Under the pieces are notes generated by a model. That model saw only the letters and a list, made by a program, of their open reading frames with translations. It was not told the origin of the DNA and made no database searches. Positions 1-64,000 of a stretch of DNA of 64,000 nt are shown here, one piece after another (position 1 is the first letter of the stretch; every line of letters starts with the position of its first letter). The stretch is from Gemmatimonadota bacterium (GTDB lineage: Bacteria > JAAXHH01), in NCBI GenBank assembly GCA_009835325.1, contig VXWP01000070.1, positions 1-64,000 of the forward strand. The letters are read 5' to 3'. The position numbers and the translations under genes were made by a program.

Positions 1-928
1 TTTCCACCCCGCGAATGGCATTGATGAATTCCTCTTCCACCCGCCATTCCCCGTGGTCCTCGGGCCGGATCTCGATTTCGGTCAGGGCGTCGTCGCCCCG
101 CTGCGCTCCGTAAAGTTTGCCGTCGCCCATGCGGATGGTGCCTTCGCTGCCGTAGATCGTGGCTTCACTTTCGTCGGCGAGGCCCTGGACGACTGAAATC
201 TTGACATAGGCCGACGCGCCGCAGATCATGTCCATCACGATGTCGATGTGCTCCGGCACCCTGACGGCGCGCATCACGCCCGTTTCGGCGTCGCGGCGCA
301 TCTTCGTGAAGGTCTTGCCCTGGGCGAAAACCGAAAGCGGATCCCCGACCCAGCGCCGCATGGCCTCGTACCAGATGCCCATGGTCATGACGTTCATGCC
401 GCTGTAGTCCGTATTGTGCCGCCAGTGCAAAGGGCCGTCGCTGTCGATGAAGTCGCTTCCCGAGGACCGGAGTTCCACGCTGAGGATCTCACCCACGTAT
501 CCTTCCGCGATCAGTCGCTGAATGGTCTTGTCCGCCCACAGCGTCATGGGGGAAGGCACGATCTGGGCGACGAGGTCCGGGTTGTTCTGCGCAGCGTCGT
601 GCATGAGCTGGGCCTCTTCGTAGTTCATGGCCATGCGCGCTTCGCACAGGATGTGCTTGCCGTTCGCCAGGGCCGCCATGCTCGTGGCGCAGTGAAGATA
701 GGGCCAGGTCCCCACGACGATGGCGTCCGTGTCTTCGGCCTCGATCAGTTCGGTCCACGTTTCGTAGGTCTTCGGGATGCCGAACTGCTTCGCCACCCGC
801 TCCGACGACGCCCGGCTTCGGTTGCACACGCTGACGATCTTCACGCCTTCAATGGCCTGCAGCTTCGGTATGTGCATGGTCACGGTATTGGTGCCGGCGC
901 CGACCACGCCTACCCGGATGGTATCCAT
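1..928 (-). CDS. Gfo/Idh/MocA family oxidoreductase (3' end cut by window edge)
   Basis: About 309 residues are visible; the C-terminus lies off the left edge. The protein starts MDTIRVGVVGAGTNT, a Rossmann nucleotide-binding start as in NAD(P)-dependent sugar/cyclitol dehydrogenases of the Gfo/Idh/MocA type. The segments DAIVVGTWPYLHC and HILCEARMAMNYEEA match the family's DAV.I.TP..H and EKP regions, but the usual E-K-P is replaced by E-A-R, so the catalytic Lys is not obvious. The ATG follows an AAGGGGAAACG ribosome site. It is the last visible gene of the tight minus-strand operon, 39 nt after the SGNH hydrolase. Substrate unknown; sugar or polyol oxidation is the family expectation. Confidence 0.85.
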   Translation of the reverse strand, partial: MDTIRVGVVGAGTNTVTMHIPKLQAIEGVKIVSVCNRSRASSERVAKQFGIPKTYETWTELIEAEDTDAIVVGTWPYLHCATSMAALANGKHILCEARMAMNYEEAQLMHDAAQNNPDLVAQIVPSPMTLWADKTIQRLIAEGYVGEILSVELRSSGSDFIDSDGPLHWRHNTDYSGMNVMTMGIWYEAMRRWVGDPLSVFAQGKTFTKMRRDAETGVMRAVRVPEHIDIVMDMICGASAYVKISVVQGLADESEATIYGSEGTIRMGDGKLYGAQRGDDALTEIEIRPEDHGEWRVEEEFINAIRGVE

Positions 929-967
929 TCGTTTCCCCTTTTGGTCTGCTGGATGAAGTTAAAAAAA

Positions 968-1960
968 CTACGTTCTGCGTGCACGGATGATGTCCGCCAG
1001 GTTCCGCGCCATCTCCTCGAAACCGGCGGGCGCCGGATGCACGAGGTCCACCGTGAGGCCGGTGTTGGACCGGAGCATGGCGTCTCCCGGAACATGCACG
1101 AGCTTCGGGCGGTTCAACTCCAGCACCCGTTCCGCCACGATGGACCGGAAGGTCTGGCATTTTTCGACGCCCGTAAAATCATACCGGCACGGGAATATGT
1201 CAATGCAGAAGATCCAGTCGTCGGGATGGGCGTCGGCGATCGTGGTCACGAAGTACGCGACGCGGTTATAAAACTCGTCCACGGTGAAGGACTGCACGAC
1301 GTTGATACCCATCTCCAGCGTGGCGAAGTGCCAGTCCGTGCGTCCGGCGATGTATTCCGCCATGCCCGCTTCCAGGTGGGCGCCTCCGCCGAATCCCAGG
1401 TTGAAGAGATCGGTGCCCAGCAGCTCTGCGGTCCGGGCAGGATATGTGCCCGTGGGCCGGACGGCCGTGCTGCCGTGGGTGATCGACGAACCGTAGGCCA
1501 GGTACCGGGTCTGCGGCGCCTGGTCCGGCCTCGGCAGGGACGTGTCGCCTTCAATGGAGAACAGGCGGACCGCAGGCCGCCACGGCAGGACCACCCGGGT
1601 GAGGCCGGTATCAAACCGTGCATCGGACGGCGTGACCCGGCGCATGTCCGCTTCGGACTCGGGGCACACAACGGTGATTCGCGTCGGGGTCTCGTCGACG
1701 ATATGCAGGGCGCTGAAAAAGTCGCCCTGGTACACTTCCGCGAGTGTCGGGCCATCGGGGCTCTGGAGCGTGATAGCCGCCTCCGGTCCCTCCAGGTTGA
1801 ACCGGATCTCGCACCCGGTGGCCTGCAGGGCGTTGTTCTTCGCCGACTCGTTCAGCGTCACGCGCAGGTCGTTCGGCACGCGGCAGCATATACTTCCCGC
1901 GCCGCCGGGGTCGTCCAGCAGTTCGTGTACGTTGTGCAGTTCAGCCTGGCCGAGAATCAC
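968..1960 (-). CDS. SGNH/GDSL-family hydrolase
   Basis: 330 residues from a GTG preceded by GACAGGAGG (spacing 5). The first ~145 residues look like a beta-rich accessory domain; the second half is an SGNH esterase/lipase fold: YLAYGSSITHG with the nucleophile Ser at about 159, the Gly-rich GFGGGAHLE block, MGINV, and C-terminal DLVHP carrying the Asp305/His308 pair. Family members deacylate carbohydrates or other esters. No signal peptide is seen, so action is probably cytoplasmic. It sits 14 nt after the interrupted amidohydrolase in the same operon. Exact ester substrate cannot be read from sequence. Confidence 0.88.
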   Translation of the reverse strand: MILGQAELHNVHELLDDPGGAGSICCRVPNDLRVTLNESAKNNALQATGCEIRFNLEGPEAAITLQSPDGPTLAEVYQGDFFSALHIVDETPTRITVVCPESEADMRRVTPSDARFDTGLTRVVLPWRPAVRLFSIEGDTSLPRPDQAPQTRYLAYGSSITHGSTAVRPTGTYPARTAELLGTDLFNLGFGGGAHLEAGMAEYIAGRTDWHFATLEMGINVVQSFTVDEFYNRVAYFVTTIADAHPDDWIFCIDIFPCRYDFTGVEKCQTFRSIVAERVLELNRPKLVHVPGDAMLRSNTGLTVDLVHPAPAGFEEMARNLADIIRARRT

Positions 1961-1974
1961 GTGAACCTCCTGTC

Positions 1975-2724
1975 CTAGATATTCAGCAGCCGGGACGCGT
2001 TTTCGCCCAGTGCCATGCGTTTCGCTTCGTCGGATATCCGGGCCGTGATGATCTTGCCGATCTGCGGCCTGGGGTCCATCAGGGGCATGTCCGATCCGTA
2101 GAGCACGCGGTCGGCCCCGCCCTTTTCCACCAGTTCCTCGATCACGCCGGGCGTCCGGTACGTCGAGCAGGTCTCCAGGTAGACGTTCGGGTACTTCTGC
2201 GCGGCGGCGATGGCCTCCGCACGGGCCTCGGGCACGTTGCCGCAGTGGGCGGAGACGAAATTCACCCGGGGGTAGGCCGGCGCGAGGTCTTCGAAGTAAC
2301 GGGGCCGGCTGTTGATGAAATGGTCCGTGTGGAAGATGATGGCCAGCCCCCGGTCCTGGGCGAACTCGTAGATCGGATGCCAGGGTTACACGTTGAAGCG
2401 CCAGGGCGTATAGGGCGGGTAGAGCTTGATGGCCGGAAAACCCAGTTTGTCGATCGCCCTCTCCAGTTCGGGAACCATGCGTTCGGGCATGGTCGGCGAG
2501 ACATAGGCGAAACCGACGAAGCGGTCCGGGTTCCTGGCGACGAATTTCGCCGTCAGGTCGTTGCCCGTGGTCCCGTCCGGATGAAATATGTGGAACAGGC
2601 ACGCGATATCGATGCCGACGGCGTCCATGGCCCCCAGGAGGAGTTCCGGATCGTCCACCATGCCGTACCGTTCCCACCGGCCTGTGTGACCGTGGTAGTC
2701 GATCACCCTCGTGCCTTCTATCAT
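1975..2724 (-). pseudogene. Amidohydrolase (amidohydrolase_2 type) with an in-frame TAA
   Basis: Starting at the ATG in the ATGA overlap with the upstream gene (2721-2724), the frame gives a metal-dependent hydrolase: VIDYHGHTG near the N-terminus carries the H-x-H metal pair, and AIKLYPPY, FVSAHCGN and VLYGSDMP are the family's later blocks. Codon 113 (2386-2388) is TAA; the same frame then continues without indel as PWHPIYEFAQDRG through to a normal end NASRLLNI. One base change (TAC or AAC to TAA) would explain the break. It is UAA, so selenocysteine or pyrrolysine decoding is not an explanation. Either a nonsense mutation or an assembly error; if real, the product is truncated or dead. 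Confidence 0.8.
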
Positions 2725-3482
2725 GACCCCTCCCCGAGTCCGAGCAGCCGCTCGACGTTTCCCGCGCAGATCCGCGCGAGTGCATCCTCGTCCATGCGCG
2801 TGTGGTGCAGGTAGAACAGGATCGGCCCCATGGCGTACCGGGGATACCACGAGCCGTAGACGAACCGTTCCGCGCCGAACCGTTCCACGAGGGCCTCTAC
2901 TTCACCTATGGGTTCGTAGCGGCTGAGTTCCAGCACGGAACGGGAACTCGCTTCCAGCAGCCCGCGAACGACCAGCGCGTGGGTATAGTGCGCGCCGACG
3001 AGCACGGCGTGCAGGTCCGGATAGGCCTTGAGCGTCGTGACCAGGTGGTCTGTTTCCACGTCCATCAGCGGGATCCAGATGGGGATCCCGGCGTTTGAAA
3101 GAAAGGTCAGGAGATCGTCGTAACCCCATGGGAGAAAGGGAAGTCCGGCGGACTGGCAGTCGTGCAGCCGGACGGAACGCACCCGGCCCCGGCCGTGGAG
3201 TTCCGCGATCTGCTCCCGGGAGGTTTCCACCGGCGCGACCGACCACTGGGGGATCAGGCGTCCGTCCTCGTCGAGCCAGTCCTCGAGGTACTCGTTGCCG
3301 TCCGTCGGACTGATCTGTTCACCCTGGGCATGGTAGATCACGGCGCGCCCGACCCCGTGGAAATCCATTTCGTCGAGCAGTTGCGCGGGGCTCTGGCAGG
3401 GCGATGGTCCGGTATGATGATTGCCCACGCACACATTCGCGTCGATGACGGGCACGCGGGGCGAGAAGGTCAGTGAGGTCAC
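2721..3482 (-). CDS. Amidohydrolase-fold protein, metal site apparently degraded
   Basis: 253 residues, GTG start with AGGAA upstream. The overall order of blocks (VIDANVCVG at the N-terminus, LVGAHYTH, FVYGSWYPR, ICAGNVERLLGL at the C-terminus) parallels the downstream amidohydrolase, so the two are likely paralogues. The N-terminal H-x-H is replaced by N-V-C-V and the G-S-D-x-P loop by G-S-W-Y-P, which would remove key metal or catalytic ligands. It may be a non-catalytic partner or work on a different chemistry. ATGA overlap couples its translation to the next gene. Fold assignment is fairly safe; function is not. Confidence 0.7.
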   Translation of the reverse strand: MTSLTFSPRVPVIDANVCVGNHHTGPSPCQSPAQLLDEMDFHGVGRAVIYHAQGEQISPTDGNEYLEDWLDEDGRLIPQWSVAPVETSREQIAELHGRGRVRSVRLHDCQSAGLPFLPWGYDDLLTFLSNAGIPIWIPLMDVETDHLVTTLKAYPDLHAVLVGAHYTHALVVRGLLEASSRSVLELSRYEPIGEVEALVERFGAERFVYGSWYPRYAMGPILFYLHHTRMDEDALARICAGNVERLLGLGEGS

Positions 3483-3500
3483 GTGGACGGGTTCCTGTTG

Positions 3501-4403
3501 CTAAGATGATCCGGCATCCATGCCCGGACGGATGCCGAAAGTACGGTCGAACGCTTCCCAGAGTTCGTCCGGAATCGTCTCGGTGGCGGCCTCGAAGGCG
3601 TCGTGGACGTGCCGGATGCTCGCCGGCCCGAACATGACGATGCTGTCCACCGGCGCAGCCAGGCAGAACTGTATGGCCAGGTGGCGGATGTTGACACCGT
3701 GCTCGCGGCACCAGGTCCAGATTCGATGGGCGCGCGGCTCGGACCCGGGATGCATGCCCCGCTCGCGATCCGGATCGGGCTCCTGCCCGGTCAGCAGGCC
3801 CATGCCCTGCACGCTGGCCAGGATGACGCCCGTTGACCGTCTCCTGGCCGCCGGGAAGATGGTAGCGGCGGCCGTCTGGTTGACCAGGGTGTAGTCCAGG
3901 AAGGTCAGGGACACGTCGCTGATGCCTTCGTCGATCAGCCGTACGTGCCAGTCATGGGAACGGGCGCCGAGCCCTATGTTCCTGACCACGCCCTGCGATT
4001 TCATCTCGAGCAGCACGTCGAAAACCGCGCCTTCGCGCAGCAATTCCTCCACATCGGCCGGATCGTGCACGAGTACACAGTCGAGGTAGTCTGTCTTCAG
4101 GGATCGCAGACTCTGGTCCAGGCTCCACCTGGCGCCTTCCCCGGAGAAGTCCTTCCTGCGTTCGGGATGGGTGCCGATCTTGGCCTGGAGATAGTAGGAG
4201 GACCGGGGAACGCCGGAGAGCGCGTCGCCCCATTTCTCTTCGTGGTGGCCCGGATAGGTATCGAAATAGTTGACGCCCAGTTCCAGGGCGGTCTGGATGG
4301 CCTCGACCGCCTCGGGGCTTTCGTGCAGAAAGGCGGCTCCCATGGCCAGTGCCGCCGGACGCATGCCGGTTCGCCCGAACGAGCGGGCGGGTAGGTTGTT
4401 CAC
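3501..4403 (-). CDS. Aldo/keto reductase family protein
   Basis: 300 residues. FGRTGMRPAALAMG at the N-terminus, NYFDTYPGHHEE (Asp48, Tyr50), LQAKIG (Lys75) and CVLVHDP (His113) supply the Asp-Lys-His part of the AKR tetrad; the Tyr normally five residues after the Asp is not in its usual place, so the active site is slightly atypical. LVNQTAAATIFPAARRRSTGVI matches the barrel's later strands. NADPH-linked reduction or oxidation of a sugar or ketone is expected. It lies 12 nt after the cupin gene and 18 nt before the amidohydrolases, in the same operon. Confidence 0.85.
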   Translation of the reverse strand: MNNLPARSFGRTGMRPAALAMGAAFLHESPEAVEAIQTALELGVNYFDTYPGHHEEKWGDALSGVPRSSYYLQAKIGTHPERRKDFSGEGARWSLDQSLRSLKTDYLDCVLVHDPADVEELLREGAVFDVLLEMKSQGVVRNIGLGARSHDWHVRLIDEGISDVSLTFLDYTLVNQTAAATIFPAARRRSTGVILASVQGMGLLTGQEPDPDRERGMHPGSEPRAHRIWTWCREHGVNIRHLAIQFCLAAPVDSIVMFGPASIRHVHDAFEAATETIPDELWEAFDRTFGIRPGMDAGSS

Positions 4404-4415
4404 GTACGCTTTCGA

Positions 4416-5834
4416 TTAACGTCTGTCCGCATCAGGGGATTCGTCGTCGTCCTCCCCTGTTTCGTCCTCCACGACGGTTTCATCTTCGTCTTCGATATCG
4501 AAGTCCGCATCGTCGTCATCCAGGTCGAATTCGTCGTCGTCCGCTTCGGCTTTTTCTGAGGCTTCGGCCTGGTCCGTTTCGGCCACGTCTTCTGCTTCCG
4601 CGTCCTCGGCGTCTTCTGCGACCACGTCTTCTTCTTCCGCTTCCGCGTCCTCGGTGTCTTCTAATGTTGCTTCCGGTTCGCTATCATCGTTCACCTCGGC
4701 GACTTCCGCTTCATCTTCCTCCACGTCTTCCCCATCTTCGCCGGCGACTTCCTCCGCAACTTCGATATCCTCGTCGGCTTCGTCAGCTTCATACTCTTCG
4801 TCGGCGACTGCCGATTCGGTCTCATCCTCGACTTCTACCGATTCCGTATCTTCATCGGCTGAATCGACAGCCACGGCTTCATCTTCGGCCTCTGCCGACT
4901 CCACGTCATCGTCGGCCGCATCGTCTGCCCCGTCCTCCTCGATTTCCTCTTCGGTCTCCACGGTGTCGGCGTCATCCCAGTCGACATCCGCTACCACGGC
5001 GGCCTCGGCGACTTCTTCCACACCGTATTGCATAGCCGGCTCCTCGGACTCCTCGACCTCGTCGGATTCGTCCGGCGCTTCGACCTCGCCTACCTCGACG
5101 GCAAACGTAACGTACTCGAGCCAGCCCTCGCCCTCGTTGGAAAATCGATGCGCAACCCCGGGCAGCACGTGGGCCGCGGAACCTTCCGTGACCAGTTGGC
5201 GGTCCCCGTCCAGATCCTCGACGATGCCATATCCGCTGAGTACGTAGTGGACCAGTTCGATGCCATCCAATTGCTCCCAGGCGGTTCCCTGGCGTCCCTG
5301 GACCGCGTAGCGGGTCACGCTTTGCACACGCTGGAGCACGCCGCCTTCTCCGGCCGGGGCATCCTCCTCGCGCCGCAGCAGCGGCCAGGAAACGGTACCG
5401 CCTTCCAGTACGACCGGATGGACGTCGCGCCAGTCCCGCACCGCGGGCGTGCCCTCCCGGATTTCTTCGAGCGGGCAACTGACGATCAGGTGCTCCATCC
5501 AGCCTTCGCCGTCGTTGAACGCCTGGTGGGGCACGTTGACGGGCATGTAGACGGCCGTGCCGTCCCGGACGTCCACCTTGTCGTCCCCGATCAGCAGCTG
5601 GCCGCGCCCACGGAGGATGAAATACAACTGCTCAATGGCGTCGTGCTGGTGGTGGTCCGAGTGTTGATGGCCCTGCAGACCGTGCTTGACGAAGCTGTTG
5701 ATGCCGTGCAGCCGGTTGATTTCCGGCGGAGAGGTTTCGTCTTTGTCATGGGACTGGTACAGCGTCCAGACCAGCGCGCTGATATGCCCGACATAGGGCG
5801 CCTGGTCACGCCAGTTTCGCACGCGGATGCTCAT
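4416..5834 (-). CDS. Bicupin protein with ~220-residue acidic tail
   Basis: About 472 residues. The ATG at 5834 is chosen over the adjacent ATG at 5837 because the AAGGAG site is 5 nt away from it, against only 2. Cupin 1 (about 45-120) keeps metal-ligand candidates HQHSDHHQHDAIEQ and PVNVPHQAF. Cupin 2 (about 170-248) has no first-motif histidines but keeps VLPGVAHRF. From about residue 250 to the end the chain is almost entirely Asp, Glu, Ala, Val and Ser with hardly any Lys or Arg. It is predicted to be disordered and strongly negative. The family role is small-molecule binding or sugar/keto-acid isomerisation; the tail is not part of the family. Confidence 0.8.
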   Translation of the reverse strand: MSIRVRNWRDQAPYVGHISALVWTLYQSHDKDETSPPEINRLHGINSFVKHGLQGHQHSDHHQHDAIEQLYFILRGRGQLLIGDDKVDVRDGTAVYMPVNVPHQAFNDGEGWMEHLIVSCPLEEIREGTPAVRDWRDVHPVVLEGGTVSWPLLRREEDAPAGEGGVLQRVQSVTRYAVQGRQGTAWEQLDGIELVHYVLSGYGIVEDLDGDRQLVTEGSAAHVLPGVAHRFSNEGEGWLEYVTFAVEVGEVEAPDESDEVEESEEPAMQYGVEEVAEAAVVADVDWDDADTVETEEEIEEDGADDAADDDVESAEAEDEAVAVDSADEDTESVEVEDETESAVADEEYEADEADEDIEVAEEVAGEDGEDVEEDEAEVAEVNDDSEPEATLEDTEDAEAEEEDVVAEDAEDAEAEDVAETDQAEASEKAEADDDEFDLDDDDADFDIEDEDETVVEDETGEDDDESPDADRR

Positions 5835-5858
5835 CATATCTCCTTTGGGATTCGGCTG

Positions 5859-7016
5859 CTACTCCCCGATTCGGAATGCGTGAACTGCGCCAAGTTGTAT
5901 CAGTCGGTCGATCTCGTCATCGTCGTATCCTGAATCCGATAATACCGATCGCGTATGTTCGCCTTTGACTGGAGGCGGAAGCGGGGCTTCGGACTCCGGC
6001 GAATCCGTACGGTACGGCGCCCTGACCTGACGGCTTTCAGAACGGTCGGAAGCGACGAGATGGTAAAACGGGTTTCGATACTGTATATAAGGGTCGTCCG
6101 GTAACTCGTCAAGATGGTAAATGGGTGCGCAGGGCACGTCGGCTTCGCGTAGTCTCCGGTCCCATTCCCGGCAGGATGCCGTGGCGAAAACGGCACGGAG
6201 TTTCTCCCTGATTTCGGTCGCCCGTTCCAGCCGTTTCTTCGTAGGCCAGCTCCGCCAGCCGTCCAGTCCCATGACGTCGCAGAGACGGACCCAGAAATGG
6301 TCCTCGTGGACGATCCCGATGCTGATGCACCGGCCGTCCGAGGTCTCGAAGATACCGTAATGGGGGATGTTCCCGAGGAACTGCCCCCGGGCTGCTTCCG
6401 GGTCCTGCGCAGCGGCGGCGATGTCGAGCGCCATCCAGGACAGGACGCAGTCGGTCATGGACAGATCGATGAAACTCCCCTCCCCGGTGGCCGCGCGCCC
6501 CAAGAGGGCGGCGGAAACGGCCAGCGCGGCGTACTGACCGGAGGACAGGTCCGATATCAATACGGGAGGGACCGCGGGCGGATCGACGCGTCCGAGCAGG
6601 CCGCCAATCGCGAGGTAGTTGATGTCGTGGCCGGTACGGTCCCGGTAGGGACCTTCCTGTCCGAATCCCGAGATAGCGCAGTACACGATGGCGGGGTTCA
6701 GACGTTTCGCCGCGGGGTAGTCCACGCCGAGCCGTTCGGCCACACCCGGCCGGAATCCTTCCAATACGACGTCCGCCCGGCCGATCAGGCGGCTCATTAC
6801 CGCCCTGCCCGCGTCCTTTTTGAGGTCGATCACGATGTTCCGCTTGCCGCGGTTGACGCTGGCGAACGCCGGGGGGAAACCGCGGAGGGGATCCCCGCAG
6901 GGCGGTTCCACCTTGATCACTTCGGCGCCGAGATCGGCCAGCAGCATGGCGCAGTAGGGACCCGGCAGTTGCGTGGTCAACTCCACCACCAGGCAGTCGG
7001 TCAGCGCGCGTATCAT
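5859..7016 (-). CDS. Type III CoA-transferase / alpha-methylacyl-CoA racemase family (CaiB/BaiF)
   Basis: 385 residues starting at the ATG inside an ATGA overlap with the upstream gene. VVELTTQLPGPYCAMLLADLGAEVIKVE is the family's N-terminal signature, followed by VNRGKRNIVIDLK and GHDINYLAIGG (Asp131). The GHDINYLA form is the one seen in alpha-methylacyl-CoA racemases, where that His and a later Asp do proton transfer; in formyl-CoA transferases the Asp is the acyl acceptor. Either CoA transfer or epimerisation is possible. Being next to an acyl-CoA-synthetase fragment and an SDR suggests handling of a carboxylic acid as its CoA thioester. Confidence 0.88.
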   Translation of the reverse strand: MIRALTDCLVVELTTQLPGPYCAMLLADLGAEVIKVEPPCGDPLRGFPPAFASVNRGKRNIVIDLKKDAGRAVMSRLIGRADVVLEGFRPGVAERLGVDYPAAKRLNPAIVYCAISGFGQEGPYRDRTGHDINYLAIGGLLGRVDPPAVPPVLISDLSSGQYAALAVSAALLGRAATGEGSFIDLSMTDCVLSWMALDIAAAAQDPEAARGQFLGNIPHYGIFETSDGRCISIGIVHEDHFWVRLCDVMGLDGWRSWPTKKRLERATEIREKLRAVFATASCREWDRRLREADVPCAPIYHLDELPDDPYIQYRNPFYHLVASDRSESRQVRAPYRTDSPESEAPLPPPVKGEHTRSVLSDSGYDDDEIDRLIQLGAVHAFRIGE

Positions 7017-7660
7017 GGTTTCTCTGAGGTTTCGTGCAATGCGATGGCCAACCCGTCGCGCCACGCGTCGAGCTGCTCCAGGTCATATCCATCATCGCCG
7101 TGACAGTGCGTGGTTTCGATGGCCGACGATCCCTGGTCGTACACGACGATGCACGGATCGGTCCCTTGCGTTTCCACCGCCGTAAAACCGGACGGAGCGA
7201 GGGAGACGCGGCGGTCGAAATCCACCCACCCCTCACGCTCCCAGCCCACGGAAAGCCAGTGGGTGATCCGGCCGCAGTCGCCCATGATCAGGCCGATCAC
7301 CTCCGCAACGGCGTCGGACGCGATCACCAGCGTGGACCGGGACTGGTTGATCTGGTCCTTCAGCACCTGTGACGTGGACGCGTCCTGGCCCAGTACGGCC
7401 ACGGCGCCCGCGCGCATGCAGCCGAGTACGGACTCCCACCAGGCCGTGGAGGGCGGCAGCAGGATGAACACCCGCTGTCCCGGGCGCACGCCATGTTGGT
7501 GCAGCACGTAGGCGACCTTCTCGGAGCGTATCTTCATGTCCAGAAAGGTCACGTCCGTCGTGACGCCGCCTGCGTATTGCCATCGCAGGGCGATCCGGCC
7601 CGGCTCCCGCGCATGCCGGTCCACGATGTCCAGGGCGAAATTGGAAATGGATGCGGTCAT
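7013..7660 (-). CDS. Truncated acyl-CoA synthetase-like (AMP-binding) protein
   Basis: 215 residues. Residues 20-125 resemble the N-terminal domain of medium-chain acyl-CoA synthetases: TFLDMKIRSEKVAYVL, GVRPGQRVFILLPPSTAWW, LGCMRAGAVAVLG. Near 168-190, where the ATP loop (S-G-T-T-G-x-P-K) should be, the chain reads TDPCIVVYDQGSSAIETTHC: the frame of the motif is recognisable but the Gly/Thr/Lys residues are gone. Nothing follows; the C-terminal two thirds of a normal ~550-residue enzyme are absent. Yet there is no frameshift, the gene starts 2 nt after the SDR and overlaps the CoA-transferase start, so it looks maintained. Catalytic adenylation is unlikely. Confidence 0.65.
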   Translation of the reverse strand: MTASISNFALDIVDRHAREPGRIALRWQYAGGVTTDVTFLDMKIRSEKVAYVLHQHGVRPGQRVFILLPPSTAWWESVLGCMRAGAVAVLGQDASTSQVLKDQINQSRSTLVIASDAVAEVIGLIMGDCGRITHWLSVGWEREGWVDFDRRVSLAPSGFTAVETQGTDPCIVVYDQGSSAIETTHCHGDDGYDLEQLDAWRDGLAIALHETSEKP

Positions 7661-7662
7661 GG

Positions 7663-8409
7663 TCAGTCCATCAACAGGCCGCCGTTGACGTCCAGGATCT
7701 CGCCGGTGATATGCCGCGACCTGTCTGATGCCAGGAAAAGCGCCGCCTCGGCCACGTCTCGCGGATCCCCTTTGCTGCCGCCCAGGGGGATCGCGTCGAC
7801 GAACGCCGGATCGTGATGGGCGGTCAGGGCGGTATCTATAATCCCGGGCGCGATGGCGTTGACCCGGACCCCGTGCGGCGCCAGTTCGCGGGCCAGCGAC
7901 TTGGTCAGGCACTCGATTCCGGCCTTGGAGACCGAATAGGGCGCGCCGGACACCACGCCGCCGGTCTTTCCCGCAACCGAGGCCAGGTTGATCACAGCGC
8001 CGGATTGCTGGGCGATCATGGTGGGCAGCAGGGCCTTTGACAGCAGGAACGGTCCCTTAAGGTTGACCGCCATCACCCGGTCCCATTCTTTCTCCGTGCA
8101 CGCTTCCACCGACCTGAACAGGGCCAGTCCCGCGTTGTTCACGAGAATGTCCACGCGGCCATACTCCTCGACGACCCCGTCGACCAGGGCGCTTATCTCC
8201 GCCGCGACCGAGATGTCGGCCCGGACGGCCCGCGCAGACCGTCCGGCATAACCTTCCAGGTTCAGCTGCCGGGCAGTCTCCTCGGCGGCGGATTCGTTGA
8301 TGTCCACGACCACGACGGCGGCGCCTTCTTCGGCGAAGATACCGCATATCGCCCGGCCGATGCCCTGCCCGCCACCGGTTACGATGGCCGTACGGTCCTT
8401 CAGGATCAT
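7663..8409 (-). CDS. SDR-family oxidoreductase
   Basis: 248 residues of a classical short-chain dehydrogenase: TGGGQGIG cofactor loop (11-18), VVDINES at the end of beta-2 (Asp favours NAD over NADP), NNAG at 91-94, catalytic Ser144, Tyr158, Lys162 in YSVSK, and the C-terminal DVNGGLLMD. The ATG lies in an ATGA overlap with the nucleoside hydrolase stop. Close to 3-oxoacyl-ACP reductase-like SDRs by pattern, but in this operon more likely a sugar, polyol or hydroxyacyl dehydrogenase. Confidence 0.9.
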   Translation of the reverse strand: MILKDRTAIVTGGGQGIGRAICGIFAEEGAAVVVVDINESAAEETARQLNLEGYAGRSARAVRADISVAAEISALVDGVVEEYGRVDILVNNAGLALFRSVEACTEKEWDRVMAVNLKGPFLLSKALLPTMIAQQSGAVINLASVAGKTGGVVSGAPYSVSKAGIECLTKSLARELAPHGVRVNAIAPGIIDTALTAHHDPAFVDAIPLGGSKGDPRDVAEAALFLASDRSRHITGEILDVNGGLLMD

Positions 8410-9368
8410 GCGAGCACCCTTTCCTCGAACAGCGTGGTGAATGCCTGGACGTCCACCGCGGTGCAGACCCTCGCGTTGGGTTCGTCCCACCGGTCGGAAC
8501 GGAGATCGGCCACGGTCATCCCCGTGGTGAGATCGCCGGCGGTTTCCACGTCCACCCTGGCCGGCACCGTCGTGACGAGGTCTTCCCGGACGGCGACAGC
8601 CACGGCGAGGGGATCGTGGAGAAAGCAGCCGTTGACGCCCCTGTTCTGCCGGTGAAAGGCCACGTAACGGGACGTGCAGTCGCGAACGAAGACGGCCCTG
8701 GCGCCCGCCTCAGCGGCGAAACGGTCGATCGTTCCCGCATCCAGGAACGCCTGCCGGGTCACGTCCAGGGGTACGAAGACCAGGGGGATCCCGGAATCGC
8801 AGACGATTTGCGCGGCATGGGGATCGGCGTGGATGTTGAATTCCGCCACTGGGGATACGTTTCCGCCGGTCTCGAAGGCGCCGCCCATGATGATGATTGC
8901 CCGCAGCCCGCGCATGCGGTCCGGATCCTTCATGACGGCCCGCGCGACGTTGGTGAGCGGCCCCACGGCGATCAGGATAAGCTCACCCGGGTACCGGTCG
9001 GCGAGGTCCGTGATCAGATCGACTGCGTGCTCGGTACCCGGCGGCTGGTCGGGATCAGGGTATACGCGGCGCCCGTCCGCGTCCACCTGTCGGGACACGC
9101 CGCCCAGTCCGTCCTCGCCGTGTATATCCCCGGCGAAGGCCAATTCGCGGACCAGCGGCCGGTCCTCGCCCGGGGCCACGACCGGTGTTTCACGGGCATC
9201 GAGTACGCTCAGTGTAAGGTGAATGTTGCGTACGCAGTTTTCGAGAGACGTGTTTCCGCACACTCCCGTGATGGCCTCGACGCGAAGCTCGGGCGACCGC
9301 ATGGCCAGCAGGATGGCCAGGGCGTCGTCGACCCCCGTATCGGTGTCCAGGATTACGCGTACGGGCAT
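8406..9368 (-). CDS. Inosine/uridine-preferring nucleoside hydrolase family
   Basis: 320 residues. The N-terminal VILDTDTGVDDALAIL is the calcium-binding DxDxxxDD signature (Asp8, Asp10, Asp14, Asp15), VGPLTNVARAV and EFNIHADPHAA (Asn178) line the ribose pocket, and HDPLAVAVAV (His251, Asp252) completes the site. The enzyme hydrolyses N-ribosidic bonds of nucleosides to ribose and base. It is the first gene of the tight operon: 84 nt separate it from the M14 peptidase upstream, and all genes after it overlap or lie within 40 nt. Confidence 0.93.
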   Translation of the reverse strand: MPVRVILDTDTGVDDALAILLAMRSPELRVEAITGVCGNTSLENCVRNIHLTLSVLDARETPVVAPGEDRPLVRELAFAGDIHGEDGLGGVSRQVDADGRRVYPDPDQPPGTEHAVDLITDLADRYPGELILIAVGPLTNVARAVMKDPDRMRGLRAIIIMGGAFETGGNVSPVAEFNIHADPHAAQIVCDSGIPLVFVPLDVTRQAFLDAGTIDRFAAEAGARAVFVRDCTSRYVAFHRQNRGVNGCFLHDPLAVAVAVREDLVTTVPARVDVETAGDLTTGMTVADLRSDRWDEPNARVCTAVDVQAFTTLFEERVLA

Positions 9369-9417
9369 TCGGGCTCCGTCGGGAGTAGATTCCGGGCCGT
9401 CGCAGGCCCTTCCGAAC

Positions 9418-9461
9418 GGCTAAGGTTCGGCTACCGGTCGGCTATCGATCAGCTATCGATC
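9418..9461. repeat. 11-bp tandem repeat, four units, spanning the M14 stop codon
   Basis: On the plus strand the units are ggctaaggttc, ggctaccggtc, ggctatcgatc and agctatcgatc, exactly period 11. Each carries cta, which is TAG on the minus strand, so every unit repeats the stop of the peptidase gene; the gene uses the first one met (9453-9455). The two units nearest the gene are 10/11 identical and divergence grows away from it. Confidence 0.85.
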
Positions 9462-11039
9462 GGCCGGTTCGCGCAGGATGGGGTAGTGCTCCGCGCCTTC
9501 GAGCACATCGTCCATCAGTGCCCACGCGACCAGGCCGTCGTCGGACCGGGGTTCCAGCAGGTAGTATACCAGCCTGCCCAGCTTCTGATCCACCGGTACG
9601 ACCAGCGTGCCGGGTTCCAGCGTTTGGACCACGGGTTCGTAGACGCCCGACAGGGTCCGCTCGTGTCTACCCTGGAAGGGCCGATCGGCGGCCTGCGAAG
9701 CGTCTATCCTGAACCGCTCCAGCGCCAAATCGCGCGGACCGGAGAGTTCCTCGTACCAGATGCCGTGGGCGCCAAGCCGTTCGATAACGATGGAGAGGGA
9801 GGGGGGTACGAAATATGTCCGGGGCGCGCGCTCCGTCTCCGTCGCGGAGAATGTCCCGTACTCGTACATCGAAGTCGGCTTCAGGACTTCCTTCCGGAGA
9901 TACATGACCTCGCCCGTGTAGGGGTTGCGCATCTCGTCGACTTCACCCAGCAGGATTTCCACCGGTTCACCGGACCGGGCGAATGCGGAACGGACGGCCA
10001 GGTCCAGGCCCACGACCGATTCCAGGTCCACGGTCTCCAGGATCGCGCGTATCGAAGACGCGTTCCGGTGGGCGAAGTGGACGTTCTCCTTCACGAAGGC
10101 CAGGGTGGCCATGATGCGATCTTCGAAGGACGCGTAGGCATAGGCTTCACTCAGTATGGCGATACGGTTCCGGAGCCCCACGTAGTTGTTGTTGAACCGG
10201 GGCCGGTGATCGAAGGTGTACCATCCCGGCTCACGGGCCGACCCGGCCCGGGGCACGTTGCCGTAGTAGTAGAACTCCCATCCGTAGTTCTCCCGGACGG
10301 TGGTTCGCACCTCGGGCAGCCACCGTCCCCGCAGCAGTTCGATAATCCGGCCGTCGGTATTGGGGTTGAGTGGAGGCGAGTAGGTAAGGTGGTAGCCGTG
10401 GACGGTACCGTTCGTGGTGTGGAGATCGATCAGCACGTGGGGATCGTATTCGTTCATGAGCCAGACCAGGGACCGCGCCTCGGGGGAGTCCAGCTTCATG
10501 TGATCGCGGTTCAGGTCGAAACCCTGGGCGTTCGGCCGCTGCCCCATGCCCCCCACGGGACCATGCTGGCGTGGACGGTTGTACAGGCTGATCCGCTCGT
10601 TGCCGTCGGCGTTGTAGATCGGCGCCATCATCAGCACCAGGGAATCGGCCCAGTCCGCATACGCTCCGGAGGCCAGTTCCCGGATCAGCATGAGCAGGGC
10701 TTCCTTGCCGCACACCTCTCCGGCGTGGATGTTCGCCTGGACGAACACCCTCGTTTTGCCGGTCCGGGCGATTTCCGCCGCGGATGCGTCCCAGACGTCG
10801 CCGTATACGAGCAGGGGCAGGGTCCGGCCTTCCGTCGTATAGCCGAATTCGGTCAGATGAAGCCGGTCGGACGCGAGCACGGCGGCCCGGAGGTAGGACA
10901 TGACCTCCGCGTACCGGGTCGTCTCGTCGTAATCGGAGAACTCGGCGCGCGTCTGGAGCTCGGATACGTCATATTCCTGGGCGATGGCGGGGCAAGCGGC
11001 CGCCATGACCAGGACGAGGGTGGCGAAGATTCGGTACAT
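9453..11039 (-). CDS. M14-family zinc carboxypeptidase, secreted
   Basis: 528 residues from the ATG at 11039, which gives a clear signal peptide (MYRIFATLVLVMAAACPAIA, cleavage before QEYD); an upstream in-frame extension would bury it. Zinc ligands His105 and Glu108 in NIHAGEVCGKE, His207 in LIDLHTTNG, the substrate Arg in FDLNRDH, and the catalytic Glu298 in ILSEAYAY are all present. Residues after ~330 form a beta-rich C-terminal extension. Probably periplasmic or extracellular peptide trimming. It is 20 nt downstream of the VOC gene. Confidence 0.9.
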   Translation of the reverse strand: MYRIFATLVLVMAAACPAIAQEYDVSELQTRAEFSDYDETTRYAEVMSYLRAAVLASDRLHLTEFGYTTEGRTLPLLVYGDVWDASAAEIARTGKTRVFVQANIHAGEVCGKEALLMLIRELASGAYADWADSLVLMMAPIYNADGNERISLYNRPRQHGPVGGMGQRPNAQGFDLNRDHMKLDSPEARSLVWLMNEYDPHVLIDLHTTNGTVHGYHLTYSPPLNPNTDGRIIELLRGRWLPEVRTTVRENYGWEFYYYGNVPRAGSAREPGWYTFDHRPRFNNNYVGLRNRIAILSEAYAYASFEDRIMATLAFVKENVHFAHRNASSIRAILETVDLESVVGLDLAVRSAFARSGEPVEILLGEVDEMRNPYTGEVMYLRKEVLKPTSMYEYGTFSATETERAPRTYFVPPSLSIVIERLGAHGIWYEELSGPRDLALERFRIDASQAADRPFQGRHERTLSGVYEPVVQTLEPGTLVVPVDQKLGRLVYYLLEPRSDDGLVAWALMDDVLEGAEHYPILREPADR

Positions 11040-11059
11040 CGGGTCCCTGCGTTGCTCGG

Positions 11060-11482
11060 TCAATGTTCCTGGAAGAACTCGATCACCTCGCCGCACGGGC
11101 CTTTGAAGAAAGCGACGGTCACTTCCAGTCCACCCAGATTGACGTCCTTCGGTTCGATCGTCACCTCGTATCCATGGGACCGGACGTGTTCGATCGCGGT
11201 CCGCGCGTCCGTCGTGGCCAGCGCGATATGGGTGACCGGGTCATTGGGCGAGGGGCCGCCCGGCAAAGGGGTATCGTTCGTGGGCTGGAACAGTTCGATG
11301 TGACTGCCGTCCCCGGCGTCGAGGAGCATGATCCTCCGTTCGGCGGGGCCGAATTCCGCCACGGGCTGCATGCCCAGGACCTCCTGGTACAGCCGCAGCG
11401 ATGCGTTCCAGTCCCTCGTCTGAACGGCCACGTGATGCGTGCCGCATCCGGGAACCAACTGGTTTTTGCTGCCTACCGGCAT
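11060..11482 (-). CDS. VOC (glyoxalase-fold) family protein
   Basis: 140 residues; ATG at 11482 has GGAG 9 nt upstream, and the longer open frame would need a TTG without a ribosome site. Two beta-alpha-beta-beta-beta modules: GTHHVAVQTRDWNASLRLYQEVLGM, then GSHIELFQP, VTHIALATTDARTAIEHV and GEVIEFFQEH. His and Glu ligands (HHVAV, HIELF, HIALA, VIEFF) suit a divalent metal site as in methylmalonyl-CoA epimerase and glyoxalase I relatives. Substrate unknown. Lies 54 nt downstream of argG. Confidence 0.85.
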   Translation of the reverse strand: MPVGSKNQLVPGCGTHHVAVQTRDWNASLRLYQEVLGMQPVAEFGPAERRIMLLDAGDGSHIELFQPTNDTPLPGGPSPNDPVTHIALATTDARTAIEHVRSHGYEVTIEPKDVNLGGLEVTVAFFKGPCGEVIEFFQEH

Positions 11483-11536
11483 GAATGTAGTCTCCAGGTT
11501 TTCAACGTGCGCTGTCTTCAACGTGCACGGTTCGGC

Positions 11537-12781
11537 CTACTGTGTACGGCTAGTCTGACCGGATGATTTGAGTGCCCGTGCGCTGACCCCCAGCACGCCC
11601 AGGAATCCCTCGGAATCCTTGTGGTCGAAGTCGCCCACGCCCTCCATGGAAGCCGTCGTTTCGGAATAGAGCGAGTTGGGGACGTCCTCGGCCGAAACGA
11701 AGGACACGCCGCCCTTGTACAATTCGACCTGGATGGTCCCCGTCGCGACCCGGTTGAACACGTCGACGGATGCTCGCAACGCCTGGGTGGCGGGATCGTA
11801 CCAGTAGCCCTGGTAGATCTGCTCCGCGATGACTACCGAGGCCTGGTCGAAGGAACGCCGGGCGCGGCGGTCGAGAATGAGCTGCAGCAGGAACTCGTAG
11901 CATTGACCGAGGAGCGTCATGGCCGGCGACTCGTAGACGCCCCGGCTCTTGATGCCCACGAAGCGGTTTTCCACCGTGTGGATCCCGATTCCGATGCCGT
12001 TTCTGCCGCCGATCCGGTTGGCCGTCTCGATGGCCGACAGCGACGTCACCGGATCTCCGTTTATCCGGACCGGTACACCGTGTTCGAAGCGGACGGCAAA
12101 CCGTTCGGGCGCATCGGGCGCTTCCCGGGGATGGACGCCCATGCCGGGCGTGATGAAACCGGCCGGGGTTTCGAGCGACTCGAGGCGGCCGGCCTCGTGG
12201 GTCAGCCCGAGGATGTTCGCGTCCGTGGAATAGGGTTTCTCGTGGGAAGCCTGTATCGGCAACTCGCGGTCTTCGCAGAAGTCGATCATTTCTTTGCGTC
12301 CGGGAAAATCGTCCAGGAAAGCCTGGTCTCTCCACGGGGCGTAGACCTCTACCGAAGGGTCGATCATGTTGGCCACGAGCTGGAACCTGACCTGGTCGTT
12401 CCCGCGGCCTGTCGCGCCGTGGGAGAGGATGTCGATGCCGCGCTTCTTGAGCTCGGGCAGCAGGGTCCGCACCGTAATGTGACGGGCTATGCCGGTCGTG
12501 TTCCAGTAGTTCCCCTCGTAGGCGGCCTGGCACTGGATGACCTCGATCCCGGCCTGCGCCAGTTCATCCTTCGCGTCTACGATTACGGCGTCTTTCGCGC
12601 CGCACCGCATCATACGTTCGGCGACGTAGTCGATGCGTTCTTCATCCGGCTGGCCCAGATCGGCGGTCACGCAGACCACGTCCACGTCGTGATCCGCCAG
12701 CCACCGGGTGACGGTACAACTGTCCAGTCCGCCTGATACCGCGGCGCCGACGGTCCTGCCCTTCAACCTACTCAGGTCCAT
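11537..12781 (-). CDS. argG: Argininosuccinate synthase
   Basis: 414 residues. AVSGGLDSCTVTRWL is the N-type ATP pyrophosphatase loop; CVTADLGQPDEE, GNYWNTTGIARH, LSHGATGRGNDQVRF, and PYSTDANILGLTHEAGRLE are argininosuccinate synthase blocks. It condenses citrulline and aspartate with ATP to argininosuccinate in arginine synthesis. The ADLGQPDE segment resembles the longer E. coli-type enzymes rather than the Bacillus type. No argH or other arg gene is in the window. Divergent from odhA, with a 288-bp shared upstream region. Confidence 0.96.
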   Translation of the reverse strand: MDLSRLKGRTVGAAVSGGLDSCTVTRWLADHDVDVVCVTADLGQPDEERIDYVAERMMRCGAKDAVIVDAKDELAQAGIEVIQCQAAYEGNYWNTTGIARHITVRTLLPELKKRGIDILSHGATGRGNDQVRFQLVANMIDPSVEVYAPWRDQAFLDDFPGRKEMIDFCEDRELPIQASHEKPYSTDANILGLTHEAGRLESLETPAGFITPGMGVHPREAPDAPERFAVRFEHGVPVRINGDPVTSLSAIETANRIGGRNGIGIGIHTVENRFVGIKSRGVYESPAMTLLGQCYEFLLQLILDRRARRSFDQASVVIAEQIYQGYWYDPATQALRASVDVFNRVATGTIQVELYKGGVSFVSAEDVPNSLYSETTASMEGVGDFDHKDSEGFLGVLGVSARALKSSGQTSRTQ

Positions 12782-13069
12782 GAGGTCGAAACTCCTCGAA
12801 ACAACCGGTTAATACGGATTAAGATCGAAATCTGGAAGTAATGCATACGCAAGTCAAAAGTCAAGGCACTAATCGGGGAAGGGGACCTGCATCCGGCGCT
12901 TCAGCGCTCACCCGGAACCCCTACAATTCATTTGCCTTTCCCCGGTGGCGCCTCTATCTTCGTATGCGGGTTGAAACGGCGATGAACCGGAGTCTGAGAG
13001 GCCTTCGCCAGGCATTGATTCCCCGCCCGCCAGCCACGTCGAATTCAGTCGCCCGTGGGAGGATTCGAG
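12782..13069. other. Divergent intergenic region argG / sucA
   Basis: 288 bp without a supported gene. It must hold the promoters for argG (minus) and the 2-oxoglutarate dehydrogenase genes (plus). The argG-proximal 60 bp is noticeably AT-richer than the surroundings. I see no convincing -35/-10 pair, operator palindrome or riboswitch. Confidence 0.5.
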
Positions 13070-15958
13070 TTGGATCTCTTGCGCGAGTTCCATGGCCCAA
13101 ACGCCGGATACGTGATCGCGTTATACGAGCAATACCTCGAAGATCCCGAATCTGTCGACGCGGAAACCCGCGCGCTGTTCTCCCGCCATGCAGCTGACCT
13201 CGACGGAGATTCAACTGCCAGCACCGACGGCACCTCAAGCGCCGCCAGCCCCGCCAGCACCGACGGCAGCGCCAGTCCGGCCGGTATCGACCAGATCGTC
13301 TTCATCGCCAATCTCGCCCAGAACGTCCGCGAGTATGGACATCTCGGCGCCCACCTGGACCCCCTGGCCGATCCCAGGTACTTTCCCTATTCCGTCTTCG
13401 CGACCGAGGACGACGCCGCACTGGGCGACCCACTGACCGAGCTGGAACTGGAGGCGCAGGGCGTGACCGAAGTGACCATGCGGCAACTGCCCTCCTCCCT
13501 GATCGGCGGTCCGGTGGGCCAGCAGTGCGACAACGCCTCCGAGGCCCTCAAGAAACTCAAGCGCGTCTATTCCTCTACCACCGGTTACGACTACATGCAC
13601 ATCGAGGTGCCTGGAGAGCGGGAATGGCTGCAGGAGGCTGCGGAAACCGGGCGGTTCAGACCCTCGGAAGATGACGAGAGCGCACTGGCCATCCTTGACC
13701 GTCTCACCGAGGTGGAGGTTTTCGAGCAGTTCCTGCACCGGACTTTCCCCGGCAAGACCCGGTTCTCTATCGAAGGCCTGGACACCATGATCCTCGTCCT
13801 GGACGGGGTGATCGGCGAGGCCGCGGAGAACAACACCTGCAACATCCTCATCGGCATGGCCCACCGGGGCCGGCTCAACGTGCTGGCCCACATCCTGCAC
13901 AAATCTTACGAACACATCCTGGCCGAATTCCGGGACCCGGTGCAGCGGGTCAACAAGACCGGCAACGACACGGGCTGGACCGGCGACGTGAAGTACCACA
14001 GCGGCGCCCAGCGCAGATACCAGGACCGGCAGGGCAAGGAAGTGGACCTGCATATCCACCTCGCACCGAACCCCAGCCACCTGGAAGCGGTCAATCCGGT
14101 GCTCGAGGGCATGGCCCGCGCCGCGGGGACGATCGTCAACCTGCCGGGGGACGTCCGGCCCCTGCCCGAGCGGAACCTGCCCATCCTGATCCATGGCGAC
14201 GCGGCGTTTTCGGGACAGGGCGTCGTCGCGGAGACCTTTACGCTCTACCGCGTCCCGGGTTTCAGGACGGGCGGCACGATCCACCTCATCACCAACAACC
14301 AGCTCGGATACACCACCCCGTCGGAACAGTCCCGCAGCACGCTGTACGCCAGCGACATCGCGCGGGGATTCGAAATCCCTATCATCCATGTGAACGCCGA
14401 CGACCCGGCAGCCTGTCTGGAGGCCGCCCGCATCGCCTACGCCTACCGCGTCAAGTTCCGCAAGGACTTCCTGATCGACCTGATCGGGTATCGCCGGCAC
14501 GGCCACAACGAGGGAGACGATCCTTCGCTCACCCATCCCAGTCTCTACCGGCGGATCGACGCCCATCCGACGGTAAGGAAGCTGTGGGCCGATCGGCTCG
14601 TGGCGGAGGGCCGGCTCGAAGCGGGTAAGCCGGAGGAATTGGTCGCCGGCCGCATGGGGGCCATGCAGACGATGCTGGATGAATTGAAACCGGAAGAAGT
14701 GCTCGAGGAACCCTATTACAAACCGCCCAGATCCGGCACCGCGAAGCGCACACGCTCTTCCGTCTCCATGCGGCGTCTGAAGAACCTGAACAAGGCGCTG
14801 TGGACGTTCCCGGATGGTTTCAACCTGCATCCCAGGCTCAAGCGGGTGATCGAACGCCGGCGGCGGACACTGGACGACGTGGACGCCAGTAAAATCGACT
14901 GGGCCCATGCCGAGACCCTGGCCTTCGCCACCATCATCGAGGACGGCGTGCCGGTCCGCTTAACGGGCCAGGACGTGGAGCGAGGTACCTTCAGCCAGCG
15001 GCACAACGTGCTGCACGACTACGAGACCGACCGGGCCTGGACGCCGCTGCGGCGGCTGCCCCAGGCGAACGCCTCCTTCGAGACGCGGAACACGCCGCTG
15101 ACCGAATACGCCGCGCTGGGGTTCGAATACGGGTACAGCATCCAGGCGCCGGAGCGGTTCGTACTCTGGGAAGCCCAGTACGGCGACTTCGTGGACGGCG
15201 CCCAGATCATCATCGACGAATTCCTCGTTTCCGGCCGGGCCAAGTGGGGGCAGACCTCGTCCCTGACCATCCTGCTGCCGCATGGATTTGAAGGGCAGGG
15301 GCCGGATCACTCCAGCGGGCTTATGGAGCGATTCCTGTCCTTCGGCGCCGATTTCAACATCCGCATCGCCAACTGCACCACGGCGGCCCAGTACTTCCAT
15401 CTGCTGAGGCGGCAGTCAAGGCTCCTCGAATCCGACCCGCTGCCCCTCATCATCATGACACCCAAGAGCCTGTTGCGTCATCCCGACGTGGCTTCTTCCG
15501 CCCGCGAACTGGCCGAAGGGAAATGGATGCCGATTATCGAAGACGAGCGTGCGGAGGAACATCCGGAGAAGATCAGGAGACTGGTGTTCTGCAGCGGCAA
15601 GGTGTACGTCGACCTGATGAACGACGAGCTGTGGGAAAGCGCAACTCATGCCGCGGTCGTTCGCATCGAACAACTCTACCCGGTGGCGGAGGACCAGGTG
15701 GCCAGGATCATCGGGCAGTTCCCCCGGCTGGAGGAAGTCGTCTGGCTCCAGGAAGAACCGGAAAACATGGGCGCATGGGACTACATCCGCAAGGTCCTGG
15801 AGACGGTCCTGAACGGCCGGTGCCCGATCTACTGCGTATCCCGCCCTCCGAGTGCGGTGCCCTCGGAGGGTTCGACGGCCATTCACAACCAAAACCAGAA
15901 AAGTCTCGTTAAAATGGCCTTTGACATGGGCGCGTCGGGAAATATCGAGATGCATTGA
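13070..15958 (+). CDS. sucA: 2-oxoglutarate dehydrogenase E1 component
   Basis: 962 residues from TTG at 13070, which has GTGGGAGG 7 nt upstream; the alternative GTG at 13055 lies inside that ribosome site. Short N-terminal E1 motif (FHGPNAGYVIALYEQYLEDP), a Ser/Ala/Thr linker made of near repeats (about 45-75), then the thiamine-diphosphate dehydrogenase blocks GMAHRGRLNVLAHIL, NPSHLEAVNPVLEGMAR, HGDAAFSGQGVVAET, GYRRHGHNEGDDPS, and the transketolase-like LPHGFEGQGPDHSSGLMERF. Decarboxylates 2-oxoglutarate and succinylates the E2 lipoyl arm. Length fits E. coli SucA (933). E2 follows after 173 bp; E3 is not in the window. Confidence 0.96.
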   Translation: MDLLREFHGPNAGYVIALYEQYLEDPESVDAETRALFSRHAADLDGDSTASTDGTSSAASPASTDGSASPAGIDQIVFIANLAQNVREYGHLGAHLDPLADPRYFPYSVFATEDDAALGDPLTELELEAQGVTEVTMRQLPSSLIGGPVGQQCDNASEALKKLKRVYSSTTGYDYMHIEVPGEREWLQEAAETGRFRPSEDDESALAILDRLTEVEVFEQFLHRTFPGKTRFSIEGLDTMILVLDGVIGEAAENNTCNILIGMAHRGRLNVLAHILHKSYEHILAEFRDPVQRVNKTGNDTGWTGDVKYHSGAQRRYQDRQGKEVDLHIHLAPNPSHLEAVNPVLEGMARAAGTIVNLPGDVRPLPERNLPILIHGDAAFSGQGVVAETFTLYRVPGFRTGGTIHLITNNQLGYTTPSEQSRSTLYASDIARGFEIPIIHVNADDPAACLEAARIAYAYRVKFRKDFLIDLIGYRRHGHNEGDDPSLTHPSLYRRIDAHPTVRKLWADRLVAEGRLEAGKPEELVAGRMGAMQTMLDELKPEEVLEEPYYKPPRSGTAKRTRSSVSMRRLKNLNKALWTFPDGFNLHPRLKRVIERRRRTLDDVDASKIDWAHAETLAFATIIEDGVPVRLTGQDVERGTFSQRHNVLHDYETDRAWTPLRRLPQANASFETRNTPLTEYAALGFEYGYSIQAPERFVLWEAQYGDFVDGAQIIIDEFLVSGRAKWGQTSSLTILLPHGFEGQGPDHSSGLMERFLSFGADFNIRIANCTTAAQYFHLLRRQSRLLESDPLPLIIMTPKSLLRHPDVASSARELAEGKWMPIIEDERAEEHPEKIRRLVFCSGKVYVDLMNDELWESATHAAVVRIEQLYPVAEDQVARIIGQFPRLEEVVWLQEEPENMGAWDYIRKVLETVLNGRCPIYCVSRPPSAVPSEGSTAIHNQNQKSLVKMAFDMGASGNIEMH

Positions 15959-16131
15959 CAGATCGCCGCATCCGGCGCATTTTGTACGATTCGGGCATGC
16001 GTCTGGAAACCGGAACTCGCAGGCTCGAGGCAGCCGCTTCAGTCTGGTCGAAAAGAGTCTGAATCACGGTTGTCCTGATCGGAGCGTGAAGAGAACGTTC
16101 GTAGATTGAGGTGAAAACCCGGGGAGTTTGA

Positions 16132-17535
16132 ATGGCCATCGATATCACCGTGCCGCAACTGGGTGAATCCATCGTAGAGGCAACCGTCGTCCAGTGGTTC
16201 AAGCAGGAAGGCGACCCGGTCACGACCGGCGAAGCCCTCCTGGAGCTCGAGACGGAGAAAGTCACCCTCGAGGTGAACGCCAACGACAGCGGTATACTTT
16301 CCCGTATCGAACGGACCGCTGGCGAGGACGTCCGCATCGGCGACCTGCTCGGTGTACTGGACGAAAGCGGTGAAGCGGCGGGCGCGGACGCTACCGTCGA
16401 CGACGCTACTGCCACGGAAAGCGCGGATGCTTCAGCAGATGAGCCCGGTTCCGTGGATGACCCTGGTTCCGCGGATGAATCCCCTGAACCCGCCCGGGAA
16501 GCGTCAGGACCGTCCGATGCGGTCACCGACGACCGGGTAACGCCTGTGGCGCGGCGCATGGCGGATGAAGCGGGGATTTCCCTGTCGGACGTGGAAGGGA
16601 CCGGGATGGGTGGCCGGATCCGCAGGGAGGACGTGGAACGGGCGGTGGCGGCGAGAAGAGAACAGGACATGTCCGCGCAGACCGAGACGACCGGCGAAGT
16701 ATCGGGTGCAGGGGCAGCAGCGGTGTCGCAGGAGGATGCGGCAGGATCCAGCGGAAGTCCGGCATCCGAACGAACGGTTGACCCGACGACGCCCGCGGCC
16801 GACCCGACGACGCCCGTGGCCGATCCGGCCGGTGACGACCGGGAGGAAATCGTGCCCATGTCCCGGCGCCGGCGCACCATCGCCAGCCGGCTCGTGGAGG
16901 CGCAGCAGACCGCGGCGATGCTGACGACCTTCAACGAGATCGACATGAGCACGGTGATGACGATACGCCGCAGGAACCGGGAGGCCTTCGAGGAACGGCA
17001 CGGCGTGCGGCTGGGATTCATGTCCTTCTTCGTCAAGGCCGTGATCGGCGCGCTCAGGGATTTCCCCGAACTCAATGGCGAGATCCGCGGGGACGCGATC
17101 GTCAGGAAGCACTACTACGACATCGGGATCGCAGTGGGCGCCGAGGACGGACTCGTGGTGCCGGTCCTGCGGGACGCGGACCGCATGTCATTCGCCGAGA
17201 TCGAAAGCAACATCAGACAGTATGCGGCAAAGGCGGGCGAGGGCAAACTGTCGCTGGAGGACCTGCGCGGCGGCACCTTCACGATCACGAACGGCGGGGT
17301 TTTCGGTTCGATGCTGAGCACGCCCATCCTGAACCCGCCGCAGGTCGGCATACTGGGGCTGCACCGAATCGACGACCGTCCCGTGGCCGTCGACGGAGAG
17401 GTCGTGATCCGTCCCATGATGTACGTGGCGCTGAGTTACGACCACCGGATCATCGACGGCCGGGAAGCCGTGCGATTTTTAGCCAGGGTCAAGTCCCTGA
17501 TCGAGGTACCCGCGGCTTTGCTGCTCGAAGTGTGA
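16132..17535 (+). CDS. sucB: Dihydrolipoamide succinyltransferase (E2 of 2-oxoglutarate dehydrogenase)
   Basis: 467 residues, ATG after GGGGAG. One lipoyl domain (1-75, Lys43 in [11 protein letters not shown]), an acidic Ala/Asp/Glu linker, a peripheral-subunit-binding domain (about 137-173: [27 protein letters not shown]), a second linker with a near-perfect repeat of DPTTPxAD, and the catalytic domain ending [13 protein letters not shown] (His438, Asp442). [10 protein letters not shown] and [10 protein letters not shown] are typical of the succinyl-specific enzyme. Forms the core of the 2-oxoglutarate dehydrogenase complex with the E1 encoded just upstream. Confidence 0.95.
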
Positions 17536-17553
17536 CGTACGGTGTGACGTTCT
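17530..17553. repeat. 12-bp tandem duplication across the sucB stop
   Basis: gtgtgacgtacg followed directly by gtgtgacgttct. The first unit contains the last sense codon GTG and the TGA stop of sucB; the second repeats them out in the spacer. Confidence 0.7.
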
Positions 17554-17585
17554 GTCGGCGATTTACCTGATTCCGGGAGGAAATG

Positions 17586-18017
17586 ATGGCCTGGTGGGTC
17601 TGGATTGTTGGCGGCGTGTTGCTCTGCCTGGCCGAGATGGCCACGCCCGGCGCATTCTACCTGCTGTTCTTCGGCGTCGCCGCGCTCGTGGTCGGCGTGC
17701 TGGCCTGGTTGGGACTGGTGGAAACGACCTGGGTCCAGTTTCTCCTGTTTTCGATCGTCTCCATCGCCTCGCTCGTCCTGTTCCGCCGGATGCTGACCGA
17801 AAGACTGAATCCCGAAGAGCCCGCCACGAAGATCAACACCCTGGAGGGCGAATCAGGAACGGCCCTCGAGGATATCCCTTCCAATGGCACCGGCAAGGTG
17901 GAAGTGCGGGGATCGAGCTGGAACGCCGTAAACAAGGGAGATTCGCTTATCGAAAAGGGACAGGCCTGCCTGGTCGAACGTGTTGAAGGCGTCTCGCTCT
18001 GGGTAAGGAGCGCGTAA
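17586..18017 (+). CDS. NfeD-family membrane protein
   Basis: 143 residues; of two adjacent ATGs the second (17586) has the better 5-nt spacing from GGGAGG. Three hydrophobic segments (about 3-20, 25-45, 50-68), then a soluble C-terminal OB-like beta domain: GESGTALEDIPSNGTGKVEVRGSSWNA and ACLVERVEGVSLWVRS. This is the short NfeD form lacking the protease domain. NfeD proteins are almost always encoded beside an SPFH protein and assemble with it in membrane microdomains; here the SPFH gene is 72 bp downstream. Confidence 0.88.
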   Translation: MAWWVWIVGGVLLCLAEMATPGAFYLLFFGVAALVVGVLAWLGLVETTWVQFLLFSIVSIASLVLFRRMLTERLNPEEPATKINTLEGESGTALEDIPSNGTGKVEVRGSSWNAVNKGDSLIEKGQACLVERVEGVSLWVRSA

Positions 18018-18089
18018 ACTCAACCCGGATGGCGACGAGGGATTCGTAAAGGCCTCGTCCGTCGCTAATCACGCTGGAAGGAACTTGTA

Positions 18090-19034
18090 ATGGAAACCTT
18101 GATCGTAACCATCGTCGTCGCGATCGCCGCGATTATATTCCTGAGAAACCTGATCATCGTCGTGCCGCAGCAGGAAGCCCGCGTCATCGAAAGGCTGGGG
18201 AAGTACAGCAAGACGCTGAACGCCGGTTTCTACATCCTGCTGCCCTTCGTGGACCGGGTGGCCTACCGGCACACGCTGAAGGAACAGTCCATCGACATCC
18301 CGGAACAGCTCTGCATCACACGGGACAACGTCCAGGTCGGCGTGGACGGTGTGCTCTACATGCAGGTGCTGGACGCGGAGCGGGCTTCTTACGGTATCGC
18401 CGATTACGACCTGGCCATCACGCAACTCGCCCAGACGACCCTGAGGAGCGAGGTCGGCAAGATCGACCTGGACAAGACTTTCGAAGAGCGCGGCGCCATC
18501 AACTTTGCCGTCGTCAGTGAACTGGACAAGGCGTCCGATCCCTGGGGCGTTAAGGTCCTGCGGTACGAAATCAGCAACATCAGTCCGCCCCGGGACGTCC
18601 TGGAAGCCATGGAGAAGCAGATGCGGGCGGAACGGGAGAAGCGGGCGGCCATCCTGAATTCGGAGGGGCTGCGCGACTCCAACATCAACCAGGCCGAGGG
18701 CGAGAAGCAGAAGGTAATCAAGGAGTCCGAGGCCACGAAGCAGCAGCAGATCAACGAGGCCGAGGGCGAAGCCCAGGCCATCCTCACCGTCGCCAACGCC
18801 ACGGCCGAGGGTGTTCGCGCTATAGGCGGCGCCATCAAGTCGGACGGAGGCGACGAGGCCGTGCAGCTGCGGGTGGCCGAGCAGTACATCGAAACCTTCG
18901 GCAACCTGGCCAAGTCGGGCAACAGCCTGATCATTCCGTCTAATCTCAGTGACGTCAGCTCCATCATCGCGTCGGCCATGTCCGTGATCAAGCACGACCG
19001 GACCGCGGACAACGGCGATCGGGGGCGCGTCTAG
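18090..19034 (+). CDS. SPFH/stomatin-like membrane protein (QmcA type)
   Basis: 314 residues, ATG after GGAAGGA. One N-terminal membrane anchor (about 4-24), then the SPFH domain starting VPQQEARVIERLGKYSKTLNAGFYILLPFVDRV, and a long Ala/Glu/Lys-rich coiled coil from about 185 to 260 (QMRAEREKRAAILNSEG, NQAEGEKQKVIKESEA). Such proteins oligomerise on the inner face of membranes as scaffolds. Pairing with the NfeD gene upstream supports the assignment. Confidence 0.92.
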   Translation: METLIVTIVVAIAAIIFLRNLIIVVPQQEARVIERLGKYSKTLNAGFYILLPFVDRVAYRHTLKEQSIDIPEQLCITRDNVQVGVDGVLYMQVLDAERASYGIADYDLAITQLAQTTLRSEVGKIDLDKTFEERGAINFAVVSELDKASDPWGVKVLRYEISNISPPRDVLEAMEKQMRAEREKRAAILNSEGLRDSNINQAEGEKQKVIKESEATKQQQINEAEGEAQAILTVANATAEGVRAIGGAIKSDGGDEAVQLRVAEQYIETFGNLAKSGNSLIIPSNLSDVSSIIASAMSVIKHDRTADNGDRGRV

Positions 19035-19043
19035 CTTACGACC

Positions 19044-20237
19044 ATGCCCAACCGACCGAAGATCGCCGCGATCACGACCATCTACCATCCCTACGCCCAC
19101 ACCCAACACATCGTGGACCGCTTCCTGGAGGGGTACGGCTGGGCCGGACGGCACCACCACCCTCCCATGGACCTGGTCTCCCTGTACGTGGACCAGGTGC
19201 GGGAGAACGATCTAAGCCGGGACCGGGCTGCCCGGTTTCCCGGCATGAAGATATACCCCACGGTTGCCGACGCCCTCACCCTGGGCGGGGATTTGCTGCA
19301 GGTGGACGGCGTCCTCCTGGTGGGCGAGCACGGCGAGTATCCGACCAACGAGAAGGGGCAGCGGCTCTATCCGCGCTATGAACTGTTCCGCGAGATCGTG
19401 GAGGTCTACGAGGCTAGCGGCCGTTCCGCGCCGATCTTCAACGACAAGCACCTGTCGTGGAACTGGGACTGGGCCCGGGAGATGTACGATACCTCGCGGC
19501 GGCTGGGGTTCGCCTTCATGGCGGGGTCCAGCCTGCCGGTGACCTGGCGGACGCCCTCGATCGACATGCCACTGCACGCCGAGGTGGAGGAGGCCGTGTG
19601 CGTATGCTACGGCGGGGTCGATAGCTACGACTTCCACGGCCTGGAGACCCTGCAGTGCATGGTCGAGCGGCGCAGCGGAGGCGAGGCGGGCGTAGCCTGG
19701 CTCCACGCCCGGCGCGGCGAGGCCTTCTGGGAAGCCTACCACGACGAAGCGTGGTCCCGCGAACTCTTCGAAGCGGCGCTCTGCCGCAGCCACACGCTGA
19801 AACCTTCCCGCGACGGATTCAACAACATCTTCCCGACTATCAACGAAATGAAGCGGATGGTGGAAGATCCGGTGGCCTACACCTACGAGCACCACGACGG
19901 GCTCCGGTGCACCATGATCCTCTTCAACGGACTGGTGGAGGACTTCAACTTCGCGGCGCGCCTCGCGGGGCGTAGCGAACCGCTGTCGACCCAGATGTAC
20001 CTTCCCATGCCGCCCGCGCGCACCTCGCTGGCCAACTTCTTCTCGCCGCAGGTCAACAACGTGGAGCAGATGTTCCTTACCGGCGAGGCCGCCTATCCCG
20101 TGGAACGTACCCTGCTGACGACGGGCCTCACCGCGGCGGGGGTGGACAGCCTGCACGAGGGACAGGTACGCCTCGAAACGCCTCATCTCGACGTCGCCTA
20201 CCCGGCGCCCGAGCGCTCCACGTTCTGGAGATACTGA
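19044..20237 (+). CDS. Unrecognised conserved protein, first of a tandem paralogue pair
   Basis: 397 residues. Starts RPKIAAITTIYHPYAHTQH and continues with LVSLYVDQ, a predicted beta-alpha-beta start, then VDGVLLVGEHGEYPTNEKGQ, PIFNDKHLSWNW and MAGSSLPVTWR. The order of strands faintly resembles the N-terminal half of Gfo/Idh/MocA proteins, but no glycine-rich cofactor loop is visible. The neighbour at 20242 shares the same blocks along its full length. No signal peptide or membrane segment. It begins 9 nt after the SPFH gene without a clear ribosome site, so may be translated by coupling. Function unknown. Confidence 0.8.
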   Translation: MPNRPKIAAITTIYHPYAHTQHIVDRFLEGYGWAGRHHHPPMDLVSLYVDQVRENDLSRDRAARFPGMKIYPTVADALTLGGDLLQVDGVLLVGEHGEYPTNEKGQRLYPRYELFREIVEVYEASGRSAPIFNDKHLSWNWDWAREMYDTSRRLGFAFMAGSSLPVTWRTPSIDMPLHAEVEEAVCVCYGGVDSYDFHGLETLQCMVERRSGGEAGVAWLHARRGEAFWEAYHDEAWSRELFEAALCRSHTLKPSRDGFNNIFPTINEMKRMVEDPVAYTYEHHDGLRCTMILFNGLVEDFNFAARLAGRSEPLSTQMYLPMPPARTSLANFFSPQVNNVEQMFLTGEAAYPVERTLLTTGLTAAGVDSLHEGQVRLETPHLDVAYPAPERSTFWRY

Positions 20238-20241
20238 CATT

Positions 20242-21441
20242 ATGGCAAAACGGCTCGCCGTCATCAGTTCCATCTACACCTATCTGTCTCACACGCAGCA
20301 TTTCGCGGACCGCTTCCTCGTGGGCTATCCGCGGTCCGGTCGCTGGCACCGGCCGGACGTGGAAGTGGTGTCGCTCTACGTCGACCAGCGGCCCGAAGGC
20401 GACCAGAGTACCGGCCGCGCCCGAGAGTTCGGTTTCGAGGTCTATCCCACTATCGCCGAAGCGCTGCGGTGCGGCGGGGATACGCTGGCGGTGGACGGGA
20501 TCCTGATCATCTGCGAACACGGCGATTATCCGAACAACGAAAAAGGACAGAAACTCTACCCGCGCTACGAGATGTTCAAGGCCTGCGTCGAGGTGTTCGA
20601 ACGGGACGGCCGCTCGGTGCCGGTCTACAACGACAAGAACCTGTCCTTCAGCTTCGATCGGGGGCTGGAGATGGTGGCCGATTCGAAGCGACTCGGCTTT
20701 CCGGTGCTCGCGGGCTCGAGCCTGCCGGTCACCTGGCGGCTGCCCGACCTGGAACTCCCGCTGGAATGCGACATCGAGGAAGCGTTGATGGTGGGCGTTG
20801 GCGGTTCGGACGCCATGGACTACCACGCCCTCGAAGCCATGCAGTGCATGATCGAGCGGCGCAGAGGTGGTGAGACGGGGGTCAAAGCGGTGCAGATGAT
20901 CGTGGGCGACGCCGTGTGGGAGGCTGGCGAGCAGGGACGCTATTCCGCGGCACTCCTGGAATCGGCGCTGTCCCGCTGCGACAGTCCGAAGGGGCTTACG
21001 GACGAGGACGGCCGTACCCAGGACCTGCTGGGCACGGGCGAGTTGCAACGGCTCGCTTCTGAGCCGGCCGCCTACTTCATCGAACACGTGGATGGACTGA
21101 AGACCACGCTGCTCATGCTCAACGGCACCATCGGGGACTACTGCTTCGCCGCCCGACTGAAGGACGAACCCGAGCCACAGTCGACCCAGTTCTTCCTGCC
21201 GCCCACGCCTCCGGTCACCTATTCCGCCTGCCTGGTGTCGAAGATCGACGAGATGTTCGAGACCGGCGTTTCTCCGATCCCGGTGGAACGGACGCTCACC
21301 GTCTGCGGCATCCTCGACCATTGCCTCACGTCGAAGCAGCGGGGCGGCATCCGCCTGGAGACCCCCGATCACCGCGTGCAGTACCGGGCGCCGGTCCGGT
21401 CGCAACACTGCGGTCCCGCCCAGGACGGATACACTTCCTGA
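20242..21441 (+). CDS. Unrecognised conserved protein, second of a tandem paralogue pair
   Basis: 399 residues, 4 nt after its paralogue. Shared blocks in order: RLAVISSIYTYLSHTQHFADRFL, VVSLYVDQ, YPTIAEAL, ILIICEHGDYPNNEKGQKLYPRYE, VYNDKNLSFSFDRG, VLAGSSLPVTWRLP, LEAMQCMIERRRGGETGV and, late, LLMLNGTIGDYCFAARL. The strictly kept E-H-G-x-Y-P-x-N-E-K-G-Q and N-D-K segments are good candidates for a binding or active site. No family name can be given from sequence alone. Confidence 0.8.
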   Translation: MAKRLAVISSIYTYLSHTQHFADRFLVGYPRSGRWHRPDVEVVSLYVDQRPEGDQSTGRAREFGFEVYPTIAEALRCGGDTLAVDGILIICEHGDYPNNEKGQKLYPRYEMFKACVEVFERDGRSVPVYNDKNLSFSFDRGLEMVADSKRLGFPVLAGSSLPVTWRLPDLELPLECDIEEALMVGVGGSDAMDYHALEAMQCMIERRRGGETGVKAVQMIVGDAVWEAGEQGRYSAALLESALSRCDSPKGLTDEDGRTQDLLGTGELQRLASEPAAYFIEHVDGLKTTLLMLNGTIGDYCFAARLKDEPEPQSTQFFLPPTPPVTYSACLVSKIDEMFETGVSPIPVERTLTVCGILDHCLTSKQRGGIRLETPDHRVQYRAPVRSQHCGPAQDGYTS

Positions 21442-21450
21442 ATCCGATTT

Positions 21451-21481
21451 ACGAAGATTAGATTAAACGAAGATCAGATGA
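21451..21481. repeat. Short direct repeat between the paralogue and the selenoprotein end
   Basis: acgaagattagatta at 21451-21465 and acgaagatcagatga at 21467-21481, 13 of 15 positions alike, period 16. The second copy contains the final stop codon of the minus-strand selenoprotein reading frame (21474-21476) and the first base of its hairpin. Confidence 0.6.
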
Positions 21482-22973
21482 ACGAGCCTTTCCGGCTCGC
21501 CGTGGGCTCCGCTCAGCAGAACCAGGCCTCGGTCAGCCTGGGGACGCGCCGCCGTTTGAGCGGGATGTCGTGAAATGGCTGCTCCGAAGGCGCCTCGACG
21601 CCCGCCATTTCCGCCGCCAGGCACCGGATCCGGTGGAACACACGCCGGTTGTCCCTTTCCTCTCCAGCCGCGTCTGCCTCCTCCACGAGTCGGGAAACCC
21701 GTTGATGCAGGCGGTCCATGCGTGCATCGCCATGGCGCCACGTGTAGGTGAAGCCGGCCTCATCCAACGCGCCGATCCATGACCGGGTATCCGGTTCATC
21801 CAGCAGGGCCGACCCGGGTGGCACGAGCAGGCGGATGGTGTACTGCACCGGGTCGATGTGGTCGACCAGTTCGTGGACTTCGACGAAATCCAGCAGATCC
21901 AGGTAGTCGTCCAGGGTCGTCCAGGGCGTGAAGGCCACCAGCGAGGGCCGCATGGGCAGGTCCGCGTCGCGCAGGATGGCCAGCGCCCGGACGACGTCGG
22001 CGCGGGTGTGTCCTTTCCTGAGGCGCTCCAGCACCAGATCGCTGACCGATTCCACGGCCGATACGACGAAGATGCCGCCCAGGTCCCGGGCTTCCGGGAA
22101 AAAGGATGGGTGCTGGAGGATGTGTTCGGTCTTGGTGGTGAAATCGAAGGTGAGGCCGGGGTGGGCCTCGCTCATCCTGCGCAAGATACGCAGGACGTGG
22201 GTGGGACCGTTCAGGAAATCCGGATCCCCGAAGGTGATGTGCCGGGCCCCCATGCGCACCTGCTGGTCCACGTCGGCGAGCACCACGTCGGCAGGCACGG
22301 CAAAGAACCGGCCGTGGTACACCGGCGTGATCGGGCAGTGCAGGCAGGTATGCAGGCAGCCGCGCGTGGTCTCGGCGTAACCGGCGGGAAGCAGTTCAAT
22401 GCCGTTGTCCAGCTGGGCGTACCGCTTCAAACCGGGCAGCGTATCGCGGTCCGGGACGAGCCACTCCTGGCGCGCGAGATGCGGAGCGGTAGCCGCACTG
22501 CCGGCCAAAGCGTTATTCGTGGTGGCAGCCGCACGTCTTGCCAAAGCGGCACCGCCGGTCGATGCGGGACCCCCGGGCGCCGCTGCCGGTTCGTCATCGC
22601 ACAACCTGCCGACCAGGTCGCAAAGCGGCTGTTCGAATTCGCCGCCAATCACCGAGTCGGCCCCGTGGGACAGGAGATACTCGGCGTTCAGCGTGGCGTA
22701 GAGTCCGTAGAAGCAGAGATGCGCGCCGGGATTGAGATTCCGGATACGGCGCGACAGGTCCATCCCGACCCGCATGGCCGTGTGCATGGGCACCGAGATC
22801 CCGATGAAGCCGGCCCGGCGGACGACATCCTCCGGGACCGGTTCGATCGCGGCGTCGACGACAGATACTCTATATCCTTCGGATTTCAGGCGGGCGGCGG
22901 GGGAGGCCAGGCTGAAGGGCTGATGGCCCAGTTCATAGCAGGAGATGAGCAGGATATCATCGTCACGCTTCAT
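21474..22973 (-). CDS. B12-binding radical SAM selenoprotein with CUAEP tail (UGA read as Sec)
   Basis: From ATG 22973 the frame gives 486 residues to a TGA at 21513-21515. Reading that TGA as selenocysteine (residue 487) gives the tail W-F-C-U-A-E-P-T-A-S-R-K-G-S-F-I and a second TGA at 21474-21476, total 499 residues. C-U-A-E-P is the defining tail of the NCBI-named CUAEP/CCAEP-tail radical SAM (seleno)protein family, known to me from its name. Residues 5-125 form a cobalamin-binding-like Rossmann domain (ISVPMH, GADSVIGGEFE); 130-165 is an Ala/Gly linker; the radical SAM cluster site is Cys206, Cys210, Cys213 in RGCLHTCLHC. A hairpin beginning 11 nt after the UGA fits a bacterial SECIS. 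The reaction is unknown. The start has only a weak ribosome site. Confidence 0.88.
21481..21501 (-). promoter_or_regulatory. Putative bacterial SECIS hairpin
   Basis: On the coding (minus) strand GGCGAGCC - GGAAA - GGCTCGTT folds into an 8-bp stem (six Watson-Crick pairs plus two G-U at the base) with a five-base loop starting GG. The stem starts 11 nt after the UGA codon. Bacterial SECIS elements lie directly downstream of the UGA inside the coding region and carry an unpaired G at the top of the loop for SelB, as here. SelB, SelA, SelD and tRNA-Sec genes are not in this window. Confidence 0.75.
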
Positions 22974-23005
22974 GATGGAACCACGGGACGGCGAAGGCTG
23001 CCGGG

Positions 23006-23281
23006 TTATTTCGTCTGAGGGGGACGGTATCCCGGCGGCATTTCGGCGCCTTCGCCGAAGAAGAACTCTTCCAGGTGCCGGTCGTAGACTTCCTGGCCCT
23101 CGGTCGTGGCGAGATTCAGGCGGTACTCGTTGATGACCATGACCGAATAGTTGATCCACATCTGCCAGGCCTGTTTGGATATGTTATCGTAGATGCGCTG
23201 TCCGAGTTCGTTGGGAAAGGGGACGAAGTCGAGTCCTTCAAGTTCCTCTTCGAGCTTGGCGCATTGGACCATGCGAGCCAT
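23006..23281 (-). CDS. yggX: Probable Fe(2+)-trafficking protein YggX
   Basis: 91 residues, the usual length of the family. VQCAKLEEELEGLDFVPFPNELGQRIYDNISKQAW and WINYSVMVINEYRLNLA match E. coli YggX throughout, including the near N-terminal Cys7. YggX proteins protect iron-sulfur enzymes from oxidative damage and affect labile iron. The ATG is preceded by GAGGAGG. It lies 32 nt upstream of the radical SAM selenoprotein and is probably co-transcribed, which would make sense for an iron-sulfur enzyme. Confidence 0.93.
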   Translation of the reverse strand: MARMVQCAKLEEELEGLDFVPFPNELGQRIYDNISKQAWQMWINYSVMVINEYRLNLATTEGQEVYDRHLEEFFFGEGAEMPPGYRPPQTK

Positions 23282-23473
23282 GCCGGGCCTCCTCGTAACG
23301 TGCGTATTCCTGGCTGAACATATGCCGGTTGGTGTCGCGTGTGCTACAACACAGGCTATATACCCGCCTGCCTGGTGTTTGTCAAGTTGGCCGTTTGCCG
23401 GTGTCGAAGCGAGGCTCCCGGGCGAGGAACCTGCCTTCTCGTCCGGATCCTGCGCATTCCCGCGAAGACCTCC

Positions 23474-24994
23474 TCAGTCCTCGATGTACTGTGCCAGCAC
23501 CGCATCCATGGCGGCGTTGCCGCTGGGATAGCGTCCTTCCGGAACGCCGAGACCGTGGTCGAGCAAAAGACCGAGCGCGGCAGGATATCCGCCGTTATCC
23601 CGATTCCACTGGCAGTGCATCACGGCATGGACCGGGTCCTGGAAATACCCGCCGATGGGCTCAGTTGAGGCGCCCAGCCGGAGGAGGAAGTCGACCATTT
23701 CGGAGTGTCCCTTGCACAGGGCCCAGTAGAGGGGCGTGGCCTCCATCCAGCCACGGGCGTCGATTGGCCAGCCCAGGTCCGCCATGAGACGGACCGCGGC
23801 CCAATTGTCCACCTGGGCCGCGTGGCTGATCAGGGTTTTGTCGTCGTCACTCAATTGGTTCAGGTGACGACTTCTAAGTCTCTGCACGACTTCGAGATCC
23901 GTGTTCGCACACGCGATCACGAACCGGTCATATTCGGTGGTAGGGGACGGCTCGGCGCCATGCTGCCTGAGGCGTTCGGCCACATCGCGTCGGCCGAGGC
24001 GATGGGCAAAGTCGAGCGGCGTCCACCCGACGATTCCGAGCGCCGTGCTCTTCCCGGTCGAGGTGCGCGCATTGGGGTCCGCGCCGGCCTCCAGGAGCGT
24101 GCCGATCAATTCTACCGTGTTGTTTCTCTTTACGGCCCAGTGCAGGGACGTTTCCCCGTCGGCGGGATGTATGGCGTTGGGATCGGCGCCCTGGTCGAGA
24201 AACCACCGTATGCCCTCGGTCCAGTTCATGTCCATGACATGCTTGATGCAGTAGGAAACCGCTTCCGCGTCCAGCCCGTTCGCCGCGACCGTATCCAGCA
24301 GTTCCAGGTTGAACTTCTCGCAGGCGTGGTACAGGGACTCGTTGTCGTTGGGGTCGGCGCCCGCGTCCACCAGCACCCGGGCCGCCGGCACGCAGTTGTT
24401 TTCCACACATCCGTAGAGGGCAGACTCCTTCCAGTCGTCATCGTTCACCCAGTAGCTGTCCGGGTCGGCGCCGTGCCGCAGGAGCAGTTCCAGGATGCGG
24501 ACCATGGCGTCGGCACGTTCGGTCAGATAGCAGGACCATGTCGCATGCAGGATCGGGGTCCAGTCTCTCGGGCCGCCCTTTGTCGTGGCCGCGGTAGGAT
24601 CAGTCGCCAGCATGTCTGTGACGGCATCCAGGTCCCCGGCGGCGCAGGCAGCGTGAATATCCCCCCGGGTAAGTTCCGGTGACGATTCGAGCACTGCCTC
24701 GGCGCGTTTCCGATCGCCCCATAACCAGGCCGAGGACAGGAACATCTCCCGCTTCTCTTCCAGGTTGCCGGCGGCAATTTCGAGGTGGATCTTCAGGTGG
24801 GGCCAGGATTTGAACCCATGTTCCCGGGCGATGGCATGATAGGCGTCCGACAGCACGACGCGGTCACGCCGCGCACCGGTGGCCGACTGGATTCTTTCTA
24901 CGGCGTCTTCTTCGCCGCTGCGCGCGGACTTCAGCAGCGTTTTCGCCTGCAGCCTGAGATGGCGTATATCGGGATGGGATGGCAGGGACGGCAT
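23474..24994 (-). CDS. Ankyrin-repeat protein with N-terminal LRHLKxQAK-type module
   Basis: 506 residues from ATG 24994 with AAGGAGG 4 nt upstream. Residues 1-70 carry HPDIRHLRLQAKTLLKS and AYHAIAREHGFKSWPHLKIHLE, a helical module also present in the protein encoded at 29011-30234. After it come about ten ankyrin units between 100 and 490, best seen in LLLRHGADPDS, VLVDAGADPND, FLDQGADPNAIHPADGETSLHWAV and TLLEAGADPNARTSTGK. No signal peptide or membrane segment, so a cytoplasmic binding protein. Ligand unknown. Confidence 0.88.
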   Translation of the reverse strand: MPSLPSHPDIRHLRLQAKTLLKSARSGEEDAVERIQSATGARRDRVVLSDAYHAIAREHGFKSWPHLKIHLEIAAGNLEEKREMFLSSAWLWGDRKRAEAVLESSPELTRGDIHAACAAGDLDAVTDMLATDPTAATTKGGPRDWTPILHATWSCYLTERADAMVRILELLLRHGADPDSYWVNDDDWKESALYGCVENNCVPAARVLVDAGADPNDNESLYHACEKFNLELLDTVAANGLDAEAVSYCIKHVMDMNWTEGIRWFLDQGADPNAIHPADGETSLHWAVKRNNTVELIGTLLEAGADPNARTSTGKSTALGIVGWTPLDFAHRLGRRDVAERLRQHGAEPSPTTEYDRFVIACANTDLEVVQRLRSRHLNQLSDDDKTLISHAAQVDNWAAVRLMADLGWPIDARGWMEATPLYWALCKGHSEMVDFLLRLGASTEPIGGYFQDPVHAVMHCQWNRDNGGYPAALGLLLDHGLGVPEGRYPSGNAAMDAVLAQYIED

Positions 24995-25297
24995 GGAACC
25001 TCCTTCGCACGGCCATGAGACCGCCGGAACACCCGTGTGTCCGCCGTACGGGCAGGAAGAAGGTTGCCAGTACAGATAGGAACCGACGCAGGTGAACTTT
25101 TGTTCTTTCCGCGGACGGGCGGCGTCCTGCACACGCCGATTATGGATAAATGTACAGGCTTCGCGGGAGCGCGTCAAGAGAAAGCAGCCGGTGGAATCCG
25201 GGCGGATCGAGGGCGGAACGACGGCCGGGTTTCAGAGAGGCAGACCCGCGCTCCGGCTTGACGCGGGCGACTATTCCCGTTACCTATCGCATCAGTC
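24995..25297. other. Divergent intergenic region, ankyrin gene / AraC-type regulator
   Basis: 303 bp with no gene I can support. It should contain the promoters of both flanking genes. I found no convincing palindrome, terminator hairpin or repeat in it. Confidence 0.45.
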
Positions 25298-26149
25298 ATG
25301 ATCTATCGGGAATTCGAAACGCACGCCGCCCTCGCGCCTTACGTTCAACTCGTATGGATGATGGAATCCGAGCACGAGGACGACCACGCGTCCAGGTCGC
25401 TCATCGTTCCGGACGGCATCGTGGAGATCGCCTTCCATTCCGGCGATCCGCGGATCACGACCGTGGCGGGCGTGAAGCGCATGGTCCAGCCGCGGAGCTT
25501 CGCGATCTCCCAGATGCGCAAGTATATCGAAATCGAGTCCAACGGCCGGACCGGCTTCGTGTCGGTGCGCTTCTATCCGTGGGGCGCTTATCACTTTTTC
25601 GACAAACCCGTCCACAGTTTTCTGGATGATACGGTGAGCACCGCGACCCTATGGCCTGGCCATTACGAGGATTTGATGCAGAGACTCCGTGCGGCAGCGG
25701 ACGGCGCGGGCGGCGCGGGTGGTGCGAGCGGCGCTGGTGACGCGGACGGGGCGGGCCTCGCCGCTTTCGTTCAGGGGTTCCTGCTGGATCGGTTGAAGGA
25801 GCATTACCAGGATGACGTGGCGCTCGACGAGGCGGTCAAGCTCATTCGGTCCACGGGCGGGCAACTGTCCGTCGAAGAGGTCGGTGAACGCGTCGGTCTC
25901 TCCAGGAAGCAGCTGGAAAGGAAGTTCGTGGCTACGGTCGGTACGACGCCAAAAACCTTTGCCCGCATCAGCCGGTTCCTGAACATCTGCCATCACCTGG
26001 ACAGGTACCGGGACAGTACGCTGACCCGGCTGGCCCACGAATGCGGGTATTTCGACCAGGCCCATTTCATCCGGGAATTCAGTGTTTTTACCGGGTTTAC
26101 CCCGAAGGCGTTCTTCGCGAAAAACAACGTTAAATTCGCGGAACTCTAG
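25298..26149 (+). CDS. AraC-family transcriptional regulator
   Basis: 283 residues. The N-terminal part (MIYREFETHAALAPYVQLVWMME, VPDGIVEIAFHSGD, VSVRFYPWGAYHFF) is the effector-domain type common in uncharacterised AraC regulators; the C-terminal 190-275 has the double helix-turn-helix (LSVEEVGERVGLSRKQLERKFVATVGTTPK, TRLAHECGYFDQAHFIREFSVFTGFTPKAFF). Between them, residues 133-153 are a Gly/Ala/Asp run absent from relatives I know, probably a flexible linker grown by repeat slippage. The VOC gene and membrane-protein gene 145 bp downstream are plausible targets. Confidence 0.92.
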   Translation: MIYREFETHAALAPYVQLVWMMESEHEDDHASRSLIVPDGIVEIAFHSGDPRITTVAGVKRMVQPRSFAISQMRKYIEIESNGRTGFVSVRFYPWGAYHFFDKPVHSFLDDTVSTATLWPGHYEDLMQRLRAAADGAGGAGGASGAGDADGAGLAAFVQGFLLDRLKEHYQDDVALDEAVKLIRSTGGQLSVEEVGERVGLSRKQLERKFVATVGTTPKTFARISRFLNICHHLDRYRDSTLTRLAHECGYFDQAHFIREFSVFTGFTPKAFFAKNNVKFAEL

Positions 26150-26294
26150 ACTTGTGTCTCATTTTTACAATTTTAACACACCAAGCGTTGTATCTTTAGT
26201 CATGAAAGTGATCTGACATCGACGAATCCGCCATCCGCGCGGCGGCCTGGCGAACTTGCCACCCGCTCGGTGGCTTTCCGTAAGGAGACTTATT

Positions 26295-26720
26295 ATGAAA
26301 CTGGTACCCTATCTGGCATTCAATGGTCAATGCGAGGAGGCGCTCGAGTTTTACCGGGACTGTCTGGGCGGCTCAGTCGTGAACCTGAGTCACTACAGCA
26401 AAGACCAGGACATAGGCATGGAAATCCCCGACCACATGGTGGGAAAGGCCATGCACATGTCCATCCAGTTCGGCGAGAACATGCTCATGGGTTCCGACCA
26501 TATTGAAACGGTTCCTTCGGACACCAACATCTCGCTCTCGATCGACTTCACGAGCGTGGATGAACAGGAGCAGGCGTTCAACGCCATGTCCGCAGGCGGC
26601 GAGGTGACCATGCCGCTGCAGGATACGTTCTGGGGCTCCCGTTTTGGAATGATCACGGACAAATTCGGCATTAACTGGATGTTCAACTGTCACCTGAACA
26701 CACCGGAGCAATCGTCATGA
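26295..26720 (+). CDS. PhnB-like VOC family protein
   Basis: 141 residues. LVPYLAFNGQCEEALEFYRDCLGG at the start, MHMSIQFGENMLMGSD in the middle and MPLQDTFWGSRFGMITDKFGINWMFNC at the end are the hallmarks of the PhnB/YjdN subgroup of the glyoxalase/bleomycin-resistance fold. ATG is preceded by AAGGAG with 7-nt spacing. Function in most bacteria is unknown. It shares an ATGA overlap with the following membrane protein, so the two are translationally coupled. Confidence 0.88.
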   Translation: MKLVPYLAFNGQCEEALEFYRDCLGGSVVNLSHYSKDQDIGMEIPDHMVGKAMHMSIQFGENMLMGSDHIETVPSDTNISLSIDFTSVDEQEQAFNAMSAGGEVTMPLQDTFWGSRFGMITDKFGINWMFNCHLNTPEQSS

Positions 26721-27043
26721 AGCGCGTACCATTGGGTTTAGTTGCCGGCGGCGTACTCGGCCTGCTGGACGGGCTGTCCGCGTTCCTGATTCCCGAGGCC
26801 CAGGGCATGATGACCGAGATCATCATGTGGGGAACGGCGAAGGGCCTGGTCACGGGTCTGCTGGTTGGCATGATAGCGAACAGAATAGAGGGAGTAGGCA
26901 AGAACGTGCTGGCCGGCGGCGCGGTGGGTGCGGTCCTTTCACTGCTCGCGGCGGTCTCCACGGGATCCTATGTCGAAATCGTGCCTCCGGGGATCGTCGT
27001 CGGGTTGCTGGCGGGCCTCGTCGTTTCGAAATGGGGTAAATAA
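26717..27043 (+). CDS. Small hydrophobic membrane protein
   Basis: 108 residues with three to four predicted membrane spans: about 5-25, 33-56, 64-82 and 86-104, separated by short polar turns (NRIEGVGKN is the only clearly charged loop). Ends in VVSKWGK. No family recognised. Translationally coupled to the VOC gene by an ATGA overlap and probably under the AraC-type regulator upstream. Confidence 0.75.
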   Translation: MKRVPLGLVAGGVLGLLDGLSAFLIPEAQGMMTEIIMWGTAKGLVTGLLVGMIANRIEGVGKNVLAGGAVGAVLSLLAAVSTGSYVEIVPPGIVVGLLAGLVVSKWGK

Positions 27044-27109
27044 CCCCGGGACACGATTGGGTTTCATTTTGGACGGGACGTGGTTGACTCCGCCACGGTG
27101 CGTGCCGGA

Positions 27110-28939
27110 TCAGGAGACCGGGCGGTCCTTTGACGTGTTGGCGGCGTCTGATCCCACGCCCCCGTATCCTCGCAGCAATTCTGCCAGGTCGTCTCTTCGG
27201 CTGAAACCGGCGAGACGTTCCAGCCTGTCGAGTGGCGTCAGGCCCTCTTGGTTTCTGGCATTGACTTCGGCTCCGTGCGCTACGAGCAGCTGAAGAATCT
27301 CCTCAGTATCTTCCATCCGGTTGTCCACGTCGAGAACGTGCAGCGGCGTGTTCCCCGATTCGTCCCGTTTGCGGGCGTGGGCGGGGTCGTTCTCGAGCAG
27401 ATCCCGCACGCGGGCCAGCAGATCCGATTTTACGGCCCGGTGTATCCCGGCGAACTGTGCCAGGTATTCGACCACGTGGTCCTGCTGGTAGTGGCTGGCA
27501 TGACCGATCGCGTCGATGCCGTGTCCCCCGTCCCGGTGCGACGGATCCGCCCCCAGCTCGACCATCAGCTTGATCATGTCCAGGTGGCCGTACCGGGCCG
27601 CTTCGTGCATTCCGCAGGCATTCAAGTCGAATCCAAACTGGTCCATCAATCGGACCGCGTCCCGGTTGTCCGATCCAAGGGCGTTCTCCATGAGCGCTTT
27701 AACGCGATCTCCGAGTTTTTCGATTAGCATCGGATCAAGGGCCAGCAATGCGCGGGCTCGGTCCCGGTCTCCGCTGATGCATGCACACGCGAACCGGTCC
27801 AGGTCGTCCAGCGGGAACGTACGCGCGCCGCAGGCCGCCAGGTACTCGGCGATGGCCTCATTCCCGTGGTAGACGGCTTCGCCGTAAGGGGAGCGTGCAC
27901 CAGGCCGGTTGGACGGCCGGTTCACGTCTGCCCCGTTCTCGACCAGCAGGCGAACCCGGTCCGGATAGTTCCACCTTGCGGCCCACTGCATTTGATAGGC
28001 CAGCATGTCCGCCGGACTACTCACCCAACCCCGCGATTGCTCACCCAGCAACCGGTGCCACGGCCGGTTCCCATCCTTTCCCAGTCCGTGGGCGAACAGG
28101 AACCGCAGGTGCTCGTCGTCACGGCTGAACATCCGGTTGTAGAGGGTCTGTGCATCGTTGGGATCGGCGCCGGCCTCGATCAGGATCTCCGCCAGTTCAT
28201 AGCAGTTCCGGTGCGGCGGGCACCTCGCCGGGCCGTTTTCCCCCTCGCCGAACAGTCCGGTAAGGACGGTGTAAGGACAGGGGAAGCCGGCCCAGAGATA
28301 GCCCGCGTTCGGGTCGGCGCCATGGGCAAGCAGCAGCCGAGCTGTTTCGACGGCCGCGTGTTCCGATGTCCCGGCGTCCAGACGGGAAAACGCCACGTAA
28401 AGCAGCGGTTCCCAGTCGTGGGGGCCGCCCGGAGTCTTCGCAAGTTCCGGGCTTGCGTTCAGAAAAGCGGACACGGCGGGTATGTCACCGGCTGCGGCTG
28501 CGGCGTAAATACTCATCCGGGCAAGTTCCGGGTGGGCATCCAGCATGCTTCTGGCCCTTGCCCGCCTCGACGGGTGGTCCTGGGCACCCTGCGTCAGACA
28601 GGCGAGACGGATGAAATCGTCGGCGAATCCGGTGCCGTCACTCGGCTTCGACGGCGTGGGATCCACGTTGGGACTGCGGGAGTGGCTCTCGACCGTGCGG
28701 AAGTATCGTTCGACACGGCTCCAGTCCGGGAATCCGTAGCTTCGGGCCACGGCGTCGCGGGTGTCCCGCAGGGTGAGGTTGGGCGGATCCGGGTTGGGCT
28801 GGTTCCGGGCCGCCTTGCCCGGTGCTGCTTCCGTCCCGGTCCGGTGTGCCGCGAACAACTCGCGGGCTTCGCCGGCGATATCGCTCAGATCGACCGGATA
28901 TGGCCATTGCCTGGGTGGGACTCGATCCAAATGCGCCAT
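27110..28939 (-). CDS. Ankyrin-repeat protein
   Basis: 609 residues from ATG 28939; upstream in-frame sequence is low-complexity Arg/Gly/Pro and overlaps the neighbouring gene, so it is left out. The N-terminal 85 residues contain DLSDIAGEARELFAAHR and DAVARSYGFPDWSRVERYF, a diverged form of the helical module seen in two neighbours. Ankyrin units run from about 115 to 600: RLLLAHGADPNAGY, ILIEAGADPNDAQ, LLVENGADVNRPS, LMVELGADPSHRDG, GNTPLHVLDVDNR, LLVAHGAEVNARNQEGLTPLDRL. Starts without a clear ribosome site. Third-largest of the twelve ankyrin proteins here. Confidence 0.87.
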   Translation of the reverse strand: MAHLDRVPPRQWPYPVDLSDIAGEARELFAAHRTGTEAAPGKAARNQPNPDPPNLTLRDTRDAVARSYGFPDWSRVERYFRTVESHSRSPNVDPTPSKPSDGTGFADDFIRLACLTQGAQDHPSRRARARSMLDAHPELARMSIYAAAAAGDIPAVSAFLNASPELAKTPGGPHDWEPLLYVAFSRLDAGTSEHAAVETARLLLAHGADPNAGYLWAGFPCPYTVLTGLFGEGENGPARCPPHRNCYELAEILIEAGADPNDAQTLYNRMFSRDDEHLRFLFAHGLGKDGNRPWHRLLGEQSRGWVSSPADMLAYQMQWAARWNYPDRVRLLVENGADVNRPSNRPGARSPYGEAVYHGNEAIAEYLAACGARTFPLDDLDRFACACISGDRDRARALLALDPMLIEKLGDRVKALMENALGSDNRDAVRLMDQFGFDLNACGMHEAARYGHLDMIKLMVELGADPSHRDGGHGIDAIGHASHYQQDHVVEYLAQFAGIHRAVKSDLLARVRDLLENDPAHARKRDESGNTPLHVLDVDNRMEDTEEILQLLVAHGAEVNARNQEGLTPLDRLERLAGFSRRDDLAELLRGYGGVGSDAANTSKDRPVS

Positions 28940-29010
28940 TCCACATGTTCTCGTGTTCGGTTCAGTCGCCCGCGGCCCCGGTCTAGCCGCTCGCGGTCCT
29001 CGGCCTTGGT

Positions 29011-30234
29011 TCAGCCACCCGCCTCCGTAACGCGACGAAGCGCGTCCTGGTTGACGAGATCTGGATAGACGAACTTCCGGGCGTACTCGGCCGCCGTCAC
29101 ATCTCTCCACGTGTATTCTCCGCCCTCCGTCGTCGGTTTGCGGAGGGATGCGCGCACCGACGGGTCGGCGCCGTGTTCCAGGAGCAGGTCCGCCATGTCC
29201 GTGAAGTTGCGCGGTACGTGCAGCGAGGCCATGGCGTGGAATAGCGGCGTCCAGCCCCCGTACCCCTCGTGGTCGGTTCCGGCAGGCGCATTAACGTCGG
29301 CGCCTTGTTCAAGCAGCCACCGGGCCATTTCCGCGTCGCAGAACTCGACCGCCATGTGGAGCAGGGTAACGCCGCCCGACAAGGGAGTCACACAAGCGTA
29401 TGGATTTGGGACTTCAATGCTGTATCCAGGCGGGAAGATGTCTTTTTCCGAGAACAGTCTCGAAGTCATTTGGGAGTCCCTGCGCAGATGCGCTTCCAGC
29501 AGGCGAGTGTCCCGCAGATGCAGGGCCAAGGGCGGCGTGTCCGGCAACTCGACACCCGCTTCCACCATGACACGGAGGCAATCGGCCTTATTCCCGGGAT
29601 TTCGCTCGTTGGTCGCCAGGATCATGCCCGCGTTGTCCGGCAGCAGCCTGCCGCCCTTCGAAGAGAGGTGGCGCAACATCCCGGACGCCAGCGTCATACA
29701 GGGGTAATCGATTACCCGGAATGGCCTACCGGACGGCGATAGGGTCGTCGCATTCGGATCGGCGCCATAGAGGAGTAGCAACTCCGCGGCGTCAAGGTTG
29801 TGATCGAAGCACGCCGCGGCCCGTAAAGCCCTGTCGCCCCCTTCGTGCACATCCGCGCCGGCGGCGATCAGGACTTCCATAGCCTTCACCTTGCCGAAAA
29901 ACGCGGCGTATGCGAGCGGCCGGTACCCATTGTGTCGGCGCCGCCTGATCCAGTGCCCTTCCCGGTGAATCAGGCCGGGGTCTTCGGCCAGCAGGTCGTT
30001 CAGACGGCCAGCGTCGTCATCGAGGATCGCCTGTTCCAGCGCTCCCATGGATCCGACGGACTCGACGTAGGCCTTCAGTTTCGGCCAACTGGGAAAACCA
30101 TACCGGTGCGCGACGTGGAACAGCGCATTGGCAAGCGTCGGACAGGAACCGGCGCTCACCAGGTCTTTCGCCTGGTCTTTGAGGTGGCGCAGGTCGGGCT
30201 GATCGGGAAGTTGTACTAGGGTGGATTCTGACAT
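29011..30234 (-). CDS. Ankyrin-repeat protein with N-terminal LRHLKxQAK-type module
   Basis: 407 residues, ATG preceded by AAGGAGG (6 nt). N-terminal LPDQPDLRHLKDQAKDLVSAG and LFHVAHRYGFPSWPKLKAYVES is the same module as in the protein encoded at 23474-24994. Ankyrin units follow from about 65: GYRPLAYAAFFGKVKAMEVLIAAGADV, LLLLYGADPNATT, GVTLLHMAVEFCDAEMARWLLEQGADVNAP, GWTPLFHAMASL, LLLEHGADPSVRA. Last 40 residues are non-repeat. Seventy-one bases separate its stop from the start of the ankyrin gene at 28939, suggesting joint transcription. Confidence 0.88.
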   Translation of the reverse strand: MSESTLVQLPDQPDLRHLKDQAKDLVSAGSCPTLANALFHVAHRYGFPSWPKLKAYVESVGSMGALEQAILDDDAGRLNDLLAEDPGLIHREGHWIRRRRHNGYRPLAYAAFFGKVKAMEVLIAAGADVHEGGDRALRAAACFDHNLDAAELLLLYGADPNATTLSPSGRPFRVIDYPCMTLASGMLRHLSSKGGRLLPDNAGMILATNERNPGNKADCLRVMVEAGVELPDTPPLALHLRDTRLLEAHLRRDSQMTSRLFSEKDIFPPGYSIEVPNPYACVTPLSGGVTLLHMAVEFCDAEMARWLLEQGADVNAPAGTDHEGYGGWTPLFHAMASLHVPRNFTDMADLLLEHGADPSVRASLRKPTTEGGEYTWRDVTAAEYARKFVYPDLVNQDALRRVTEAGG

Positions 30235-30429
30235 GGCTGACCTCCTTGACTGGCTGCCCGGTGTCCGTATTTTCGGGCCAAAGGAAGTACAGCGGTATGA
30301 TAACTGACCAACAGGTGGGCTTCTACCCTGTCCACGGACCGGAGGCGGCCTGTCCCGCACCGAACTCAGGATAATTCATGCGGGAACGGCGGTCAAGGGT
30401 AATTGATGTTGGCGACAGGCGGTTACGAT

Positions 30430-32214
30430 TCAAGGTCCCCCGCGTACGTGTCGCCGAATAACTTCGGCTATGGCCGTGTTGCCGGATTCATCCGCAATCG
30501 AAAGCGGCAGGGTCCAGGGCCAGTCGGCCAGACCAGGTTCGGCGCCGTGTTTCAGTAACAGGCGAACCATGCCGGCCTGGTCGTGCTCGACCGCGACGGC
30601 CAGGGGCGTGCGGCCTTCTTTTTCATCCAGCACGTTCACCGCCGCGCCTATTTCGATCAGGGACCGGGCGGTGGATGCCCAGCCATGCCGGGCGCAGACG
30701 TGTAGGTAGGTCTGACCCTCGAAGGTGCGGCGGTTCGGATCCAGGCCCGCCGCGACCAGTTTGCGGGTGATCGCGGCGTTGTCGCCCCATCCCGGCAGGT
30801 ATTGAAGATCAACCAGGCGTCCGGGCGCTCCGGGATCCTCGGCCAGCAGTGTATCGATCAGCCGCTCGTCTTCCGAACCGATCACTTCGGCGGCCACGTA
30901 AGGATCCCGGACCCGGTGCGACTTGCCGTCCACCAGGTTCCGGAGCGATTCGCGGTCCAGGCTCCAGGACGGTGGGTACACCGCGCCGTGACGTACGAGC
31001 AGATCCCTTATGGATTGATCGTTCGTGCCCGCGGCGCATCCGCAGGAGTCCAGTTCCACGTTGGGATTGGCGCCGCTTTCCAGCAGCAGGGCGACCAGAT
31101 CCGCCTGCTTGTGCCACACGGCCACGAAGAGCGCTTCGTCCACCGCGTGTCCGTCGGTGCCCGCTTCAAGCAGCAGCCGAACGATGCGTTCGTGTCCTGC
31201 GCGCACCGCATAGGACAGGGGGGACCTCATGGCGGCATCGCGGTGCTTTTCGGCGGGTTGCGCTTCGAGGATCGACGCTGCCCTTTCGAAGTCGCCCAGG
31301 TGGCAGGCCGCCGTGATGGCGTAATGCGCACCGTTCTCCAGCAGGTACACCGTGAGGCCGAGTTTCGGATCGGGCGGATCGAGTCCGAATCCGACATCGA
31401 AGGACAGGGTCAGCGGGGTCTTGCCGTCCGCGCGCCGGGAATCGATGGGTACGCCGCGGTCCAGAAACAGCTCGATCAGGTCTTTCCGGCCGTTCAGTAC
31501 GCCCAGGTGAAGTCCGCTGTTGCCGTCTTCGTCCGTTCGCCGGGCCAATTCGGGCTGTTCGTGCAATACCGATGCAACACGCTCGAATGCAACGCGCTCG
31601 AAGCCGCCTGCCTTTATGAGATCGGCGATCTCCCTGAACGCGGGATCGTAGCCGAACCGGGCGTTCATCGCGTTTTCGAGAACGTCCACCACGTCGTCGA
31701 AGCCGCGTTCCCGGGTGCTTTCGAGGAGACTCGCCCAGGTCGAATTGAATATATTGAGTCCAGGATCGGCGCCCCGGTCGAGCAGCAGTTGCACAGCGTC
31801 GGCATGTCCGTGGCGCGCGGCCAAATGGACCGGCTGGGCGTACCAGTGCAGGGCATTCACGAGTCGCGGATCGTCATCGAGTAGCGCCTCTATGGCCACC
31901 CGATCGCCGGCAGCGCCGGCCTTGAACAGGGACCAGGCGGCTTCTCCGTCGATCCAGTCAGTCTCGTCGCCCCAACGGTCGTCGTAGTAGGGCCGCCCGT
32001 ATTCGGGACCCAGGCCCGGGCTGATCATGAACCCGGTCCGGCAGGCATCCAGGTGCACGCGCCCCCGGAACTTTCCGGGAAACGCCATGCGCGCGGCGCG
32101 GTCGGGGTACTTTCCTTTGATTTCCACCGTGTTGCTCCGAACCGATTTCTGATCGACGTCAGTCGGCCGATCGACACCGGACCGTTCGTTGATCGTCTCG
32201 TTCCGCCCGATCAT
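30430..32214 (-). CDS. Ankyrin-repeat protein
   Basis: 594 residues from ATG 32214; the stop of the upstream ankyrin gene is six bases before, so translational coupling is likely, and no ribosome site is seen. The first ~75 residues are unique (basic, with GRPYYDDRWGDETDWIDG). Repeats from about 80 onward: QPVHLAARHGHADAVQLLLDRGADPGL, NSGLHLGVLNGRKDLIELFLDRGV, SPLSYAVRAGHERIVRLLLEAGTD, LLLESGANPNVELD, TYLHVCARHGWASTARSLIEIGAAVNV, RTPLAVAVEHDQAGMVRLLLKHGAEPG. True start could be a later Met (for example the one beginning MAFPGKF). Confidence 0.85.
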   Translation of the reverse strand: MIGRNETINERSGVDRPTDVDQKSVRSNTVEIKGKYPDRAARMAFPGKFRGRVHLDACRTGFMISPGLGPEYGRPYYDDRWGDETDWIDGEAAWSLFKAGAAGDRVAIEALLDDDPRLVNALHWYAQPVHLAARHGHADAVQLLLDRGADPGLNIFNSTWASLLESTRERGFDDVVDVLENAMNARFGYDPAFREIADLIKAGGFERVAFERVASVLHEQPELARRTDEDGNSGLHLGVLNGRKDLIELFLDRGVPIDSRRADGKTPLTLSFDVGFGLDPPDPKLGLTVYLLENGAHYAITAACHLGDFERAASILEAQPAEKHRDAAMRSPLSYAVRAGHERIVRLLLEAGTDGHAVDEALFVAVWHKQADLVALLLESGANPNVELDSCGCAAGTNDQSIRDLLVRHGAVYPPSWSLDRESLRNLVDGKSHRVRDPYVAAEVIGSEDERLIDTLLAEDPGAPGRLVDLQYLPGWGDNAAITRKLVAAGLDPNRRTFEGQTYLHVCARHGWASTARSLIEIGAAVNVLDEKEGRTPLAVAVEHDQAGMVRLLLKHGAEPGLADWPWTLPLSIADESGNTAIAEVIRRHVRGGP

Positions 32215-32219
32215 AATTT

Positions 32220-33101
32220 TCAACCGGTGTGAGCACCAAGTTCAACCAGCGCGTGGAACGCCGTCCGGCTCCTTGCGGAAGCGGCACAGTCCAGCGGCGT
32301 TCTGCCTCCGTGGTCCCGCGCGTCCGGGTCGGCGCCGGCTTCGATCAAGGCGCGGACCGTATCGGTTCCCGTTCCTCTCGCGCAGACCAGGTGCAGCCCG
32401 GTACGGCCTTCACCATCCTGGAGGTTGGGATCGGCCCCGAGTTCCAGGAGCAGGCGGACCCGCTTGCCATGGCCGTGATTGGCGTCGTGGTGCAGGAGGG
32501 CGCGTCCGTCCACCCGCTCGTTGATGTCCCATCCGTGCCCGACCAGCAACTGGAGTCCCTCGGCCATCGACGCGCTCGGCGTATGCTTGAGTCCACCCCG
32601 GTTCGGTTCCGCGCCGTTTTCCAGCAGGAATCGCACGCCATCCAGGGTGCCGAATCGCAGTTGCATCATAAGCGGGGTTTCCCCGGCGCACCCCACGGTA
32701 GTCAGGGCGTTCACGTCGGCCCCAGCATCCAGCAGCAACCTGCCGACGGGGACGGACCGCCAGTGATGCATCGCCCGGGCGATCCCCCGGCCTCCGGTGA
32801 ATTCGGCATGTACGAGTTCAGGATCGTCCGTCAGCCCGGACCGGACTGCTTCGATCCGGTCCGCCATCACGGCATCCCTGAAGGCGCGCACCCGGTCGGG
32901 AATCAGCAGGTCCGCGATCGCCCGGTGGACCGGCTTATAGCAGTGGCCGCAATTCCGGCGGACGAACTCCCGCAGCAGAGGGTGGACCGCGATCCCGTCG
33001 TAGCCTGCGAGCCGTGGCCGGCTTTCGACAGCGGTCTGCGCGGCTTTCAGATCCCCTCGTGCAAACGTCGCAAGGAAGGCTTCGTCAGATTCGGACTCCA
33101 T
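32220..33101 (-). CDS. Ankyrin-repeat protein
   Basis: 293 residues, ATG with GGAGGG 10 nt upstream. The N-terminal 80 residues contain an unusual Cys/His patch, RNCGHCYKPVHRAIADLL, which could bind a metal but has only two Cys. Units: LLLDAGADVNALTTVGCAGETPLMMQL, FLLENGAEPNRGG, GRALLHHDANHGHGKRVRLLLELGADPNLQDGEGRTGLHLVCARG, ALIEAGADPDARDHGGRTPLDCAA. First gene of a three-gene minus-strand ankyrin run ending at 29011 (the spacer at 30235-30429 may break it). Confidence 0.87.
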   Translation of the reverse strand: MESESDEAFLATFARGDLKAAQTAVESRPRLAGYDGIAVHPLLREFVRRNCGHCYKPVHRAIADLLIPDRVRAFRDAVMADRIEAVRSGLTDDPELVHAEFTGGRGIARAMHHWRSVPVGRLLLDAGADVNALTTVGCAGETPLMMQLRFGTLDGVRFLLENGAEPNRGGLKHTPSASMAEGLQLLVGHGWDINERVDGRALLHHDANHGHGKRVRLLLELGADPNLQDGEGRTGLHLVCARGTGTDTVRALIEAGADPDARDHGGRTPLDCAASARSRTAFHALVELGAHTG

Positions 33102-33131
33102 ACCGGTTGGACCCTCCGGTTACGTCATGTC

Positions 33132-33542
33132 TCAATCCCTGGCCGCCAACCGCCCGCCGATCCATGCCATGGGCAGATACCCGCCGACCAGGTCCACCGC
33201 GATGAACCAGCCCGGCGCGGGCAGCATCATGGCGTTGGCGATGCCGCCGAGGAGGAACAGCGATCCGATGAGCATGGATAGCTTCAGCCGGTGCCCCGAC
33301 GCAATCTTCACGGCCAGGTACGCACCTGCCAGGGTGCCGGCCGCATGGGCCAGAAAGGGAAATACGAAATGCCGGAACTGAAACAGGTGCATGGACGACG
33401 CCAGGGATTCCATATCCGTTACGTCGACGCCGGACGGCGGCGGAATGACCATGGGGCCCAACAAAACCAGGCCCATGTTGACCGCGCCGCCGACCACCAT
33501 ACCCAGAACCACTGCAAGGATGATTCTGATCGTTTTACCCAT
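33132..33542 (-). CDS. Small integral membrane protein
   Basis: 136 residues with four predicted membrane helices (about 5-30, 58-78, 83-103 and 108-128). No family is recognised with confidence; the topology resembles small uncharacterised DUF proteins. Start ATG follows AGAAGGGC. It is 30 nt upstream of the ankyrin gene at 33101 on the same strand. Confidence 0.75.
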   Translation of the reverse strand: MGKTIRIILAVVLGMVVGGAVNMGLVLLGPMVIPPPSGVDVTDMESLASSMHLFQFRHFVFPFLAHAAGTLAGAYLAVKIASGHRLKLSMLIGSLFLLGGIANAMMLPAPGWFIAVDLVGGYLPMAWIGGRLAARD

Positions 33543-33880
33543 GGTGTGCCCTTCTGGTCAGGTGAGGAAAATGGCTGCCTATAGAAATCTTATAGACACG
33601 AATTGACACGTATATACATCGTATAGACTTCTATACCTGAAATCGCTTGTTCCACCCACAGTCCACAACCGGCCGGGTTCCGACCGGATCCACGCCTGGC
33701 GCGAATTCCGGTTGCTGAGAAATCTATCCCCAACTGGACGTGCAGGCAAAGCAAATCACCGGCAGATAATGGCCTTGTCCGGCTTTCGTCCCGGAAGTAC
33801 GTTGGTTTTCGTCGTCCGAATCCAGTCGGACCACAGCGTGCCATCCGCGTAAGACAGATGAAGCTTGCAAGGGAGCATAC
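33543..33880. promoter_or_regulatory. Divergent regulatory region with two short inverted repeats
   Basis: 338 bp between two divergent genes with no coding evidence. An AT-rich patch holds two inverted repeats: CTATA(N7)TATAG at 33579-33595 and the perfect GTATAG-ACTT-CTATAC at 33621-33636, 42 bp apart start to start, with a TTGACA at 33603-33608 between them. Such pairs are typical operator or promoter architecture, but no regulator gene is adjacent. Confidence 0.45.
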
Positions 33881-34963
33881 ATGGGAGTTTACGAGGAACT
33901 GGGCATCCGGCCGTTCATCAACGCCGCGGACCACTACACGCGGTACGGCGGGTCGATCATGTGGCCCTGCGCGGTGGAAGCCATGGTCGAGGCGTCTCGA
34001 CAGTACGTCAACCTGTTCGAGATGCAGACCCGGGTCGGCGAGGCCATCGCCGAGTTGACGGGGAACGAAGCAGCCTACGTGAGCTGCGGCGCCACGGGCG
34101 GAATCGCGCTGGCAGTCGCGGCCTGCATGGCCGGCACGGATCCGGAAAGGATCGAACAACTGTCCGATACGACGGGCATGAAGAACGAGGTGATCGTGCA
34201 CCGGTGCGCGCGGTTCTACGAAGATATCGCCATCCAGGTTCCCGGGGCGACGATCGTGGAAATGGGCGACGAGCGCGGCGCAACCGAAGAACAGCTTGCC
34301 GCCTGCATCAATGAACGCACGGCCGCGGTGTTGACCCTGTCGCCGTGGGGCCGCATGCTGCCCATTGACCGGATCGTCCACATCGCCCACGGACACGGGG
34401 TACCGGTACTCGTGGACGCGGCGTTCAGTATCCCGCCCAAGGCCAATTTCCGGTACTTCACCAGCGAGTTGGGTGTCGATGCCATCATCGCCAGCGGCGG
34501 CAAAGCCATCCGCGGCCCTCAGACCACCGGACTAGTCATCGGTAAGAAACCCATCGTGGAAGCATGCGCCGCACACGGCAATCCCAACCGGGCCATCGGC
34601 CGCACGATGAAGGTCGGAAAGGATGAACTGGCCGGCATCTACGCGACGGTGAAGTACATCATGGAACGGGACGAGGACGTGGTCCGCAGGGAAGTCAACC
34701 GGATGGGACTGGATATCCGAAAGGGATTGTCCCCGTCATCCCTGGTGAAGTCGGTCAAGCGAAGCGGCGACGTGGTCTCAATCGAAATCGACCTCGCACG
34801 GCCGGGGTGGTCGGACCAGGAGTTCGAACGGCGGCTGCTCGACGGCGAGCCCTCGATCGTGACCTGGTGCAGAAACGGCCGCTTCCGGGTGAAACTCGGT
34901 ACGCTGCAACCGGGCGAGGTGGACCGGGTGATCCGGCGGCTGCGGGAACTGTTATGCGATTGA
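33881..34963 (+). CDS. PLP-dependent SelA/DgaE-fold enzyme
   Basis: 360 residues. INAADHYTRYGGSIMWPCAVEAM, AAYVSCGATGGIALAVAA, VPVLVDAAFSIPP (Asp179, pyridine nitrogen contact) and IIASGGKAIRGPQTTG (Lys208, Schiff base) place it in the fold-type I family of selenocysteine synthase-like and D-glucosaminate-6-phosphate ammonia-lyase-like enzymes. It is ~100 residues shorter than true SelA and lacks its N-terminal domain, so a catabolic lyase or racemase is more likely than Sec-tRNA synthesis. sfsA follows after 15 nt. Confidence 0.85.
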   Translation: MGVYEELGIRPFINAADHYTRYGGSIMWPCAVEAMVEASRQYVNLFEMQTRVGEAIAELTGNEAAYVSCGATGGIALAVAACMAGTDPERIEQLSDTTGMKNEVIVHRCARFYEDIAIQVPGATIVEMGDERGATEEQLAACINERTAAVLTLSPWGRMLPIDRIVHIAHGHGVPVLVDAAFSIPPKANFRYFTSELGVDAIIASGGKAIRGPQTTGLVIGKKPIVEACAAHGNPNRAIGRTMKVGKDELAGIYATVKYIMERDEDVVRREVNRMGLDIRKGLSPSSLVKSVKRSGDVVSIEIDLARPGWSDQEFERRLLDGEPSIVTWCRNGRFRVKLGTLQPGEVDRVIRRLRELLCD

Positions 34964-34978
34964 GCGCGCAGGGTCGGC

Positions 34979-36079
34979 ATGCCACCTGAACCTTCGTTCT
35001 ACCCGCCCATTACTTCCCTCTCCCTCGTCGAGGGGATGTATCTGTCCCGGCCCAATCGATTCAGCGTAGAGTGCCTGATCGACGGCATGGAGGAGTACGT
35101 CTTCATGCCGAATCCCGGCAGGATGAGAGAACTGCTTCTGCCGGGTGTAAAGTTGATCCTGGCCGATCACGGCTTGCATGCAAACCGAAGGACGCGGTAT
35201 ACGGTAATGGCCGTGCGCTACCGGGAACGAATCGTGTTCGTCCACACCCACCTGAACAACCTCGCGGCACGCATCCTGGTCGAAGGCAGGGCGGTCCCCG
35301 GATTGAGGAGCTACGCGGTCGTGGGATCGGAGGTGGCCTTTGGCCCCCACCGGTACGACCTCCTCCTGCGGGACAACGCGGCAGACCTGTACCTGGAAGT
35401 GAAATCCTGTACCCTGTCCGCGAACGGGATCGCCATGTTTCCCGACGCGGTCACGGAACGGGGGCGCAGGCATCTGCTGGCACTGGCACAGATGCACGCG
35501 GAGGGAAAGCGGGGCGCCCTGCTGTTCCTGGTTCACCACGAAAACGCCAGGGCATTTCTGCCGGATTATCACACGGACTTCGCATTCGCAAGGGCATTCT
35601 GCGAAGTGGAGGACCGGCTGCCCGTCTTCGCGGTTGCGCTGGAGTGGACGTCGGACCTGCGCTTCCGTGTCTCGAATCCGCGGTTAGTCATCCCGTGGGA
35701 CGTTATTCGCAAAGAATGCGTGGACCGGGGCCACCTGGTCTGCGTCGCGCGTGGTGGGACGGGATACCGGGTGTCGCTGACACGCTATATGGGCGAACTG
35801 TCGCGGATGGCGGGGATGCGTGCAGCCCACGCAACTCGCGCAGGTCACGCAGGCCGCCCAGGCCGCCCAGGCCGTGCAGGTGCGGTATACCCCGTTCGGT
35901 CCTCCAACGACGCATCGGAGGGTATGACGGGCGTGCTGTCAGGGCTTTATGGAAACCCGTCAGAAGACTTCGACGGCTGGACGTTCAGGTGTGCAACCGA
36001 CCCGGCACCTACGCCCGAGTTTCAAGAGGCGCTATTGAACTTTCGCATGCCGCGCCGGCTGCTGCCGGATCCGCACTGA
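34979..36079 (+). CDS. sfsA: SfsA family protein with C-terminal extension
   Basis: 366 residues against ~235 for ordinary SfsA. Residues 1-235 contain the SfsA blocks FSVECLIDGMEEYVFMPNPGRMRELLLPG, EVKSCTL and FPDAVTERGRRHLLAL, and the nuclease-like DFAFARAF; in E. coli SfsA is a nucleic-acid-binding protein with a predicted endonuclease core. Residues 235-366 are extra: a segment GHLVCVARGGTGYRVSLTRY, a Gly/Arg/Ala/Pro repeat (about 285-300), then an acidic/aromatic tail. ATG at 34979 has AGGG 5 nt upstream. Confidence 0.88.
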   Translation: MPPEPSFYPPITSLSLVEGMYLSRPNRFSVECLIDGMEEYVFMPNPGRMRELLLPGVKLILADHGLHANRRTRYTVMAVRYRERIVFVHTHLNNLAARILVEGRAVPGLRSYAVVGSEVAFGPHRYDLLLRDNAADLYLEVKSCTLSANGIAMFPDAVTERGRRHLLALAQMHAEGKRGALLFLVHHENARAFLPDYHTDFAFARAFCEVEDRLPVFAVALEWTSDLRFRVSNPRLVIPWDVIRKECVDRGHLVCVARGGTGYRVSLTRYMGELSRMAGMRAAHATRAGHAGRPGRPGRAGAVYPVRSSNDASEGMTGVLSGLYGNPSEDFDGWTFRCATDPAPTPEFQEALLNFRMPRRLLPDPH

Positions 36080-36114
36080 AACACCTGTCATCGAAGTCGC
36101 CGCGTACTAAAGGC

Positions 36115-36726
36115 TCAACTGAGCAACTGCTGCACGTCCGGCGACCGGCCGTTTCGGACCGCGTAGTCCAGCGGCGTTTCTCTTCGGGAGGATTTCGCCG
36201 ACCGGTCCGCGCCGTGGACCAGGAGCGTTTCGATGATTACCCGGTCGGCCCCCGCGGCGGCGAAATGCAGGGCCGTCTCACCGTATACGTGTCCGGGATC
36301 GGTTGTCGGCGCGTCATCGTGGCAGGCCTGGTCGACGTTGGCGCCGTTCTCGAGGAAGAAACGCACGACGTCCGGGAGGTTGTGCTGGACCGCCACGTGC
36401 AATCCCGTGACGCCGTTCATGGGCTGGGCGAGATTGATGTCGGCGCCCGCTTCCAGGTAGAGACGCAGGTACCGCAGCTGGCCGCGGTAAGCCGAAAACG
36501 TCATGAGGATGCCCTCGTCGAACCCCGCGAAGTTCACGTCAGTACCCACGGAAAAAAGGTATCTCATGATCACGTAGTGTTCATCGGTTTCCTGCTGAGG
36601 CGGAATATGCGCCGGGGTAATGCAGGCCGGATCGGCGCCCTGTTCTACCGCCCTGTACACCATCGCCGTGTCGCCGTTCTCCACGGCGTCGATCAAGGTA
36701 GCGTTCAGGTCTTTCTTGTCGGACAC
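36115..36726 (-). CDS. Short ankyrin-repeat protein
   Basis: 203 residues from a GTG at 36726 with GAGG 5 nt upstream; a longer frame exists but lacks a ribosome site. It is essentially all repeat: LIDAVENGDTAMVYRAVEQGADPACI, YLFSVGTDVNFAGFDEGILMTFSAYRGQ, LYLEAGADINLAQPMNGVTGLHVAVQHNLPDVVRFFLENGANVDQA, ETALHFAAAGADRVIIETLLVHGADRSAKSSRRETPLDYAVRNG. Six units. Convergent with sfsA (35 bp between stops) and divergent from dinB. Confidence 0.88.
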   Translation of the reverse strand: MSDKKDLNATLIDAVENGDTAMVYRAVEQGADPACITPAHIPPQQETDEHYVIMRYLFSVGTDVNFAGFDEGILMTFSAYRGQLRYLRLYLEAGADINLAQPMNGVTGLHVAVQHNLPDVVRFFLENGANVDQACHDDAPTTDPGHVYGETALHFAAAGADRVIIETLLVHGADRSAKSSRRETPLDYAVRNGRSPDVQQLLS

Positions 36727-36823
36727 GATTACCTCACTTCCATCGGCAGCCCGTGTAAAAGACGCCCTGAACCCGCCGGTCAACAAAGCCCTTGTATGCC
36801 AGCCGTGCGTTTAGTTTAATTGA

Positions 36824-38044
36824 ATGTACAGTATTCAGTCAACGTATTCACATCCACAGTGTTTTGCATCTGCCGTGAATCGTCCACGCACCATCCTGCA
36901 CGCGGATATGGATGCCTTCTTCGCGGCCGTCGAACAGCGGGACCGTCCCGAGTTGCGCGGCAAACCGGTCATCGTCGGAGGCGACGGACCGCGGTCCGTT
37001 GTGTCCACCTGTTCCTACGAGGCACGCAAATTCGGCGTACATTCCGCCATGCCGGGCACGACGGCGCGGAAGCTGTGTCCACAGGGGATCTTCCTGCCCG
37101 TCAGATCGGAGGCCTACGGAGCGGTTTCACGGCACGTCCAGGAGATCTTCCACCGGTATACGCCTCTCGTCGAGCCGTTGTCGCTCGACGAGGCGTTCCT
37201 GGACGTCACCGGTTCGTCGCAGCTGTTCGGAGACGGCGAAGCGATCGCCCGGTCGATCAAGGCGGACGTGCTGAAGGAAACGCGCCTCACCATATCCGTC
37301 GGCGTGTCGCCGTGCAAATTCGTGGCCAAAGTGGCCTCCGACCTGGACAAGCCCGATGGCCTGGTGATCGTCCCTCCGGACCGCGTACCGGATTTTCTGG
37401 CGCCTCTGCCCGTTTCTTGCCTATGGGGCGCGGGCAGGGACATGCAGGAGCGCATGGTCCGTCTCGGACTCCGGACGATAGGGGACGTGCAGCGGCGGTC
37501 ATCGGAGGAGCTGCAACGGCTGCTCGGCAGCGCCGCCGGCGCTCATTTCGCACAGATCTCCCGGGGGCAGGACGACCGGCCCGTGGTGACCGGGCATCCG
37601 GCGAAGTCGGTCGGCCACGAAAACACGTTCGGCACGGACCTGGTGGACCGGGAGGAATGTCACGGCGTGCTGGTGGACCAGAGCGACAAGGTGGGACGCC
37701 GGCTGCGGAAAGCGGGGCGGCTGGGCAGGACGGTCCGGGTCAAGGTCCGGTTCGGGGATTTCAAGACCCTCACCCGGCAGGCGGCCGTGGCGCCGACCGA
37801 CAACGATTTCGTCATCGGCAAGGCGGCCGTGGAATTGTTCGACGGTGTATGGGACGGCAAGACGGGCATTCGGCTGCTCGGCGTGGCCGTCGGCAACCTG
37901 GTAAGGCCAGCGGAGCCCGTGCAAACCGATCTCTTCACGGAAGGCGACGGGCAGTCGGATCGTCTCGTGCGCGCGCTCGACACGATCAGGGACCGTTACG
38001 GCCGCAGCGCCATACGGCACGGCGCATCCGCGATGAAAGCCTGA
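36824..38044 (+). CDS. dinB: DNA polymerase IV (Y-family)
   Basis: 406 residues from ATG 36824; a GTG at 36875 would start just before RTILHADMDAFFAAVEQRD, where most DinB proteins start, and neither has a ribosome site. TAGTTT six bases before 36824 would suit a leaderless transcript. Catalytic residues: Asp in HADMDAFF and Asp/Glu in SLDEAFLDVTGS; ISVGVSPCKFVAKVASDLDKPDG and the helix-hairpin-helix region LWGAGRDMQERM follow. Error-prone translesion synthesis opposite damaged bases. The last codons (ASAMKA) come from the first unit of a tandem repeat. Confidence 0.95.
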   Translation: MYSIQSTYSHPQCFASAVNRPRTILHADMDAFFAAVEQRDRPELRGKPVIVGGDGPRSVVSTCSYEARKFGVHSAMPGTTARKLCPQGIFLPVRSEAYGAVSRHVQEIFHRYTPLVEPLSLDEAFLDVTGSSQLFGDGEAIARSIKADVLKETRLTISVGVSPCKFVAKVASDLDKPDGLVIVPPDRVPDFLAPLPVSCLWGAGRDMQERMVRLGLRTIGDVQRRSSEELQRLLGSAAGAHFAQISRGQDDRPVVTGHPAKSVGHENTFGTDLVDREECHGVLVDQSDKVGRRLRKAGRLGRTVRVKVRFGDFKTLTRQAAVAPTDNDFVIGKAAVELFDGVWDGKTGIRLLGVAVGNLVRPAEPVQTDLFTEGDGQSDRLVRALDTIRDRYGRSAIRHGASAMKA

Positions 38045-38106
38045 TCCGCGATGAAAGCCTTATTGTACGTGATGAATGTCTTATCTGCGATGAAGCCTGA
38101 TCCGCG
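38026..38106. repeat. ~18-bp degenerate tandem repeat across the dinB stop
   Basis: Units: atccgcgatgaaagcctg (38026), atccgcgatgaaagcctt (38044), attgtacgtgatgaatgtctt (38062), atctgcgatgaagcctg (38083), then a partial atccgcg. The first two differ at one base. Unit 1 encodes the end of dinB and runs into its TGA. Confidence 0.85.
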
Positions 38107-38139
38107 TTCGGACGCGCGAATAACGGAGATGGGAGGACT

Positions 38140-38829
38140 ATGATAAAAAAACTGTTGCTGGTCTTTGTCGTCGCGGTCGTGGCCGGTGTGTCCGTGATGG
38201 GTTATTACCTGTGGAAGGGCCCCGACCTTTCCTCCTATGGCCATCTCGTCGAACCTGCGATTTCAACCATGCCGCCTCAGCGGATGATCGTGGTCGAGGT
38301 CAGGGGCGACCCGGACCATGTGGCATCCGAAGCTTACGAAATGTTGTACGATCTGTACTACAGTGTCGGTGGCGTGGATTACTGGCCCCTTCCGGCGCCC
38401 AGGGCCCGCTGGCCGATCTCACCCGATCTCCCCAGGGCAGAATGGGTCGGTATCTATGGCATCCCCGTTCCCGATTCGGTGGCGGAACTGCCGGAGTACG
38501 TCCACATACCGGGCATGACGGTTTCTCTCACGACCTGGGATTACGGAGAAGTCGCGGAACTGCTCTATATCGGTCCCTATGAAGAAGAAACCCCCTCCAT
38601 TGAAAGACTGCGGAACTTCGCGGCTGAAAAAGGATATGCGTTCGCCGGTCCCCACGAGGAAGAGTACTTGAAGGGACCCGGCATGATTTTCAGGGGGAAC
38701 CCCGAGGAATACGTCACCATCCTGCGATACGTGATCAAACCGATGACGGAACCTCCGGATGGCGGAACCACCTCGGACCCTGCCGGAAGTACCGAAAGTG
38801 AAGGATCGGAAGGAACGGTCGTACCATAA
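38140..38829 (+). CDS. Membrane-anchored GyrI-like small-molecule-binding protein
   Basis: 229 residues; ATG after GGGAGG. An N-terminal hydrophobic anchor (about 4-24) is followed by a GyrI/AraC-effector-type domain: PQRMIVVEVRGDPD, WVGIYGIPVPDSV, TVSLTTWDYGEVAELLYIGPYEEETPSIERLRNFAAEKGYAFAGPHEEEYLKGPG. The domain normally binds small ligands in the cytoplasm; here it faces the periplasm or is tethered to the membrane. The last ~28 residues are a Ser/Glu/Gly-rich tail. Confidence 0.82.
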   Translation: MIKKLLLVFVVAVVAGVSVMGYYLWKGPDLSSYGHLVEPAISTMPPQRMIVVEVRGDPDHVASEAYEMLYDLYYSVGGVDYWPLPAPRARWPISPDLPRAEWVGIYGIPVPDSVAELPEYVHIPGMTVSLTTWDYGEVAELLYIGPYEEETPSIERLRNFAAEKGYAFAGPHEEEYLKGPGMIFRGNPEEYVTILRYVIKPMTEPPDGGTTSDPAGSTESEGSEGTVVP

Positions 38830-38869
38830 TAAACCCATGCTGAAAACCCTGCTGAACCAAGGAGGCGTC

Positions 38870-39274
38870 ATGCTTGAGTTTACCGGACTGAACTGGCTGG
38901 CCATTCTCGTGGCAACGGTAGCTGGATTCGCGCTAGGCGCGATCTGGTACGGCCCGATTTTCGGAGAAGCGTGGTTGACCGCGATAGGCAAGACGGCGGA
39001 CCAGATTCAACCGTCCGCCGCCCCGTTCGTCATCAGTTTCTTCACCGCCCTGATTACGGCGGTCGTACTCGCGATGTTAATCAGCGCTCTGGACATATCG
39101 ACGCTGGGCGGAGGGGTGTCGATCGGGCTCCTCGTGGGCATCGGCTTCATCGCCACCGCGATGGCTTCGGATGCCGCGTTCGGCGACACCGGGCTGAAAC
39201 TGTGGTTGATCCAGTCCGGATACCGCGTGCTCTACAGCGTGCTGATGGGCGCGATTCTCGCCGTGTGGCGTTAA
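38870..39274 (+). CDS. DUF1761 family membrane protein
   Basis: 134 residues, ATG 38870 with AAGGAGG 4 nt upstream, better than an earlier ATG at 38837. LNWLAILVATVAGFALGAIWYGPIFGEAWL is the DUF1761 signature; four membrane helices (about 5-27, 50-72, 78-98 and 110-132). Function unknown for the family. Confidence 0.85.
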   Translation: MLEFTGLNWLAILVATVAGFALGAIWYGPIFGEAWLTAIGKTADQIQPSAAPFVISFFTALITAVVLAMLISALDISTLGGGVSIGLLVGIGFIATAMASDAAFGDTGLKLWLIQSGYRVLYSVLMGAILAVWR

Positions 39275-39276
39275 GC

Positions 39277-39384
39277 GGTCAGCACGGACGGCACGGTCAG
39301 CACGGACGGCTCGGTCAGCACAGACGGCTGGGTATGCACAGACGGCTCGGTCTGCACAGACAGCATGGACAGCACAGAAAGCAC
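39277..39384. repeat. VNTR-like array, six 18-bp units
   Basis: Six consecutive 18-base units, each starting gg and containing gcac(g/a)ga(c/a): ggtcagcacggacggcac, ggtcagcacggacggctc, ggtcagcacagacggctg, ggtatgcacagacggctc, ggtctgcacagacagcat, ggacagcacagaaagcac. It begins two bases after the DUF1761 stop and ends three bases before the pdxH ATG, so it fills the whole spacer and replaces a normal ribosome site. Confidence 0.9.
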
Positions 39385-39387
39385 CTC

Positions 39388-40026
39388 ATGGACACGGACG
39401 CACTCCGAAGGGAATACGTATTCGGCAGTCTGGATGAAAGGGATCTGAACGCAGACCCGTTCAAGCAGTTCGACACCTGGTTCGGGAACGCGGTCGACGC
39501 AGGGATCGAGCTGGCGGACGTGATGACGGTCGCCACGGCTTCGCAGGCCGGCGTGCCGTCGGCCAGGATCGTCGTTCTGCGGGGGGTTGACGAGCGGGGG
39601 TTCGTGTTTTACACGGACTACCGTAGCGCGAAGAGCCGGGACCTGGATGAGAATCCCAGGGCTGCGCTGGTGTTCTACTGGCGGGAGCTCGGACGCCAGG
39701 TCCGGATTGCGGGCGCGGTTCAACGGGTAGCTGCAGAAGAATCCACCCGTTACTTCCGGTCCAGACCCCTGGAAAGCCGCCTGGCGGCCCTGGCCTCGAA
39801 CCAGAGCGAGGTCATTTCCGATCGGAAGGTGCTGGAAGACCGCTACGAGGCGCTTAAGGCGGAGCACCCCTCAGGTGACGTCCCCTGTCCCGACGACTGG
39901 GGCGGGTATCGCGTTTCGCCCGATGAGTTCGAATTCTGGCAGGGACGGGAACTCCGCCTGCACGATCGTATACGTTACCGGCGCGGCGCAGACGGCAATT
40001 GGGAGATCGAACGGCTGTCGCCCTAG
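39388..40026 (+). CDS. pdxH: Pyridoxamine 5'-phosphate oxidase
   Basis: 212 residues, normal length. DPFKQFDTWFGNAVDAGIELADVMTVATA, PSARIVVLRGVDERGFVFYTDYRSAKSRDL (FMN binding), AALVFYWRELGRQVRI, and the C-terminal FEFWQGRELRLHDRIRYRR with terminal WEIERLSP are all canonical. Makes pyridoxal phosphate from pyridoxine/pyridoxamine phosphate using FMN and oxygen, so the organism likely meets oxygen. No Shine-Dalgarno is seen; the upstream spacer is entirely an 18-bp repeat array. Confidence 0.96.
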   Translation: MDTDALRREYVFGSLDERDLNADPFKQFDTWFGNAVDAGIELADVMTVATASQAGVPSARIVVLRGVDERGFVFYTDYRSAKSRDLDENPRAALVFYWRELGRQVRIAGAVQRVAAEESTRYFRSRPLESRLAALASNQSEVISDRKVLEDRYEALKAEHPSGDVPCPDDWGGYRVSPDEFEFWQGRELRLHDRIRYRRGADGNWEIERLSP

Positions 40027-40076
40027 ATCCCGTTGCCGCCCTGGATCCTGCCGTCCCTGACACGGGGAAACAAGCG

Positions 40077-41138
40077 ATGACTGAAAATCAAGCAATGACA
40101 CAGAAGGAAAATGCGATTCGGTTCGGCGTAGTGGGCTGCGGAGGGGCCGGTCATGCCGCCATCCGATCGGCCTGTGCCAGCACGCTGCTCGACGTCGTCG
40201 CGATCAGCGACCTGATCGAGGAGCGACTGAGCCGGGTGGGCCGTGAGGAGGGCATCCCGCGTCTGTACGGACCTTACCAGGATCTGCTCGCCGACAAGGA
40301 CGTGGAAGCCGTCCTCCTGGCGGTGAATCCGCCCGCCCGCTATCCCATGGTCCTCGACGCGATCGCCGCAGGCAAGCACGTGCTGGTACAGAAACCACAT
40401 GCCACCCGCGCCGAACACATCCTGACGTTCAAGGAAGCGGCCGAGCGCGCCGGTGTAACGATGCAGTTCTGCTTCTTCATGCGTCACGATCCGGTGAACC
40501 GCAGGACGCGCGTCGCATTAAGCCGCGGTCGTATCGGCGAGCCCTATCATGCCCGCATCTTTCTGAAATACAACTACAGGGCGCCGTTGGACAGTCCCCA
40601 AGGCTGGACCCACGTGTTCGGCCAGAAGGGCGGCGCTTTGGGCCAGCACGCGTCCCACGAACTGGATCTGGCCTGGTGGTGGATGGGCTGTCCGGATCCC
40701 CAGTGGACCTTTGCCGCCAAGCACGTCGTCGAGGCACTGTATGACGGACCGGAAGGACCGGCCGAAGACTATTTCTCGGGGATAGCCGGCTTCGAAGGAG
40801 GCAAGACGATCCAGATCGACTGCTCCCGCTGGGTGCACTGCGATACGCCCACCGTGGTGGAGGTCTACGGTAGTGAGGGCGCCTATTCCCACGGTCAACT
40901 GTGGCAGATGGAGGACGGCGTTTTCACCTCCCGGGAGATCGATGACGAATCCGACGTGCCCCATTCCGATCCGCCGAAAGACGGCCTGCCCTTCTTCCAT
41001 GAAGTCGAACACTTCGCCCGGGCGGTCGCCGGCCGCGTAAAGCCCGATGTCGATGCGAATGACGCCTACCGGTACATGCAACTGCTCGACGCGATGTACG
41101 ACAGCGCGAAGACCGGCGAAAAGGTGCATATCGGCTGA
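40077..41138 (+). CDS. Gfo/Idh/MocA family oxidoreductase
   Basis: 353 residues. RFGVVGCGGAGHAAI (Rossmann loop), VEAVLLAVNPPARYPMV and HVLVQKPHATRAEH (catalytic Lys in Q-K-P, a variant of E-K-P) give the cofactor half; the substrate half includes GGALGQHASHELDLAWWWMG with the family's His-x-x-x-D. NAD(P)-linked oxidation of a sugar or cyclitol is expected. Spacing from pdxH is 50 bp and the spacer contains a degenerate 18-bp duplication of the pdxH stop region. Confidence 0.9.
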   Translation: MTENQAMTQKENAIRFGVVGCGGAGHAAIRSACASTLLDVVAISDLIEERLSRVGREEGIPRLYGPYQDLLADKDVEAVLLAVNPPARYPMVLDAIAAGKHVLVQKPHATRAEHILTFKEAAERAGVTMQFCFFMRHDPVNRRTRVALSRGRIGEPYHARIFLKYNYRAPLDSPQGWTHVFGQKGGALGQHASHELDLAWWWMGCPDPQWTFAAKHVVEALYDGPEGPAEDYFSGIAGFEGGKTIQIDCSRWVHCDTPTVVEVYGSEGAYSHGQLWQMEDGVFTSREIDDESDVPHSDPPKDGLPFFHEVEHFARAVAGRVKPDVDANDAYRYMQLLDAMYDSAKTGEKVHIG

Positions 41139-41161
41139 GTGAGCGGGCCGTTTGCCGCCGG

Positions 41162-42019
41162 TCAGTGGGCGTGTGCCCATTCCACCAGCAGCGCCATCAG
41201 TCCGATACCCAGGATGACCAGGGCGAATTTGATCACGCGGTCGTGGTCCCGGGTGGGCATGGGCTGGTCGTCTTCGCCGGCGAGCACGCTCATGACGAAT
41301 TTCGCCACGCGTACATTGCGCCTCGAAAGTTCCGCGTCGATGATGTCGATGATCGCCACGTAAATGAATGTTCCCGCCGCAAGGGCGTTGAAACTTCCCT
41401 CGATCACGGTCGTGACGGTCTCGTTTTCATGCAGGGTCATGGCTGCCCCCATTCCGATCAGAATGCCCAATGGCGTCATCGATACGAAAACCGCCAGGAT
41501 GGGCCTATGGCGGCGCTGTTCGATGCCGGCCCGAAGGACGCTGATCATCAGGGCGAAGGCGGCCGATCCCTTGTGGCAGAGGATCCCGAGCAATATGATG
41601 GCCAGCCCGGTAAAGTGGGATTCGATGCCGAGGGATATGCCCGCAATGACGGAATGCACCGACAGCAGCACCAGCAGCACGTACGGGTAGATACAGTGTT
41701 GCTCTCCGTCTTCGGCATGCCCGGTGTCGTGATGCTCCCCATAAACGACACGATCAATGAGCAGCAGTGCCACCAGGCCGATCGCGGCCAGCAGCACGGC
41801 CAGGGGATAATCCGTGACCCCCTCGAGCTTTTCTATTCCCTCCGGCAACAGGTGGATAAACCCGACGCCCAGAAACAGTCCGCCCGCGAAAGCGTTTCCC
41901 AGCGAGAAAAACCGCCGGCTGTTTTCGTGTCTGGCGGCGTATAGGGGGATCAGCCCGCCGATCACCGCGATGGCCAGGATCGCGGCCGCGGAAAGTAGCT
42001 TGAAGGTCAATAGGGACAT
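41162..42019 (-). CDS. ZIP-family metal transporter
   Basis: 285 residues from ATG 42019. Eight predicted membrane helices; GGLFLGVGFIHLLPEG in helix 2, the His-rich loop GEHHDTGHAEDGEQH, and the paired metal-path motifs VLLSVHSVIAGISLGIE (helix 4) and LCHKGSAAFAL (helix 5) are diagnostic. Imports zinc or another divalent metal across the inner membrane. Convergent with the oxidoreductase upstream on the plus strand (23 bp). Confidence 0.93.
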   Translation of the reverse strand: MSLLTFKLLSAAAILAIAVIGGLIPLYAARHENSRRFFSLGNAFAGGLFLGVGFIHLLPEGIEKLEGVTDYPLAVLLAAIGLVALLLIDRVVYGEHHDTGHAEDGEQHCIYPYVLLVLLSVHSVIAGISLGIESHFTGLAIILLGILCHKGSAAFALMISVLRAGIEQRRHRPILAVFVSMTPLGILIGMGAAMTLHENETVTTVIEGSFNALAAGTFIYVAIIDIIDAELSRRNVRVAKFVMSVLAGEDDQPMPTRDHDRVIKFALVILGIGLMALLVEWAHAH

Positions 42020-42104
42020 CAGTTGAATACTCCGGTCGTCGGCGACATCGACGATCCCCAAAGCGGCTAGTCTCGGAATTCAGTGTCCTGTAGTAGTACA
42101 TCTT

Positions 42105-42854
42105 TCAGCGCGCCGCCCATCCGCCGTCTACGGCCAGCGCGTGGCCCGTCGTGAAGGATGACCGGTCCGAACAAAGCCAGAGAATCGCGTCCGCCACTTC
42201 CTCGCCCTTGCACCAACGTCCCATGGGGTGACGTCCGTCATCCTCCTTGACCTCGGTGAAGACGCGGGGAAAGCGAAGGGACGGTCGGGCCAGGCTGCCG
42301 GGGCATACCGCGTTGATTCGGATGCCTTCCCGGGCGTATTCCAGCGCCGCGGATTTCGTCAGGCCGATCACGCCGTGCTTGCTCGCGGCGTAGCCGGACA
42401 TGCCGCCTATGCCCACAAGGCCGGCGACGGACGAAACGTTCACGATAGCCCCGCCACCCTGATCGAGCATGGCGGGAATCTCGTATTTCATGGAGAGCCA
42501 GACGCCCTTGAGGTTGACGTCGATCATGTCATCCCACCGGTCTTCTCTCCACTTGTGCGTCAGTGCCTCGTACCTGTAGACGCCCGCGTTGTTTACCGCG
42601 AAATCCAGCCGTCCGAAGCGTTTTCGGGTCTGCCGTACCGTTGCCCGGACCTGTGCGGCGTCGGTTACATCGGCGCGAATGAAGTGCACCTTCTCGCTGC
42701 GTGTCCTGAAAAGCTCCAGGCTGCGTGGACAGGGGGCCAAGTCCGCCGCGGTCACCGAAGCGCCGGCCTCCAGCATCGCTATCGTCGTGAATCGCCCGAT
42801 TCCATTGCACGCACCGGTTACCAGGGCGGCTTTGCCGGAAAAATCGTAGGCCAT
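42105..42854 (-). CDS. SDR-family oxidoreductase
   Basis: 249 residues; ATG 42854 with GGAG 6 nt upstream. TGACNGIG cofactor loop, AADLAP after beta-2, NNAG, and VNVSSVAGLVGIGGMSGYAASKHG with catalytic Ser, Tyr and Lys. C-terminal GHALAVDGGWAAR. NAD-dependent alcohol dehydrogenase of unknown substrate, close in pattern to glucose/3-oxoacyl SDRs. Confidence 0.9.
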   Translation of the reverse strand: MAYDFSGKAALVTGACNGIGRFTTIAMLEAGASVTAADLAPCPRSLELFRTRSEKVHFIRADVTDAAQVRATVRQTRKRFGRLDFAVNNAGVYRYEALTHKWREDRWDDMIDVNLKGVWLSMKYEIPAMLDQGGGAIVNVSSVAGLVGIGGMSGYAASKHGVIGLTKSAALEYAREGIRINAVCPGSLARPSLRFPRVFTEVKEDDGRHPMGRWCKGEEVADAILWLCSDRSSFTTGHALAVDGGWAAR

Positions 42855-42938
42855 GGCCTGCTCCACCGTTCTCCGTAACCCGGTCTGGAGCGCTGGACGC
42901 CGGGTGCGTTCCCATACCGGGCACATCCCCGCGTCGGC

Positions 42939-43733
42939 CTACAGCAGACGGACGATGTCCTCGCCTCGCCCGACCCTTAAGGCTGTTTCGCGCGGCGTTT
43001 CATCGGCGACGTTGGCCTGGGTACGGCTGCAGCCGGCGGCAATCAGCGCTTCGATCACTTCGGGCCTGTTCAACTGGGCAGCCATGTGCAGCGGAGAATC
43101 GCCCTGGTAGACGGGGCCCCAGTCCGACTGAACGCCGACACCCGCACGGTGGTTCGGATCCAGGCCGGATTCCCTTAGAATGTGTATGTTCTCGAGGTGA
43201 TCGGCAACCTGTTCGTCGCCGGGTCTGACTTCCGCGGCGGAATGAAAGGCGGAGGATCCGTTGTGGGGATTGATCTGTCCGGGATCGGCGCCCAGCCCGA
43301 CCAGCATCTTCAACCGATCGGGATCGATCTGCCACACTGCGAAATACACCGGCGCGCCGCCGTTGTAGTGCCACTGGTTGACATCGCCTCCTTGATCGAT
43401 CAGGTACCGGGCCATGCTTTCGTCCCGGCAAAGACAGAGGGGCCGGCCGTGCACGTTTTCGATATTGGGGTCGGCGCCCGCTTCGACGAGCAGCTTCACC
43501 ATGTCGAAGTTTATCCTGCGCTCCACCTGGCGCCAGTCGATCTGCTGTTGAGGAGGACCGTTGAGGGCAAAGGAAAGTGTATATACCGGGAAGCGGCCCT
43601 CCCGGTAAGGATCGTCGAAGGCTTCGTGGCAGAAATTGGCCAGAGACGAGTCTTCGGACAGCATTTCGGCCATGAGGGCAAGGTCTTCGGCGTACACGGC
43701 GCCGATCCACTGTTTTTCCTTGTCAAATCGCAT
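42939..43733 (-). CDS. Ankyrin-repeat protein
   Basis: 264 residues, ATG after GGGAG. The N-terminus has an aromatic-rich first part (MRFDKEKQWIGAVYAEDLALM, FPVYTLSFALNGPPQQQ), then units MVKLLVEAGADPNIENVHGRPLCL, YLIDQGGDVNQWHYNGGAPVYFAVWQ, MLVGLGADPGQINPHNGSSAFHSAAE, GDSPLHMAAQLNRPEVIEALIAAGC. Upstream of the SDR on the same strand (84 bp gap). Confidence 0.87.
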   Translation of the reverse strand: MRFDKEKQWIGAVYAEDLALMAEMLSEDSSLANFCHEAFDDPYREGRFPVYTLSFALNGPPQQQIDWRQVERRINFDMVKLLVEAGADPNIENVHGRPLCLCRDESMARYLIDQGGDVNQWHYNGGAPVYFAVWQIDPDRLKMLVGLGADPGQINPHNGSSAFHSAAEVRPGDEQVADHLENIHILRESGLDPNHRAGVGVQSDWGPVYQGDSPLHMAAQLNRPEVIEALIAAGCSRTQANVADETPRETALRVGRGEDIVRLL

Positions 43734-43885
43734 CGAGCGCTCCCATAATATCGACAAAATATGGTTAGTGCCGCCGGGCTGCACTGTCAATACAAACCTC
43801 GATATGCCCCGGCAGTGAGGAGAGTCGGCTGATTTTTTTTATTTGTAACGCCGACCGTTCTAACTGACACTAATACAATAGCGCA

Positions 43886-44404
43886 GTGATCACTATGGCA
43901 GAACCTCTGGCCAGGATAACGCCGGAATACTGTATCGACATCGTACGGGAGTACCCCTTCCCGGTCGACCGTGTCTGGGCGGCTGTTACGACGGCGGAGG
44001 GGATCACGGCCTGGATGAAGTACGAAGCCACGTTGGACCGCCGCCTGGGTGGCAGGATCTTCGTGGACTTCAAGTCGGAAGGTAACCTGGAAGGCACGGT
44101 CTGCGAATGGGTTCCGGAACGGGTGTTTGCCTACACCTGGGGGCTTTCCGTGGTACGATGGGTGCTCGAGCCCTGCGAGGGCGGCACGCGGCTGCACTTC
44201 ACGAATTCCCACGTCACCCCGGAAATCCTGATGGGATTTGCCGCCGGCTGGCACGCCTTCATCGACCACCTGGGACCGTACCTGGCCGGGACCACCGTGG
44301 AAGACCGGTATGACGATCTCATGGAGGCCTATGCGGATCGATATGGCCACCTGATCGCGGACAACGACGCGGACAACGACGTCACCAAGGAGAACCAGAC
44401 ATGA
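43886..44404 (+). CDS. SRPBCC (AHSA1-like) domain protein
   Basis: 172 residues from GTG 43886 (ATG at 43895 is the alternative). TACAAT ends six bases before the GTG and there is no ribosome site, fitting a leaderless start. The fold is shown by YCIDIVREYPFPVDRVWAAVTTAEGITAWM, GGRIFVDFKSEGNLEGTVCEWVPERVFAYTW, CEGGTRLHFTNSHV and AAGWHAFIDHLGPYL: a hydrophobic ligand-binding cavity protein. Its stop overlaps the ATG of the ankyrin gene that follows, so the pair is coupled. Confidence 0.88.
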   Translation: MITMAEPLARITPEYCIDIVREYPFPVDRVWAAVTTAEGITAWMKYEATLDRRLGGRIFVDFKSEGNLEGTVCEWVPERVFAYTWGLSVVRWVLEPCEGGTRLHFTNSHVTPEILMGFAAGWHAFIDHLGPYLAGTTVEDRYDDLMEAYADRYGHLIADNDADNDVTKENQT

Positions 44405-46110
44405 CGAACGATTCGACCTCCGGCGCCTTCACCGTAGCCGAGCTTTGTGAGGCGTCGGCCGATGGGGACTTGAAGCGCATCCATTCCATTCTGGCCGTTG
44501 CACCCCACCTGGTGGGTGTGGACACGGCGTCCTACGACGAACACCGCGCCCTGCACCACGCGGTGATGAACCGCCGGATCGACGCGGTTTCCGCGCTCAT
44601 GGCCGCGGGGGCAGACCCGAACCAGGGCGTCTATCCCCACCGGGATGCCTCCACGCCCCTGGTCATGGCCCGCGACCGCGGTTTTGAAGACGTCGTTGAA
44701 ACGATCAACGAGGAAATGGAGCGGCGGCGGGAAGCGAACCTTTGCCCGAATCTGACCGTTGCGCCAGAAGTGGTGCGCCTCGCGAAAAAAGTCGCCGATG
44801 GCGACGTATCCGGCGCGATGCGGGAAATCCACGCCGCGCCCGAACTCGCGGAAGCCTGCGACGAAGACGGGAATACGGTCCTGCACCATGCGGCCAGCCA
44901 CGGCCATCCCGGACTCGTTCAGGCGCTGCTATCGCTCAAGGCCGACACGGGCAAGACCAATCTCGAAGGCTTGACGCCGCTCGAGCTGGCCGTAGATCAA
45001 ACTTCCGCAACGGACCGGCGGCGGTCGGAAGGATGTTTCATGGCCGCCGGCATCCTCATGAGCGCGGGCGCCCCCAGGAGCCTGCGCACGAACGTGATGC
45101 TGGGGGACGAGGAAGCCGTGCGACAGGTCGCGGCGAGCCACCCCGGTCTGTTCGAACCGGATGTTGATACCGAAACCCACTTGCTCGGGGACGCCGTCCG
45201 CCACAATCGGTACGAGATGGTGAAGCTGCTGCTGGATCTCGGCATGGATCCCAACCAGCGTTACCGCATCCAGTCACTGGAGGAAGAGACCTACAACTGG
45301 GGCGAACCGCTGTGGATCGCGGCCGGCGACGGCCAGCACGACATCGCGCAGTTGCTGCTCGAACGGGGCGCCGACGCCAACGCCGCCGTGTATGCCTCTG
45401 GCAATCCCATGAGCCGCGCCTACAATAACCGGGACGACCGGATGAAACGGCTGCTATACCGGTACGGTGGAACGATGACTCCGGACGGCGCGGCCCTGGA
45501 ATGTGATACCTCAGCGGCCGTCATGGCACTGAACCTGCAGCCCGACCTGGTCGAGCAGATCTTGTGGGGCGCCGCCTGCGGAGGCGATCCCAGCGTGGTC
45601 GGCGTGTGCCTGCGCAAACTGGACTGGGCGCTGGACGATCATCGGTGGTACAGACTCCTCATCCAGCCCATCGGCATCTGGCCCTGCGGTCCACATCGCA
45701 AGTACCGGGATTTCGATCGTTCCGTATTTCCGGAGATCCTGCGCATGTTCCTCGATCACGGGGTGGACCCGAACGTGAAGGGCCGGCGCGACACATCACT
45801 TCCGCACTATATCGCAGCTACCGGGAAAGTCTGGGGTCAGCCGAATCTGAAAGAGGACGAACGGATCGAGTTCGCGCGCCTGCTCCTCGAATACGGCGCC
45901 TCGCTCGACGGCAGGGATACGCTGCTTCATTCCACGCCCCTGGCCTGGGCGGCCCGCTGGGGCCGCAATTCGCTGGTCGACCTCTATCTCGAGCACGGCG
46001 CCGATCCGCAACCCGAAGGGGAATCCTGGACCACGCCGCTCGCCTGGGCCGAACGGTACGGGCATGCCACCATAACGGACCGGCTGCGGGAAGCCGGCGC
46101 CGTTTCCTGA
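44401..46110 (+). CDS. Large ankyrin-repeat protein coupled to an SRPBCC gene
   Basis: 569 residues, ATGA overlap with the SRPBCC gene and AAGGAG upstream. About fifteen units fill the chain: ALHHAVMNRRIDAVSALMAAGADPNQG, NTVLHHAASHGHPGLVQALLSLKADTGK, MVKLLLDLGMDPNQRY, IAQLLLERGADANAAV, MFLDHGVDPNVKGRRD, TPLAWAARWGRNSLVDLYLEHGADPQPEGESWTTPLAWAERYGHATI. Near 225-265 and 360-410 the repeats are degenerate. The same TPLxWAxRWG-type unit occurs near the C-terminus of the sigma-ankyrin protein at 60038. The 3' end is part of a direct repeat. Confidence 0.9.
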   Translation: MTNDSTSGAFTVAELCEASADGDLKRIHSILAVAPHLVGVDTASYDEHRALHHAVMNRRIDAVSALMAAGADPNQGVYPHRDASTPLVMARDRGFEDVVETINEEMERRREANLCPNLTVAPEVVRLAKKVADGDVSGAMREIHAAPELAEACDEDGNTVLHHAASHGHPGLVQALLSLKADTGKTNLEGLTPLELAVDQTSATDRRRSEGCFMAAGILMSAGAPRSLRTNVMLGDEEAVRQVAASHPGLFEPDVDTETHLLGDAVRHNRYEMVKLLLDLGMDPNQRYRIQSLEEETYNWGEPLWIAAGDGQHDIAQLLLERGADANAAVYASGNPMSRAYNNRDDRMKRLLYRYGGTMTPDGAALECDTSAAVMALNLQPDLVEQILWGAACGGDPSVVGVCLRKLDWALDDHRWYRLLIQPIGIWPCGPHRKYRDFDRSVFPEILRMFLDHGVDPNVKGRRDTSLPHYIAATGKVWGQPNLKEDERIEFARLLLEYGASLDGRDTLLHSTPLAWAARWGRNSLVDLYLEHGADPQPEGESWTTPLAWAERYGHATITDRLREAGAVS

Positions 46111-46151
46111 GCGACTGATGCATGGAGCCGGCGCCGTTTCCTGAGCGACTG
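46092..46151. repeat. 26-bp direct repeat spanning the ankyrin stop codon
   Basis: An identical 26-base block occurs at 46092-46117 and 46126-46151 (period 34). It begins agccggcgcc, contains the codons for the last residues and the TGA stop, and ends gcgactg. The second copy lies wholly in the 45-bp gap before the convergent sialidase-like gene. Confidence 0.9.
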
Positions 46152-46155
46152 TTGT

Positions 46156-47328
46156 TTACCCAACTCGAGAGCCAGTTGGCCTGTCCCGGTCAGGATGCCA
46201 GTGGGTGGCGGCGACATGGGTGGTTTCATCTTCCGTCGTGATGTAATAGACGGTCAGGATGGTACCGTCATCCAATTCCGCCGAGATCGGATATCCCACG
46301 TCCGCACCGCCCATCCGGGGTCGCTTCTCCGGCGGCCACAAACTCGAAATACCACCGCCGTCATCCCGAAGCACGTATTCGTGGTCCGTGTCCCACGTGC
46401 GTCCGCCGTCCTCGCTGATCAAGGCCCGTATACCCATCGGGGCGCGGCGATAGCCGTAGGTACACAGAATGCGTCCGTCACGCAGTTTGAGCAAGTGGTT
46501 CGGATAGCCCTCGAATGACGTCTCAACCGGGCGGGTCCAGGTCTTGCCGCCGTCTTCGGACCAGACTTCCAGGGTGTAGAACCGGTCCTTGTGGTAGGTA
46601 CGCTCAACGGCAGCCGGGTCCCAGTAACACGTCGAGCGGATATGGCCCAGGACACGGTTCGGCTCCGTCTCCACCAGGGCCCATTCGCTGCCGATACGCG
46701 GCACCGCCTCATGGAGACGCCAGGTCTCTCCGTCGTCGCTGGACCGGAACAGGAGGCAATCGCTCTCGCTCCCGGCGCGCAGGGTGTATATGGGAAACAG
46801 CCACGTACCGTCTTCGAGTACGGTCCCGCGCGGAAATCCGACCGCGCATTCATAACCCGGCACGGTCCAGGAGCGCCGATCCCAGGTTTGTCCCCCATCC
46901 CGGGAACGTATCGCCGCCAGTCGATTCCCCGTGATGATCAACTTTCCTGGAAAATGGGATGTGTACGTTTCATCCTCTACGAAACGCAGGCCGCGGGCCT
47001 CGGCTTCCTCCCGGCGGTCCATCGTCCAGATCTCCTGTCCCACCGAGCCCACCGCCATCAAGGTGCCGTCGGGCAAAACGCCGGAAAGCCGGTCGTAGCG
47101 CTCCCGTGGCGATGCACCCGGCCAGTTGGGCGGCAGCAGTGGATCGTCCGACGGCGTCCAGGTTCGTCCGTTGTCGTGGGACTCAAGCGTCAGCCAGCCG
47201 GCGAGACCATAGTGGTCCCCGAAAGGCGAAGAAATGCAGCCGACCGCAAGCCGCCCGTCCGGAAGTTGATTCAATACGGGGAACGCGTTGTAGCGTCCCT
47301 TTTCTTTCACAACGATTCGGTGTTGCAT
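46156..47328 (-). CDS. Sialidase-like BNR-repeat (exo-alpha-sialidase fold) protein
   Basis: 390 residues, ATG after GAGG. Five Asp-boxes (S-x-D-x-G-x-T-W): SHDNGRTW, SRDGGQTW, SSDDGETW, SEDGGKTW, SEDGGRTW, spaced as in six-bladed propellers. There is no signal peptide, and the catalytic Arg triad of true sialidases cannot be confirmed by eye. Likely a glycan hydrolase or glycan-binding propeller; many such genes in environmental bacteria lack demonstrated activity. Confidence 0.85.
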   Translation of the reverse strand: MQHRIVVKEKGRYNAFPVLNQLPDGRLAVGCISSPFGDHYGLAGWLTLESHDNGRTWTPSDDPLLPPNWPGASPRERYDRLSGVLPDGTLMAVGSVGQEIWTMDRREEAEARGLRFVEDETYTSHFPGKLIITGNRLAAIRSRDGGQTWDRRSWTVPGYECAVGFPRGTVLEDGTWLFPIYTLRAGSESDCLLFRSSDDGETWRLHEAVPRIGSEWALVETEPNRVLGHIRSTCYWDPAAVERTYHKDRFYTLEVWSEDGGKTWTRPVETSFEGYPNHLLKLRDGRILCTYGYRRAPMGIRALISEDGGRTWDTDHEYVLRDDGGGISSLWPPEKRPRMGGADVGYPISAELDDGTILTVYYITTEDETTHVAATHWHPDRDRPTGSRVG

Positions 47329-47417
47329 GGTTAACCTCGATGGTGCGTGGATCCTGTGGGAAAGTGCCTGAAGCGAGGATGATTTTCTGGCGTAAGGCCT
47401 TTATTGTCAATATAATA

Positions 47418-48116
47418 ATGTCCATGGGCAGCATTCCCCATCCCCACAGCCTCTCCATTACGCTGGACCGCATCAACGAACGGCACATCCTCGGCGAGTC
47501 GTTCGACCGGACCGAGGCGGAACGCACCGTGGACTGGCTGGCCGGTCGTTTCGGCGCGGATTCCGCCTATGCGGGGACGTTCGGCATTACGGAACAGGAT
47601 CGCCAGTCCAAAATCTATACCTTCACCGGTGAACGGCTTCAGTCGGCGTCACTGCGACATATCCAGGCCGAAGAAACCTGCCGGGCGATCATCCTGCTGA
47701 ACCGACGCGTCGGGCGGGACCGGCTGCCCGAACTCGAGGCGTCAACGTCCATCCTGCTCGGGTGTTTCGAGGTAGCGCACGCGAAGGGCAGACCGCGGGG
47801 AACATTCTGCTGCGGTCCTTGCACCGTCTCGCTCTGGCGTCACATGGCCATCGGCGGCCTGGGCGACTACGCCCGACACCTGGACGAAGGCATCGGCGTA
47901 CTGACGAGCCACGAAGACGGGGCGGGGACGTGGCGCCGGTTCCCGTTCTACTACACCCTGCTTGCCCTGTCAGAGGTAGACACGCCGAATGCCCGACGGG
48001 CCGTGTCGTACGCGCTTCCCGAGTGTAAACGCCGTCTTCACTCACTCAGAAGGAATGCTCGATTCGGTGAGCGGAGACATGCGCTGCTTTCGCGTATCAT
48101 CGAAAAGTACGCATAG
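47418..48116 (+). CDS. Unrecognised protein, possibly alpha/alpha-toroid-like
   Basis: 233 residues from ATG 47418 (ATG 47424 is equally possible; TATAAT sits just upstream at 47411-47416). The centre contains a Cys cluster CCGPC in RGTFCCGPCTVSLWRHMAIGGLGDY, followed by a helix-rich WRRFPFYYTLLALSEVD and a strongly basic C-terminus (CKRRLHSLRRNARFGERR). The alternation of helices and the GDYARHLDEG segment faintly recall prenyltransferase-like toroids. No confident family. Confidence 0.7.
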   Translation: MSMGSIPHPHSLSITLDRINERHILGESFDRTEAERTVDWLAGRFGADSAYAGTFGITEQDRQSKIYTFTGERLQSASLRHIQAEETCRAIILLNRRVGRDRLPELEASTSILLGCFEVAHAKGRPRGTFCCGPCTVSLWRHMAIGGLGDYARHLDEGIGVLTSHEDGAGTWRRFPFYYTLLALSEVDTPNARRAVSYALPECKRRLHSLRRNARFGERRHALLSRIIEKYA

Positions 48117-48180
48117 AAAACACGATCATGGAATCACGATGTTTGTCGAATGGATAGACAACTTCATACGGAGTTCCGGC

Positions 48181-49221
48181 ATGAATTCTGGTTCAGAAGA
48201 CAGCGCGTCATCGGAGCAGTCAGTCTCGCGTAGCGAAGCGGCGATGCAGGAACTGCGATCAGCCATCTGGGAAGTCGATCCACCTGCCGTCGAGGAAGTC
48301 CTGGACCGGGAGCCTGGCATAGTCAATGAACCGGTGAACCACCCGCGCTGGGGAGGCCGTCCCGTGCCGATACAACTGGCGGCGGAACGCGGGAACACGA
48401 AGGTCATGGAGATACTGTTGCGCAACGGTGCGGACCCGGACCACGGCACCGATGCCTACGGAGGCTGGACCGCCCTCCATCTCGCTGCCCATTGGGGTCA
48501 CAAGGACGCGGCCGAATTGTTGCGGTCTCACGGCGCGAACGTGGATCTGCACGCCGCGTGCCTGCTGGATGATGTCACCGCCGTCCGGGCAATACTGGCG
48601 GAAAATCCCGGCGCGGCATCCCGTCCGGCACTGGGAGGAGAGCCGCCCCTCCATGTGGCGGTGTCCGAGGAAACGGCCGGGATCCTGCTTGACCACGGAG
48701 CGCGGCTGGATACGACCGACGGCGACAGCAACACGCCGCTGGGTGCGGCGCTGTCCCGCGGAGACCGTTGTCGCCGGCTGGCGGAGTTCCTGATCGCCCG
48801 GGGCGCGCCGGCGGATCCCTGCCAGCTCGCTGCCCTCGGAAGGACAGACCAACTCGGCCGGCTTTTCGAGACCGATGCGGGCATGATTGCATTCGAAGGG
48901 AAGATCGGGGTGCACGCCGTGGTGGGGACGCCCCTGCACGCTGCGGTGCAACACGGATGGGAGGAAACAGTCAGAGCACTGCTGGAACTGAGCGCAGATG
49001 TGAACGCCCGGGCGGACTCCGGGCAGACGCCCCTGCATCTGTGCGGAAATCCCGGGATCGCGAAGATACTCGTCGATGCCGGCGCCGATCCGGGTGCGAT
49101 AGACGATGAACACGGCACGACGCCGCTGGTATGGGCGGAAGTGGGGATTGAAATCCACGGCTCGACGCCGGAGCGCGAGGCCCTGGTCTCGTACTTGCAG
49201 GGAATCACGCCCGCACGGTAG
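48181..49221 (+). CDS. Ankyrin-repeat protein
   Basis: 346 residues from ATG 48181, which has GGAG 7 nt upstream; an in-frame ATG at 48139 has none. Ser-rich first 20 residues, then units VPIQLAAERGNTKVMEILLRNGADPDHG, GWTALHLAAHWGHKDAAELLRSHGANVDLHAACLLDD, EPPLHVAVSEETAGILLDHGARLDT, NTPLGAALSRGD, GTPLHAAVQHGWEETVRALLELSADVNARADSGQTPLHLC, ILVDAGADPGAIDDEHGTTPLVWAEVG. Its last 17 bases overlap the 3' end of the convergent globin-ankyrin gene. Confidence 0.88.
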   Translation: MNSGSEDSASSEQSVSRSEAAMQELRSAIWEVDPPAVEEVLDREPGIVNEPVNHPRWGGRPVPIQLAAERGNTKVMEILLRNGADPDHGTDAYGGWTALHLAAHWGHKDAAELLRSHGANVDLHAACLLDDVTAVRAILAENPGAASRPALGGEPPLHVAVSEETAGILLDHGARLDTTDGDSNTPLGAALSRGDRCRRLAEFLIARGAPADPCQLAALGRTDQLGRLFETDAGMIAFEGKIGVHAVVGTPLHAAVQHGWEETVRALLELSADVNARADSGQTPLHLCGNPGIAKILVDAGADPGAIDDEHGTTPLVWAEVGIEIHGSTPEREALVSYLQGITPAR

Positions 49222-50773
49222 GACTGGCGGCTTCGAACATCGAGACGATGCGTTCCTTTTCGGGACGCTTCATCCGGCGGGCGATCCCCAGGGGGGACTT
49301 GCCCAGTCTGTCTTCAAGGGTCGGGTCCGCTCCTCGGGCCAGCAGCAGTGCCGCCGATTTTACGATGTCCGCCCGGGGACCAGCCTTCAGGGCGTAAAAC
49401 AGGGGGGTCTCGCCCGTCTCGCTCCGCGCGTCGACTGGAGCGCCGTTGTCCAGCAGCACCTCCATAACCCCCGTGAATCCGGCCTTGGCGGCAAAGTGCA
49501 GGGCGCTGGCGCCGCGCAGTACCGTGTCGATCCGGGCCCCCTTGTCCAGCAGGGCCTGCACGTACCGGGGATCGTCCCGCTGGCTGTTGTTCCCCGTACA
49601 TGCCGTCCAGATCCAGTCTCCTTCCGGGTAGTTGACGTCGGCGCCGCGGGCGATAAGCAGGGCCGACTCTTCTTCGTCGAGTACCCATCTGCCGCAGCCG
49701 ATCCGGGTGGCATCCGCGCCCTGCTCCAGCACCAGCCGAAGCAGACCGGGCCGCCCCCGGCCAGCTGCATAACTGACCAGGGCCGTGCTGTTTACGCCGA
49801 CGTTGGCGCCCCGGTCGAACAGCATCCTCGCGACCTCTTCGTGTCCGCCGTACACCGCGTGATGTAGCGGCGTAACGGGCAGCAGGTCGCAGGCGGGGTC
49901 GTGGGCGTCGACCAGGCCGGGCGCGGCATCCAGCAGTTCGGCTACTCGGTGCCGGTCACCCAGAAAGCAGGCGCTGAAGACATCGTAGACGGCACCCCGC
50001 TCCAGCAGGAACGCGGCCGTCTCGTCCTTCTTCTTGCTCCGCGCGGCACAGTGGGCGGTCAACATGACGTCGCTCGAATGGGCCGACGGAAGGTTCACGT
50101 CCACCCCCCGGTCGAGCAGCAGGGCCGCTACCTGCGTATGGCCCCTCAATGCCGCCTCCGCGAGGATGATCGCGCCGTGACGGGGATCGTCCAGCACCGC
50201 AGGATCCTCGTCCAGGCATCGCGCAAGGGCTTCCGCCTGCCCCCGGGCCGCCAACCGGGCAGGTTCTCTCCACAGCTTCTCGCGGTGACATCTCATCTCC
50301 CACCCGTGCCGGGCGGGTTTCCGCTCGTTGACGAGGCCGTGGGCAAGGGGCCGGAGCACGTGCAGCACTTCGGCAACGAGCGATTCTTCACCGATGTGAT
50401 CCCGCAGCGAAGCGTTCATGTGCGACAGCCACCGGTCGGCGGATGCCCGGGTGATGTGTATGTGACCGTGCCGGTTTTTTATTCCGCCGTAGGCGTGGTG
50501 CCGCGTGTAGTCCGGTTCGCCGCCCATCCACTCCTCCATGAACGCCTTCTGCTTCATGCGTTCGGGAGCCAGCGTACGGGTGAACATGGGACGCAGTTCG
50601 GCGTCCTTTTCGATCCGGTCGTACAGGCCGTCGATGACGTCCGCGACCACGGATCGGCCGCCGATCCGTTCGAACAGGGTCTGATCCGGCCGCAACACGG
50701 TGGCGAGCCCGCCCCGGTGGGCCAGCAGGGCTTGAATCCGGGACGAATCGCTGGTTGTTGGTGATGCCGGCAT
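49205..50773 (-). CDS. Truncated haemoglobin (group II-like) fused to ankyrin repeats
   Basis: 522 residues, ATG 50773 with GAGG 8 nt upstream. Residues 30-150 are a truncated globin: TLFERIGGRSVVADVIDGLYDRIEKDAELRPMF (Tyr51 at B10), KQKAFMEEWMGGEPDYTRHH, IKNRHGHIHI (His102, proximal haem ligand) and SADRWLSHMNASL (Trp115 at G8). From 165 to 510 are ankyrin units: AEAALRGHTQVAALLLDRGVDVNLP, TPLHHAVYGGHEEVARMLFDRGANVG, ALHFAAKAGFTGVMEVLLDNGAPVDARSETGETPLFYAL, LLLARGADPTLEDRLGKSPLGIA. The frame is continuous across the junction. Could sense oxygen, NO or haem redox state and pass it on through protein binding. Confidence 0.88.
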   Translation of the reverse strand: MPASPTTSDSSRIQALLAHRGGLATVLRPDQTLFERIGGRSVVADVIDGLYDRIEKDAELRPMFTRTLAPERMKQKAFMEEWMGGEPDYTRHHAYGGIKNRHGHIHITRASADRWLSHMNASLRDHIGEESLVAEVLHVLRPLAHGLVNERKPARHGWEMRCHREKLWREPARLAARGQAEALARCLDEDPAVLDDPRHGAIILAEAALRGHTQVAALLLDRGVDVNLPSAHSSDVMLTAHCAARSKKKDETAAFLLERGAVYDVFSACFLGDRHRVAELLDAAPGLVDAHDPACDLLPVTPLHHAVYGGHEEVARMLFDRGANVGVNSTALVSYAAGRGRPGLLRLVLEQGADATRIGCGRWVLDEEESALLIARGADVNYPEGDWIWTACTGNNSQRDDPRYVQALLDKGARIDTVLRGASALHFAAKAGFTGVMEVLLDNGAPVDARSETGETPLFYALKAGPRADIVKSAALLLARGADPTLEDRLGKSPLGIARRMKRPEKERIVSMFEAASPTVRA

Positions 50774-51056
50774 TGCACCATCCTCGGGCCATGGAATCCG
50801 GCCGTACGTGACTGGAGATTCTCGCAACGTCGGAATGTGGGACCTGGAGATTCCTTAGCGATTGGGATTCTGGATCTGGTGCAAAGTAGCCGCCGGCAAG
50901 CTTTCCGATCAAGGGGTTTCATCGCCTTGCGACCCGCAATTGTGCGTTGACGACGGCACAGGCGCATGTTATATAGAAACGGGCGCATCCACGGACCGGT
51001 CGCGGTTTTGCGGAATGCGCTTTATCCTTTTGGATGCCTTTTCCGGGGATACCCAG

Positions 51057-52013
51057 ATGGAAACCACACCCTCGACGGTTGAACGGAAATTCGAGTCGGC
51101 CCTCGCGTCTTTCGTGAGCAAGGCGCGGGAAGACCGGCACATCCTGGCGGCGATTCTCTTCGGCAGCCTATCCGCCGACCGGGTATGGGAGAAATCCGAT
51201 ATCGACCTGATCGTCGTCACCCGGGACGACAAGGACCTGTTCCGTCGGGATAGCAGGGATGACGACGAGGTGTCCGAAGGCGCCGCGCTCCTGGAGAACG
51301 ACGTGTATATCCACGTGTTCATGCAGCCGCGCTCGGCGTTCAGGAAGATGATCGAAGGTGGACTGCAAAGCTCGTTCATGCACTCGGCCCTGGCCAGAAG
51401 CCGCCTGCTCTTCACCCACGACGAGACGATCCGCGAACTGTACGACGGCATTCAGGCGTTGCATGCGAGAGACCGACAGGTCCAGCTCATGCACGCGGCA
51501 TCGCACGTGATACCCACCCTGTACAAGGCGGAGAAATGGTTTCACGTCCGGCACGATCTGCACTATGCGTTTCTCTATATCATGTTGTGCGTGAGCAGTC
51601 TCGCGAAGATCGAGGTTTTCATGCACGGCCAGCTTGCCGGTCGCGAAGTCATCCAGCAGGCAATGGAACTCAATCCGGGGTTTTTCAAGACGGTGTATTC
51701 GGACCTGATCGACCAGCCGAAGACCGAGGTGCTGGTGGGTGAAGCGCTCGGACTGATCGATGCCTATCTCGTGGAACGGCTGCCGTCCCTGTTCCAGCCC
51801 ATTCTCGATTACCTCGCAGAGGAAGGATCGGCCCGGTCGGTCACGGAGATCGAGACTTATTTCGACAACCAGATGAATCTCAGGGGCGTTACGACCGTGT
51901 GTGAATGGCTCGCGGACAAGGACGTCATTTCCCGGGTATCCAGTCCGCTGCGGCTTACTTTGAAGAGCAACGTAGAGTACGAGGAACTCGGGTTCTACTA
52001 CTACCGCGGGTGA
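51057..52013 (+). CDS. Nucleotidyltransferase-domain protein
   Basis: 318 residues from ATG 51057 with GGGGA 7 nt upstream; 283 bp of apparently non-coding DNA precede it. [24 protein letters not shown] holds the polymerase-beta-type G-S and D-x-D metal residues (Ser37, Asp48, Asp50). The middle is helical, and the C-terminal 70 residues ([40 protein letters not shown]) look like a winged helix. Such proteins may adenylate or nucleotidylate small molecules, RNA or proteins. uvrA-like gene begins ~50 bp downstream. Confidence 0.82.
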
Positions 52014-52062
52014 TTTTATGCTGCCGTGGGCGAACAGCCGCACGGTGACGCTGGAGCATGGC

Positions 52063-54984
52063 ATGTCTGAAATCCCGGTCCGGCCGCGAACATCCGCCGG
52101 ACCCCGCACGACGATCCTGGTCCAGGGCGCCCGGGAGCATAACCTCCGGGACATCACCGTAGAACTGCCGCGCAACCGGTTGATCGTAGTAACGGGGCTT
52201 TCCGGATCGGGGAAATCGTCCCTGGCCTTCGATACCATCTACGCGGAAGGCCAGCGGCGATACATGGAGTCGCTTTCCTCCTATGCCCGCCGGTTCATCC
52301 AGCAGGTGGGCAAGCCGGACGTGGATTATCTCTTCGGTCTTTCTCCCGTCATTTCCATCGAGCAGAAGACCGTCGCGCGCAACCCGCGCTCCACCGTGGG
52401 CACCATGACCGATGTCAGCAGTTACCTGAACCTGCTGTTCGCCACGATCAGCCGCGCCGGTTGTCCCTATTGCGGCCGCGACCTTCCGATCAAGACCGCC
52501 GTGCAGATCCTCGACGAGTTGCTGTCGCTGCCCGAAGGCACCGAAGTGGAACTGCGCGCGCCGGTATCCCGGATCTATGGCGAGGACCTCGACTTTCTCT
52601 TCGCGGAAATCCGGAAGAAGGGGTACCGCCGCATGGTGATCAACGATACGACCGTGGACATCAGCGGCGAGGTCGATGTCGATGAATCCGGTGACCTGCG
52701 CATGGAGGTGATCGTCGACCGGTTCGTCCTGAAGCCCGGCGTAGAGAAACAGCTGGTCAAGGGGATACAGGACGCCCTGGTCGCCGGGGACCAGTTCCTC
52801 AGGATCCACGTGGCGGCCTGCGGCAGGAAGCGCGACGCCGAACGGTTTTACGCGTCCTTCGGTTGCCGGGAACATCACATCGCGGTAGGCGACCTGGCGC
52901 CGGACTACTTCCAGTTCAACAATCCGACCAGCGCGTGCCGGACCTGTCTCGGACTCGGCACGTACATGGTCGTGCACCGGGACCTGCTGGTACCGGACAA
53001 GTCGCTGAGCATCCGGGACGGCTGTTTCGTCAAGGACGCCTTCAATTACAAGCCGGATACCTGGTCCGGGCGGGTCATGTACAGCCTTTCGGTGCACATG
53101 GGATTCAGCCTCGATACACCTTTTCGTGCACTACCTACACCTGTCCAGGATGTGCTGTTCGACGGCACGCCGGAGAAATTCCCCCTGCTGGCGCCGCCCG
53201 ACGCGAAGGAGCCCGATCACAAGCTGCTCGGGAAGCCATGGGGATTCGGCGGGATCGGCAAGGGCATCGAGCGGAACTACAAGCGGTACCGGCAGAAGCA
53301 GGTCGCCAGTTCGGGCATGGAAGCCTGGCTCGAAAAGGTCATGGTGGAGCGGGTGTGCCCCGACTGCAAGGGATCCCGGCTCAAGGAAACGCGCCACCTG
53401 TTCCGGATCAACGGCCGTACGGTCCACGATTTCGGGGAGGTTAATTTCGACGAACTCCGCGCCGAGTTGGAAGCCATCGAACCCACGGGACGACAGGAAC
53501 TGGCCGGCCGGCAGGTGATCCGGGAGATTACCGGCCGGCTCGACCTGCTGCTGGGCATCGGCCTGGACTACCTCAACTTCAACCGCCGCGCCGGCACCCT
53601 TTCGGGCGGCGAAGCGCAGCGCATCCGGCTTTCCACGCAGATTGGGTCGGGCCTGATGGGCATGTTGTACGTGCTGGACGAACCGAGCATCGGGCTCCAT
53701 CCCCGCGACAATGTGAAGATGATCCGCACGCTCAGGCAGCTTCGCGATCTCGGCAACACGGTCATCGTGGTGGAACACGACGAGGAGACCATCCGGGCGG
53801 CCGACCACATCGTGGAAATGGGGCCGGGACCGGGCGTGCACGGCGGAGAGGTGGTGGTGCAGGGCAATCTCGACGATATCCTGCACTGTGCCGCGTCGCC
53901 TACCGGCCAGTATCTCTCGGGCGCGCGGACCATCGAGACCCCGCAGGCACGACGCGGGCCTACCGGAAAGAAACTGCGCATCATGGGCGCGCGGGAGAAC
54001 AACCTCAACGATATCGACGTCGAGATTCCCCTGGGACAGTTCGTCTGCGTGACCGGTGCATCCGGATCCGGGAAAAGTACACTGATCAACGAAGTGCTGT
54101 TCAAGAAGCTGTACAACCAGCTGTACGACAGCCGCGTGCTCGCGGGGGACCACGACCTGCTGGAAGGTGTCGAGCACATCAAGCACGTTATCAACATTGA
54201 CCAGTCGCCCATCGGCCGGAACGCCCGTTCGAACCCGGCCACCTACATCGGGTTCTACGACCAGATCAGAACGCTCTTTTCGAAAACGGACGAGGCGGTA
54301 TCGCGCGGATACCGGCCCGGCCGGTTCAGCTTCAACGTGGCCGAGGGACGCTGCGCCGAATGCAACGGAGAGGGCACGATCACCACCCAGCTTTACTTCA
54401 TGCCGGACGTGGAGGTGCCTTGCGAGGCCTGCAAGGGCGCCCGGTACAACTCGGAAACGCTGGAAGTGACCTACCGGGGCAAGACCATCGCCGACGTGTT
54501 GAACATGTCTGTCGAAGAGGGGGTCACCTTCTTCGAGGAAAGGCCTTCCATCGCGAAGAAGATCGGGACGCTGGATCAACTGGGCCTGGGTTACCTCACA
54601 CTGGGCCAGTCCGCCACCACCCTCTCCGGGGGCGAAGCCCAGCGCATCAAGCTGGCGAGCGAACTGGGGAAGCTTCGACGAGGCAGCCATATCCTGTACA
54701 TCCTGGACGAACCCACCACCGGGCTGCACCTGGCCGACATTGTCCATCTGCTTTCCAGCCTGAACCGGCTGATTGAAGCCGGACACAGCGTCGTGGTGAT
54801 CGAGCACCATCTCGACGTGATCAAAACGGCCGACCACATCATCGACCTGGGGCCCGAAGGCGGCCACAGCGGCGGTGAAGTCATCGCCACCGGCACGCCA
54901 GAAGAGGTGGCGGGTATCGACGCATCCTACACCGGCCGGTTTCTCCGGGACCATTTGAGCCATGTCCAACGCGCAACCGCATAA
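52063..54984 (+). CDS. uvrA: UvrA-family excinuclease ATPase (possible UvrA paralogue)
   Basis: 973 residues from ATG 52063 (GGAG 6 nt upstream; ATG 52018 is possible). Two ABC modules: Walker [12 protein letters not shown] and [11 protein letters not shown], signatures [20 protein letters not shown] and [16 protein letters not shown], Walker [12 protein letters not shown] and [10 protein letters not shown]. Zinc modules: CRTC, CPDC and CAEC...CEAC are intact, but the first pair of finger 1, normally CPxC, is CREH. That and the long insert around [15 protein letters not shown] suggest the second type of UvrA found beside the housekeeping copy in some bacteria. DNA damage recognition. Its end overlaps the polymerase gene by 23 bp. 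Confidence 0.9.
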
Positions 54985-57487
54985 CAGCGCCGGCGGCGCA
55001 GCAGCCGATCCCGCCAAGGCAGCATCCGCTCCCGGCGGGGAGGCCGCCGCACCCGCCAGGGAGACCGCGGCGGATGAGGTGGGGTACCTGCTCCACGTGT
55101 TCCATCGGGCGGAGAACGGCCGGGATGTGATCTGCGGGGTCGGAAAACTCCATAACGGCCAGACATTCCAGTTCATGGACGACCGGGTTTCGCCCACGCT
55201 CTATGTCCGGGTGTCGGAACAATCGGAGTTCGACGCCCGGCTCCGCTCCGACGGGATTTCCGCCCGGGTGGTCCCATCGGAATACACCACGATGGACGGC
55301 GAACCCGTGGCGGGCATCCAGTTCGGGCGCGTGCGCGATCAGCGCAACCTGGTCAAGAGTCTGGAGGTCCAACAGACGCGGACTTACGAAGGCGATATCC
55401 CCTTCGCCAGGCAGTACCTGATCGGACGAGGCCTTCGGGGCGGGGTGAGGATCAGTGGCGCCTGGACATCCGGCGACCTGGTCGACCGGGTCTATGCCAA
55501 CCCCGAACTTGAGCCGGAGTACTGGGAACCCGCTTTCAGCGTGCTGGCCCTGGATATCGAAACGGACCCCGAAGCGACCACCATCTACGCCGTGGGCCTG
55601 GTACTGTCGGGTACAGACGGCGGGATGGATTCGGAAGAAATACACATGGTCGGCGAACCGGCCGCCGGGGACCCCTCGCACCTGGTCTGCTGGCCCGACG
55701 AGGCGTCGATGCTGCGCGGCCTGTCGTCCCGCGTACTCGAAATGGATCCCGACCTGATCACGGGATGGAACCTGGTCGACTTCGACCTGCAGGTCCTGCA
55801 GCGACGCTTCAGGGACCTGAACGTGCCGTTTCAACTGGGGCGGACCGATGACACGTCCTGGTACCGGTCCGGGGAGGTGTGGGGCGGAAGCACCATGGTG
55901 ATCCACGGCCGGCAGATCCTGGACGCCCTGCACCTGCTTCGCGGCACGCTGCAGCGGTTCGAGGACTACCGGCTGGACACCGTGGCCAACGCCATCCTGG
56001 GCAGGGGCAAGCTGCTGGAGGACGATGAGGGTAGTTCGCGGGCGGAAAAGATCACGGAGGTCTATCGCGAGGACCGGGCGACCTTCTGCGCCTACTGTCT
56101 CGAGGACGCGAGGCTGGTACTCGACATCCTGGAGGCGGAAGGACTGATCAACCTGACCCTGCGCAGGGGCCTGCTGACGGGCCTGCCGCTGGAACGGGCG
56201 TGGGTAAGCGTGGCCGCCTTCGACAACATCTACATCAACGCCCTGCACCAACGGGGCATGGTGGCGCCGACGACCGGCGTGGACCGCACTCCGGGGGCCG
56301 GTGCGCCGGGCGGTTTGATCATCCCCGCGAAAGCTGGGCTTTACCGAAACGTCTTCGTCTTCGACTTCAAGAGTCTTTACCCGTCCATCATCCGCACCTT
56401 CAACATCGATCCCCTGGCGCATATCGAGGGCCAGGAAGGGGGATTCCTCGAAGCCCCCAATGGCGCGCGGTTTTCCCGTACCCCGGGCATACTGCCTTCC
56501 ATGCTGGAACAGTTTTTCAAGCGCCGCGAGGAGGCCAGGACTACCGGGGACGAACTCGCATCCTTTACCTACAAGATCGTCATGAATTCCTTCTACGGCG
56601 TACTGGCATCCGCTTCCTGCCGCTTCGCCGCGCCTCAACTGGCCGGTGCGATCACGGAATTCGGACACTACATCCTGAAGTGGTGTCGGGATGAGTTGGA
56701 GAAAGACGGTTACGAAGTGCTATACGGGGACACGGATTCGGTGTTCGTGGATCTCGACCCGGCGGACAGTTCGGAATCGGACCGGGCTACGGATATGGGG
56801 CGGAAGGTATGCGACCGGATCAATGCCCGTTTGGCCGCGCACGTGAGGGAACGGTACGGCGTGGCGTCTTACCTCGAACTGGAACTCGAAAAGTGCTACC
56901 ACCGGTTCCTGCTGCCTTCCATGCGGGGCGACATCGAGCGCGGCAGGGCCAAGGGTTACGCGGGCCTGCGGCACGAGACCGATGGCGACCGCGTGGAAAT
57001 CGTGGGCATGGAAGCCGTACGGCGGGACTGGACCGACCTGGCCCACCGGCTGCAGGGCGTGCTGCTCGACCGGGTATTTCACGACGTGCCCGGCGCCGAG
57101 ATTGAAGAAGAGATCTACCACTGGGTCCAGGAGGTCCGCTCGGGCCGCCGGGACGAATTGCTCGTCTACCGGAAGAACCTGCGCAAGCCTGTCGAATCCT
57201 ATACCCGTTCGGTGCCTCCCCACGTCAAGGCGGCGCGGCTCATGGACAATCCGACGGGTGTCATCCGGTACGTGATCACCCTTGACGGTCCGCAACCGGA
57301 GGGCCGGATCACCGCCCCCATAGACTACGGGCATTACGTCGAGAAGCAAATCCGGCCCATCGTCACGACGGTCGCCCACGCGTACGAACTGGACGTGGAG
57401 GCCGCCCTGTCCGGTCGGCTCAGTCTCTTCGGAAATGCCCTGAACACTCCGCAGTACGAATCGGGACGGCCTGAAGTCCCGTCCTAA
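54962..57487 (+). CDS. polB: Family B DNA polymerase (Pol II-like)
   Basis: 841 residues. Pro/Ala-rich unique N-terminus (1-35), then 3'-5' exonuclease motifs VLALDIETD (Asp198, Glu200), GWNLVDFDL and YCLEDARLV, and polymerase motifs [11 protein letters not shown] (468-477), [12 protein letters not shown] (Lys538), C YGDTDSVF (588-595). E. coli Pol II is 783 residues and takes part in repair restart. All catalytic residues are present, so it should be active with proofreading. Start overlaps the uvrA-like 3' end, so the two are co-expressed. Confidence 0.94.
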
Positions 57488-57512
57488 GCCGAATTCATGG
57501 AAAGGATGGATC

Positions 57513-58106
57513 GTGCAACGGTATAGATCGGTCGAAGATTACCTGGATGGCCACGTGGAATGGCGCTCCCTGCTTGAAAGACTGCGCGCCATCATGAACG
57601 CTTGCAAGGTCGAAGAGACCGTCAAGTGGGGTCAGCCCTGCTATACCCATGACGGCAAGAACGTGGTGGGTATCGGGGCGTTCAAGGAGTTCGTGAGCGT
57701 CTGGTTCTTCCAGGGCGCGTTGCTGCGCGACGAACACGGCGTCCTGGTCAATGCGCAGGAAGGCCGGACCAGGGCCATGCGGCAATGGCGGTTTCAGGCG
57801 GTCGAAGAGATCGACGAACCGATGCTGCGCGCTTACGTGGCCGAGTCCATCGAAAACCAGCGGCAGGGCAAAGCGATCAAGGCGGAAAGGAAAAAGCCGG
57901 TGGAGGTTCCGGATGAACTGGCCGGCGCACTGGCGGAAGACCGCGACGCCGGCGATCGGTTCAATACGCTTTCGCCGGGGAAGCAGCGTGAGTACACCGA
58001 ATACATTGCCGAGGCCAAACGGGCGGAGACCAGGGCCAGGCGCCTCGTTAAAATCCTGCCCATGATCCGGGCCGGCCACGGGCTCAATGACAAGTACAAG
58101 AAGTAG
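57513..58106 (+). CDS. YdeI/DUF1801-like protein
   Basis: 197 residues from GTG 57513, preceded by AAGGATGGA. SVEDYLDGHVEWRSLLERLRAIMNACKVEETVKWGQPCYTHDGKNVVGIGAFKEFVSVWFFQGALL is the DUF1801 domain (1-110); the C-terminal half (VPDELAGALAEDRDAGDRFNTLSPGKQREYTEYIAEAKRAETRARRL) is the OmdA-type helical domain usually linked to it. Function unknown; often linked to stress responses. 25 nt after the polymerase gene. Confidence 0.87.
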   Translation: MQRYRSVEDYLDGHVEWRSLLERLRAIMNACKVEETVKWGQPCYTHDGKNVVGIGAFKEFVSVWFFQGALLRDEHGVLVNAQEGRTRAMRQWRFQAVEEIDEPMLRAYVAESIENQRQGKAIKAERKKPVEVPDELAGALAEDRDAGDRFNTLSPGKQREYTEYIAEAKRAETRARRLVKILPMIRAGHGLNDKYKK

Positions 58107-58151
58107 CATGAACCGCCAAGTAGCATGAACCACCAAGTAGCATGAACCGCA
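58101..58151. repeat. 17-bp tandem repeat, three units, starting at the YdeI-like stop
   Basis: aagtagcatgaaccgcc, aagtagcatgaaccacc, aagtagcatgaaccgca. Each unit contains the AAG TAG ending of the gene, so the stop codon is present three times; only single bases differ between copies. Confidence 0.9.
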
Positions 58152-58184
58152 GCAACACGCACCACAACCAGAGAGGAGCGCGCC

Positions 58185-58538
58185 ATGGCGAACCCCGTCA
58201 TGCATTTCGAGATCGGATGCAAGAACAGAGAAGAAACCCAGGCCTTCTACGCCGGCCTGTTCGGGTGGAACATGGAGTCCCATGAACATGCCTCCATGAT
58301 CGACACCGGGGAAGATGTAGGGATCAACGGTCATATTTCCGCCCTCGGTCACGAGCCGCACAACTACACGCTGGTCTATGTGCAGGTCGACGATCTGGAC
58401 GCATACGTCGCGAAGGCCGAGGCACTGGGTGGAGCCTCCATCGTACCTCCAACCGAAGTACCGGGCATGGGCCACTTCGCGTGGATAGCGGACAACGAGG
58501 GAACGTTCGTCGGACTGTGGAAGCCCCTGGAATCGTAA
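58185..58538 (+). CDS. VOC (glyoxalase-fold) family protein
   Basis: 117 residues, ATG after GAGGAGCG. PVMHFEIGCKNREETQAFYAGLFGWNME, HNYTLVYVQVDDLDAYVAKAEALGG and VPGMGHFAWIADNEGTFVGLWKP show the two-module fold. Resembles the CFP32/27-kDa antigen type of glyoxalase-like proteins. Substrate unknown. It is followed two bases later by the glycosylase reading frame. Confidence 0.87.
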   Translation: MANPVMHFEIGCKNREETQAFYAGLFGWNMESHEHASMIDTGEDVGINGHISALGHEPHNYTLVYVQVDDLDAYVAKAEALGGASIVPPTEVPGMGHFAWIADNEGTFVGLWKPLES

Positions 58539-58540
58539 CC

Positions 58541-59521
58541 GTGGCCTATACCGTCGCGGACCGCGGTACGATCATCGACTTCGAGGCCACGCTCGATCGA
58601 TACCGGCGGTACGGCACCGACCTTGCCAACCGGTTCGAGGCGGGCGTCTTCAGCAAGGTGGTCCGTACAGCCGGGGGACCGTGCCTTCTGTCCCTGTACC
58701 GCGTCGAAGACCGGATCGAATTGCGCCTGACGCCCGGGGACGGGGCTGCCCAGGTGGATTCCCCGGAGATCGACACGGCGACCGGCGAGGCGTCCGATAC
58801 GGCGTCATTCGCGGCGGCCTGTGTGGTGTCCGACGAAGCGCTCGACGAGGCGATCGCGGCAGCCGGGAAGATCCTGGGCCTGTCCTTCCCTCTACAGGCC
58901 TTCTACGCGTTCGCGTCCGGGGACCCGGTCCTTGCCACCGCGGTGGAAAACAACCACGGCCTGCGTCCCAATCTGCAGGTCGACCCCTTCGAGATGATCG
59001 TGTCCTCGATCACGGCCCAGCAGATCAACCTGGGTTTTGCCTATACCGTTCGGAGCAGGCTCGTAGCCGAATTCGGCGAACCTCATGTGTTCGGCGGCGA
59101 AACCCACTATGCCTTTCCAACGCCCAACAGGATGGCCGAAGTGGAGCCCGGCGATCTGTTGCCGCTTCAGTTCTCGAGACAGAAGGAACGGTACATCCTG
59201 AACCTGGCGCGGTCCATTCGCGAGGGTGAGATCGATCTGGCCGGGCTGGCGGAGAAGGACGACGCGGCGGTTGAAGGGGAATTGACGGCCCTGGTTGGGA
59301 TCGGGCGGTGGACGGCGGACTGGTTCCGCGCGCGTTACCTGGGCCGGGGAAACGTCATTGCCGCCGGCGATCTTGCGGTCAAACGGTCCATCGAACGGCA
59401 CTACTTCGACGGAGAACGCGTTTCCGAGGAACGGATCCGGGATTTCGCGGACCGGTGGGGGGAATACACGAACCTGGCTGTACAGTACCTCCTGGCCGAT
59501 TACGGTTCCGGCGGGACCTGA
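58541..59521 (+). CDS. HhH-GPD base-excision DNA glycosylase (AlkA-like)
   Basis: 326 residues from GTG 58541, directly after the VOC stop. The first ~130 residues (TIIDFEATLDRYRRYG, CLLSLYRVEDRIELRL) resemble the AlkA N-terminal beta domain; the rest is the HhH-GPD core: DPFEMIVSSITAQQINLGFAYTVRSRL, LVGIGRWTADWFRARYLGRGNVIAAGDLAVKRSIE, with the catalytic Asp in A-G-D-L-A-V. Removes alkylated bases such as 3-methyladenine. Fits the repair cluster started by uvrA and polB. Confidence 0.88.
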   Translation: MAYTVADRGTIIDFEATLDRYRRYGTDLANRFEAGVFSKVVRTAGGPCLLSLYRVEDRIELRLTPGDGAAQVDSPEIDTATGEASDTASFAAACVVSDEALDEAIAAAGKILGLSFPLQAFYAFASGDPVLATAVENNHGLRPNLQVDPFEMIVSSITAQQINLGFAYTVRSRLVAEFGEPHVFGGETHYAFPTPNRMAEVEPGDLLPLQFSRQKERYILNLARSIREGEIDLAGLAEKDDAAVEGELTALVGIGRWTADWFRARYLGRGNVIAAGDLAVKRSIERHYFDGERVSEERIRDFADRWGEYTNLAVQYLLADYGSGGT

Positions 59522-59540
59522 TCCTCCGCGAAAAAAAATG

Positions 59541-59912
59541 TCAGTCGGGATCCTGGGCGATGTGCCAGAGCACGCCCGCCGGATCGATCAGGTGGATCTC
59601 GCGAAGCCCCCAGGGATAAACGGTGGGCTTCCTGGCGCGGGCTCCCTCGTATCGCGCCACGAGGTCTTTCTCCACGATCAGCTCCCACCAGGCGTCCAGG
59701 TCCGACACTTTCAACTGCATCATGAAATTGTCCGCCCAGTCCTTCTGATAGTAGTTCTGGAGCAGGAAGCTGAATCCCTCGATGCGCATCTCCTTCACTT
59801 CGTCCGCGGCCCAGGCCACTTCGAATCCGAGGTCCTCGTAGAACCGGGTAGAATCATCGTAGTCTTTTGACGGGACGAAGACCCGGAGCGCGCTTACTTT
59901 CAGGTTATGCAC
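59541..59912 (-). CDS. VOC (glyoxalase-fold) family protein
   Basis: 123 residues from GTG 59912 with GGAGGG 7 nt upstream. VSALRVFVPSKDYDDSTRFYEDLGFEVAW, FSFLLQNYYQKDWADNFMMQLKVSDLDAWWELI and YPWGLREIHLIDPAGVLWHIAQD are standard; the conserved metal ligands are partly lost, as in bleomycin-resistance-type binding proteins. Convergent with the glycosylase (19 bp) and divergent from the sigma-ankyrin gene. Confidence 0.85.
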   Translation of the reverse strand: MHNLKVSALRVFVPSKDYDDSTRFYEDLGFEVAWAADEVKEMRIEGFSFLLQNYYQKDWADNFMMQLKVSDLDAWWELIVEKDLVARYEGARARKPTVYPWGLREIHLIDPAGVLWHIAQDPD

Positions 59913-60037
59913 GGCAGGTCCCTCCACTTGCGCGAATATCCAGACGAAATTGTAACACCTGGCCCCTTTGATGACACTATGGTAATGGGGAATGGACGGA
60001 AGGCGCAAGGCGCCGGTTACCGTTACGACGGTTCGAT

Positions 60038-62284
60038 ATGACCAACGACCTCAAACAACACATTCGGGTTTCAGCCGATCGGTCTTTATCTCATGCGGAA
60101 CGCAGTACCGCTTTCGGCAAGGTGGTGGCCGGTTTCCAGGACATGGCCTTCGGCTACGCACTGGGCCTTCTGGGCGAACGGCACCTGGCGGAAGATGCCG
60201 CGCAGGAAGGATTCATCGCTGCATGGCAGCACATCGAGTCGCTTCGCGAGCCGGATTCATTCCCAGCCTGGCTGAGGCGGATCATAAAGTGGCAGTGTTT
60301 CCGGTTCAAGAGACGTAACAATCACCGTTTCGTACCCATGGAAGGTGACATCGAGGCGACGGATGAAAGTCCCCTGGACCGGGCAGCACGCAGGGACATG
60401 AGCGAAAAAGTCCGCAGCGCGGTGGAAACATTGCCGGAAACACTAAGGGAAGTAACTGTACTGCGGTATATTGGAGACTATTCGGCATCTGAAATCGCAA
60501 ATTTCATGGGATTGAAAGCGGGAACGGTACGCAAAAGGCTGTTCGAAGCACGGAACAAGCTGAAGCCGAGTCTGCTTCGCACTTTATCAAGCGAACTGAA
60601 CGGTCACGCGCCGTCTGCAAACGATATCTTCGGAGACCGAGTCATGCATTGGATACGACCCGATTTCACGAGCGAGCAAGGCCATTTCATGGATGGCAAC
60701 CCGAACAAGGTCTGGGACATGCTGCTGGCCGCGGCGGAAGGGGATCTTGCCGGTATCAGGTCGTTGCTGCGGGAAGACCCCGGCCTGGCCAATTGCAACT
60801 GGGCGTATTACCAGCCCCTGCACTTCGCCGTCCGGGAAGGTCACACGGAGGCGGTCCGCCTGTTGCTCGAACACGGTGCGGATCCTTCGTCGGCATCGGG
60901 ACTCGATTATCACGTGCCGCCGCTCGAACGGGCCAGGGACCGTGGGTACGACGAGATCGCCGGACTCCTGACGGACGCCATCGCTTCCAGGTACAACGCG
61001 CCGCCCGTGGGCGAACGTGCCTGCGAAGTGGTCCGTCAAGGCGATCTGGAGGAAGCCCGTGCGTTGTTCGAGGCTTCTCCCGAGTTGATCAACGCCTCGG
61101 ACGAACGCGGCAACCGTCCCCTCCACGAGGCCGTGGAAGAACACAACCTGGAAATGACGGCTTTGCTGCTGGACATGGGGGCCGAACCGGATCCGGTCAG
61201 GTGGGATGGAAGCAAACCGCTGCATGTGGCCGTGTTTCGCGCGCGCAAGTCAAGGGGAGGCCTGAATCCGTTGCTGACCGGATATCTGATCGCAAGAGGA
61301 GCGAACTACAGCATGACGGTCGCATGCGCCCTGGGGGACGAACGGCGCGTTGGAGCACTCCTGGCACAAGACCGAAACCTGGCCAACGACCAGGATACCT
61401 GTGGACACTCCCCGCTGTTCAGCGCGGCGTCACAGGGATACACCGACATCGTGCAGCTTCTGCTGGACCACGGCGCCGATCCCAACGCACCGGAACACAA
61501 CGCGCCCAGGGGACACGCGCTGTACGAAGCCGTGGCCGGCAATCACCTGGAAACGGCGAAACTGCTGCTCGCTCACGGCGCCGATCCCAACGCCCCGGTG
61601 GAATCCAGCGGTGTGCCCCTTTCACAGGCCCTCGGCCAGGGAAAAAACGAGGAGATGGTAAACCTTCTCTATCAGCACGGGGCTACGGCCGACATCAGCA
61701 TGTACGTGCTGCTGGACAATATCCCCGTGGTCGGCGAACTCCTCGGCGCGGACCCCGGTCTGGCCAATTACGGCGGCGATTACGGGGTGCTTTGCATGGC
61801 GGCCGGCTTCGCGCGCAGGGAGATCATCGAAATGCTACTCCGGGCGGGAGCGGAACTGAACCGGCCCTGGTACGCCAACAACTACATGGGGTATGCGTTC
61901 CGCCGGCGCAAGGGCTGGCACCTGGACGGGCGCGCCCTGACTCCCAACGACGATATCCTCGACATGCTGAACCTTTTCTTCGATCACGGGGCCGATCCCA
62001 ACAACGCCAACTGGCACGGCGTCACCTACCTGCACAAACTGGCGGTGATCGGCGACGTGGAGAAATCCGCCCTGCTGCTGGACCGGGGCGCATCCATCGA
62101 GGCCGTGGACGACGAGTGGCGCTCCACCCCGCTGGGATGGGCCGCGCGCTGGGGAAACCGGGAACTTGCAGCGTTCCTGCTGGAGCGGGGTGCGGATCCC
62201 CGGGGCGGCGGCGCGGAATGGGCGACACCCCTTGCCCGGGCGGAGAAGGCCGGGCACCAGGATATCGTCGAGATGTTGAAATAG
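60038..62284 (+). CDS. ECF sigma factor fused to ankyrin-repeat domain
   Basis: 748 residues. Residues 30-95 are sigma region 2 (VVAGFQDMAFGYALGLLGERHLAEDAAQEGFIAAWQHI, FPAWLRRIIKWQCFRFKRR) and 122-178 region 4 (VETLPETLREVTVLRYIGDYSASEIANFMGLKAGTVRKRLFEARNKLK), the normal length of an ECF sigma. A ~45-residue linker leads to about fourteen ankyrin units (225-745): QPLHFAVREGHTEAVRLLLEHGADPSSA, NRPLHEAVEEHNLEMTALLLDMGAEPD, LLLDHGADPNAPEHNAP, LLLAHGADPNAPVES, LFFDHGADPNNANWHG, LLLDRGASIEAVDDEW. One frame throughout. The repeat half may act as an in-cis inhibitor or signal receiver; no anti-sigma gene is adjacent. Confidence 0.92.
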   Translation: MTNDLKQHIRVSADRSLSHAERSTAFGKVVAGFQDMAFGYALGLLGERHLAEDAAQEGFIAAWQHIESLREPDSFPAWLRRIIKWQCFRFKRRNNHRFVPMEGDIEATDESPLDRAARRDMSEKVRSAVETLPETLREVTVLRYIGDYSASEIANFMGLKAGTVRKRLFEARNKLKPSLLRTLSSELNGHAPSANDIFGDRVMHWIRPDFTSEQGHFMDGNPNKVWDMLLAAAEGDLAGIRSLLREDPGLANCNWAYYQPLHFAVREGHTEAVRLLLEHGADPSSASGLDYHVPPLERARDRGYDEIAGLLTDAIASRYNAPPVGERACEVVRQGDLEEARALFEASPELINASDERGNRPLHEAVEEHNLEMTALLLDMGAEPDPVRWDGSKPLHVAVFRARKSRGGLNPLLTGYLIARGANYSMTVACALGDERRVGALLAQDRNLANDQDTCGHSPLFSAASQGYTDIVQLLLDHGADPNAPEHNAPRGHALYEAVAGNHLETAKLLLAHGADPNAPVESSGVPLSQALGQGKNEEMVNLLYQHGATADISMYVLLDNIPVVGELLGADPGLANYGGDYGVLCMAAGFARREIIEMLLRAGAELNRPWYANNYMGYAFRRRKGWHLDGRALTPNDDILDMLNLFFDHGADPNNANWHGVTYLHKLAVIGDVEKSALLLDRGASIEAVDDEWRSTPLGWAARWGNRELAAFLLERGADPRGGGAEWATPLARAEKAGHQDIVEMLK

Positions 62285-62313
62285 CACAGCATACCAACAA
62301 AGAGTAACTGGCA

Positions 62314-63288
62314 ATGCCGCAGACCGAATGCCTGGCCGGAGATCACGCACTGGGCGAGGCGATTGTGCGCAATGACCCGGCCGCCGTCGAAACGGCGATG
62401 ACCACCAGGCCCGAACTGGTGGAAGCGCCCTGCAGGTGGATCGATCGTCGAGGCAGGGAGCGGCCGGTCAAGCCCCTGGTGCTGGCCGACATGCTGGCGC
62501 GGGTTGACCTGACGAAGCGACTGCTGCGGGCCGGCGCCGACGTCCATGACCTGGATGCCTCGCTCTTCGGCTGTTGCGAGGGACACGACCTGAAACACCT
62601 GCGGCGGCTGCTGGACCTCGGCGTCAACCCGAACGACGCGTGTAACGAAGGGTGGGACTGCGACGTGCTGTACGGCTTCCTGCAGACCTACACCCGGTCG
62701 GCACCCGATCATCTCCACGCCTGTATCAACCTGCTGATCGACCATGGCGCCGCCTTTGACGACGGTCCGGTCATGGACATACACCGGGGAGACCTGGATG
62801 CCTTGGCGGCTCGCCTCGCATCGGACAAACGACTCGTTTCGGAGCGTTTTTCGCTCGATTACGGCAATCATCTTACCCTACGGGGTAGTACGCTGCTCCA
62901 CGTGGCCGTGGAGTTTCATGAACTGGAGGCGATTGCCCTGTTGCTTGATCATGGGGCCGATCTAGATGCCCGGACGTCTATCGGGCGAAACGGCGTGGGA
63001 GGCCAGACGCCCCTGTACCACGCCATCGGCACGAACCAGGGGACGGGTTATCACGTATTCGAACACCTGCTGGAACTGAAGCCCGACCTGGCTGTGGAGG
63101 CGATGATCCAGTCGAATCCGGACGACAACGGCCTGGTCATGGACTGCATCCACAAAGGTAAAGAACACGATTTCGACGAGGTCTTGAAGCTGACGCCGCG
63201 AGGATACGCGGAGCGGTTTGCTGTAGGTCCGGTCTGGAGAGAAGCAAGCAGGGAACTGGCGGTTCTGACGGAACTCGGCGCGCCCTGA
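62314..63288 (+). CDS. Ankyrin-repeat protein downstream of the sigma-ankyrin gene
   Basis: 324 residues, 29 bp after the sigma-ankyrin stop and likely co-transcribed. N-terminal units are degenerate (LGEAIVRNDPAAVETAMTTRPELV, DLTKRLLRAGADVHDLDASLFGCCEGHDLKHLRRLLDLGVNPND); clear ones are LLIDHGAAFDDGP, STLLHVAVEFHELEAIALLLDHGADLDARTSIGRNGVGGQTPLYHAI. The last 60 residues have no visible repeat. May be the partner or target of the sigma-ankyrin protein. Confidence 0.86.
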   Translation: MPQTECLAGDHALGEAIVRNDPAAVETAMTTRPELVEAPCRWIDRRGRERPVKPLVLADMLARVDLTKRLLRAGADVHDLDASLFGCCEGHDLKHLRRLLDLGVNPNDACNEGWDCDVLYGFLQTYTRSAPDHLHACINLLIDHGAAFDDGPVMDIHRGDLDALAARLASDKRLVSERFSLDYGNHLTLRGSTLLHVAVEFHELEAIALLLDHGADLDARTSIGRNGVGGQTPLYHAIGTNQGTGYHVFEHLLELKPDLAVEAMIQSNPDDNGLVMDCIHKGKEHDFDEVLKLTPRGYAERFAVGPVWREASRELAVLTELGAP

Positions 63289-63293
63289 CGACG

Positions 63294-63596
63294 CTACCCG
63301 CCGGCCACCGAGCCGACGATCCGGTAGGGTTCCTCGCCTTGCGCGATGGCTTCCGGCACCGGCGCGTCGGGCGATTCGAGGGAAAGGTCCCGCCCGCAGC
63401 CAAAGAACCGCACGAGGGGCCGGCGGCAGCCCGATCCGTAGTCCCGGACCGTTCCGCCGAGCTGAGGAAAGCGCGCTTCCAGCGCGTCAAGGATCTTGCG
63501 CTGGGTCACGACCCCGTCGGCAACCTGCAGGATGATCTCCTTGTCCCGGCAACCGGACAGGTTCCGGAGGTGGTAGGGCAGGACGACGCGGATCAT
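63294..63596 (-). CDS. MoaD/ThiS-like ubiquitin-fold protein
   Basis: 100 residues, ATG in an ATGA overlap with the BNR protein. [42 protein letters not shown] and the terminal GSVAGG fit the MoaD/ThiS beta-grasp fold; the C-terminal Gly-Gly is the residue pair that is adenylated and thiocarboxylated in sulfur carriers. It is somewhat longer than molybdopterin synthase MoaD (~80). No moa or thi gene is nearby, so the sulfur acceptor is unknown. Confidence 0.82.
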
Positions 63597-64000
63597 GGGA
63601 GGGTCTGGACTTCGACGGACATCACCGGCGGGAGATTCTCCACGATGGCGGACCAGTGGTCGCCGCCGTCGGGGGATACGTAGACCGCGCCACCCGAAGT
63701 CCCGAAGTAGATCCCGCAGTCCTCGAGCGTGTCCACGTCCATGGCGTCCCGCAGGACGTTGACGTAGCAGTCCTTCTGCGGCAGTCCCGCAGACAGCGGT
63801 TCCCATTCGTTCCCGCCGGTCCGGCTTCGGTAGACGCGCAGGTGGCCCTCGTCCGGGTAGTGCTCGGAGTCGCCCTTCATCGGGACGACGTAGATCGTCT
63901 CGGGCTCGTGGGCGTGCACGCCGATCGGAAAGCCGAAGTCGCTGGGCAGATTGCCGCTCACATTGGTCCAAGAATCTCCCCCGTTGTCGCTGCGCATGAT
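63593..64000 (-). CDS. BNR/sialidase-like repeat protein (5' end cut by window edge)
   Basis: The last ~135 residues of a beta-propeller protein; the start lies beyond the right edge. Asp-box-like blades [30 protein letters not shown] and [15 protein letters not shown] are visible, and [14 protein letters not shown] resembles the WD40/YVTN/BNR-like proteins annotated as glycosyl hydrolases or exo-alpha-sialidases. Coupled by overlap to the MoaD-like gene. Confidence 0.83.

Follow-up and report, generated by a model that had tools for sequence, protein, structure and literature searches.

A conserved ECF sigma factor fused to an ankyrin domain and its predicted two-promoter regulon

In the stretch of DNA analysed here (the window, 64,000 nucleotides of contig C70, from a 3.68 Mb genome in 119 contigs, 95% complete), one gene at positions 60038-62284 (+) begins as a sigma factor of the ECF type and continues, in the same frame, as an ankyrin protein. 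Such a gene raises two questions: whether the two halves really belong to a single protein and, if they do, which promoters the sigma half reads and what the ankyrin half contributes to its control.

Architecture, conservation and surroundings of the fusion gene

The gene encodes 748 amino acids, starts with ATG and runs in a single frame without internal stop. Sigma-70 region 2 (60134-60322, +, residues 33-95; Sigma70_r2, PF04542, E 1.1e-14) and region 4 (60404-60562, +, residues 123-175; Sigma70_r4_2, PF08281, E 1.5e-11) are followed by the ankyrin domain (60701-62281, +, residues 222-748), matched by Ank_2 in 6 stretches (1.4e-49). Between region 4 and the ankyrin part lies a linker of 35-40 residues (60584-60700, +, residues 183-221), delimited from alignments and containing an invariant P192-S193. 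The Pfam matches for Sigma70_r2, Sigma70_r4_2 and Ank_2 all exceed the curated cut-offs, and the solved structures closest to the sigma half are ECF sigma factors, SigW being the best (1.7e-14). The succession of ECF regions 2 and 4 and an ankyrin domain in one frame, as proposed by the first-pass annotation, is thus confirmed by the open reading frame, by Pfam and by structure matches. The estimate of fourteen or so repeats made there was close to the AlphaFold2 model, which features about 16 helix pairs in residues 222-748, with pLDDT mostly 75-95. The model was built from 14 sequences, with the ankyrin part modelled well and the sigma half poorly, and a Foldseek search started from it returned generic ankyrin matches only, with no good global superposition; for both reasons, no contact between the domains is claimed.

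A frameshift or an assembly join between residues 180 and 225 might create a frame of this kind out of two genes. This reading is refuted by the orthologues, which are full length, with a continuous frame, in 10 of the 11 other congeneric genomes (78-95% identity, identical neighbours); in the eleventh, the orthologue is split over two contigs. A second fused paralogue, F2, 38% identical and also continuous in frame, lies on contig C53 of the source genome and has counterparts in five more congeneric genomes, while it was not found in G001, G005, G006, G007, G009 and G011. The same fusion recurs in paralogues and in genomes that were assembled separately, and nothing was found in favour of an artefact, the chance of which is practically nil. 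More distant fused relatives (L027, L028, L036, L072) are found within the same family and order.

The ratio of mean dN to mean dS is 0.16 in region 2 (residues 21-97), 0.08 in region 4 (residues 121-182), 0.31 in the linker and 0.12 in the ankyrin domain, values which indicate that both halves of the fusion are under purifying selection, strongest in region 4. The close relatives in GTDB are metagenome-assembled genomes labelled Latescibacterota or 'Gemmatimonadetes' bacteria; judged from isolate names, the genus probably consists of sponge-living Latescibacterota. Sponge Latescibacterota carry ankyrin and other repeat proteins (PMC12993501).

Gene order around the fusion is conserved: polB, DUF1801, VOC, HhH-GPD glycosylase, VOC (reverse), the fusion, an optional ankyrin gene and a BNR-like gene. 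The divergent glyoxalase/VOC-family gene (59544-59921, -; PF00903, E 9e-9) keeps its position in each of the 7 relatives with contigs extending that far, and in all of these the second VOC gene (58185-58538) and the DUF1801 gene (57513-58106) also adjoin the fusion. On the other side, 30 nt past the fusion stop, an ankyrin gene (62314-63288, +; Pfam Ank) is probably co-transcribed with the fusion. The first-pass annotation had described the next gene as another ankyrin protein; this is correct here and does not extend to the whole genus, where the gene is facultative, being found in 4 of the 7 relatives compared and not in the other 3. No anti-sigma gene was recognised among the immediate neighbours of the fusion; an adjacent cognate anti-sigma gene is a common, not a universal, companion of ECF sigma factors.

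A footprint shared by two transcription units

A predicted ECF-type promoter, TGTAAC-ACC-N13-GACACTA (59951-59979, +), lies about 60 nt 5' of the ATG of the fusion, with GTAAC at 59952-59956 and GACACTA at 59973-59979. Alignment of upstream regions yields the genus consensus GTAAC-N16/17-GRYACTR, or, in a fuller form, TGTAAC(A/G)CC-N13/14-G(A/G)(C/T)ACT(A/G). The footprint is conserved in the 11 congeneric upstream regions examined, the twelfth genome contributing a match at a contig end.

A second copy, TGTAAC-GCC-N13-GACACTA (43844-43872, +), is found about 22 nt 5' of an AHSA1/SRPBCC-family gene (43895-44404, +; PF08327, E 6.3e-16), whose stop is overlapped, via ATGA, by a sigma-less ankyrin gene (44401-46110, +); both genes are predicted targets. 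This AHSA1-ankyrin operon lies about 16 kb from the fusion gene. Its ankyrin gene is present in 12 of 12 genomes, and the product, which has its ankyrin family in common with the fusion, is 34% identical to residues 223-747 of the latter. Each of the 12 genomes also has the footprint ahead of the orthologous AHSA1 gene, and its GTAAC never varies.

The strict pattern matches the whole 3.68 Mb genome exactly twice, at 59951 and 43844, and a reversed control pattern gives zero matches in any of the 12 genomes. A relaxed pattern, searched across the genus, retrieves the two sites, one singleton and a recurrent sequence resembling the end of 23S rRNA. The latter, 'GGTAACGAGCC...GGTACTA', present in many genomes, was set aside, being identical everywhere and followed by AATAGCC; we take it to be the 3' end of 23S rRNA. 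The four relatives searched beyond the genus, none of which yielded a fusion orthologue, have few matches, scattered and at unrelated genes. The footprint was not seen before the F2 paralogue, and it is also retained in the genomes that yielded no such paralogue. Since the paired footprints are, throughout the genus, limited to two units per genome, these comparisons make a good case for one dedicated promoter type common to the fusion gene and the AHSA1-ankyrin operon.

Most simply, the fusion protein itself would read both footprints, since ECF sigma factors are frequently autoregulated and commonly recognise -35 boxes containing AAC (PMC8103513). The two sites might, on the other hand, be housekeeping promoters of the sigma-70 type, or belong to another regulator, the fusion having other targets: TTGTAA-N17-GACACT agrees with the sigma-70 consensus in about 7-8 of 12 positions and has the ideal spacing. 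Moreover, the putative -10 element is GRYACTR (ACTA) and not the textbook CGT, which is common, albeit not universal, in ECF target promoters, and another genus-wide ECF or the housekeeping sigma factor could read such a motif. Several observations make this alternative unlikely. The initial T of TGTAAC is G in three genomes (G002, G006 and G008: GGTAAC), so that the TTG is broken while GTAAC is invariant at every site; the paired motif recurs across the genus at only two non-rRNA positions; and in G005, where the old AHSA1 footprint looks degraded, an intact copy is found 31 nt nearer the gene.

The fusion had also been proposed to control the other ankyrin genes of the window, twelve by the initial count. 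Among the ORFs scanned there are 11, most of them confirmed by Pfam; those at 30430-32223 and 44401-46110 were recognised by homology. As to their control, the proposal is supported, by conserved footprint, for one operon (43895-46110) and not for the rest: the strict pattern matches nowhere else in the genome, and the other ankyrin genes are therefore not predicted targets. Control of all ankyrin genes of the window, where only two strict sites exist, was accordingly discarded. A search tolerating 3 mismatches found 5 sites versus 2.24 expected, with 11 of 100 shuffles equally high, hence with no clear excess, and the footprint was not seen upstream of the ankyrin gene at 30430-32223.

Ankyrin genes are otherwise abundant in this part of the window: at least 9 sigma-less ones are clustered, on both strands, between 23477 and 50827, most of them without footprint. 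One gene (49208-50827, -) combines, in a 540-aa frame, a bacterial globin domain (residues 50-165) with ankyrin repeats.

Relatives lacking the sigma half and a proposed mechanism

In a tree of ankyrin domains the sigma-less genes do not form one group. Gene 44401 clusters with a fusion from a related genus (99/95), and gene 30430 falls in one clade with the fused F2 paralogues (100/100). In G013, a fragmented assembly, two sigma-less genes are preceded, just 5' and in another frame, by recognisable region-4 sequence, and a third begins within the last helix of region 4. Sigma-less genes thus being nested among fused ones and accompanied by sigma remnants, repeated loss of the sigma half appears to explain the tree best, and suggests that some sigma-less ankyrin relatives descend from transcription regulators.

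At one locus of the same assembly (L105, G013:C67) two sigma-less ankyrin genes are adjacent, each closely preceded, in a different frame, by broken but recognisable sigma sequence.

Stand-alone ankyrin proteins of the same family were also detected in one Paenibacillus family, in 12 of the 105 genomes. Four of them were examined and share 47-48% identity with the whole ankyrin domain of the fusion; a few of the stand-alone proteins start with a linker-like piece ('LIQP..LRT'). They may either descend from a fusion or have donated the domain. Plasmid and viral collections contributed only sigma-less ankyrin matches of low identity.

Sigma domains that look lost or broken next to an open ankyrin frame in several relatives (G013), together with the nesting of sigma-less among fused genes, might be taken to mean that the protein works through its ankyrin domain and keeps its sigma half as a relic. 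For the fusion itself this is very improbable: the sigma half is intact in the genus, and purifying selection is strong there, and strongest on region 4. The maintenance of sigma-less relatives does imply that the ankyrin domain has some function independent of a sigma factor.

The reading that we favour, and consider moderately probable, is that the fusion is an autoregulated ECF sigma factor with a built-in regulator, acting on its own gene and on the AHSA1-ankyrin operon. The N-terminal 180 residues would bind RNA polymerase and recognise promoters of the form GTAAC-N16/17-GRYACTR, and the C-terminal ankyrin domain would replace the missing anti-sigma factor. Whenever a partner, either a protein or a ligand in a conserved groove, is bound or released, the ability of the sigma half to work would change, the signal passing through the short linker which adjoins region 4. 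The active fusion would then turn on its own gene, positive autoregulation being common among ECF sigma factors, along with the AHSA1-ankyrin operon, whose sigma-less ankyrin product, as a competitor for the same partner, may feed back.

That the ankyrin domain gates the sigma half on partner binding is the most likely option by analogy with ECF42 and with other extensions replacing anti-sigma factors; C-terminal extensions of ECFs generally stand in for anti-sigmas, and the long ones studied control their sigma (PMC8999054). In ECF42, the stretch of the TPR extension adjoining region 4 affects activity (PMC9023288). The same analogy makes plausible the view, already expressed in the first-pass annotation, of the ankyrin half as a protein-binding scaffold which sets sigma activity. 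A further indication comes from residues G579-G583, W611-Y612-N614-N615 and N658-W659, which depart from the ankyrin consensus and are kept in comparison with the stand-alone Paenibacillus proteins: their conservation over such a distance suggests a binding groove, dedicated to one specific partner or ligand.

Ankyrin domains, however, are scaffolds for binding in general, with no known sensing site, and autoregulation alone could yield a bistable switch. The ankyrin half might then be a tether or scaffold, localising the sigma factor or binding a chaperone, and not a switch, with the sigma half controlled by synthesis only. We regard this as doubtful, considering that the ECFs with long C-terminal extensions studied so far are controlled through them (PMC8999054) and that the unusual ankyrin residues just mentioned speak for a specific partner or ligand.

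Within the favoured reading of a sigma factor with built-in regulator, a more elaborate scheme may be tentatively drawn, in which the two units form a closed circuit. One ankyrin family would provide both the built-in sensor and a free product of the sole target operon which, by titrating the partner or ligand, determines at what level the switch is thrown. The ankyrin gene of that operon would be a former fusion, deprived of its sigma half and captured by the promoter of its paralogue. This scheme is itself improbable as it stands. Ankyrin proteins of sponge symbionts are usually treated as eukaryote-like and important for symbiosis; here, one of them sits inside the bacterium's own transcription control.

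Other ECF fusions and comparison with known systems

Fusions of ECF and ankyrin domains, with repeats of other kinds, also occur in G014, a member of the same order, in G346 and in 7 of 68 genomes of the class to which G158 belongs. Like the window gene, they carry ankyrin repeats after ECF regions 2 and 4; unlike it, their repeats are shorter and more canonical, and, except in G014, the linker differs. Fusions of the G158 class adjoin ahcY, whereas that of the window adjoins VOC/AHSA1 genes.

In 6 of these 7 genomes of the G158 class (L107, L109-L113) the ECF-ankyrin gene, which is of a different family, lies just 5' of ahcY, on the same strand, ahcY being confirmed by Pfam in the three scanned. 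A link of this family to the methyl cycle, via ahcY (S-adenosylhomocysteine hydrolase), is possible.

A linker motif similar to that of the fusion, 'PS....F', comes after region 4 in ECFs that end in other domains, such as a Paenibacillus-family ECF with C-terminal glyoxalase/VOC domains. Since a similar region 4 and linker precede different C-terminal modules, this part of the protein seems to be a recurrent docking place for such modules. Other ECFs with long C-terminal modules, either glyoxalase/VOC or DUF1835, were observed in the Paenibacillus family (L103, 705-2666; L060-L062). The source genome itself contains another ECF sigma factor (L005, 160-2064; G000:C12), whose frame of 634 aa includes a long C-terminal extension without known fold.

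The first-pass annotation could not name an ankyrin-extended ECF group. Likewise, we found no description of ankyrin-extended ECFs in an incomplete coverage of the literature; the architecture is nonetheless not unique, given the ECF-ankyrin fusions of distant bacteria. By its regions the fusion is an ECF (group IV) sigma factor: regions 2 and 4 are present, regions 1.1 and 3 absent, the only sigma matches in Pfam being Sigma70_r2 and r4. By the same domain comparisons, it falls outside every named group tested, ECF42, ECF41/56 and ECF57 differing in the extension domain, MzaA in score and coverage.

The model of MzaA, annotated as the sigma factor of MZA anti-phage defence, aligns with ankyrin repeats close to its N-terminus. 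Membership of the fusion was rejected, as it scores 71 bits against a cut-off of 800 (NCBIfam), and over the ankyrin part only; the sigma half has no MzaA match in PADLOC, and no set of Mza partners was found among the neighbours scanned. Matches to Legionella AnkH/AnkY and to PADLOC PDC-M72A/Ankyrin were similarly discarded as generic ankyrin similarity, far under the curated cut-offs where these exist. The Paenibacillaceae stand-alone proteins share the ankyrin family of the fusion, but not its sigma half.

ECF41 and ECF56 are likewise controlled in cis by their C-terminus; their extension has a SnoaL-like fold of the small-molecule type, whereas the fusion carries repeats and has no SnoaL match. 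ECF42 is closer, in that an ECF core is again followed by a helical-repeat extension, with no anti-sigma factor, and regulation is thought to occur by protein interaction via the part of the extension adjoining region 4 (PMC8999054; PMC9023288). The ECF42 extension is, however, a TPR domain of about 200 residues, while that of the fusion is an ankyrin domain of 520, with no TPR or DUF6596 match, and no YCII/DGPF gene, the neighbour type of ECF42, was found by Pfam among the fusion neighbours scanned. In ECF57 and in the ECFs of Gemmataceae, too, the sigma factor is joined to an eukaryote-like protein-binding repeat domain, made of WD40 repeats (PMC8999054; PMC11032199); these are propellers, found in other bacteria, while the fusion has no WD40 match and features ankyrin repeats instead.

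C-terminally extended ECFs are a growing class, in which most extensions have no known mechanism. The lineage described here has kept an ankyrin extension throughout a genus, and its predicted regulon of two promoters is small enough for complete testing in vitro. By analogy, it resembles those ECF sigma factors that bear a C-terminal regulatory extension made of repeats, such as the TPR domain of ECF42 and the WD40 domain of ECF57.
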